Positions 1 to 31,640 of a stretch of 31,640 nucleotides of DNA are shown here, one piece after another; the stretch's first letter is position 1; every line of letters starts with the position of its first letter. The notes under the pieces were generated by a model that worked only from the letters and a program-made list of their open reading frames with translations, was not told the DNA's origin and ran no database searches. Source of the DNA: a virus. Where the stretch lies: positions 1 through 31,640 of IMG/VR virus record IMGVR_UViG_3300029309_000193, one strand, 5' to 3'. A program made the position numbers and the translations under genes.

Positions 1-1124
1 CCTGTTGCCGCCTTTCCAAGACCGCCTATTAAATGAAATAAACCAAATCCGTAAAAACCAGTACCCGGCAAAAATCTATATGAAACAAAATAATCAAGTC
101 TTATTTTCTTTTCGTCTTTTTCTTCCCAGTTTCTTCTTATTGATACAATCTTTTGTGAATCATAATCTATTGTTACAACATAGGGAAATGCGACCATATC
201 TTTGTCGTAATCTTTATCATCTGTTTCTATACCATCAAGACCATCAAATGTTTCGTATACGTGCATTTCAATTAATGTAACTGTCTCGTTGTGTTCTTCA
301 TCTCCGTAAGAAGAAACACCTTCAATCTGCTCTCCTATATCTCCTGCAGGGTCATAATCACTTCCCATATATTTAATAGGTAGATAAAAACCACCTTGAA
401 CGTAACGATTATAGTCGTTTCTTGGCATTCTAATGATGTGCGAATATCTTATAGATGTCATTAAATCTTTACTGTCTGGTGCAACAACAAAGTCTTCTGC
501 CTTTACAAACTGAGAACATTGTCTGCCTAGATTTGTGTCGTAAAATACTTTTTTGAATGCATGACCAATTAGTGGTAACTGAAATAACATTGTATCTAAA
601 TCAGGGAAATACTCAGGCATTTCTTGTGTTATCTGATAGTTCATGTAATCACGAACTCGTCTTGCTTGGTCTTCTAATTCTTCTGTAGGTTCACCAATTA
701 TTGTTGTCTTTACTGGTCCACCTGACGGATATAATTCTGCGATTGCTCTTGCATTGAACTGGGTTGCGGCTTCAGCAATCATGGGGTGTACAACTGTGCT
801 TAAACCTCTTGTTGCTCTTTGTTCTTCTTCTTCTGTTAACCCACCATCTGGTTCTAAGGTTTCAAGACCTTGTTTGTATCTATCTTCCCACTCTGACCTA
901 GCTTCTTTATCGCTTTCAAATGCTTCTAATAAATCTTGTGCCTTTCTTGCAGATTCATTATCGTCTATTTGTTCTGCAAGGTTTTGGTCATGTTCACTTG
1001 TTATTTCTACTACTTCGTCTAGTGATGCATCGCCAATAAGCACATCTTCGCCAATTTGTTCTACCTCAAGGTCGTCTGCTGGAGCACCCTCTTGGAATGG
1101 TATTATGTTTGGTTCTCTAGCCAT
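1..1124 (-). CDS. Portal protein, P22-like (C-terminal part cut by window edge)
   Basis: The minus-strand frame is open from an ATG at 1124 to the window edge, about 374 codons, so the C-terminus is missing. The portal is the dodecameric ring at the capsid vertex through which DNA enters and leaves. The N-terminus is acidic. It is followed by a region with RATRGLSTVVHPMIAE and NARAIAELYPSGGPVKT, and later by LPGTGFYGFGLFHLIGGL just before the cut, which is the style of P22-type portals in marine phages. The start overlaps the terminase stop by 8 bases, the usual terminase-portal coupling. Plus-strand reading frames across this gene are shadows. The family call rests on recalled motifs and on position next to the terminase. 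Confidence 0.85.
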   Translation of the reverse strand, partial: MAREPNIIPFQEGAPADDLEVEQIGEDVLIGDASLDEVVEITSEHDQNLAEQIDDNESARKAQDLLEAFESDKEARSEWEDRYKQGLETLEPDGGLTEEEEQRATRGLSTVVHPMIAEAATQFNARAIAELYPSGGPVKTTIIGEPTEELEDQARRVRDYMNYQITQEMPEYFPDLDTMLFQLPLIGHAFKKVFYDTNLGRQCSQFVKAEDFVVAPDSKDLMTSIRYSHIIRMPRNDYNRYVQGGFYLPIKYMGSDYDPAGDIGEQIEGVSSYGDEEHNETVTLIEMHVYETFDGLDGIETDDKDYDKDMVAFPYVVTIDYDSQKIVSIRRNWEEKDEKKIRLDYFVSYRFLPGTGFYGFGLFHLIGGLGKAAT

Positions 1125-2589
1125 ATAATGTTAACCTCTTCTGTTCTTCAACGTCATCATCTTCTGCGTCGCTTGAATGTGTTATAAACCAACCTTTTCT
1201 TAATCTTAACCATGCTTGAGTGCATGTATCTACTATATCATCATTGTTACCAGTTGGAAAGGCAGAACATATATCTATTAAATCTTTTGCCCATCTCTTA
1301 CCTGCAGGGTACCATATTCTACCATCTTCTAGCAAGGCAGAACTTGCGTGTGCCCTAGCCTGCTTATCTCTATCTGGCGAATATTCTAAAACTGGTATAC
1401 CAGCCATTCTTAAATCTTGTATCAAACTTTGACCACTTGCTTTCTTTTCTATCAACACAACATCTGGTTCGTAATCTTCATATGCCTCTTGTGCAATCGC
1501 TCTTAACTCAGGGTAAGAAACCCTATCGTACCACATATCGATAACGATAGCATTATAATATCCATCTTGTTTAAATACTCCCCATGTTGTTCTAGCACTA
1601 TATGAACTATTTTCTTTTGTACTAAATGCTGTATCGTACGATTGTATCATGTACTCTATATTTGGCAAATCTTCTTCTTGCCATTCACTCCACCATTCTG
1701 CCCTTAATATACCTCCACCTCTTGGCATTGGTCGTTGTTGTAATTGACCAGCAGAACCATAAGAACCTAAACTTTTTTCAAGATTTGCTAGTGTTCTTTC
1801 GTCTATTCTATCTGGCCATAGTAATTCGCCATCTTCTTCTCGTGGGTCAATAAATCCCAATGAAGAACGACTAATGGTTGGGTGCGTAGTTTCGTATCTT
1901 GCTGGTAAACATAAATGGTCCCAATCTTCAAATTCATTTGCCAAAATATGACCTGTTAAATCGTTCTCATGTACTCTTTGCATAATTATAATAAATGCAC
2001 CATTTTTAGGGTCATTCAATCTTGTTTGCATTGCTTGGTCCCACCAATCTAATACACCTTGCCTGACAAGACCTGATTCTGCCTCTCTTACATTGTGTGG
2101 GTCATCTATAACAATAATATCGCCACCCTCACCAGTTAATGCACCATCTACAGATGTAGCAATTCGCATACCTGTCTTATCGTTCTCGAACCTTTGTTTC
2201 TGATTTTGGTCTGTTGTTAGCGAGAAACCATCGCCAAATGTTGTCTTATACCATTGACTATCAATCAATCGCCTACACTTTACACTATCTCTAATTGATA
2301 AAGAACCTGCATAACTAGCATATAAAAACTTTTTGGTAGGGTCATTTGTCCATGTCCATGCAGGTAATGCAACAGACACCGATATAGACTTCATATGTCT
2401 TGGTGGTACGTTTATAATTAATCTTTTGATGTCTCCATTGGCAACAGCCTGTAAATGGTCGGATATCGCATCTATATGCCAATTATCGTTATATTCACGA
2501 TTAGGCTCTATTGTTGTCCATGCCTCTTTTATGAACAACTTGAGGGACCTTCTCATTTTCTCCGCTCGTATCTGTGTCAACGAGTGCAT
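1117..2589 (-). CDS. terL: Terminase large subunit
   Basis: Packaging motor ATPase and nuclease that cuts concatemers and pumps DNA through the portal. The ATPase part shows a Walker A-like PPRHMKS loop after RLIINV, and a Walker B stretch IIVIDDPH. The nuclease part has three acidic clusters: SYDTAFS, VLIEKKASGQSL and DIVDTCTQAW. The open frame reaches 2625, but that start would overlap the small terminase by 125 bases. ATG 2589 gives an N-terminus (SLTQIRAEKMRRSL) resembling related terminases. ATG 2556, with GGAG three bases upstream, is the main alternative. The stop overlaps the portal start. Function is secure; only the start is uncertain. Confidence 0.95.
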   Translation of the reverse strand: MHSLTQIRAEKMRRSLKLFIKEAWTTIEPNREYNDNWHIDAISDHLQAVANGDIKRLIINVPPRHMKSISVSVALPAWTWTNDPTKKFLYASYAGSLSIRDSVKCRRLIDSQWYKTTFGDGFSLTTDQNQKQRFENDKTGMRIATSVDGALTGEGGDIIVIDDPHNVREAESGLVRQGVLDWWDQAMQTRLNDPKNGAFIIIMQRVHENDLTGHILANEFEDWDHLCLPARYETTHPTISRSSLGFIDPREEDGELLWPDRIDERTLANLEKSLGSYGSAGQLQQRPMPRGGGILRAEWWSEWQEEDLPNIEYMIQSYDTAFSTKENSSYSARTTWGVFKQDGYYNAIVIDMWYDRVSYPELRAIAQEAYEDYEPDVVLIEKKASGQSLIQDLRMAGIPVLEYSPDRDKQARAHASSALLEDGRIWYPAGKRWAKDLIDICSAFPTGNNDDIVDTCTQAWLRLRKGWFITHSSDAEDDDVEEQKRLTLYG

Positions 2590-3013
2590 GTTTAAGTGTT
2601 CTTTCAAGATAGTTGAGGTCATCATCGCTTAATCTGCTTACGTCTAGCACCTTTCTTTCTTCAATGTTAATATCTTGTCGTATTTCTTGTCTATCTGTTT
2701 GCCCTAACATCTGTTTACCTAGCCAAATCGCCATGGTTGAATTGTTTGTGTCTTCCATAATCTGTATTTGTTTTCGTCTTAAAGACAACATACCAGTCGC
2801 CCTACCCTTTTCTATTGCCTTTCTAACCTCTGGTTCGTTAGTAAATTTATCTTCAAGAGTTCGTAAAGGTATGTCAAAGTAAGCTGATATTTCTGGCATA
2901 GTACAATTTAATCTGGATAATCTTTCTAATTCGCCAAGATTCAGTTCTATTTTAGGTCTACCAACCTTTTTCTTGGTTGTTTTTGCCTTTTTTATGGGTT
3001 TCAATTCGTTCAT
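2501..3013 (-). CDS. terS: Terminase small subunit (probable)
   Basis: A 170-residue protein directly upstream of, and overlapping, the large terminase. A lysine-rich N-terminus leads to a GRPKIEL AT-hook-like motif and a helix-turn-helix region (about residues 28-58, with CTMPEISAYFDIPLRTLEDKF-type spacing), then a helical middle and an acidic, polar tail. This matches small terminases that recognise phage DNA and oligomerise to load it onto the motor. Only a weak A-rich ribosome site precedes ATG 3013. Assignment rests mainly on position and on the HTH; sequence identity to a named family is not claimed. Confidence 0.8.
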   Translation of the reverse strand: MNELKPIKKAKTTKKKVGRPKIELNLGELERLSRLNCTMPEISAYFDIPLRTLEDKFTNEPEVRKAIEKGRATGMLSLRRKQIQIMEDTNNSTMAIWLGKQMLGQTDRQEIRQDINIEERKVLDVSRLSDDDLNYLERTLKHALVDTDTSGENEKVPQVVHKRGMDNNRA

Positions 3014-3042
3014 CTTTTTTTAAATACCACGAAAATTATTTA

Positions 3043-3930
3043 TTATTCAACTTTTTTTAACTTTAATCCGTAATTATTTACACCTTTTTTAGGTTTAAAA
3101 TCATCACGAAATATTAATTTGTTTTCTCTTTTGAACTTATTGTAGTTAACATAATGGTGGTGTCTGCCATATCTCCATACAAGTTTTGTAACATCTGGGT
3201 GTAATCGCATCTGCATATTAGATTTAGGTATTGTGCCTTCTTCTGCATAGAACTCATCTGTATTACCACCTTTAACAGTTTGTGTGTTTGCTTTCTCTTG
3301 TAAAAAAACATTGAATTGTACTGTACACCAACCTTTCTTTAATATTCGTAAAGACAAATCAGTATCTTCGTTATACCTACCTCTCCATCTATCTGGTAAA
3401 GGTAAATCGTTTCTAATTAGATTGCATGAGTATATTCTAGTATTTACTGTAAATGGTCCATATTGGTGTGCCCATTTATCTATAACAAAGAATGTATAAT
3501 TAGGTCCTGCCATTCCTATGTTTTTATATCTCAATACAAAATCTTCCATTACCTTAAATGGTGTGCCATCTATACATTTAATCTCTAGGTTATTCTGCCA
3601 TCTTCTGAAACATTTTATATTATCGTCCATTACCCAATGCCATTTGTAACCTCTATCTATTGAATGTTGCCATATAAAATTACGAGCAGGTCCGGGTCCC
3701 TTAGATTTTCTATCGCCTAAATCGTCACACGTATCGTAATCGTCTTGGTATGTCTTATCTAACACGAGTATATTCTTTTTCTGCACCACCTTCGCATACT
3801 CCGAGTACTCTTGTTCTTCAACAACTACTGTGTAAGATACACCCATTTCTTCTAATGCCTTGATAGTTAATCTACTATCTGCTCTACCCTTTGATGGTAT
3901 ATAGATGGGGAATTGGTGCTTAACTGCCAA
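3043..3930 (-). CDS. TET-associated-type glycosyltransferase (TAGT-like), putative DNA-base modifier
   Basis: A GT-A-like glycosyltransferase of 295 residues. It begins with FPIYIPSKGRAD, has a DDN motif at residues 102-104 (a likely metal/nucleotide-sugar site) after YKWHWVM, and a long conserved block RWRGRYNEDTDLSLR near residues 182-196. GGNTDEFYA and a late HPDVTKLVWRYGRHHH follow. This motif set is that of the TET/JBP-associated glycosyltransferases described by comparative genomics in phages, which are thought to add sugars to oxidised pyrimidines in phage DNA. It overlaps the ParB-like gene by 11 bases and lies just before the terminase genes, which fits modification before packaging. 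No TET/JBP oxygenase is visible in the window. The actual substrate is unknown. Confidence 0.75.
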   Translation of the reverse strand: MAVKHQFPIYIPSKGRADSRLTIKALEEMGVSYTVVVEEQEYSEYAKVVQKKNILVLDKTYQDDYDTCDDLGDRKSKGPGPARNFIWQHSIDRGYKWHWVMDDNIKCFRRWQNNLEIKCIDGTPFKVMEDFVLRYKNIGMAGPNYTFFVIDKWAHQYGPFTVNTRIYSCNLIRNDLPLPDRWRGRYNEDTDLSLRILKKGWCTVQFNVFLQEKANTQTVKGGNTDEFYAEEGTIPKSNMQMRLHPDVTKLVWRYGRHHHYVNYNKFKRENKLIFRDDFKPKKGVNNYGLKLKKVE

Positions 3931-4543
3931 AGGCTTTATCCTTAATTATATTCTTTTCTATTTTTGGGTACCAAATGTATTTTGTTTTATCTGTGTAATC
4001 TTGTTTTATTAACTGAAAAAACTTATCCATAGATTCTTTATTAACAAAATTTATAGTTAGTGATTTATATGGCGATTGGTCTTCGTGGTCAAAACTAGGC
4101 ATATCTTGCCAATGTTCTTCATGGTCTAACCATTCTCTTGAGTTATGGTCTGGTTGAAATATTATTGTTTCTAATTCTTGTTGTTCAAAACCTAAGTTAT
4201 CAAGGTCAAAACCAATATCGTTTAACATATCCATTTCAAATTTAAGTAATTCGTAATCCCATGTACTATCTTCTGATAATCTGTTATCTGCTATTCTGTA
4301 TGCTTTAACCTGTTCTTCTGCCATATCATGCGCAACATGGACTGGAACCTTTTTCATTTTAAGATGTTCTGCACCCATTAATCTTGTATGACCAACAATG
4401 ACTACATAGTCTTTGTCAACAACGATTGGTTGTCTCCAGCCATATTTTTCTAACGATTTTGCTATCTTCTCTGCATTTTGATTTTTTCTAGGGTTCTTCT
4501 CGTAAGGCTTTATTTTATTTATATCTAGCATTTCTATCTTCAT
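3920..4543 (-). CDS. ParB/Srx-fold nuclease-domain protein
   Basis: A 207-residue protein with an N-terminal ParB-like domain. It shows an opening LDINKIKPYEKNPRKN, then ALPHA-type KSLEKYGWRQPIVV, and the signature GHTRLMGAEHL at about residues 52-62. A DSTWDYELLKFEMDML helical stretch follows, as in ParB-methylase fusions, but no methyltransferase motifs are present in the rest. GGAG lies seven bases before ATG 4543. The gene is translationally coupled to the TAGT-like glycosyltransferase, a pairing seen in phage base-modification neighbourhoods. A role in DNA modification or segregation cannot be decided from sequence. Confidence 0.8.
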   Translation of the reverse strand: MKIEMLDINKIKPYEKNPRKNQNAEKIAKSLEKYGWRQPIVVDKDYVVIVGHTRLMGAEHLKMKKVPVHVAHDMAEEQVKAYRIADNRLSEDSTWDYELLKFEMDMLNDIGFDLDNLGFEQQELETIIFQPDHNSREWLDHEEHWQDMPSFDHEDQSPYKSLTINFVNKESMDKFFQLIKQDYTDKTKYIWYPKIEKNIIKDKAFGS

Positions 4544-4546
4544 GTT

Positions 4547-4780
4547 TTACTCCATTTTATCTTCATAACACATTGTATTTATTACATAATCTGATGGCAT
4601 TTCAAATTGGTCGTAAATACTTTTAACAACATATTCTTCATATCTTGGTATATTAGATTTACAAGCAAACATTGAAGAAAAAACAATTTCTGCCTCATGT
4701 ATACCGCATTTTACCTCTCCACCATCATAACGACTACCTTCAATCCAAATTATGCAGGTCATAACAAACATTTTAAACAT
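4547..4780 (-). CDS. Small cysteine-containing exported protein, unknown function
   Basis: A 77-residue protein with a short hydrophobic N-terminus (MFKMFVMTCIIWI) followed by a polar body with cysteines at about 9, 25, 40 and 71. This suggests export to the periplasm, or a short membrane anchor with disulfides. Its first residues resemble the start of the small exported protein at 26999-27211 (both MFK.FV..C). It ends 3 bases before the ParB-like gene. No clear ribosome site precedes ATG 4780, and starts at residues 4 or 7 are possible. I do not recognise a characterised family. Confidence 0.55.
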   Translation of the reverse strand: MFKMFVMTCIIWIEGSRYDGGEVKCGIHEAEIVFSSMFACKSNIPRYEEYVVKSIYDQFEMPSDYVINTMCYEDKME

Positions 4781-4788
4781 AAAATAAT

Positions 4789-5019
4789 TTATAGTAATGT
4801 ATATTGGTCATCTACTATCCTCGTCATTCTTTTATCTTCTTTTGTATGCATTAATTTAAAAACATCTTCTGCACTTAACTCTTTTGCTCTTAATTTTTCA
4901 TAAAGCCTTAAATCAATCTCTTTTACTTTTGACATAAGATTTTCGTAAGCATCGTCTACTTTCTTTTGTTGTTCGTCTGTCAATCCGTTATCGTAAATTT
5001 TATCCATATGTTTGTTCAT
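4789..5019 (-). CDS. Small charged helical protein, unknown function
   Basis: A 76-residue, highly charged and probably all-helical protein (LTDEQQKKVDDAYENLMSK and similar). The frame is open further upstream to 5181, but that part lies inside the primase-helicase gene. ATG 5019 gives a 20-base overlap with the primase-helicase stop and is the most natural start, with ATG 5007 as an alternative. It is in the same leftward operon as the replication genes. There are no membrane segments, cysteines or known motifs. Confidence 0.6.
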   Translation of the reverse strand: MNKHMDKIYDNGLTDEQQKKVDDAYENLMSKVKEIDLRLYEKLRAKELSAEDVFKLMHTKEDKRMTRIVDDQYTLL

Positions 5020-6739
5020 AACATCTTGTTTTATAATTAAAAAAGAACTCTCGTTGACCAATATCGCCATAAACTCCCTGTTCTCTAATCTTTTTTGTAA
5101 TAACTTTGGTTGAATTATTTTCAAAATCTCTGTGAATAACCAAGGCAGTATCTGCCATATTCGCCCAATGTGCTGAACCACTTACTTGATATAAGTCTGG
5201 TGGTGGTATAACCCCTGCATCATTTCTGTGTAATTTATGTGGGTGTGCAACCATACAAACCCAAATATCATGGTTTCTGGCAAATTGTTGGCATTGAGCA
5301 ATAACATCTCTAATGTGTTCATCTTCTCGTTTGTGTGCATCTCTATTAGAACTAACTTGATTGAATGGGTCTATTACCAAACCTTTTATACCAAATCTTT
5401 GTTTAGATGCCTTTGCCTTATTTAAGATATATTCAATCGTTGGAATATCATCTTTTGCTTCAAGAAATTTAAAATGTGTATTTAAAAAATCTAATCCACT
5501 ATTTAATTGTTCTTGGCTTATTCTCTCGTAAACTCCTATATCAAAAGGTTTTCTGCATCTTTTTTCTAATAATCTTCTAATATGATTGGGTGTAGAATGT
5601 TCTGGTGAATATATCAGAAATCGCCAATGTTGTTGTTCTGCAAGATTTACCAATATTTGGTCAAGAAAATTAGATTTACCATGATTTGGAATGCCAGTTA
5701 TAAGATTGAATGTTGTAGGCATTATCTTATATATCTCGTCTAATTTTTCAAAACCTGTTGAAATGGCTTTTTGCACATTACCTTCATACATATTTTGTAT
5801 TTGGTCTCTGTAATCAACAGCAGAATGTAAATCTTCTATCGGAAATTCTTTTGCATTTGCTATTGCCATTCCAAGTTTTTCTTCGCCATAAATAACAAGA
5901 CATTCATTTGCATCTTTAATTTGCTTTTCTTCTTCTGTGGTAATATCTTTATATGTAGGAAATTGAACAACTTTACAGACATCACGACCAAACCTATGTA
6001 TCAACTCAAGTCCAAGAGCCTTACCTGCCTCATCATTATCTGTGGCAATGATTACCTCCTCAGCCTCCCATATCCATTCAGTTTGCTCAAAAGCAGAAAA
6101 CCTTTTATCTTTCATATCAAATTTAGGTGTTTTAGGTGCACCATCTGGTAAACTTACAACATCTCTAATACCTATTTGTATTAATGATAAAACGTCCATC
6201 TCGCCCTCTACAAAAATAACTCTCTTTTTTGCTTCAGGGTTTTCTTTCCAAACCTTTTTAAGGTTATCTGAATTATAAAGGCATTTCATTGCATCTTTTT
6301 CTTGGTGAAATCTTTTATCTTTACTTCTATATTTTATATTTACAACCTTACCATCAAGATAATACGGAAAACATAATTTTTCGTTATGTGTGTATAATTT
6401 CATCTCAGTTATTGTTGTTGGGTCAATCTGTCTTTTAATTAACCAATTATATGCTTCATCTGACATTGTTTGTTTTTTTGGTACGAAAGGCATTACATTT
6501 TCTTTTCTTTTAAATTTAGAAAATTGATTAGGTTGTATTATATTATCATGTACAGCACCTTTCCATTCACAATGATGACAATGCCACATTGCCATATCAT
6601 CATGTAAATTTACTGATAAACATGGTTCGTTTCTATTTTTATTTCTTGTATGTGAACATTTAGGGCAAATTACCTTTTGTTGTTCTTGTTGCGAATTTAC
6701 TTTAATGCCTTCATTTATTAATTGTTCGTGAATATTCAT
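5000..6739 (-). CDS. Bifunctional primase-helicase, T7 gp4 / DnaB type
   Basis: A 579-residue replication protein. Its N-terminal zinc ribbon has CPKC at 25-28 and CHHC at 54-57. The Toprim primase domain has VEGEMD at 177-182 and ATDNDEAG at 232-239. The RecA-like helicase has Walker A GIPNHGKS at 349-356 and Walker B KGLVIDP, with a later MVAHPHK motif. It would unwind DNA at the fork and make RNA primers. It is preceded by the shared leader GGGAGAAAACAATG, a strong ribosome site. The gene follows the replication initiator in the same operon, so initiator, loader-like domain and helicase are co-expressed. No phage DNA polymerase is seen, so the host replisome is presumably used. Confidence 0.93.
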   Translation of the reverse strand: MNIHEQLINEGIKVNSQQEQQKVICPKCSHTRNKNRNEPCLSVNLHDDMAMWHCHHCEWKGAVHDNIIQPNQFSKFKRKENVMPFVPKKQTMSDEAYNWLIKRQIDPTTITEMKLYTHNEKLCFPYYLDGKVVNIKYRSKDKRFHQEKDAMKCLYNSDNLKKVWKENPEAKKRVIFVEGEMDVLSLIQIGIRDVVSLPDGAPKTPKFDMKDKRFSAFEQTEWIWEAEEVIIATDNDEAGKALGLELIHRFGRDVCKVVQFPTYKDITTEEEKQIKDANECLVIYGEEKLGMAIANAKEFPIEDLHSAVDYRDQIQNMYEGNVQKAISTGFEKLDEIYKIMPTTFNLITGIPNHGKSNFLDQILVNLAEQQHWRFLIYSPEHSTPNHIRRLLEKRCRKPFDIGVYERISQEQLNSGLDFLNTHFKFLEAKDDIPTIEYILNKAKASKQRFGIKGLVIDPFNQVSSNRDAHKREDEHIRDVIAQCQQFARNHDIWVCMVAHPHKLHRNDAGVIPPPDLYQVSGSAHWANMADTALVIHRDFENNSTKVITKKIREQGVYGDIGQREFFFNYKTRCYEQTYG

Positions 6740-6754
6740 TGTTTTCTCCCTTTT

Positions 6755-7381
6755 TTAACCAACTAATTGATTTAAATTGATTTTTTGTTTTTCTTCAACT
6801 GTTTCCCATCTCCTTTGATTTAACCATGTTGTGGCATGAGGTATAAATTTATGGTCTTTATTATTAACACTCTGTTTGTATTTAACAGTAAAACTATATA
6901 ATTCGTCAAAATTAAGTATTTTATCTGTAATCTTTTCAAATAATTCAAATGCCTTTTTCTTCGAGCCATCTTTTCTTGGATATAGATTCCACCATTCGTT
7001 AAAATCATCTGTATATAATATAGGTTTATTATTACTGGTTATATGGGGTTTCATAGTGATACTAGGGGGGGTTTCAATTTGAACAGGGTGGGTTTCACTC
7101 TGATACCCTACCATCAATGTATATAAATTAGATGTTTGCCTTTTACCCTCATTAAAATCTGTAAATCTTTCTTGTATTTGTATTAGTTCGAGTTGTTCAA
7201 GATTTTTTAATGCTCTAATAATTGTTGACCTACTCATTTCGGTGATTGCAATTAATGTTTTAAAACTTGGAAAACAGGTATTTTTATCATCAGCATAATT
7301 GGCAAGACATATTAAGACTAGTTTATTTGTACCATTACCAGTTTTTTGTTTAGATGCCCAATCTAATGCCAACCAACTCAT
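6755..7381 (-). CDS. Replication initiator / helicase-loader protein (lambda O- or DnaD-like)
   Basis: A 208-residue two-domain protein. Residues 1-90 form a winged-helix DNA-binding domain of the phage replication type, with CFPSFKTLIAITEMSRSTII and RALKNLEQLELI. A linker of about residues 92-115 holds three ETPP-like units encoded by repeated DNA. The C-terminal part (FNEWWNLYPRKDGSKKKAF to FIPHATTWLNQRRWE) matches the DnaT/DnaD-like loader ends of many phage replication proteins. It starts with ATGA overlap to the DUF1064 gene and sits directly before the primase-helicase. The linker DNA carries candidate origin iterons (see repeat entry), as in lambda O. Confidence 0.83.
   Translation of the reverse strand: MSWLALDWASKQKTGNGTNKLVLICLANYADDKNTCFPSFKTLIAITEMSRSTIIRALKNLEQLELIQIQERFTDFNEGKRQTSNLYTLMVGYQSETHPVQIETPPSITMKPHITSNNKPILYTDDFNEWWNLYPRKDGSKKKAFELFEKITDKILNFDELYSFTVKYKQSVNNKDHKFIPHATTWLNQRRWETVEEKQKINLNQLVG
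7046..7106 (-). repeat. Three 17-bp iterons inside the initiator gene (candidate replication origin)
   Basis: Three copies of GGGTTTCANNNTGATAC (plus-strand reading) begin at 7046, 7069 and 7090. Copies 1 and 3 match at all 14 fixed positions, and copy 2 has TGAACA at the end. Spacing is 23 and 21 bp, about two helical turns, so they face one side of the helix. AT-rich DNA lies on both sides (about 7005-7044 and 7115-7130), fitting an unwinding element. The repeats encode only the interdomain linker. A run of seven G is at 7065-7071. The layout copies lambda ori within gene O; binding by the encoded protein is inferred. Confidence 0.6.
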
Positions 7382-7701
7382 AATATCTCCGTAATAATAA
7401 TAGGTGGTTTATATGTAGCTAAAATTTTTTTTCTTAAAATATAATCTCTAGTCTTTGTAACCTTTGACTTAACATCTTCTATTATTTCAATGCCTTTATT
7501 ATTTATATATTTAAAATCAGCAGTATACCTACCAATCTTAATACCATTAACCATTAATGGAAAGGTTGGGTGTATTTCTAAATTTGTAATATATTTTTTC
7601 ATTTGCATCTGTTCTAAAATTAAATATCTGTTCAGTTCTTTTTTTGAATCAAACCTTATTCCTTTGTAATATTGCTTTTTTGCGTTGTATTTGTTCGGCA
7701 T
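7378..7701 (-). CDS. DUF1064-family putative nuclease
   Basis: A 107-residue protein of the DUF1064 type, small phage proteins with a restriction-endonuclease-like fold. It starts with NKYNAKK and has FDSKKELNRYLILEQM, LEIHPTFPLMVNG, YTADFKYI and IEDVKSKVTKTRDYILRKK. These show the family's E, D and xxK acidic/basic pattern (ADF...EDVKS). The start overlaps the upstream HTH gene by 53 bases and the stop overlaps the initiator by 4. A role in replication or recombination intermediates is likely from context but is not shown. Confidence 0.75.
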   Translation of the reverse strand: MPNKYNAKKQYYKGIRFDSKKELNRYLILEQMQMKKYITNLEIHPTFPLMVNGIKIGRYTADFKYINNKGIEIIEDVKSKVTKTRDYILRKKILATYKPPIIITEIL

Positions 7702-7879
7702 AAAGGTCTGTCCCTGTTACTTGATTATCAGTAAATATAAATAATTTCTCTGCCTCAGCCCATCTAGGCATTCTATCGCCTTTCGCCCAAGACTCAATGT
7801 TTCTATAATGAGTATCTAATTCTTTTGCGAAACTCTTATAGTTATAACCATTCATTTTAATATAATCTTTTAATCTCAT
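7649..7879 (-). CDS. Small helix-turn-helix regulator (Cro/repressor-like)
   Basis: A 76-residue protein with an HTH pattern at its N-terminus: MRLKDYIKMNG, then YNYKSFAKELDTHYRNIESWAKG, followed by a basic tail. It is the first gene of the leftward operon and faces the divergent control region, the usual place for a Cro-like or repressor-like switch protein. An inverted repeat in that region (7910-7930) is a plausible operator. It is too short for a full CI-type repressor and there is no integrase, so a lytic early-gene regulator is more likely than a lysogeny repressor. Confidence 0.65.
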   Translation of the reverse strand: MRLKDYIKMNGYNYKSFAKELDTHYRNIESWAKGDRMPRWAEAEKLFIFTDNQVTGTDLYAEQIQRKKAILQRNKV

Positions 7880-7985
7880 AATTTACTTTTAAATTAAAAA
7901 AAAAATAATGTAAACACAAAAAAGGTTTACTTATTAAAATAAATTGGTAGTATGTAATAACGAAGAATGAAGAATTGAGGTAACG
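7880..7985. promoter_or_regulatory. Divergent control region with operator-like inverted repeat and two promoters
   Basis: This gap separates the leftward and rightward operons. It holds the inverted repeat GTAAAC-9-GTTTAC (7910-7930) and long A tracts. Rightward, TTTACT (7926-7931) is followed after 16 bases by TAGTAT (7948-7953), preceded by TGG as in an extended -10. Leftward, TTTACA (7914-7909) has only a weak -10 (TAAAAG, 7891-7886), placing a start close to ATG 7879. Both -35 boxes lie on the inverted repeat, so one bound protein could act on both promoters. Confidence 0.5.
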
Positions 7986-8756
7986 ATGAATAGAAACAAT
8001 CCATTTGCCATACATGGTATTAATCATTTATCACACAGTTCAATCAATACTTGGTTAACAGACCCAGCAAGATTCATTGCAGATAAATTATTTGGTGTAA
8101 GAGATAAAGGCTCTGCATCAATGCACAGAGGTACTGCAACAGAGTTTGGTCTTGCACAAAAGTATATAGACGAGGCATGGGAAATAGACCTAGAGGTTGT
8201 AGGTACAAAATATCAACAATTATGCCAAGATGATTTAATTGATGTTGATGATGAAAGAAGAATAAAAGAAAATGAAAATTTAAAAGAATATTGCAACATT
8301 CTAAATAAACATTTTGATTTTCAAAATATGATAGATTACCAAAAGAAAATAGAAATTACTTTTGAAGATTTACCTGTACCATTAATTGGATATATAGATT
8401 TTATATTTGAAGAAACAATAATTGATTTAAAAACAACTGGTAGAATGCCATCTAAGCCTACAGATGCAAATAAAAGACAAATGGCATTATATCACATGGC
8501 ATATCCAGAACATCAATGTAACGTCGTATATGCCTCGCCAAAGGCATATCAAACATTCTTAATAGATTATGAAGAAATAAAATACCATCAAAGGCAAATT
8601 AAATCTGTTGCCTTTGGGTTAATGAAATTCCTTGCAATCAGTGATGATAAAGAGGAATTGGCTTCAATTATCCACCCTAATTATGATTCGTGGACTTGGA
8701 GTGACTATCTGAAAGAGCAATCAAGCAAAAAAATAAAACAATGGAGTTATAAATGA
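7986..8756 (+). CDS. PD-(D/E)XK nuclease, RecB/Cas4-exonuclease-like
   Basis: A 256-residue nuclease, first gene of the rightward operon, with GAGG eight bases before ATG 7986. Motifs fit the RecB-like PD-(D/E)XK fold: HRG at 47-49, Asp138 in IGYIDFIF, and Asp147-x-Lys149 in IIDLKTT. A Q-containing helix (KRQMALYHM) follows, as in RecB nucleases. It overlaps the ERF gene by 4 bases. An exonuclease next to a single-strand annealing protein is the classic lambda Exo/Beta-type recombination pair, so it probably resects double-strand ends. Confidence 0.85.
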   Translation: MNRNNPFAIHGINHLSHSSINTWLTDPARFIADKLFGVRDKGSASMHRGTATEFGLAQKYIDEAWEIDLEVVGTKYQQLCQDDLIDVDDERRIKENENLKEYCNILNKHFDFQNMIDYQKKIEITFEDLPVPLIGYIDFIFEETIIDLKTTGRMPSKPTDANKRQMALYHMAYPEHQCNVVYASPKAYQTFLIDYEEIKYHQRQIKSVAFGLMKFLAISDDKEELASIIHPNYDSWTWSDYLKEQSSKKIKQWSYK

Positions 8757-9346
8757 ACCAAGAACCAAAAAAAATTAATCATACTGGTGCAAAGATGACA
8801 GGTGCAAGTGGTTATGCCCAAGGTGGAAGAATTAAAGAAATACCAAAAAAACCAAAAGACGATGTAACAAATACATTGGTTGAGGCTTTAAATAAATTTC
8901 AAGCATTAAATATTACTGCACTTAAAGGTACAGATAATACATATTTTAAAAGCACATATGCAGATTTAACATCTGTTATTGATGCCTGTAATCAAGGTGC
9001 AAAATATGGTTTATGTTTTACACAACAAGTTCATTATAAAAATATTATACTTGATAAACAAATAACTGATACATTTAAAGATGGTTCTACCAAAAATACT
9101 GGTGGTCAAACCATCACAAGAGATATATGGGTTAAAACAACCATTTATCATACGATAGACGAAAAGACTATTGAATGTGATGTACCAGTTTTAATTAATC
9201 ATGTTGAAAAAGATAACCCACAGAAAATGGGTTCTGCAATTACCTATGCCAAAAGGTATGGTTTACAGGCATTGTTTGGTCTTGGACAAGATGATGATGC
9301 AAATTCAGCATCAGGTGTAACCGATAAGGGAGGAAAAAATGGATAA
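8753..9346 (+). CDS. erf: ERF-family single-strand annealing recombinase
   Basis: A 197-residue protein of the ERF superfamily, which anneals complementary single strands for phage recombination and genome circularisation. It shows the family's AL(N)KFQALNITALKGTDN start, then YFKSTYADLTSVIDAC and LCFTQQVHY. The strong MGSAITYAKRYGLQALFGLGQDDDAN block forms the conserved end. The N-terminal 35 residues and the C-terminal SASG...GGKNG tail are polar. The gene is coupled to the exonuclease upstream and the SSB-like gene downstream. Confidence 0.92.
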   Translation: MNQEPKKINHTGAKMTGASGYAQGGRIKEIPKKPKDDVTNTLVEALNKFQALNITALKGTDNTYFKSTYADLTSVIDACNQGAKYGLCFTQQVHYKNIILDKQITDTFKDGSTKNTGGQTITRDIWVKTTIYHTIDEKTIECDVPVLINHVEKDNPQKMGSAITYAKRYGLQALFGLGQDDDANSASGVTDKGGKNG

Positions 9347-9776
9347 TACAAAAACTTATGACCAAACCAATCGTGGAGCCTTATTTAATATAACATCAAC
9401 TGATGGCGAACCCGATTGGAAATTAATTCAACAAGGTAAATTAAATATCAATGGCGACCAACTTAGAGTTATTGGTATTAAACGTCTTAATCAAAAGGGC
9501 GAAGAAATTGTTGAATTATACAGAGCAATGGGAACCTTAAAAAGGGCAGACCAAATCAACGAAAAAGACCCATATGCAAAGGGTGTTGTAAATGCTTTGG
9601 TTGATAAAGGTGCCATGATTATCTCTGCATGGAAAGAACAAAGCGAAAGAGGTAATAAATATATCTCTTTAAAATTAAGAGATTTTGCAGACAGTACTGG
9701 TTATGAACCAAAACAAGAAAAACAAAGTTCTAATGATAAAGACGATACATCTGCATTAGAAGATATTGACTGGTAA
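9339..9776 (+). CDS. SSB-like protein with acidic C-terminal tail
   Basis: A 145-residue protein. The middle alternates strands (LRVIGIKRLNQKGEEIVELYRAMGTL, NKYISLKLRDF), compatible with an OB fold. The end is low-complexity and acidic, closing with ALEDIDW, like the tip of single-stranded DNA-binding proteins that recruits partners. Position directly after exonuclease and ERF supports an SSB role in recombination and replication. No canonical SSB family signature is obvious, so this is a context-supported inference. Confidence 0.5.
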   Translation: MDNTKTYDQTNRGALFNITSTDGEPDWKLIQQGKLNINGDQLRVIGIKRLNQKGEEIVELYRAMGTLKRADQINEKDPYAKGVVNALVDKGAMIISAWKEQSERGNKYISLKLRDFADSTGYEPKQEKQSSNDKDDTSALEDIDW

Positions 9777-9790
9777 AAAGGGAGGAAATA

Positions 9791-10006
9791 ATGAAGAAAA
9801 AAACACAATATGACAATATTAAAGAACATCTTGAAGATGGTAAAAAGATAACCCCAATAGATGCTCTAAGTATGTTTGGTTGTTTTAGATTAAGTGCTAT
9901 CATATACACTTTAAGACAAGAAGGTTTCCCAATAGAAACTAATTTTAAAACTAAAAATGGTAAAACATTTGCAGAATATGAACTGACTTACGATAAAACA
10001 GTTTAA
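9791..10006 (+). CDS. Helix-turn-helix protein (winged-helix, phage type)
   Basis: A 71-residue protein with MKKKTQYDNIKEHLEDGKKITPIDALSMFG followed by FRLSAIIYTLRQEGFPI and a short wing KNGKTFAEYEL. This is the small HTH type frequently found beside phage recombination genes. A strong GGGAGG ribosome site precedes ATG 9791, and the stop overlaps the next ATG (TTTAATG). It probably binds DNA as an early regulator or accessory factor; the target is unknown. Confidence 0.65.
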   Translation: MKKKTQYDNIKEHLEDGKKITPIDALSMFGCFRLSAIIYTLRQEGFPIETNFKTKNGKTFAEYELTYDKTV

Positions 10007-10332
10007 TGCCAAATTTTAAAATCAAGAGGATAAAAGACAAAAAATTTTTAGATTTCGTATCTAAAAAAGAATGTTGTTTATCTGCTCATTCTTCTTACCC
10101 TTGTCATGCTAATGTTCAAGCACATCATTTATTGAAACCTTATGACGGAGTAAGGGGAATGGGAATTAGGGCAAGTGATAATAATGCAGTACCACTTTGT
10201 TATTATCATCATGCCTTACTACATGATTCACATGGGAATGAAGATATGTTTTGGGAGTCTTTTGATTTATCTAAAGATTATGGCAGAGAAGTGGCAAAAA
10301 AATATTGGGAGATGTACAATGCAAAAAATTGA
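10006..10332 (+). CDS. HNH-type endonuclease, NinG/Rap or DUF968-like
   Basis: A 108-residue protein with cysteines at 23, 24 and 33, HH at 40-41 (VQAHHLL), GMGIRASD, then C65 and HH at 68-69 (VPLCYYHHALLH). This is the beta-beta-alpha metal layout of small phage HNH nucleases that act on recombination junctions. Its position after ERF and SSB-like genes supports a recombination role rather than a homing one. It starts in an overlap with the HTH gene and overlaps the next gene by 14 bases. Confidence 0.75.
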   Translation: MPNFKIKRIKDKKFLDFVSKKECCLSAHSSYPCHANVQAHHLLKPYDGVRGMGIRASDNNAVPLCYYHHALLHDSHGNEDMFWESFDLSKDYGREVAKKYWEMYNAKN

Positions 10333-10648
10333 TGAAGAAGAAATACATAAGGCAGTTGCTTGGTTACGTGATTCGGCAGGTCTATGTGCTGAGGCAAAAG
10401 CAACAAGAATTTACCTTGAAGCATTTTCAAAATCTTTAAAAGCAATTCTTATGAGTAAACATCTTGAACTTCCCATTTCTGCTCAAGAGAGAGAAGCATA
10501 TGCAAGTCAAGAATATCAAGACCATTTAAAGGCAGTAAAAATTGCTATTGAACGTGACGAAAAAAATAGATACCGTAGAGAAACTGCTTTGGTCAAAATA
10601 GAGACTTGGAGAACACAAGAAGCGAACCTTAGAGCTATCAAACTTTAA
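10319..10648 (+). CDS. Helical protein of the recombination cassette, unknown function
   Basis: A 109-residue, alpha-helical charged protein (DEEEIHKAVAWLRDSAGLCAEAKATR, later YQDHLKAVKIAIERDEKNRYRRETA). The frame is open upstream to 10175, inside the HNH gene. ATG 10319 has a GGGAG site 8 bases before it and a normal 14-base overlap, so it is chosen. I do not recognise a family by name. Similar short helical proteins often follow recombination nucleases in marine phages. Confidence 0.65.
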   Translation: MQKIDEEEIHKAVAWLRDSAGLCAEAKATRIYLEAFSKSLKAILMSKHLELPISAQEREAYASQEYQDHLKAVKIAIERDEKNRYRRETALVKIETWRTQEANLRAIKL

Positions 10649-10734
10649 ACGTCGTACCAGTTGGTCTATGGTCTAGGGTATGATTATACAAAAAAATTGA
10701 TTTCAGCAGTTTTTAACTCTAGCAAGGGTTGTAG

Positions 10735-10980
10735 ATGTCAAGAAAAAAAGACAAAAATAACGAAGAATTTTTTGAAGATTGTCCAAAAGCTGTTGCTGAA
10801 TATGAATCTGAGGTTGGAGTTCGCAGTATTAAAAAAAACTCTTATGCAGATTTTTTTGTAAATTCGCTAAATAATTCTGAAAATTTTGATGTAAGAATAC
10901 CTACAGGTGTAACTGCAAATTATAAAGGTTATGCTGATTTAGGGTATGTAAAAAAAGTTTTTATAAATATAAAAAAATAG
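10735..10980 (+). CDS. Small hypothetical protein flanked by inverted GTACCAGT
   Basis: An 81-residue protein with a charged N-terminus (MSRKKDKNNEEFFEDCP), a middle with RSIKKNSYADFFVNSLNN, and a strand-rich end. A weak AAGGG lies seven bases before ATG 10735. It sits between two non-coding gaps carrying GTACCAGT (10654-10661) and ACTGGTAC (10985-10992) in inverted orientation. It could be a small inserted accessory gene. No family recognised; the competing frame 10661-10861 lacks any such features. Confidence 0.5.
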   Translation: MSRKKDKNNEEFFEDCPKAVAEYESEVGVRSIKKNSYADFFVNSLNNSENFDVRIPTGVTANYKGYADLGYVKKVFINIKK

Positions 10981-11045
10981 GTTGACTGGTACTAGTTACA
11001 ATTTACCAATAGAATCATTCATTAATATTTCATGGGAGAAAACAA

Positions 11046-11228
11046 ATGAATGATACAAAAACAAATGAGATTTATCCTCATAATCAACCACTAAATACTT
11101 ACCTTCAAGTAACATATCCAGATGGCGATATGGAATATTGGACATTAGATAATTCTGTAGAAGAATTAGAACGTCTTCAAAAATTATATAAAGGTAAGAT
11201 AACAACCAAAATTGTGAAAGGATATTAA
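11046..11228 (+). CDS. Small hypothetical protein with strong shared leader
   Basis: A 60-residue protein (MNDTKTNEIYPHNQPL, then LQVTYPDGDMEYWTLDNS, then a lysine-rich end). It begins after the shared leader ATGGGAGAAAACAAATG, a strong ribosome site, so it is probably well translated. It is the first of four tightly packed genes ending at 12870. Beta-strand plus helix content suggests a compact fold, but I see no family or motif. Confidence 0.65.
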   Translation: MNDTKTNEIYPHNQPLNTYLQVTYPDGDMEYWTLDNSVEELERLQKLYKGKITTKIVKGY

Positions 11229-11229
11229 G

Positions 11230-11421
11230 ATGAACGATATTCTACACGATATAGAAAAACTAACCGATATAAAAAAATCAGTTGGTTTATTTTCAAACTC
11301 AACAATCCAATCTCTTATTCAAGATTTAATAAATGAAAAACAATCAATCGTTAAAGATTTTGAAAAAGAGATACCTTCACATATTCAAGAATTAAATAAA
11401 AAATTGAAAGGAGAAATCTAA
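11230..11421 (+). CDS. Small coiled-coil hypothetical protein
   Basis: A 63-residue protein, nearly all helix (HDIEKLTDIKKSVGLFSN, KDFEKEIPSHIQELNKKL), likely coiled-coil. AAGGA lies seven bases before ATG 11230, and the stop overlaps the next start as TAATG. No function can be assigned; operon position places it among early accessory proteins. Confidence 0.6.
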   Translation: MNDILHDIEKLTDIKKSVGLFSNSTIQSLIQDLINEKQSIVKDFEKEIPSHIQELNKKLKGEI

Positions 11422-11630
11422 TGGGTATGAGTTCATATATACTAGATTTAGAAGATAAATTTATTGATGTAGAGGTGGCTGAGATTATTAAAGACTCTGA
11501 TACCTTACAAGAGGCACAATTAAGGGCAGAAGAAAAAAGGGAAAAGAATTATAATTTCATTCCCTCTACTGGTCTTGATGAAAAAGTAAAAGAAATGTGG
11601 GATTTATTTTGGGAGAAATACAATGTCTAG
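11421..11630 (+). CDS. Small acidic hypothetical protein
   Basis: A 69-residue acidic, helical protein (LDLEDKFIDVEVAEIIKDSD, EAQLRAEEKREKNY) ending MWDLFWEKYNV. GGAG precedes ATG 11421, and the C-terminus overlaps the next gene by 8 bases. This acidity and size recall phage proteins that bind host factors, but that is speculation. No family recognised. Confidence 0.6.
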   Translation: MGMSSYILDLEDKFIDVEVAEIIKDSDTLQEAQLRAEEKREKNYNFIPSTGLDEKVKEMWDLFWEKYNV

Positions 11631-12870
11631 ACCTATACTTTGTTCAGAAATTTTATCAGGGTTTACACAACCCAAAAGAGCAATCGCCCTCTATCAAGGG
11701 GGCAAGATTGCCGATGAAATGATAAGAAAGAAACAAAAAGCATTTGTAGATGCTCAGAAGTTTGTTCTTACTCCTAAATTGGTAGAAAATGCCTTTGATA
11801 TTTCATTAAAGAAACCATCAATTTTACTAGAGATGTTAGAAGATATGAAAATGCCTTTTGATAATCTTTGGATTGAATGGGACGAAGAAGCAAGACAAAA
11901 TTATATGAAAGATTATTGGGATAAAACACCAAAGAAATTTAAATTAAAAGACGAGACACCTGATAGGGTCGGTTATCATATATCAAAATTTACTGATGTA
12001 TTAGATGATAGTTATTTTCTATATGAGTCTTGGTTCTTTATAGATGACGAAAATGTGGCATCTGATTTTGGTAGAATTATAAATAAAAAATTCTATTCAC
12101 CGACAATGTGCCAAATTATCCATGAAGAATTACCAAACTTTGATGACGAACTTGCAAAGGTTGAACTTCTTGATGAATTACCTAGAGGTAGTAGAATTGC
12201 AAATTCTGATGAATTTAAAGTTAAGGCATTGGCGATTGGTTCAAAATTCTTAGGTGGTTGGTATTTCATGGAATATTGTCCTGAGAAATTTGTTTTAAAT
12301 ACCAAATTAACATCAAATGATGACCAATTTAATCATTTGTTGAAAATGGTAAAATACAATAAATCTCACGAATTTAATTGTCTTAAAGATATATGTTACA
12401 GATTATCTATTGCACAATCTGCATCAATGCATTGGTCTGTACCATCTTGGAAATTTAAAGAGGGATATACAACCGAAGAGATACAGGCACACGAGAGCAA
12501 TCTTATTACCTCAACAGAAGGCGATACAAGGTTTCTTATATCTTTATTCTCTTTATTAAATCAAAGTTTACATACTCAAGAGGTTGTGCAACCAAATGAT
12601 AAAATTATCCATACCAAATTAGGTAAAAGAGTACCAAGAAACGAATATAAAATACTTGATATAGATTTATCTGCCAATAAGGTTAGAAAGGTCTACAAGA
12701 CGAGGTTTCAAGGTAAAGGTAATCCAAAGAGACAACATACAAGACGTGGACACTACCGAAGACTACGAGATATTGATGGTACTATCAAAAGAAAGATATG
12801 GATTAAATCTTGTATCGCAGGAAATGCAGACCTTGGGATTATTGAAAAAGATTATAATTTAAAATCTTAA
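11623..12870 (+). CDS. 415-residue hypothetical protein with basic C-terminal nucleic-acid-binding-like tail
   Basis: The largest unassigned early protein. Residues 1-330 are mixed helix and strand with many aromatic residues (YESWFFIDDENVASDFG, GGWYFMEYCPEKF). The C-terminal 70 residues are basic, with GKRVPRNEYKIL, KRQHTRRGHYRRLR and KRKIWIKSCIAG. The RRGHYR..K.IWIK pattern occurs at the ends of several phage proteins of unknown function and suggests nucleic-acid contact. It closes the 11046-12870 gene run and is followed by a new promoter. No enzymatic motif is visible. Confidence 0.65.
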   Translation: MSRPILCSEILSGFTQPKRAIALYQGGKIADEMIRKKQKAFVDAQKFVLTPKLVENAFDISLKKPSILLEMLEDMKMPFDNLWIEWDEEARQNYMKDYWDKTPKKFKLKDETPDRVGYHISKFTDVLDDSYFLYESWFFIDDENVASDFGRIINKKFYSPTMCQIIHEELPNFDDELAKVELLDELPRGSRIANSDEFKVKALAIGSKFLGGWYFMEYCPEKFVLNTKLTSNDDQFNHLLKMVKYNKSHEFNCLKDICYRLSIAQSASMHWSVPSWKFKEGYTTEEIQAHESNLITSTEGDTRFLISLFSLLNQSLHTQEVVQPNDKIIHTKLGKRVPRNEYKILDIDLSANKVRKVYKTRFQGKGNPKRQHTRRGHYRRLRDIDGTIKRKIWIKSCIAGNADLGIIEKDYNLKS

Positions 12871-12878
12871 AATAAAAT

Positions 12879-12936
12879 ATTTCTATAATTGTAAAAAAAA
12901 TACCTTTTATGTGTTGACTTTTATAATTATAGAAAT
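12879..12936. promoter_or_regulatory. Operator-like inverted repeat, 18-bp arms
   Basis: Arms ATTTCTATAATTGTAAAA (12879-12896) and TTTTATAATTATAGAAAT (12919-12936) are reverse complements except for one position, with a 22-base spacer. The right arm covers the spacer between the -35 and -10 of the promoter for the next gene, so a protein bound there would block it. The arms are AT-rich and not followed by a T run, so an operator is likelier than a terminator, although the RNA could fold. Confidence 0.5.
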
Positions 12937-12942
12937 TACTAT
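12914..12942 (+). promoter_or_regulatory. Sigma70-like promoter for the 12978 operon
   Basis: TTGACT (12914-12919), a 17-base spacer, and TACTAT (12937-12942), giving a start near 12949 and a leader of about 29 bases to ATG 12978. This is the best sigma70 match I found in the window and it overlaps the inverted repeat described above. Confidence 0.6.
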
Positions 12943-12977
12943 GTAACTATCATTAAATTTTTTATGGGAGAAAACAA

Positions 12978-13529
12978 ATGATAAAATACACTAAAGACCA
13001 ACTAGAACTTAAATCTTATATAGAAAAGATAAATAAGAAACACATGGATATGGTTAGGGCAAATACAGACCCTAACATTATGTACTGTGAGGTTCCAGAG
13101 GTAATACCTTTTTCTGAATTAGATAGATTGGCAGAATTTGGTATAACAACAATTACTGATTATAAGAAAGACGAATGTGTTACCATGATTTCTGAACTTG
13201 GCAAATCTGCTACTGGTTCAAGAGTTAGGGTTGACCCAGATGAACATACCTTAGAAGAACTAGAAATAATGGTTGAATACTGGGGTAAAGAATCAACAAA
13301 GGCTGTTGAAGAACAGAGAATTGCAGATAAAAGAAAGGTTAAAGAATTTGCAAAAAGAATTAAAGATACTTGTAAATTAGGTGCCAAAAATTATAGAACT
13401 GCAATCAGATGGATTTTACAGGCAGAGGGTATAGAAAATGACGAAATGTACCAAGGTGGTTCAATTTGTTATGACCTAAACCTTCCATATCGACATAAAA
13501 AACTATTTCAACTAGCAGGGGTGGCATAA
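12978..13529 (+). CDS. Hypothetical protein of the middle early region
   Basis: A 183-residue soluble protein with strong leader ATGGGAGAAAACAAATG. It has an N-terminal helical part, a VIPFSELDRLAEFGITTI segment, a central charged helix (STKAVEEQRIADKRKVKEFAKRI), and a compact end with GAKNYRTAIRWILQAEG and YDLNLPYRHKKL. The end resembles a small DNA-binding or protein-interaction module, but no family is recognised. Its stop codon lies in the loop of a terminator hairpin. It is paired in its transcription unit with the DUF932 gene. Confidence 0.6.
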   Translation: MIKYTKDQLELKSYIEKINKKHMDMVRANTDPNIMYCEVPEVIPFSELDRLAEFGITTITDYKKDECVTMISELGKSATGSRVRVDPDEHTLEELEIMVEYWGKESTKAVEEQRIADKRKVKEFAKRIKDTCKLGAKNYRTAIRWILQAEGIENDEMYQGGSICYDLNLPYRHKKLFQLAGVA

Positions 13530-13542
13530 AGCCACCTCTTTT
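13517..13542 (+). terminator. Rho-independent terminator overlapping a stop codon
   Basis: AGGGGTGGC (13517-13525), loop of five, and GCCACCTCT (13531-13539) pair over nine positions with one G-U, followed by TTTT. The TAA of the upstream gene lies in the loop. No promoter is evident before the DUF932 start 25 bases on, so termination is probably partial. Confidence 0.65.
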
Positions 13543-13567
13543 CATTTAACTTAAAAGGGAGAAACAA

Positions 13568-14470
13568 ATGTTAAATACTAAATTATTTGAAGAAGAAATG
13601 GAAAAAATAAACTTCTCAATAGATATTCAAGATATTGAGGGAATACCTACAGAAATGGGTAGAAAATTGGTTAGAACCGATACAGATACTCCACTTGGTA
13701 TTATTAAATCTAAATATAAACCAATCTTACATAAACAAGCATTTCAAGGTGCATTACAAGAAATGAAAAATGGTGGTCTTACCTTAGAAAATGCAGAAGT
13801 CAAAATTGACTCTTATGAGAATGGTGCCATGGCAAAGATGGAGGTATTATTACCAGAAAAAACCACTCAGATTGGCGACCATAATCTTTCATTAAAATAT
13901 GTTGCTAGAAACTCATATAATGGTAGATGGAAATTTCAATCTTTCTTTGGTTGGTTAAATCATGTTTGTTTCAATACATTGGTTACTGGTCAAAAATTGG
14001 CATATACATCAAATAGACATACAAAATCATTTGATATTGACCAATCAAATAAAAAGATTGTCAATGCTGTAAAAGCAGTTACCGATGAAACTGAAAGATT
14101 TAAAAGATGGTGGGATATATCTGTTGAAGATGTACAGATAAAGAAACTATTTGAAAACACTATTGCCAAACAAAATCTTTCAAAAGGTAGCAGATTGGCA
14201 GGTGTATCAGAAACCAACCAAAAACAATTAGCCATTTTAATGGGGTTATATAACGAAGAGGTAACCCAAATACATGGTAAGGGTGATTATGGTAGGAATG
14301 ATGCAAAAGGCTCTCTATGGTGTGCATATCAATCAGCAACAGCATGGTCTACACATCTTACAGATATAAATAGAAACGATACCAAAAAATATCTTGTTCA
14401 AGTAGACAGACAGAAATTGGTATCAGAAATGGTTGAAACCAAGAACTGGAAGGAGCTAGAAGATGCTTAA
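13568..14470 (+). CDS. DUF932 family phage/plasmid protein
   Basis: A 300-residue member of the DUF932 group, found in phages and plasmids with no established function. It shows the typical GIIKSKYKPILHKQAF start, a middle YVARNSYNGRWKFQSFFGW followed by VCFNTLVTGQK, and a polar C-terminal half (LAILMGLYNEEV, GSLWCAYQSATAWSTHL). The leader GGGAGAAACAAATG gives strong translation. It overlaps the lipoprotein gene by 8 bases. Roles in DNA recombination or defence evasion have been suggested for the family only by context. Confidence 0.8.
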   Translation: MLNTKLFEEEMEKINFSIDIQDIEGIPTEMGRKLVRTDTDTPLGIIKSKYKPILHKQAFQGALQEMKNGGLTLENAEVKIDSYENGAMAKMEVLLPEKTTQIGDHNLSLKYVARNSYNGRWKFQSFFGWLNHVCFNTLVTGQKLAYTSNRHTKSFDIDQSNKKIVNAVKAVTDETERFKRWWDISVEDVQIKKLFENTIAKQNLSKGSRLAGVSETNQKQLAILMGLYNEEVTQIHGKGDYGRNDAKGSLWCAYQSATAWSTHLTDINRNDTKKYLVQVDRQKLVSEMVETKNWKELEDA

Positions 14471-14735
14471 ACGATATAAAAAGCCTTTCTTGTATATTAT
14501 ATTAACTGGTTTGGTTACTGCTTGTAGCAGTAGCCAACCTTCAAATAACATCAAAATGGTATATAACAAAGAAATGTTCCAGATGAATAGGCAAGAAGTT
14601 ATAAATGCTATAGAAGATTGTCGTTCTGTTAAATTAAGACCAGTTCTTTATCATGGTCGTGTTAAAGTTACAGACCGATATGTACCTATTGTTGTAGAGG
14701 TTCAATGTGCCCCTACATATAAAGATTATAACTAA
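14463..14735 (+). CDS. Small lipoprotein, possible superinfection-exclusion factor
   Basis: A 90-residue protein with a type II signal peptide: basic MLKRYKK, hydrophobic FLYIILTGL, and lipobox LVTAC with Cys21 as the lipidated residue, then serine-rich SSSQPS. The mature part is short, with cysteines near 53 and 81. It is predicted to be anchored in the outer membrane facing the periplasm. Early-expressed phage lipoproteins often block receptors (as with T5 Llp), so receptor masking is a plausible but unproven role. GGAG lies within the end of the DUF932 gene. Confidence 0.7.
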   Translation: MLKRYKKPFLYIILTGLVTACSSSQPSNNIKMVYNKEMFQMNRQEVINAIEDCRSVKLRPVLYHGRVKVTDRYVPIVVEVQCAPTYKDYN

Positions 14736-14741
14736 AAAGAA

Positions 14742-14779
14742 TTGGGGTGGTAAATGAACCGAGAACAAAACCACCCCAA
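14742..14779 (+). other. Perfect 10-bp GC-rich hairpin
   Basis: TTGGGGTGGT (14742-14751) and ACCACCCCAA (14770-14779) pair perfectly around an 18-base loop, starting 7 bases after the lipoprotein stop. It is GC-rich in AT-rich surroundings. No T run follows, so it is not a textbook terminator; it may protect the mRNA 3' end, end transcription weakly, or be a regulatory RNA element. Confidence 0.6.
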
Positions 14780-14784
14780 AACAG

Positions 14785-14804
14785 ATGCAATACAAATATT
14801 GCAT
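14785..14804. other. Perfect 8-bp hairpin/palindrome with CAAA loop
   Basis: ATGCAATA (14785-14792), CAAA, TATTGCAT (14797-14804). It lies 5 bases after the GC-rich hairpin and 7 bases before a candidate -35 box, so it could be a protein-binding palindrome for the downstream promoter or the second half of a tandem RNA structure. Confidence 0.5.
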
Positions 14805-14811
14805 AAATTGG

Positions 14812-14839
14812 TTTACATTACTACTAATTTTGATACCTT
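14812..14839 (+). promoter_or_regulatory. Candidate promoter for the 14874-15762 operon
   Basis: TTTACA (14812-14817) and TACCTT (14834-14839) are 16 bases apart, with TGA before the -10 as in an extended -10. The design parallels the 7926-7953 promoter. A start near 14846 leaves about 28 bases before ATG 14874. Confidence 0.4.
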
Positions 14840-14873
14840 GTAATTATAAAACAACGTTTTTTGGGAGAAAACA

Positions 14874-15098
14874 ATGACTTATCAAGACTATGAAAAAGAA
14901 TTATTACAAAATATAAATCATTATACTGTTACTGAATTTCTTGGTAGAGGTCAGTATAATAAGATTGATTGTACTGATTTAGACCATGCCAAAAATATAA
15001 AGCAACAAATATTAGATAAGAATAAAATTGCTAGAGTTGCAATCTATGCAGTTTGTAAACCAGAGGCACGACCTCTTGTAAATTTAATTGTAGGATAA
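14874..15098 (+). CDS. Small hypothetical protein
   Basis: A 74-residue protein with strong leader GGGAGAAAACAATG. It has the layout helix-strand-helix-strand (MTYQDYEKELLQNINHY, IDCTDLDHAKNIKQQIL, KIARVAIYAVCKPEARPL), a possible ferredoxin-like small fold. It is the first of four compact genes. No family recognised. Confidence 0.6.
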   Translation: MTYQDYEKELLQNINHYTVTEFLGRGQYNKIDCTDLDHAKNIKQQILDKNKIARVAIYAVCKPEARPLVNLIVG

Positions 15099-15102
15099 TA
15101 TT

Positions 15103-15267
15103 ATGGAAAACAGATATTTTGTTAAAATTCGTTTATTTGATAATCTACCAGATATGCCTGACCATGGTAAATATGTAACAATCATGGTTGAGGCAAAATC
15201 AACAGATGAATTAGAAATGTTAATTGACGATAAACATAAAATAACAATGTGTGAATTGGTTGATTAA
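15103..15267 (+). CDS. Very small hypothetical protein (54 residues)
   Basis: ATG 15103 opens a 54-residue frame (MENRYFVKIRLFDNLPD, then VTIMVEAKSTDELEML, ending CELVD). It fills the gap between two clear genes with 4 bases before it and 1 base after it, and strand-strand-helix content looks like a real small domain. AGGATAATATT upstream is a weak ribosome site. Function unknown. Confidence 0.55.
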   Translation: MENRYFVKIRLFDNLPDMPDHGKYVTIMVEAKSTDELEMLIDDKHKITMCELVD

Positions 15268-15268
15268 A

Positions 15269-15514
15269 ATGAAGATTGAAAAAAATATACCAATACCACC
15301 ACAATTTTCTGTTGAGGTTGATACTGTCAAAAAAATGGAAATAGGAGATAGTATTTATTTTGAAGGTAAGTTCTTGATGGCTACTGAGGTGCAAAGATAT
15401 GTAAGAGCATTTAAAAAACTTTCGTATAAATATACAAGTAGACAGATTTATAATTACGATAAAATATATAAGGGAAAAAAAGTAATTGGTGTAAGATTAT
15501 GGAGGACAGAATGA
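15269..15514 (+). CDS. Small basic hypothetical protein
   Basis: An 81-residue protein from ATG 15269, one base after the previous stop. A GTG 18 bases upstream is less likely. It starts with IEKNIPIPPQFSVEVDTV and has basic YVRAFKKLSYKYTSRQIYNYDKIYKGKK followed by GVRLWRTE. The basic aromatic end suggests nucleic-acid binding of the kind seen in short phage HTH-like proteins, but no family is recognised. Confidence 0.6.
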   Translation: MKIEKNIPIPPQFSVEVDTVKKMEIGDSIYFEGKFLMATEVQRYVRAFKKLSYKYTSRQIYNYDKIYKGKKVIGVRLWRTE

Positions 15515-15762
15515 CGATAATGAATATTCTAAAAGGTAAAAATACTATTTATGATTTTTTATTAGATGCCTACAATAATTGTGATTATAAAAGAGGTTAT
15601 CACATTATAAAACTAATGATAAAATCAAAAACAAATTTAGATAATTTTGTTAAATTTTTGGCAGAAAATAGTACAACAGAACTATATAAACATTCATGTT
15701 ACCACCAGTTCTTTAGAAATGTTTTTGCAAAATTCATTAGACAATGTAGAATGGCAAAATAA
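15511..15762 (+). CDS. Small helical hypothetical protein, last rightward gene
   Basis: An 83-residue protein. ATG 15511 is preferred over ATG 15499 because GGAGG lies six bases before it and it overlaps the previous stop as ATGA. It is basic and helical (YDFLLDAYNNCDYKRGYHII, NVFAKFIRQCRMAK). It ends the plus-strand module and converges on the late genes. No motif recognised. Confidence 0.6.
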   Translation: MTIMNILKGKNTIYDFLLDAYNNCDYKRGYHIIKLMIKSKTNLDNFVKFLAENSTTELYKHSCYHQFFRNVFAKFIRQCRMAK

Positions 15763-15849
15763 TTAGCTTGGGTCGCCTTGGAAAATAATTGTTTTCTCCC
15801 AGCCCCACCCCAACCGTGGTAAGATAAGCTAGGCGAATAGTCTTACCAT
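15763..15849. other. Convergent intergenic region with structured, GC-rich sequence
   Basis: This gap separates the two convergent operons. An 8-bp perfect stem, TGGTAAGA (15817-15824) and TCTTACCA (15841-15848), has a 16-base loop containing AGGCGA (15831-15836). AGGCGA can pair with TCGCCT (15773-15778), a pseudoknot-like contact, and AAGCTA in the same loop can pair with TAGCTT (15764-15769). TTGGG (15768-15772) can pair with CCCAA (15809-15813). The stem follows the TAG of the leftward gene. It may be a bidirectional terminator or a structured RNA; the absence of T runs argues against a plain terminator. Confidence 0.45.
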
Positions 15850-16605
15850 CTAATCTTTTATACTTCTAAGACTATCCATAACCTTGTCAATGTCAGGTTC
15901 GGTACCATTTGGGTCATATACACATTTATATTTCTTTGGACACCAAGTTTCAATCATCATGGTAAACGTTTTATTACCACCCTCATAAATACAGGCTTTT
16001 TTTTGTGTATATTTTGATGTAATACGTTTTTTTAATCTACAAGTTGTAAATTTTGGAACATCTATTTTACCTTGGTGTATTTTTTGATTTCTTGTATAAT
16101 CTCTTGGTTTATATTCATACGCAAGTTCTGATGCGTAAGCCTTAATATATAATCCTATGGTTAAGGCTATTACTGCTATTATGCAAAATACAATACCCAT
16201 GGTTTGTATGGCATCTATTAGTTCTTTTTGTTTTTGCCTTGCCTCTACCTTTGCTAATCTCTGTTGTTCTTTTACTTCGTTTATTCTATCTGCTCGTTCT
16301 TTTATTATTTGGTCCCAAGCAGTAGGTCCGAAACGTAGATTTATTATATTTTTTAATTCTTGCCTTTGTTCTTCAAGTAGTTTTCTATCTATAAAATCTG
16401 ATGCAGTAGATTCAATACCAAATTGTTCTTTAAGACCAAGACCTTTGCCTTGTTTCTTATTCATTTGTGCTTCGCCCTCAAAAAAACCATCTATTTGTTG
16501 AGCAATGCCTTTTATGTCATTTACGGTATTAATATTTTCTTTTATGAAATTTACTGATTGTTTTACTAATGCAATGCCTGTGAGTGTGGCTGTTACAAAT
16601 TCCAT
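15850..16605 (-). CDS. Membrane-associated phage protein with coiled coil, probably virion- or tail-related
   Basis: A 251-residue protein. The N-terminus (VTATLTGIALVKQSVNFIKENINTVND then IAQQIDGFFEGE) is followed by a charged helix, a NLRFGPTAWDQIIKERADRI segment, a coiled coil (residues 105-135), one membrane helix at about 137-158 (MGIVFCIIAVIALTIGLYI), and a cysteine-containing soluble domain with four cysteines. Proteins starting this way are widespread in marine phages without known function. It is the last gene of the leftward late operon, 3 bases after the small membrane protein. The extra Cys domain would lie across the inner membrane from the coiled coil. Confidence 0.6.
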   Translation of the reverse strand: MEFVTATLTGIALVKQSVNFIKENINTVNDIKGIAQQIDGFFEGEAQMNKKQGKGLGLKEQFGIESTASDFIDRKLLEEQRQELKNIINLRFGPTAWDQIIKERADRINEVKEQQRLAKVEARQKQKELIDAIQTMGIVFCIIAVIALTIGLYIKAYASELAYEYKPRDYTRNQKIHQGKIDVPKFTTCRLKKRITSKYTQKKACIYEGGNKTFTMMIETWCPKKYKCVYDPNGTEPDIDKVMDSLRSIKD

Positions 16606-16608
16606 ATA

Positions 16609-16776
16609 TTACCTCAATAGCAAACCAATCAATAAAACAATCGCAGTTCCCGAAGTTGCTATCATTATATGTTCAATACGTTTTATACGTAATATTGTTT
16701 CTATCCATCGCTCCTCTGTAACAGCAATATGTTTCTCTAATGTTACATGTATTTCTTGTACTGATGGTTTCTTCAT
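16609..16776 (-). CDS. Small single-membrane-helix protein, XhlA-like layout
   Basis: A 55-residue protein starting in an ATGA overlap with the ejection protein gene. An amphipathic N-terminal helix (PSVQEIHVTLEKHIAVTEERW, IETILRIKRIEH) leads to one C-terminal membrane helix (IMIATSGTAIVLLIGLLL). This layout resembles XhlA-type holin-associated proteins and many small phage membrane proteins. Function is open; a lysis accessory or a virion membrane anchor are the options. Confidence 0.6.
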   Translation of the reverse strand: MKKPSVQEIHVTLEKHIAVTEERWIETILRIKRIEHIMIATSGTAIVLLIGLLLR

Positions 16777-18779
16777 GTCATATCAACACTATTTAGTATT
16801 TTCATTCTTGCAGACATTGGCAGATTACCTACAAATTCTGATACATCTTTGTCTGCCTCTGATGCAAAAGCACTCATATCTAATCTTATGTTAGGGTCAA
16901 CCACCTCTGGTGTTTGTGTGGCAGTAATTGTAGTACCGCCTGTTATTATGGTATTTGCCAATCTTTGTAATTTATTTAACATTGCATTTCTTGATTCTGC
17001 ATTTGTGAAGGCATCTCTTATAACATCTGCATCTTCTTCTATTAGGGTTTCTGCTAATTGACGTAATTGTTTATCACTCATTCTTCTTGATAAATCTGGT
17101 ATCAAATTCTTAATTGCCCTAACTGCGGCAAGTGGGTTATTAAATGTTATTGCCTCTGAAATATCAGCACCTATTCTTGTTATATCGGTTGGCTTTACAT
17201 CTGCTCCTCTTGCTTCTGTTATTGCTGTTTGTGAACCTCTTAAAACAATATTTCTTGTATCAACAGAATCTATGGCTTTTGATGCACCTGTAAGTATATT
17301 TTCAAGTTCGTCATCTGGTATAATCCTTTGTAAAATTCTTCTTTCTTTACTTTCTGGATTATTCAAACGTCTTACAAAAGCACCTTTACCACCTCTTTGG
17401 TCAAGAATAGACCTTATATTTGATGCTATACCTGCTCGGTATGCCTTAATTAAATCGTTATCTTTTGTATTCAAAATCCTATTTATATCTATTTCTGCTG
17501 AGTCGGCATTCATACCAAGTAATTTTGTGCCTTGTTCAAAACTTTCTTTACCATCAAATATTTTTTTATAATTGGCTCTTACTTTGGCAAGTTCTGGAGA
17601 TACCTCGTCAATTTTATTTTTTAAAACATTTGATAAATTTTTAACATTGGTCGCAACGGTCATTTTTTTATCTTTTTGTAATAATCCCTGACCAAAATCT
17701 CTAACAATTCTGTAAGCATTTTCTGCTTCTTCTAATGATAAACTTCTTGTTAAACTGAAAGAACCATCTTTATTTTTTTTAAATACTGCTGGTAAACCTT
17801 GCATCTTATTTATAAGATTTGCATCTTTTGTAAGGTTTTTTGGGTCAATACGATTTACAACATCTAAGACTAAATTATCTATTTCTGGGTTATTTAGATT
17901 TTTATTGGCATCAAATATTCTTTTATATGCTTTACTCTCTGCGGATTTGAGTGCCTTTTCTGTTTTTTGTATATCTTGTAAAATATTACCTGTAGGTTGG
18001 TCTTTTGCCAAAGATTTTTGTAAATCTGCGGTAACTTTTTTTGGTGCATCAGTTGCTCTTTTTTCTAACGATTCTCTTAATATTGGACCTGTTACAGAAG
18101 ATTTTGCATATAATGCTCTAATATTCTCTGCCATATCTTTGTTTATTTCTGGTATTATTTTACCTTGTTGAACAGCCTCAATAATATCATCTGTTGTAAC
18201 ATTTGCCTTACCTGCAATTTCAATAATCTTATCTTCTACATTTTTATTAAGGTTGCCCATGATTGCACCATAGCCTTTTTCAAAGCCTTTTTTTGCAATA
18301 CCACCTATGGCTTGAGTTAATTTAGCAAAAACAGGTCCTGCAACTGTAGATATACCAGTTTCTACTGCAACCTCTATTGGTTCTATTGTTTCATCTTGTG
18401 CGCCATACGATGCAACTAATCCCTGACCACCACTCATTAATGCAACTCTACCCATTGTTAAAGGCACACTTGCACCACCAGTAAATGGTAATGCCAATAA
18501 TGCAGGTGCCATGGCACCACCAAATTCATATTTTAAAGAACCATCTTTATCTCTTGCCTGTTCTAAAATATTTCTTTCTAATTGCACAATTTCGTCATAC
18601 GATTTATCTGAAAATAGGGATTTCACTTTGGCTATGGCTTCGTCACTATAATTTAGTAATGCACCTTGTGCAATAAGTCGTATTTTTTCAGACGCAGTTA
18701 AACCTGCCTCTCGGTTCTCAAGTTCTGTTTCTCTAATCTTACTTAATATATCTTTTAATTCATCATCTATCTTACTCAT
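16773..18779 (-). CDS. Large internal virion / DNA-ejection protein (putative)
   Basis: A 668-residue protein, mostly helical and rich in Ala, Lys, Asp. A hydrophobic, glycine-rich stretch at about 87-120 (GGAMAPALLALPFTGGAS) precedes long helical regions with many charged residues (residues 150-600). It lies with two other long late genes between the tail proteins and the end of the operon, the place where P22-like phages keep the three ejection proteins. The hydrophobic segment could insert into the host membrane during DNA delivery. No lytic transglycosylase motif is evident. The call is by layout, not by sequence family. Confidence 0.5.
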   Translation of the reverse strand: MSKIDDELKDILSKIRETELENREAGLTASEKIRLIAQGALLNYSDEAIAKVKSLFSDKSYDEIVQLERNILEQARDKDGSLKYEFGGAMAPALLALPFTGGASVPLTMGRVALMSGGQGLVASYGAQDETIEPIEVAVETGISTVAGPVFAKLTQAIGGIAKKGFEKGYGAIMGNLNKNVEDKIIEIAGKANVTTDDIIEAVQQGKIIPEINKDMAENIRALYAKSSVTGPILRESLEKRATDAPKKVTADLQKSLAKDQPTGNILQDIQKTEKALKSAESKAYKRIFDANKNLNNPEIDNLVLDVVNRIDPKNLTKDANLINKMQGLPAVFKKNKDGSFSLTRSLSLEEAENAYRIVRDFGQGLLQKDKKMTVATNVKNLSNVLKNKIDEVSPELAKVRANYKKIFDGKESFEQGTKLLGMNADSAEIDINRILNTKDNDLIKAYRAGIASNIRSILDQRGGKGAFVRRLNNPESKERRILQRIIPDDELENILTGASKAIDSVDTRNIVLRGSQTAITEARGADVKPTDITRIGADISEAITFNNPLAAVRAIKNLIPDLSRRMSDKQLRQLAETLIEEDADVIRDAFTNAESRNAMLNKLQRLANTIITGGTTITATQTPEVVDPNIRLDMSAFASEADKDVSEFVGNLPMSARMKILNSVDMT

Positions 18780-18783
18780 ATCT

Positions 18784-20139
18784 CTACCTTACTTTTGGTT
18801 TTAGAGTGAAACGTTTTGCCTGAACATCTTTTAATATATCTAATATGGTGCTTTTAAGTGTTTCATTATCTTTAACATTTTCGCCACCAAGCATATATTC
18901 AATATCATCAATGGTATAATTATTTTCTAAAAAAAACTTTTCAAAACTTTGTTTATTGGTCTTTTTTGGTAATATTATTTTATATGTATCTGTCGCAAGA
19001 GTATATTGTTTTGGCGATTTTATGTAAGATTCAATAACAGATTTCTCTAAACCAAGAACTTCACCTACCTTAATCTCCTCATTATTTTGTGTTGTTAAAT
19101 TCGCAGTTGCATTATTATATTGTGCGTATGCCAAATCTCTAAATGAACGTCTTGTTAAATCTGAAAGAATACCACCATTTTTAATATAATTAGCTGTTTG
19201 AACCAAGAAATCTGCAGGTCCACCAACTTTTTTGGCAACTTCAAATTCGCCTTCTCTAACAACAGAACGAGGGTCTAACATTTTCATAAAGCTAAATATA
19301 AGTGCTAAATCACCAGCACCCGGTCTATCTAATTCGTAGACCTGATTATATGCTGTAAATACATTATCCATATGACCTAATTTATCGTTATAATCTTTAA
19401 CAAATTGTTTGGTTTGGTATTTTTCTTTAACTTTTAAAAAGTTTTCTTTTTGTTTTAAATTGAGTGGTTTAAATACAACCTCTTGATTTGGTTTACTATC
19501 ATCTTTCTTTTCAAAAACATTAACCTTTGAAGAACCCTCGCCAATACTTGATTGGTCTGTCTTATCGTAGTTAATAAAATTACCGCTATCATCTTCAACT
19601 CTTTTACCTTTGTTTGGTCCAGTTTTGTAATATAAATTACCATCAAACTGGCCTGTATATGTCTTTATTTCTGAATCTTTTGGAGCTGAATAAGTTACAA
19701 TATTAGCTTTTACTGACGGTTCTAAATCATTTAATTGTTTCATGGTAAAGAATTTTGTATCGCCTTTTTCATAATCAACACCATCAATGTTAGTTGGTTT
19801 TGTAAAGGTATATAATTTTTCTGCTTTTGGTTTACCTAATTGTGTTGCTAAAGAAATAGCAGTTGTTGCCCTTGTTAAATCAGCCTTTTCTTGGTCTCTT
19901 TTATCTTGAAGATATGCTTTGGCAACTGTTCCTAATGCCTGACTACCTGCACCAAATGCTGTAGCACCCGGTCTACTTGCCTGTGCCCCTAATTCTGAAA
20001 AACCTATTAATGCTAATAATGCAGGGTCTATTGGCTCTCTTTGTGGCACCAATGTATTTAATAAACCACCAAGAGCACCACCTTGTAAATCTTGCTGATT
20101 TGCCGCTCCTAATGCTTTTATTAGTTCTTCTGCGGTCAT
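18784..20139 (-). CDS. Putative internal virion / ejection protein
   Basis: A 451-residue protein. The N-terminus is Ala/Gly-rich and moderately hydrophobic (ALGAANQQDLQGGALGGLLN, LLALIGFSELGAQASRPG, FGAGSQALGTVAKAYLQ). It is followed by a polar, lysine-rich C-terminal two-thirds with FSFMKMLDPRSVVREGEFEVAKK. That motif (MLDP.SVVREGEF) recurs in the internal or ejection proteins of many podovirus-like phages. It is flanked by similarly composed proteins, which supports a virion-internal role. The signature suggests a relative of known phage internal proteins, but exact function is unproven. Confidence 0.55.
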   Translation of the reverse strand: MTAEELIKALGAANQQDLQGGALGGLLNTLVPQREPIDPALLALIGFSELGAQASRPGATAFGAGSQALGTVAKAYLQDKRDQEKADLTRATTAISLATQLGKPKAEKLYTFTKPTNIDGVDYEKGDTKFFTMKQLNDLEPSVKANIVTYSAPKDSEIKTYTGQFDGNLYYKTGPNKGKRVEDDSGNFINYDKTDQSSIGEGSSKVNVFEKKDDSKPNQEVVFKPLNLKQKENFLKVKEKYQTKQFVKDYNDKLGHMDNVFTAYNQVYELDRPGAGDLALIFSFMKMLDPRSVVREGEFEVAKKVGGPADFLVQTANYIKNGGILSDLTRRSFRDLAYAQYNNATANLTTQNNEEIKVGEVLGLEKSVIESYIKSPKQYTLATDTYKIILPKKTNKQSFEKFFLENNYTIDDIEYMLGGENVKDNETLKSTILDILKDVQAKRFTLKPKVR

Positions 20140-20141
20140 TC

Positions 20142-21230
20142 TTATCTCCTACTTAGTGCATAAAGACTTGCCAACGAACCTAATCCACCTAGTGTTTGTC
20201 CATATATACTTGGCTGTTGCATAAACTGGTTTCCTGTTGCCTGTTGCCTAGTTAGTGTTTCGTATGGTATGCCTTGTAATGCACCTAAAGCAAAATTTAA
20301 CATTTCAAATGGGAATTGTTGTTGTGCTAGAAAATCACTATATGCCAAATCTAATGCTCTTTGGTCAAGTTCTCTTTCTGCCTGACCTGCTGTAATCATT
20401 CCTGATGCGGCTTGTTCTTGTAAACCTTGTGCCAAGGGTGCAAGACCACTTAATGTTTCTGATGCTCTTAGTCTACTAGCCTCGTCTGTCTCAAAACCTT
20501 GTAAATCTGTTTGAAAACCTGCACGTCTCTCACCTTCGCCTGCAAATCTTGCTTGTCTTTCGGCATCAAATCTACCTGCATCAAATGCTCTATCTGTATC
20601 AAACCTTTGAGATGCAAATTGCAAGGCCTCTCTACCTGCTTGTCGTCTTAAATCTGAACCTGCTCTTGCCATTTCTGCATCTGTTAGTGCCTCTCTAACA
20701 CCTAATCTTGAACCACCAAATGCACCTGCCCTAATTGCATCTGCGGCATTTTGTCTTTGTTGTAATTGTCTTTGTCTGTTTAATTCTTCTATTGCTGGGT
20801 CTATTGACGTTTGAAATACATCTTGGTACTGACCTGCTCTTTCTGTATCAAAATCAGGCGCCACAAAGGCGTCACCTATAAGTGTGTCTGTATCTGTTGG
20901 TGTAAATCTTAAATTTTCTCCCTGACCTAACGTTCTTGCCATGGTGGTCGCATCATCTAATATTGTTTTAAAAGGTGCTGTACCACTGGCTAAAAGGTCT
21001 AGACCTTCTCTTTCTCTTTCTGTCATTCTCTGTGGGTCGCCCTCAGCATCAGTGCCAAATGTTGCTATTCTTTCTCCTTGAAATTGTGGGAAAGGTGATT
21101 TTGAAAGTTCTCTTGCCTGTTCGTATAATTCTTTACCACCTGCGGCTACAAATCCCGGTAATTGTGTGCCACTTACAGTTTCTTTATAATCAGGTAGTTG
21201 TATAGGTTGATTTGTACATATTGAACCCAT
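20142..21230 (-). CDS. Putative virion structural / ejection protein
   Basis: A 362-residue protein. The start PIQLPDYKETVSGTQLPGFV is followed by glutamine-, arginine- and alanine-rich helices (LNRQRQLQQRQNAADAIRAG, GGSRLGVREALTDAEMARAG), with repeated RFD/RFDAERQARF units at about 210-235, and ends with LGGLGSLASLYALSRR. Low-complexity helical and Gln/Ala-rich sequence is typical of phage internal virion proteins. It directly precedes the 451-residue protein (2-base gap). Function is inferred from position and composition only. Confidence 0.5.
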   Translation of the reverse strand: MGSICTNQPIQLPDYKETVSGTQLPGFVAAGGKELYEQARELSKSPFPQFQGERIATFGTDAEGDPQRMTEREREGLDLLASGTAPFKTILDDATTMARTLGQGENLRFTPTDTDTLIGDAFVAPDFDTERAGQYQDVFQTSIDPAIEELNRQRQLQQRQNAADAIRAGAFGGSRLGVREALTDAEMARAGSDLRRQAGREALQFASQRFDTDRAFDAGRFDAERQARFAGEGERRAGFQTDLQGFETDEASRLRASETLSGLAPLAQGLQEQAASGMITAGQAERELDQRALDLAYSDFLAQQQFPFEMLNFALGALQGIPYETLTRQQATGNQFMQQPSIYGQTLGGLGSLASLYALSRR

Positions 21231-21665
21231 TTATGCCTCCACAAATGTTGAGCCTGCCTTTACAAAACCCAACCTTTTAAAAAAATTATCTTTTCTATCA
21301 ATATCGCCAGAAAAGATGTGTCCCAACCTAATTTTTATTTTAGCATCTTTTGCTGTTTTTATATAGGCTTGTATTAATTTTTTTGCTACATCAGTTTTTC
21401 TCTGATTTTTAAATACATAAAACCAAGCATCTCCGATATATTTTTCTTCGCTCCACCAATCAGCACACATTTGACCTGCAATAGAACCTTGTATTTTATT
21501 ATCTTTTATTGAAACCAAAACCAAACCACTATGTACTAACTCGTTGATTTTATTTATCAATTTTAAGGTATTTATTTTAGGCACTTTTATTTCTGTCTCC
21601 TTATGCATCGTATCTAACATTATTGCTAATGCTGATATGTCTGCTACTGTTGCGTGTCTTATCAT
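21231..21665 (-). CDS. GNAT-fold acetyltransferase-like protein
   Basis: A 144-residue protein with GNAT layout: N-terminal MIRHATVADISALAIML, strands GLVLVSIKDNKIQGSIAG, then DAWFYVFKNQRKTDVAKKLIQAYIKTA and the late DNFFKRLGFVKAG block typical of the fold's end. The acetyl-CoA loop is unusual: the RxxGxA pattern reads RKTDVA, so the key glycine is Asp. It may therefore be a weak or repurposed enzyme. It lies among virion genes with ATGA overlap to the upstream gene. The substrate is unknown; modification of a virion or host protein is possible. Confidence 0.7.
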   Translation of the reverse strand: MIRHATVADISALAIMLDTMHKETEIKVPKINTLKLINKINELVHSGLVLVSIKDNKIQGSIAGQMCADWWSEEKYIGDAWFYVFKNQRKTDVAKKLIQAYIKTAKDAKIKIRLGHIFSGDIDRKDNFFKRLGFVKAGSTFVEA

Positions 21666-21970
21666 GCAATATCTTTCAATGCTCCCATATTTTCTTCTGG
21701 TGGCATTTCTTCTTTTGTTTGTTGCATTTTTGGTTCTTCGCCTTCTTTCATATCAGCAATTTTTTCAATCAACATACCAAGTTCTGGTAAAAATTTCATC
21801 AATACGTCCATAACATCAGGCGATATTGCCTTATCTAAAGCATTTAATTCATCTTCTGTCATTTCGGCTAATCGCATCATTAATACAGTTTGCATTTCTT
21901 CTGATGGATTAAATATCATTTTTCTGGCTTCTTCATTTGGTGGCTCTATGCCTACATCTTCTAATGCCAT
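21662..21970 (-). CDS. Acidic late hypothetical protein
   Basis: A 102-residue, acidic, methionine-rich helical protein (PNEEARKMIFNPSEEMQTVLMMRLAEMTEDELNALD) ending in a disordered EEPKMQQTKEEMPPEENMG tail. It overlaps the acetyltransferase gene by 4 bases and follows the 445-residue protein. The acidic tail resembles chaperone-like or scaffold-like phage proteins, but nothing specific is recognised. Confidence 0.55.
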   Translation of the reverse strand: MALEDVGIEPPNEEARKMIFNPSEEMQTVLMMRLAEMTEDELNALDKAISPDVMDVLMKFLPELGMLIEKIADMKEGEEPKMQQTKEEMPPEENMGALKDIA

Positions 21971-23308
21971 TTAAATCTCCTTTTTATCATATAAAACAGA
22001 CCAATCTGTTTTTTTACAAAATTTACCAAGAATATAACAGGTTTTTTCTCCGATAAATCTGTATATTTTGCCTAAATAATCTGGTTTATCTCTTTTACCT
22101 AAAATATATTTAACCTCGTTTAGTCTATGGTTTGCTATATGATACCATAATTTAACTGATTTGCCTTGTCGCATTTTACGAACAACAGATATTGCCCATA
22201 TGTGATAACCATTTACATGAGTTGGTGTTAAATATTTCTGTGTAAAATAATAATCAAGTAAAATATCTTCTGTAGTCATCATGCCATGTCTTCTTAATTC
22301 ATTACATATCACACGACCACCTACAGATGCACCTACAGTGGCTCCAACAACAGAACCTATTGGACCACCTAAAACTGTTCCAACATACGTACCAACTGCG
22401 GCACCTGCACCTTTTTTAGCTGATTTTGCTGGGTCTTTACCACCTGTTAATAATAAATCTGTAAAAAATGTTGCAACACCTGCACCTCCACTAGCACCTA
22501 ATGTTGATGTTGCTGTTGCATCTGCTTTAACCCTATCCCAATATGTAGATTTTTCTGGTAGAGTACTGCCAGTATAATTTTGAAACCCACCTTTCATATT
22601 TGCTATTTCTTCTTTTTTTACACCTCTAATCGTATCTCCATCGCCTTTATAGGCAAAAACCTTTTGGTCTTTATCACCTAATGGCACCCTTTGTTCTTGT
22701 AGTTTTTCATATAATGGTAGATTACCTGATGCTTTGGCGGCCTCACGAGATGCTAATGCTTCATTATAAATTAGATTTCCGCCACCTTTTTCTGCTGAAA
22801 TCGGTATATCTAATGCAGTTCGTATTGGGTCTGACAAATTACCAGCCGATGTTTTCTTTAATATATCTGCAGATGATTGTGATAAACCAAAAGCTGATTT
22901 TATACCTTCAAAAACAGGTGTGTCTGTTGCCAATGCTTTACCTGCACCAGCACCTATGGTACTTGTAAGTCCGATTGCTGTATCAGCAATCATTTGCTGT
23001 TCTATTTGTTCTGGTGTTAAGAAACCCGGAGGTGTACCTAGTTTTTTAAATTCTTCTAGTTTTTGTCTATCTTCAAAATCGTTTGGGTCGTATTTTCTTT
23101 CACCAGTTTGTATGGTTTTAACCCATTCAAATATAGGCATGGCACTTGTACCATAAGTTTTTTGTAAATCTTGTTGTGAAACATCAGGTTTTTGAGTTGC
23201 TAATTGATAAACACCATAGGTAAAATCATCTACTTTTGGTTCTGTTTTTTCTGTGTCATCTAATGTAAGTATATCACCAAATGCACCATATAGTGGTTCT
23301 TCTGCCAT
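21971..23308 (-). CDS. Virion protein with glycine-zipper segment and conserved C-terminal domain
   Basis: A 445-residue protein. The N-terminal half is polar (DDFTYGVYQLATQKPDVS, RKYDPNDFEDRQKLEEFKKLGTPPG). A glycine-zipper-like hydrophobic stretch at about 300-335 (GAAVGTYVGTVLGGPIGSVV) may insert in membranes. The last 110 residues form a domain starting VICNELRRHG and including VNGYHIWAISVVRKMRQG and LGKIYRFIGEKTCYILG. Domains with this style occur at the ends of marine phage tail and internal proteins. It probably helps DNA delivery; the function is inferred. Confidence 0.55.
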   Translation of the reverse strand: MAEEPLYGAFGDILTLDDTEKTEPKVDDFTYGVYQLATQKPDVSQQDLQKTYGTSAMPIFEWVKTIQTGERKYDPNDFEDRQKLEEFKKLGTPPGFLTPEQIEQQMIADTAIGLTSTIGAGAGKALATDTPVFEGIKSAFGLSQSSADILKKTSAGNLSDPIRTALDIPISAEKGGGNLIYNEALASREAAKASGNLPLYEKLQEQRVPLGDKDQKVFAYKGDGDTIRGVKKEEIANMKGGFQNYTGSTLPEKSTYWDRVKADATATSTLGASGGAGVATFFTDLLLTGGKDPAKSAKKGAGAAVGTYVGTVLGGPIGSVVGATVGASVGGRVICNELRRHGMMTTEDILLDYYFTQKYLTPTHVNGYHIWAISVVRKMRQGKSVKLWYHIANHRLNEVKYILGKRDKPDYLGKIYRFIGEKTCYILGKFCKKTDWSVLYDKKEI

Positions 23309-23631
23309 TAATTAACCTCCAAAAAGCTAATTATAATATGCAATCTATCTGCTGTTGTTGCTTGTGCCTTAATAATTTCGCTCTCTTGTATTATAAGTGG
23401 TTGTTCTAATAATTCAACTGTTGTATTTGAGGCAACAGATTTTGCCTTGAATAAACTAAATACACTAGCACTTGCATCAGTAAGTGTAATATCAATCGTA
23501 TCAGAACTACCACTATCATTGCTTAACAATATGCTTTTAATTATTGATTGTGTTGCAGTAGGGCAGGTATAAATTGTTGTATTATTTGTTGTTGATAAAT
23601 CTGCCTTTGCATTTTTAAAATTATTAGCCAA
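23308..23631 (-). CDS. Small beta-rich virion-type protein
   Basis: A 107-residue, Ser/Thr-rich, beta-strand-rich protein (KADLSTTNNTTIYTCPTATQSIIKSILLSN, TIDITLTDASASVFSLF). The pattern resembles small decoration or tail proteins of marine phages (immunoglobulin-like or jelly-roll strands). It begins in an overlap with the 64-residue gene and its last base is shared with the 445-residue gene's first. Role in the virion is inferred. Confidence 0.55.
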   Translation of the reverse strand: MANNFKNAKADLSTTNNTTIYTCPTATQSIIKSILLSNDSGSSDTIDITLTDASASVFSLFKAKSVASNTTVELLEQPLIIQESEIIKAQATTADRLHIIISFLEVN

Positions 23632-23818
23632 AGAAAAATCCCTTTGCTGTTGCTTGGTCTTCAGTTTCTTGTGATTGTGCCAGTGTCGTTCTGTTTGTTT
23701 GTGTTTGTTGTATTTCTAATGCCGACACCAAATTTCTTGAAAAATCAAATAGTTGCCTTGCAGAATCAAGTGCATTTGTTAATTTATAAACACTTGGTGG
23801 TTGTGGTAATCTAATCAT
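23624..23818 (-). CDS. Small late hypothetical protein
   Basis: A 64-residue polar protein (PQPPSVYKLTNALDSARQLFDFSRNL, then a Gln/Thr-rich run, ending GFFFG). It is wedged between the 629-residue tail protein and the small beta-rich protein with short overlaps at both ends. Its size and position suit a virion assembly factor, but there is no recognisable motif. Confidence 0.55.
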   Translation of the reverse strand: MIRLPQPPSVYKLTNALDSARQLFDFSRNLVSALEIQQTQTNRTTLAQSQETEDQATAKGFFFG

Positions 23819-25704
23819 CTTGAAGAGTCCTCTTTTGCATTTATTCTAAAATCACCTAAAGACCAATCATCACTTGTGCCAGTACTAGAGTATTTTACAG
23901 AAATCTGTCTACCTTTTGCTCTTGTGCTTACTTTTTCAGTAGATTGTGTGATTGTAAATGGTCCCTTAGTTACCTCAGAACCATTAGGAAATTTACGACA
24001 TTTAAATTCTAAGAATAAATTTGTATCACTTGTCATTGTTGCATCTGGTACAATTCTATCTATTAAAAAAGTTCTGTTACCTGTTTCGTCTATTTCTAAC
24101 TCTCCACTCTCCACAAAACAATTCATCGCCTGTCCGTCATCACTTGTACCACTTTCATGATTATATAATTTTGCATTACTATCAAATGCAAATGGAACAG
24201 TTTTAAAACCTTGTGCATCTAACCATACATTTCTGTCTAATGTACCAATCGTCCATACATTTTCGGCATAATTATAGGTAACATAACTATCAGGTTCTGG
24301 ATTAACTGTGCCTGCTGTGTTATCTTCGCTAACATAATACCATATAATTTCATTAAATTTTTTATTCTGACCAACATAAGTTTTATCAATATATCTTTGT
24401 TGTATTCTATTAAATACAAAATATTGAACAGTACATGGTAATTCTTGAACAGAACCATTATAAACAAAAAAATTACTTTTACCTATCCAATATACATTAC
24501 CATCAACACTAATCGCACCATTTTTGGCAACTGCTCCACAATTAACTGCTAATAATCTAAATGAAAAAGTAAATGGTGGACCAACAAATGTCATTCCGTA
24601 TACTGCCTCATCTGTATTTATGAAGGTTTCATCTTTTGTAGGTATAATCGAAACAATCTTGTTACCTACCTCTAATCTTTGGTCTCCAGCGGTATTTGTT
24701 GCAGTTGGTGTAAATTTTGTAAAATCTTCTTGGTCTGAAAACCTAATCAACATTGGGTCTTGGTCTGTAGTACCTACCAATGTGGTACCACCTACAATTA
24801 AATGTCTATCTGGAAAAGATATTGCTATTGTTCTGTTTTTAGTTGGAACATCTGTTGCACCTGCAATACTTGATACCAACACTGCTCTGTTACCTTCTCC
24901 TGCTGATGTGTCCCAATAATATATTTGTCCGTTTCTATTATTTGCTAATAAATCATCTCCCCATAATTGCAAAGACCATTGGGTTGCTTCTAATGCAACT
25001 GTATCACTATCTACATCTCTTGCAGTTCCCCATGTACTTTCTCCCCATGTACCTACACCCCAACCAGTAGCCGTGTCTGCACTTTGTATATTCATTTGGT
25101 CATCGCGACCTATAAGATATTTTATGTCTAAACCTGTTCCACCACCTGTAGCAGAACTAGATGCCTGACTTGGTACCTCTATTGTGAATGTATTTGTACC
25201 AGTTACAGTTATTTCATAACCTTCAATTCTATTTAAGGTGTCAGCACTTATCCCACCTACTGCGGTTGCTTCTTCAATAACTATATAATCACCAGTTTTT
25301 GCACCATGTCCTGTATCGGTAACAGTTATTGTTGTAGAATTATTGTTTGTTGCCAATGGGTTAGAAAGATTTAATGATGTTTTTCTTAAAGGTGTAATAT
25401 CATACAAAACACCACTATTTATAATGTATAAATGACTATGTGTACCTAATGCTATTCTATCTATACCATCTGTTATAGACCTCCAAAATATTGCATTTTT
25501 TGGTTTACCTTGTGCTAATGTTGAAGACTCGGTATTAACATTATTAAAATATGTTTCTTGTTCCCAACCACCTATTTTTGTAGGGTAACCATTTCTAAAT
25601 CTAATTAAATTACTATCAACATAAAATGGCCCATTTTTACCTGCGGCATATTCTGTAATATCTTTTACAATACCTGCATTTAATTTTAAAAGTCTGTAAC
25701 TCAA
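23815..25704 (-). CDS. Large tail/head-completion structural protein, phage-stabilisation-like
   Basis: A 629-residue beta-rich protein. The opening LNAGIVKDITEYAAGKNGPF, RFRNGYPTKIGGWE is shared with large neck/tail proteins of podovirus-like marine phages (stabilisation or hub type). Repeated aromatic and Asp-rich strand motifs (GWGVGTWGESTWGTARD, WSLQLWGDDLLANNRNGQIYYWD) look like propeller blades. A conserved VYWIGKSNFFVYNGSVQELPC region follows near 405-425. It overlaps the lysozyme gene by 4 bases. It is probably a neck or tail-tube protein keeping DNA in place; the exact role is inferred. Confidence 0.6.
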   Translation of the reverse strand: MSYRLLKLNAGIVKDITEYAAGKNGPFYVDSNLIRFRNGYPTKIGGWEQETYFNNVNTESSTLAQGKPKNAIFWRSITDGIDRIALGTHSHLYIINSGVLYDITPLRKTSLNLSNPLATNNNSTTITVTDTGHGAKTGDYIVIEEATAVGGISADTLNRIEGYEITVTGTNTFTIEVPSQASSSATGGGTGLDIKYLIGRDDQMNIQSADTATGWGVGTWGESTWGTARDVDSDTVALEATQWSLQLWGDDLLANNRNGQIYYWDTSAGEGNRAVLVSSIAGATDVPTKNRTIAISFPDRHLIVGGTTLVGTTDQDPMLIRFSDQEDFTKFTPTATNTAGDQRLEVGNKIVSIIPTKDETFINTDEAVYGMTFVGPPFTFSFRLLAVNCGAVAKNGAISVDGNVYWIGKSNFFVYNGSVQELPCTVQYFVFNRIQQRYIDKTYVGQNKKFNEIIWYYVSEDNTAGTVNPEPDSYVTYNYAENVWTIGTLDRNVWLDAQGFKTVPFAFDSNAKLYNHESGTSDDGQAMNCFVESGELEIDETGNRTFLIDRIVPDATMTSDTNLFLEFKCRKFPNGSEVTKGPFTITQSTEKVSTRAKGRQISVKYSSTGTSDDWSLGDFRINAKEDSSR

Positions 25705-26147
25705 ACTGTTATATTCCCCATTCTTTTACATAATCTTTCTGCGCGATTTGGTACTTGTGAAAACCATTTTGAATTTCGCATCTCGTTTTCTGCACCTTTC
25801 CAATCATGATTTACTACATTTTCTTTCATACGAATAAATTTAGATAAACGAGGTCGCCCAAGATTAAACATCATATTAGCAATAATTAATTGTGCCTCAT
25901 CTGGTAATGTAAAAAATTCATCATAAAGTATTGTACAATCTTCAATGACCTTTTCTACGTCTTTTAAGAAGCACTCGTTAACTCTTTCTTCACTTACCTC
26001 TGTACCTACCTCAAAATCGTTTTCTGGGTCTGTAGCCTTACATAAATGCCCAATTCCAAAAGTTTTATAACCTAAATGGTCTAAGTACACTTCGTATTTT
26101 ACGCCTTCATCTTCAATCAATTCTGTTTTTAATTGTTCAATATCCAT
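25701..26147 (-). CDS. Endolysin, GH24 T4-type lysozyme
   Basis: A 148-residue lysozyme that cuts the glycan strands of peptidoglycan at lysis. The catalytic Glu14 lies in EDEGVKYEVY, Asp23 in YLDHLGYKTFGIGH, and Thr29 completes the T4 E-D-T triad. The remainder (MMFNLGRPRLSKF..M, NRAERLCKRMG) fits the GH24 C-lobe. No signal peptide is visible, so release needs a holin. It is in the lysis cluster, four bases overlapping the tail protein and directly after the zinc-ribbon gene. Confidence 0.92.
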   Translation of the reverse strand: MDIEQLKTELIEDEGVKYEVYLDHLGYKTFGIGHLCKATDPENDFEVGTEVSEERVNECFLKDVEKVIEDCTILYDEFFTLPDEAQLIIANMMFNLGRPRLSKFIRMKENVVNHDWKGAENEMRNSKWFSQVPNRAERLCKRMGNITV

Positions 26148-26324
26148 CTAAACCTCTTTTAATATATCTAATTCAGACCACGCAGAATATTTTGAATTAC
26201 TAATATCTATATCCTCTTCGGTACTATCACAAGCAGGACAGACATATCTTATATTATTTAAAACCTCTTTATCTGAACAAAATTGTTTATTCATAACGAT
26301 TTTACATCTATAACATAGTCTCAT
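26148..26324 (-). CDS. Small zinc-ribbon protein (58 residues)
   Basis: A 58-residue protein with CYRC (residues 4-7), a further Cys16, and CPAC (residues 29-32), a rubredoxin-like or zinc-ribbon arrangement, then an acidic tail. TAG is directly followed by the lysozyme ATG, so the two are coupled. It begins two bases after the basic protein's stop. The reading frame is conserved in layout with its neighbours. Role unknown; a metal-binding regulator or virion minor protein are options. Confidence 0.6.
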   Translation of the reverse strand: MRLCYRCKIVMNKQFCSDKEVLNNIRYVCPACDSTEEDIDISNSKYSAWSELDILKEV

Positions 26325-26326
26325 TT

Positions 26327-26461
26327 TTATCTCTTTTTTCTTTTGGCTTGTGCAAAATGTTTGGCTGTTGGTCTACCTTTTGTACCTTTTTTTCTCATTT
26401 TCTCGCCACTGCCTGCTTTAATTCTTTTTCTCTTGGCGTGTATATTTCTATATAAACTCAT
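26327..26461 (-). CDS. Very small basic protein (44 residues)
   Basis: A 44-residue highly basic protein (LYRNIHAKRKRIKAGSGEK, GRPTAKHFAQAKRKKR). The ATG overlaps the holin stop (ATGA). Very short basic proteins with LY.NI..KR and a G.P.A pattern occur in many marine phages next to lysis or late genes. They are probably nucleic-acid binding or structural, but no function is known. Confidence 0.6.
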   Translation of the reverse strand: MSLYRNIHAKRKRIKAGSGEKMRKKGTKGRPTAKHFAQAKRKKR

Positions 26462-26853
26462 TTGGTAAGACCCTTTTGTTTTTCATAGGTTCTAAGACCT
26501 CCGATGCCAAGCATACCGCCGAGAACAGTTAAAAGTGTACCCATATCAAAATCAGGCAAATCTGGTAATTCTAAACCAGCAAAACTGGCACCAAATATAA
26601 TTAAATCTTTTACGATAAAGTGATAGGCAAAAGCAATCGCACAGACCCACCCAACAGCAGGGCGCCAACCGCCTTTAAATATTGAGCCTGATTGTGCTTC
26701 TGCTTTATTAATCTCTAATTGTGCAAGTAAAGCCTCTTGATGGTGTTTCTCAGACATTGTGGCAATTTCATGTGCCAATTTAGCTTTTTGGTCTGCATCT
26801 GGTATAAATTTATCTAATAATCCAGTAACTGGTCCAATCAATGCCTGTAACAT
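26458..26853 (-). CDS. Holin, 3TM / gene-transfer-agent type
   Basis: A 131-residue protein of the 3TM holin family. A soluble helical N-terminus (PDADQKAKLAHEIATMSEKHHQ) is followed by the family hallmark GSIFKGGWRPAVGWVCAIAFAYHF and two further hydrophobic segments (IIFGASFAGL, MGTLLTVLGGMLGIGGL). Holins pierce the inner membrane and let the endolysin through. GGAGAT precedes ATG 26853. It is close to the lysozyme gene in the same operon, which supports the call. Confidence 0.85.
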   Translation of the reverse strand: MLQALIGPVTGLLDKFIPDADQKAKLAHEIATMSEKHHQEALLAQLEINKAEAQSGSIFKGGWRPAVGWVCAIAFAYHFIVKDLIIFGASFAGLELPDLPDFDMGTLLTVLGGMLGIGGLRTYEKQKGLTK

Positions 26854-26864
26854 CTATATCTCCA

Positions 26865-27011
26865 TTATGCACCACATCTTGGGCATCTTTTTTTTTCAAA
26901 TTTATTATCTATCCATACCTTACCATAATAAAGTATAAATAGCCAAAAGGTAAATATTACACCTTCAATATAACTCAAATTGTTCCAAGCCTCTAATATC
27001 ATATTTTCCAT
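26865..27011 (-). CDS. Very small membrane protein with CPRC end (48 residues)
   Basis: A 48-residue protein with one membrane helix (about 18-35, VIFTFWLFILYYGKVWI) and a cytosolic KRCPRCGA end carrying a metal-knuckle-like CxxC. GGAGG lies six bases before ATG 27011, and it overlaps the upstream exported-protein gene by 13 bases. It stands directly before the holin. A lysis accessory or antiholin role is plausible but not shown. Confidence 0.65.
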   Translation of the reverse strand: MENMILEAWNNLSYIEGVIFTFWLFILYYGKVWIDNKFEKKRCPRCGA

Positions 27012-27211
27012 TTTAACCTCCCTACAGGTAATTTTTGGCATCTATATTTAACAGGTTTCCATAAAGGATAATATTTATGTACCTGTCTACTTATCTCTAA
27101 AGCTCTTTCTTTACACAATTTTTCTGTTTCATAAGGTCCCCTTGCATCTTCTAATGTTTGACAGGTATTTGGTATTGCTATCGCACATATTATTACAAAT
27201 GCCTTAAACAT
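26999..27211 (-). CDS. Small exported cysteine-containing protein
   Basis: A 70-residue protein with a hydrophobic signal sequence (MFKAFVIICAIAIPNTC) and a mature basic part with Cys at about 33 and 58 (EKLCKERAL, YRCQKLPVGR). It is probably periplasmic with one disulfide. Position in the lysis cluster suggests a spanin-like or lysis-accessory part, yet no membrane-spanning pair for a spanin is seen. It starts on the last base of the EF-hand gene stop. Confidence 0.6.
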   Translation of the reverse strand: MFKAFVIICAIAIPNTCQTLEDARGPYETEKLCKERALEISRQVHKYYPLWKPVKYRCQKLPVGRLKWKI

Positions 27212-27525
27212 TATTTTTTATTCATAAAAGCACTAGCACCCATATATGCACCAACAATACCAGCACCACTAATATAAAATAAATTACTAATATCAGATAA
27301 AGCCTTGACTCTTTCAATATCAACAAAGAACATAGCACCAGTAAATAAACCCATAGCAACCAAACTGGCAGTCGCCATTCTTCTCTGTGCTCTTTGTTTC
27401 CGTAAATCATGTTCTAATTTTTTGACTTCGGTAACGTAGGCAAACTCTTCATCAGTTACCACACCATCACCATCTTTATCGTATTCGGCATATTTGCTAT
27501 TATTTTGTAATGTTTTTGCTTTCAT
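27211..27525 (-). CDS. EF-hand protein with two membrane helices
   Basis: A 104-residue protein with a canonical EF-hand loop at residues 16-27 (D16, D18, D20, T24, E27 as ligands) in YDKDGDGVVTDEEF. A charged linker (LEHDLRKQRAQRRM) is followed by two membrane helices (about 50-67, 78-98). Proteins of this layout recur in marine phages with unknown function. Calcium binding outside a membrane hairpin next to the holin suggests a Ca-sensitive lysis or membrane role. The family is recognisable by layout; function is inferred. Confidence 0.65.
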   Translation of the reverse strand: MKAKTLQNNSKYAEYDKDGDGVVTDEEFAYVTEVKKLEHDLRKQRAQRRMATASLVAMGLFTGAMFFVDIERVKALSDISNLFYISGAGIVGAYMGASAFMNKK

Positions 27526-27526
27526 A

Positions 27527-28084
27527 TTATGTATAACTATTTTTAAAATTAGAATTAATTATAATTCTTCGTTTGTATTTTGTTGGCGAATGTCCAGAGT
27601 GCATTAAATCTCCATCAAATATCACCAATCTGTTAGGTTTTGGCGAAACTCTTTTTTGTATTTTGCAATTTCTATTATATTGGTTTTTAGTAACATTGTA
27701 AAATACAGTATCACCATCAGATTCATTTATATAAAAAACGCTAGCCTTGTGTGGAAAAGAAAAGTCTTGATGAGCATTATGTAAAAAATTATTTGGTGAC
27801 CATGTAACCATGTCTGCTCTAACCCTTAATATTTTATTACACTCTGTTGCATCTAAAATTTGACTTGTTAAAGGTCTTACAAAATGTGCAACTTGTGAAT
27901 CTGTTACTCCATAGTCATTATAAAGCCAATGAGTAAATCCATAATTACTAAAAGTAGTATCTTCTTTATCTAATAAAGAAATGTTATTGTTATAATACCA
28001 TGGAAATTCATCACCTTGCAGAGCTTGTTGTAACTCTTCAAAATAACTTTTATTTATGAAATTATCTATTATTTTACAAAACAT
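27527..28084 (-). CDS. 2OG-Fe(II) oxygenase, third of three
   Basis: A 185-residue dioxygenase. It would use 2-oxoglutarate, O2 and Fe(II) to hydroxylate a substrate. Iron ligands His105 and Asp107 lie in NAHQDFSFPHK, and the distal His162 in GDLMHSGHSP. Arg172 can bind 2-oxoglutarate (YKRRIIINSN). The sequence between is jelly-roll-like (ASVFYINESDGDTVFYN, RLVIFDGD). It starts one base pair after the preceding gene's TAG (TAGTCAATG). It differs strongly from the other two oxygenases. Substrate is not deducible. Confidence 0.82.
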   Translation of the reverse strand: MFCKIIDNFINKSYFEELQQALQGDEFPWYYNNNISLLDKEDTTFSNYGFTHWLYNDYGVTDSQVAHFVRPLTSQILDATECNKILRVRADMVTWSPNNFLHNAHQDFSFPHKASVFYINESDGDTVFYNVTKNQYNRNCKIQKRVSPKPNRLVIFDGDLMHSGHSPTKYKRRIIINSNFKNSYT

Positions 28085-28087
28085 TGA

Positions 28088-28675
28088 CTAAACAAAAGGT
28101 TCTCCACAAAACCATGCAACCAAAGAATATCTTGTTCCTTTAGTTATAGGTTTTACTCTATGAACCATATATGACGGAAATACTATGACAGTTCCTCTTT
28201 TGCTTTCGACCTTCCCTTTGTTATGAAATTCAAACTCACCACCATCAAATTCATCATTCAATATTATTGACATTGATAATTTTCTAGTTTTGCCATGTGT
28301 AAATTCGTTATTATTGTTAAATCTTGTAAATCCGTTACCGTCTTGATGAAATATAAAATGACCATTTTTTTTGTATCTTGCTATTTGCATACTTTCGCAA
28401 GAATCTATTTGAAAATTCCAATTAGAATTTTGATTTGCTACTTCTAAATAATGCCAAACTAAATCATAAACCCATCGTTCATTGCACCAAGCAATATCAG
28501 TAATTCTTTGTTTTTCATCATATTGATTTTCAGAATTAAAGTTTGTTTGTACTGTGGCTTTTTTCCATTTTTTTTTGCCTAAATCTATAATTTTTTGACA
28601 AGTATCTTTGCTTATTTCATTTGCAAAAAACCAATATGGGTCAACGGCATTTTTTATTATTTGTGCTCCGTCCAT
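28088..28675 (-). CDS. 2OG-Fe(II) oxygenase, prolyl-4-hydroxylase-like, second of three
   Basis: A 195-residue dioxygenase with His110, Asp112 in HFIFHQDGNG, distal His172 in VFPSYMVHRVKP, and Arg182 after TKGTRYSLVAW. The FDGGEFEF strand before the distal His is typical of the prolyl-4-hydroxylase/PKHD group. The ATG follows directly after the first oxygenase's stop (TAAATG). PKHD-type enzymes hydroxylate proteins, though no specific substrate can be deduced here. Confidence 0.85.
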   Translation of the reverse strand: MDGAQIIKNAVDPYWFFANEISKDTCQKIIDLGKKKWKKATVQTNFNSENQYDEKQRITDIAWCNERWVYDLVWHYLEVANQNSNWNFQIDSCESMQIARYKKNGHFIFHQDGNGFTRFNNNNEFTHGKTRKLSMSIILNDEFDGGEFEFHNKGKVESKRGTVIVFPSYMVHRVKPITKGTRYSLVAWFCGEPFV

Positions 28676-29302
28676 TTAAATATCCCACTTGTAGCTATAC
28701 CAACCTGTAACAATCATTTTTTCTTGTGTATGTGAGATTTGACCTACATGAGTGTGTGTCCAATCAGTTGGAAAAATAACTGTTTTACATTTTTGTGCTT
28801 TTATGGTTCTTTTTTGATATGTAAAGATAGTTCCACCATCATCAAGGTCATTCAAATAAGTCATAAATACCAAACATCTTCTTGCAGTATTATTTAATCC
28901 GCCATCTCTTTCAAAATGCTCTACCTTGAAACCTTGACCCTTTTTGTAATACTGAATATTATAATCTTCAACAATATCAAATCTATGTAAATGATTAACC
29001 ATGGGATAAATCTTAATATACTCATCTAAACATTTTTGTAATTCTATGCGATAATCTAAAAAAGGTTGTTCCGTATTACCTGCGGCAATAGATATATCTG
29101 TAGATTCTTTATAATGTTTTTGCTCTGTAGCTCCACCTTCTGTTTGGTTTTTGCAAACACCCGGTGCATGGTATTGTTTATTAGCATGATAAAAGTCTAC
29201 TATTGCATCACATATTCCCTCTGGTATATGCCATGTTTGTATAAAGTCTTCGCTTTTATTATAAGAATATTGAGGTATATTTTTCATTTTTGTGATTGCC
29301 AT
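28676..29302 (-). CDS. 2OG-Fe(II) oxygenase, marine-phage type, first of three
   Basis: A 208-residue dioxygenase. Ligands His129 and Glu131 lie in FKVEHFERDGG (an HxE variant). The distal His183 or His185 is in PTDWTHTHVGQ, and Lys195 binds 2-oxoglutarate in EKMIVTGW. CLVFMTYLND and DGGTIFTYQ are the usual strands. ATG 29302 overlaps the upstream stop as TAATG and is preferred; 29317 is the upstream option. This type occurs beside tail genes in marine T4-like and podovirus-like phages. Role unproven. Confidence 0.85.
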   Translation of the reverse strand: MAITKMKNIPQYSYNKSEDFIQTWHIPEGICDAIVDFYHANKQYHAPGVCKNQTEGGATEQKHYKESTDISIAAGNTEQPFLDYRIELQKCLDEYIKIYPMVNHLHRFDIVEDYNIQYYKKGQGFKVEHFERDGGLNNTARRCLVFMTYLNDLDDGGTIFTYQKRTIKAQKCKTVIFPTDWTHTHVGQISHTQEKMIVTGWYSYKWDI

Positions 29303-29682
29303 TATATGCGAACCCAACCAGTTGTATTATCTGCCTGATAGGCGTCTTCGTCCCACATATAAATATAACCATCATTTGGAAAAGGACCTATAGGACAATC
29401 CCATTGCCATGTTGTTTTGTTCAATATCCAACTTGGGTGTGGTTGTGCATTATAAAATACGTCATTTTCACTATCATAAATCATACCGGGACCAGCAAAA
29501 TTACCTCTAATTGCAACTCCTCCATCTGGTTCTCTTGTTTCTGGGTCTACATGAACACCATTAAGAGTATTATATGATGTTTTAATCCATGTTTCTCCAG
29601 TTTTCCATTCATCTATAAATGCTTTATCGGCAACAATAACTTCTGTTACTATTCCGTCTACTACTTTTGCATAATGACCCAT
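29302..29682 (-). CDS. Marine-phage tail-associated hypothetical protein
   Basis: A 126-residue protein (HYAKVVDGIVTEVIVAD, WIKTSYNTLNGVHVDPETRE, then IRGNFAGPGMIYDSENDVFY and HPSWILNKTTWQWDCPIGPFP). The tryptophan- and aromatic-rich end and the W.LN..TW.W motif are common in small proteins beside tail fibres of marine T4-like and podoviruses. It probably assists tail-fibre assembly or is part of the fibre tip. It lies just downstream of the glycine-rich adhesin. Confidence 0.6.
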   Translation of the reverse strand: MGHYAKVVDGIVTEVIVADKAFIDEWKTGETWIKTSYNTLNGVHVDPETREPDGGVAIRGNFAGPGMIYDSENDVFYNAQPHPSWILNKTTWQWDCPIGPFPNDGYIYMWDEDAYQADNTTGWVRI

Positions 29683-29688
29683 AATTAA

Positions 29689-30828
29689 TTATCCTTGAAA
29701 TTGATATTTAAGAACAACTATACCAGAGCCACCGTTACCACCACTGCCAGATAAAGCGGCTCCACCTGCTCCACCTCCAGTATTTGTGCCACCGGGACCA
29801 CCTGCTCCGTTAGATGTGTTACCAGCAGTACCATTGGCTAAACCACCAGTTCCACCACTACCAGATGTTCCACCAGAAGAATCTTCAGCACCTCCGCCTC
29901 CTCCTCCAGTACCACCATTTCCTGCACGACAGTTTGAAGGACCTAAACCTAAATTTCTATGTGCTCCATGACCTCCACCACCAGAAAATGTTTTACTACT
30001 TCCTAAAATACTACTATTAGAACCATTACCACCAGTTCTATTTCCATTATTTGGAGGTGTATTTGCTGGAGCATTTCCTGCTCCACCACCAGACCCAGCC
30101 GCGATGTTTGCAGACCCACTTCCTCTTGGACCTGAACCACCACCATCATTACCTTGACTTGGAGATGTACTTGGTGTGTTACCATTTCCACCACCTGATG
30201 TTTGGTTAGCGCCACCTATGCCTCCACCTCCACCAGAGCCACCATTGCCACCTTCATTAATGCTGTTTCCTTGATGGAAAGCGGCACCCTTACCACCACC
30301 AGCAGAAGTTATATTAGAAAAAGTAGATGAAGAACCGTTGTTGCCCGGATTACCATTGGTTGAACCGCCTGAAGCACCAGAGCCACCACCTCCAACAGTT
30401 ATACTAAAACTCCCTGCACTAGCAGATAAGTTACCTGTACGGAAGCCACCACCTCCTCCACCACCAGAGACTTGACCACCAGCACCTCCACCTCCAGCTA
30501 CAACTAAATATTCAATCGAGTTAGAACCAGCAGAATTACCAGCATCGTTTACAGTAAATGTTCCTGAAGAATTAAATCTATGTATTTTAAAGTTACCAGA
30601 TGTGTTTGTTGTACCACCTGATGCGGATACATAAGCCACGTTTTGTGAACCTCTGAAATCACCCATTTTAATGGTACCTGATGTCGGTATAGTTCCGTTA
30701 TTACCACTTATACCAGAGGGAACATTTGAACCACCAGAATAATATTCACTTAAACTTATTGGATTAGAACCACCAAACTCCGTTTGAATGGCGGACATTG
30801 CTATTGAGCCAGATGATGGAATTGCCAT
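29689..30828 (-). CDS. Glycine-rich tail adhesin (receptor-binding candidate)
   Basis: A 379-residue protein. The N-terminus (MAIPSSGSIAMSAIQTEFGG, then LSEYYSGG and GTIKMGDFRGS) is the docking module common to marine phage tail proteins. After SNSIEYLVVAGGGGAGG it becomes mostly glycine with Ser and Asn, in runs of up to seven Gly, then closes with GGNGGSGIVVLKYQF. Such sequence can fold as packed polyglycine II helices, as in the gp38 adhesin of Salmonella phage S16. It is next to the tail fibre, so receptor binding is likely. Composition makes the gene locally GC-rich. Confidence 0.75.
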   Translation of the reverse strand: MAIPSSGSIAMSAIQTEFGGSNPISLSEYYSGGSNVPSGISGNNGTIPTSGTIKMGDFRGSQNVAYVSASGGTTNTSGNFKIHRFNSSGTFTVNDAGNSAGSNSIEYLVVAGGGGAGGQVSGGGGGGGFRTGNLSASAGSFSITVGGGGSGASGGSTNGNPGNNGSSSTFSNITSAGGGKGAAFHQGNSINEGGNGGSGGGGGIGGANQTSGGGNGNTPSTSPSQGNDGGGSGPRGSGSANIAAGSGGGAGNAPANTPPNNGNRTGGNGSNSSILGSSKTFSGGGGHGAHRNLGLGPSNCRAGNGGTGGGGGGAEDSSGGTSGSGGTGGLANGTAGNTSNGAGGPGGTNTGGGAGGAALSGSGGNGGSGIVVLKYQFQG

Positions 30829-30831
30829 TTA

Positions 30832-31640
30832 CTACCCCTTTTTTAATTCATCAATTTCTGCTTTTAAGTCTTTAATTGCCTCAATCAAGACTGCTGTAAG
30901 TTTACCATAATCTACTGATTTTGTTTGCATTTCATCATCAGCAGTTAAAACAACCTCTGGAACAATAGCCTCCATGTCTTGTGCTAGTACACCTACTTTT
31001 GTTTTTGCATCATCTTGGTCGTTTCTTTTGTAATAAACACCTTGCATTTGCATAACTTTTTCTATGCCATTTTCTATATTAGAAATATCTGTTTTTAATC
31101 TTTTATCAGAAAAGGCAGTAACATCATTATTAAATGTCGCCGCTCCAGCCGCTGACATATCAAGTCTAAGTGCAGTAACAACAGAACCACCATCATTCCC
31201 TTTAATTTCAATATCTTGGTCTTGAATAGGATTTTTGATTACAAAAAAGCTTGAAGAATTTGTTAGCTCTCCAAAAACAGTTCCATTATCAGCTAATTTT
31301 ATATCAGCACCATTAGCATCAAGAGTAAGGTCTCCACCTACGTCTAATGTTAAATCACCACTATCAGATATTGTAGAACCATTAATGGTAATATCATCTA
31401 CAGTTAATGTTGTGAGTGTTCCTAGTGATGTTATGTTGCCTTGAGCCGCAGTTGACAAAGTTCCTGCAAGTTCTCCACCAGAACCATAGATAACAGCTTT
31501 GCTATTAACAACAGTGTTAGCACTAGAACCATCAAGTAAATTTAATTCTGTTGCAGTAGATGTAACAGAGGTGCCATTTATAGATAAAGCATCTGTTTCC
31601 GTAGTACCATTAACATCTATACTGCCCTCTAAATCAATAT
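30832..31640 (-). CDS. Tail fibre with S74 intramolecular chaperone/protease (5' end beyond window)
   Basis: The frame is open from the right edge to its stop at 30832, so only the C-terminal part is seen. A repetitive beta-rich fibre region (DGSSANTVVNSKAV, LTTLTVDDITINGSTISDSG, DLTLDVGGDLTLDANG) leads to the S74 domain, beginning FSDKRLKTDISNIENGIEKV. It uses the conserved Ser-Asp-x-x-x-Lys motif for autoproteolysis that releases the folded trimer. The end is coiled coil (LIEAIKDLKAEIDELKKG). A TTG at 31458 is not the true start. It probably adsorbs to the host cell. Confidence 0.85.
   Translation of the reverse strand, partial: IDLEGSIDVNGTTETDALSINGTSVTSTATELNLLDGSSANTVVNSKAVIYGSGGELAGTLSTAAQGNITSLGTLTTLTVDDITINGSTISDSGDLTLDVGGDLTLDANGADIKLADNGTVFGELTNSSSFFVIKNPIQDQDIEIKGNDGGSVVTALRLDMSAAGAATFNNDVTAFSDKRLKTDISNIENGIEKVMQMQGVYYKRNDQDDAKTKVGVLAQDMEAIVPEVVLTADDEMQTKSVDYGKLTAVLIEAIKDLKAEIDELKKG

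Follow-up and report, generated by a model that had tools for sequence, protein, structure and literature searches.

A fibre-tip cassette with three divergent 2OG-Fe(II) oxygenase genes, exchanged between phage backbones

Background

Few unexplained accessory genes are as common in ocean phages as those for 2OG-Fe(II) oxygenases, which are usually called host-metabolism genes. Clusters of 2-7 such genes are usual in the marine phages concerned (PMC3037559, PMC9602691, PMC9599517), with several 2OG genes per cyanophage genome (PMC3037559), 24 in S-SCSM1 (PMC9602691) and eight, all non-orthologous, in pelagiphages of the HTVC023P type (PMC9599517). Those of cyanophages have been proposed to act in 2OG turnover, NtcA and nitrogen stress (PMC3037559; PMC9602691); we found no function assigned to phage 2OG oxygenases in the literature examined, and a literature search found no direct report of phage tail-fibre hydroxylation. 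Here we describe three adjacent genes of this kind, O1, O2 and O3 (Table 1), in a 31,640-base IMG/VR record, classed as linear and probably a fragment, which in its entirety is called the window below.

The cluster of the T4-like cyanophages comprises the gene groups T4-GC 240, T4-GC 412, 'leprecan', 'denV' (T4-GC 100) and T4-GC 611. In S-SM1 and S-RSM4, adjacent orthologues of O3 and O2 follow a tail-fibre gene in the same order as in the window, and are themselves followed by a 'leprecan' or hypothetical gene, by 'denV' (a member of the O1 family) and by more 2OG genes. O3 is the orthologue of T4-GC 240 and O2 that of T4-GC 412, sharing clades with the S-SM1 and S-RSM4 proteins (100/100 support) as well as their order. 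These are myoviruses with genomes of 174-194 kb, however, and they differ from the window in having longer clusters, genes labelled 'ferrochelatase' and an O1-family gene that is not directly beside O2. Among the pelagiphages, HTVC008M has four adjacent 2OG genes, while HTVC033P and HTVC023P each have two beside tail genes, together with homologues of the glycine-rich and phrog_7759 genes of the window; all three have other backbones and gene orders, and the 'ferrochelatase' family is present in their clusters. The fibre-side neighbours of the trio thus recur in the isolates S-RSM4, HTVC033P and HTVC023P. By DNA the nearest isolates are Roseobacter phages CRP-901 and CRP-902 (PMC10149686), which have virion, GNAT and ejection-type genes in common with the window but different fibre and lysis genes; a search of CRP-902 for PF13640 found no oxygenase. 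Environmental loci found with O3, many of them incomplete at their ends, carry at least two genes of the O1, O2, O3 or 'ferrochelatase' families in 57 of 77 cases and at least three in 39 of 77, counts that are ascertained by O3 itself. Adjacent oxygenases near fibre genes are therefore not an unusual arrangement, such clusters being already known in ocean phages.

Gene layout around the trio

Table 1. Features of the window in and around the oxygenase trio. PHROG entries given for O1-O3 are their best matches.
Feature	Position	Strand	Length; motif	Matches and remarks
TAGT, TET-associated glycosyltransferase	3043-3930	-		PF20691 E 8.8e-43; next to ParB-like gene
Phage lysozyme	25701-26147	-		PF00959 E 6.1e-8; lysis cassette downstream of trio
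Holin (GTA_holin_3TM)	26458-26853	-		PF11351 E 3.7e-21; lysis cassette downstream of trio
EF-hand membrane protein	27211-27525	-		PF00036 E 4e-4, below cut-off; first gene past module boundary
O1, 2OG-Fe(II) oxygenase	27527-28084	-	185 aa; HxD...H...R	PF13640 E 4.9e-6; phrog_274 E 1.7e-46
O2, 2OG-Fe(II) oxygenase, PKHD-type	28088-28675	-	195 aa; HxD...H...R	PF13640 E 2.1e-15; phrog_61 E 7.9e-38
O3, 2OG-Fe(II) oxygenase	28676-29302	-	208 aa; HxE...H...K	PF13640 E 9.3e-8; phrog_61 E 1.1e-31
Small fibre-tip-associated protein (function not assigned)	29302-29682	-		phrog_7759 E 1e-25; directly upstream of O3-O2-O1
Glycine-rich fibre/adhesin-like protein (Gly_rich_2; GlyRich)	29689-30828	-		PF21722 E 8.2e-8; phrog_2295 E 3.9e-36
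Tail fibre, C-terminal part, S74 (endosialidase) chaperone domain	30832-31638	-		PF13884 E 3.3e-16; runs off window

An initial annotation, made from the letters of the window, had described the three genes as packed head to tail between tail-adhesin and lysis genes, and this is borne out: the S74 fibre, glycine-rich and phrog_7759 genes lie upstream, and the EF-hand, holin and lysozyme genes downstream. It had also placed them in a late operon, which agrees with their position beside late tail and lysis genes; that they are expressed late is something we infer. The length of O3 is counted from the ATG, while the open reading frame as listed runs on to 29317 by way of an upstream TTG. The EF-hand gene encodes a small membrane protein whose one calcium loop is EF-hand-like, and the lineage conserves this gene at its place between the holin and the oxygenase slot.

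Enzyme identity and fold

Against Pfam PF13640 (2OG-FeII_Oxy_3), O1, O2 and O3 score 27.8, 57.9 and 33.4 bits, all above the curated cut-off of 27. Their ligands are nearly invariant: H105, D107, H162 and R173 of O1 are kept in 45/45, 45/45, 44/45 and 43/45 homologues; H110, D112, H172 and R182 of O2 in all 109; and H129, E131, H185 and K195 of O3 in 104/104, 103/104, 103/104 and 103/104. Ligand loss across homologues, the finding that the initial annotation had named as speaking against its reading, was thus looked for in all three families and the ligands were found to be kept. As judged from their sequences, the three proteins have intact 2OG-Fe(II) oxygenase active-site signatures, and the trio was correctly spotted as three consecutive enzymes, which are intact and of an already known kind. 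The three sets of ligand motifs that had been listed are all present as well, but HxE...H...K belongs to O3 (starting at 28676), and O1 (27527), to which it had been given, has HxD...H...R; the misassignment arose because coordinates were listed in ascending order and motifs in the order of transcription.

AlphaFold models of O1 and O3 were built on alignments of viral homologues. That of O3 (pLDDT 90) has as its top PDB matches the bacterial prolyl 4-hydroxylase (P4H) 4iw3, from Pseudomonas and with EF-Tu, which ranks first, then PHD2 and 5c5t, the viral collagen prolyl hydroxylase (vCPH) of PBCV-1; that of O1 (pLDDT 93) has human HIF PHD2. Both models show a double-stranded beta-helix fold, with a Foldseek probability of 1.00 to P4H/PHD2, so that the nearest solved fold is a prolyl hydroxylase for O3 (4iw3) and for O1 (PHD2) alike. 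For O2 the assignment of this fold rests on its sequence matches to PKHD-type hydroxylases and to PiuC (E 1e-4 among PDB sequences). The prolyl 4-hydroxylases compared (Pseudomonas P4H, PHD2 and PBCV-1 vCPH) are like O1 and O3 in the double-stranded beta-helix and the facial triad; the identity is 12-18%, at which protein hydroxylation chemistry is suggested and not demonstrated, and O3 differs from them in having HxE for HxD. The P4H motif HxD...H...K is in fact absent from the whole trio, since O1 and O2 have Arg for Lys and O3 has the Lys but HxE. The Lys of O3 lies 10 residues past the second His, which we take to be a P4H-like position. Taken with the models, this suggests enzymes that may resemble P4H in how they work but are not classed as P4H. 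The PHROG 61 proteins of a published survey are likewise prolyl-hydroxylase-like (EGLN3-like; PMC12774648).

The three are also as divergent from one another as had been noted at the outset. In blastp, O1 has no significant match to O2 or O3, and O2 and O3 share 24% identity over only 66 aa (E 2e-5). A maximum-likelihood tree puts O2 and O3 in two clades with 100/100 support, each with cyanophage and pelagiphage members. Since HMM scores had already been used to assign the rows of the tree to families, this split is expected; the informative part is the test on the pair in the window, in which forcing O2 and O3 into one clade was rejected (AU p=1.7e-5). Recent duplication, which the initial annotation had named as the other finding that would speak against it, is ruled out by this result for O2 and O3 and by the absent blastp matches for O1.

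Oxygenase suites and the exchange of the cassette

Near-collinear siblings with different fibre modules differ in how many oxygenases the slot holds and of which type. Contig G001, of 51 kb, runs collinear with the window over nearly every gene and has only O2 between its EF-hand and fibre genes; other relatives in the lineage have O3 only, O3 and O2, or extra oxygenases of the PF13759 type. Oxygenases, of subfamilies that vary, occupy 18/21 of the same-lineage slots inspected (other small genes are also found there), and in three loci with unlike fibre proteins (L214, L216 and L217) no oxygenase was recognised in the slot. The initial annotation had regarded single copies as familiar and three different ones as suggesting a stepwise system. 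With clusters usual in marine phages, and with relatives that have O2 alone, O3 alone or O3 and O2, this is not supported: an obligatory three-step pathway is unlikely, and the trio is not a fixed pathway but a suite that changes with the fibre module. At another position, in locus L115 (714-2703; also in L113), whose terminase is closely similar to that of the window, a group-1 glycosyltransferase and an O3-family oxygenase stand where the window has TAGT.

Positions 27545-29648 of the window are 91-94% identical in nucleotides to IMG/VR contig 3300029309_001298, a phage of different backbone (in blastn as two pieces, 27545-29160 and 29169-29648, against loci L010 and L170, both from that contig). 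The contig (loci L010, L167 and L170) has the same trio in the order O3-O2-O1 together with phrog_7759, at 89-98% amino-acid identity, and the high-identity match stops at the 3' end of O1. Two bases past O1 there begins a virion gene that is only distantly related to that of the window, and the lysis genes are not in between. The order S74 fibre, glycine-rich protein, phrog_7759, oxygenases is found in many loci.

Co-variation was measured as the correlation of similarity matrices (Mantel r). Overall, O3 and O2 correlate with the fibre-tip genes at r 0.65-0.78: with O3, phrog_7759 gives 0.78 and the glycine-rich protein 0.73, and phrog_7759 gives 0.70 with O2 (O3 against O2 themselves, 0.84). 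On the other side of the cassette, O3 and O2 against the EF-hand protein or the lysozyme span -0.12 to 0.17 (EF-hand 0.07 with O3 and -0.12 with O2; lysozyme 0.12 with O3), and the link to the holin, 0.27 with O3 and 0.44 with O2, is weaker than that to the fibre tip. The lysis genes track the backbone instead, the lysozyme and the virion protein being correlated at 0.85. Given the backbone virion protein, the partial r of O3 with phrog_7759 is 0.68; O3 also tracks the backbone, more weakly (partial r 0.37), while O1 shows no fibre-tip co-variation after the backbone is allowed for. Most of these loci were recovered by way of O2 or O3, a possible bias, although the difference between the cassette's two sides was measured within one and the same set of loci. 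Fibre tip and enzymes together make up a cassette swapped between phage backbones, and this modularity, with enzymes travelling alongside the fibre tip, looks to be the part that is new.

Possible targets of the enzymes

Joint exchange of the enzymes and the fibre tip suggests that the former modify the latter. Our tentative proposal, which we put at a little under an even chance, is that O1-O3 hydroxylate fibre-tip proteins of the phage itself. The oxygenases would be active and expressed late, alongside the fibre genes; each would hydroxylate particular residues, most likely by prolyl-type chemistry, in the fibre or fibre-tip proteins of the genes immediately upstream; and the hydroxylation would tune folding, stability or receptor binding, such that each fibre type carries its own enzymes. 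The proposal draws on the Pfam and PHROG matches, the near-invariant ligands, the prolyl-hydroxylase-like models, the shared segment ending at O1 and the co-variation, on the varying oxygenases in 18 of the 21 slots with none recognised in the loci of unlike fibre, and on the fibre-side neighbours that recur in isolates. Against it, 22 of 29 loci found by phrog_7759 have no oxygenase of the O1-O3 or 'ferrochelatase' types nearby, O1 does not follow the fibre tip with the backbone taken into account, the O3-type gene of L113 and L115 has a glycosyltransferase, ParB and the terminase for neighbours, well away from fibre genes, and co-variation with the fibre tip can come from physical linkage alone. 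The initial annotation had mentioned a multi-substrate system acting perhaps on virion proteins; this may be so, and is the direction to which the module co-variation points.

If instead the enzymes were auxiliary metabolic genes acting on host metabolism or the 2-oxoglutarate pool, the region after the fibre genes would be no more than a hotspot tolerant of insertions. Such a hotspot would also be in keeping with the variable gene number and the swapping, and a metabolic role is what has been published for cyanophage 2OG genes (PMC3037559, PMC9602691); we nevertheless think it unlikely, as oxygenases occupy so many of the same-lineage slots (even with other small genes occurring there) and follow the fibre tip even with the backbone allowed for, and as a generic 2OG sink would have no need of several divergent, conserved active sites. 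The enzymes might also modify the host surface (a glycan, lipid or receptor) late in infection, for example against superinfection or against virions sticking to debris. Enzymes and fibre would then travel together since the two have to suit one receptor, which explains the co-variation equally well, and the FlmC 2OG family gives a weak match to O1 (E 5.4e-6, well short of the cut-off); but peptide hydroxylases lead the structural matches of O1 and O3, and a late change of surface would be of limited use to a lytic phage, so that we regard this as distinctly improbable.

Phage DNA is a further candidate target, which O1-O3 would hydroxylate in the manner of TET/JBP before the glycosyltransferase at 3043-3930 glycosylates it. 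The window does encode TAGT, and in its relative L115 that place between ParB and terminase is taken by another glycosyltransferase with the O3-family gene next to it. None of O1-O3 matches Tet_JBP (PF12851), however, at E up to 1, and the oxygenase partner for TAGT appears to be missing, in that a TET/JBP search of the window and its relatives (including G001) gave no match, a weak result in that control genomes gave none either. TAGT was found in 2 of the 12 records first checked and in 0 of 19 others carrying these oxygenases (31 record searches, with one record present in both sets), so that the glycosyltransferase and the oxygenases are not associated across records; O2 is the only one of the three that accompanies TAGT in the collinear sibling G001; and neither the window nor G001 yielded a cytosine (C5-)methylase or a thymidylate synthase. 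We consider DNA hydroxylation by the trio very improbable, although TAGT without a recognisable TET, together with the O3-family gene by a glycosyltransferase in L115, speaks for keeping DNA among the candidate targets.

Hydroxylation of the fibre tip has the merit of being a testable alternative to a host-metabolic role, as enzymes whose movement follows the fibre tip, and neither the neighbouring lysis genes nor the backbone, make hydroxylated residues in the virion's fibre proteins the thing to look for. As a wider conjecture, held with somewhat less confidence than the proposal for this phage, marine phages may carry interchangeable hydroxylase suites, each fitted to a particular fibre tip, swapped along with it and maturing it by residue hydroxylation, a post-translational modification of receptor-binding proteins that would be widespread.

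Two particular substrates were considered, and no target residue was recognised. The conserved prolines of phrog_7759 are not supported as the target, being identical with or without an oxygenase nearby. Nor is a collagen-like fibre supported as a general substrate: a short GPT repeat adjoins an oxygenase gene in just three loci, and where the repeats are longest, in two loci, there is no such oxygenase. The fibre proteins with short collagen-like GPT repeats are encoded about 0.4-1 kb upstream of O2-family genes, in L110 (1625-2653), L134 (3360-4970) and L208 (3616-4701).

Probably mislabelled families, and a fusion

Two labels in current use bear correction. Locus L001 7732-8220 and the matches H21-H60, labelled 'DNA endonuclease V/denV' (phrog_274, T4-GC 100), are by similarity O1-family 2OG oxygenases. 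Scored against the O1 profile, the 'denV' copy of S-SM1 reaches 170 bits; at E<=0.01 it matches nothing in Pfam. Carried by O1-family proteins in many phage records, the label looks, from sequence similarity, like a propagated error. The other is that of the phage 'ferrochelatases' (about 175-215 aa), said to partner 2OG genes, which have an HxD...H pattern like that of 2OG oxygenases, conserved at about 95-98% over 43 homologues. The four that were tested (L001 11117-12233, L003 9477-10121, L004 9246-9866 and L007 6569-7210) have no Pfam match at E<=0.01. The reported partnership of ferrochelatase and 2OG genes may be one of oxygenase with oxygenase, although no significant match emerged when the family's profile was compared directly with those of O1 and O3. 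In loci L045-L085 (e.g. L045 2467-3567) there are proteins of 360-400 aa with a C-terminal O2-type domain and an N-terminal half that aligns with the 'ferrochelatase' family, a natural fusion; the match of that family to the O2 alignment falls on the N-terminal half of these fused proteins, and so reflects fusion and not homology of fold.
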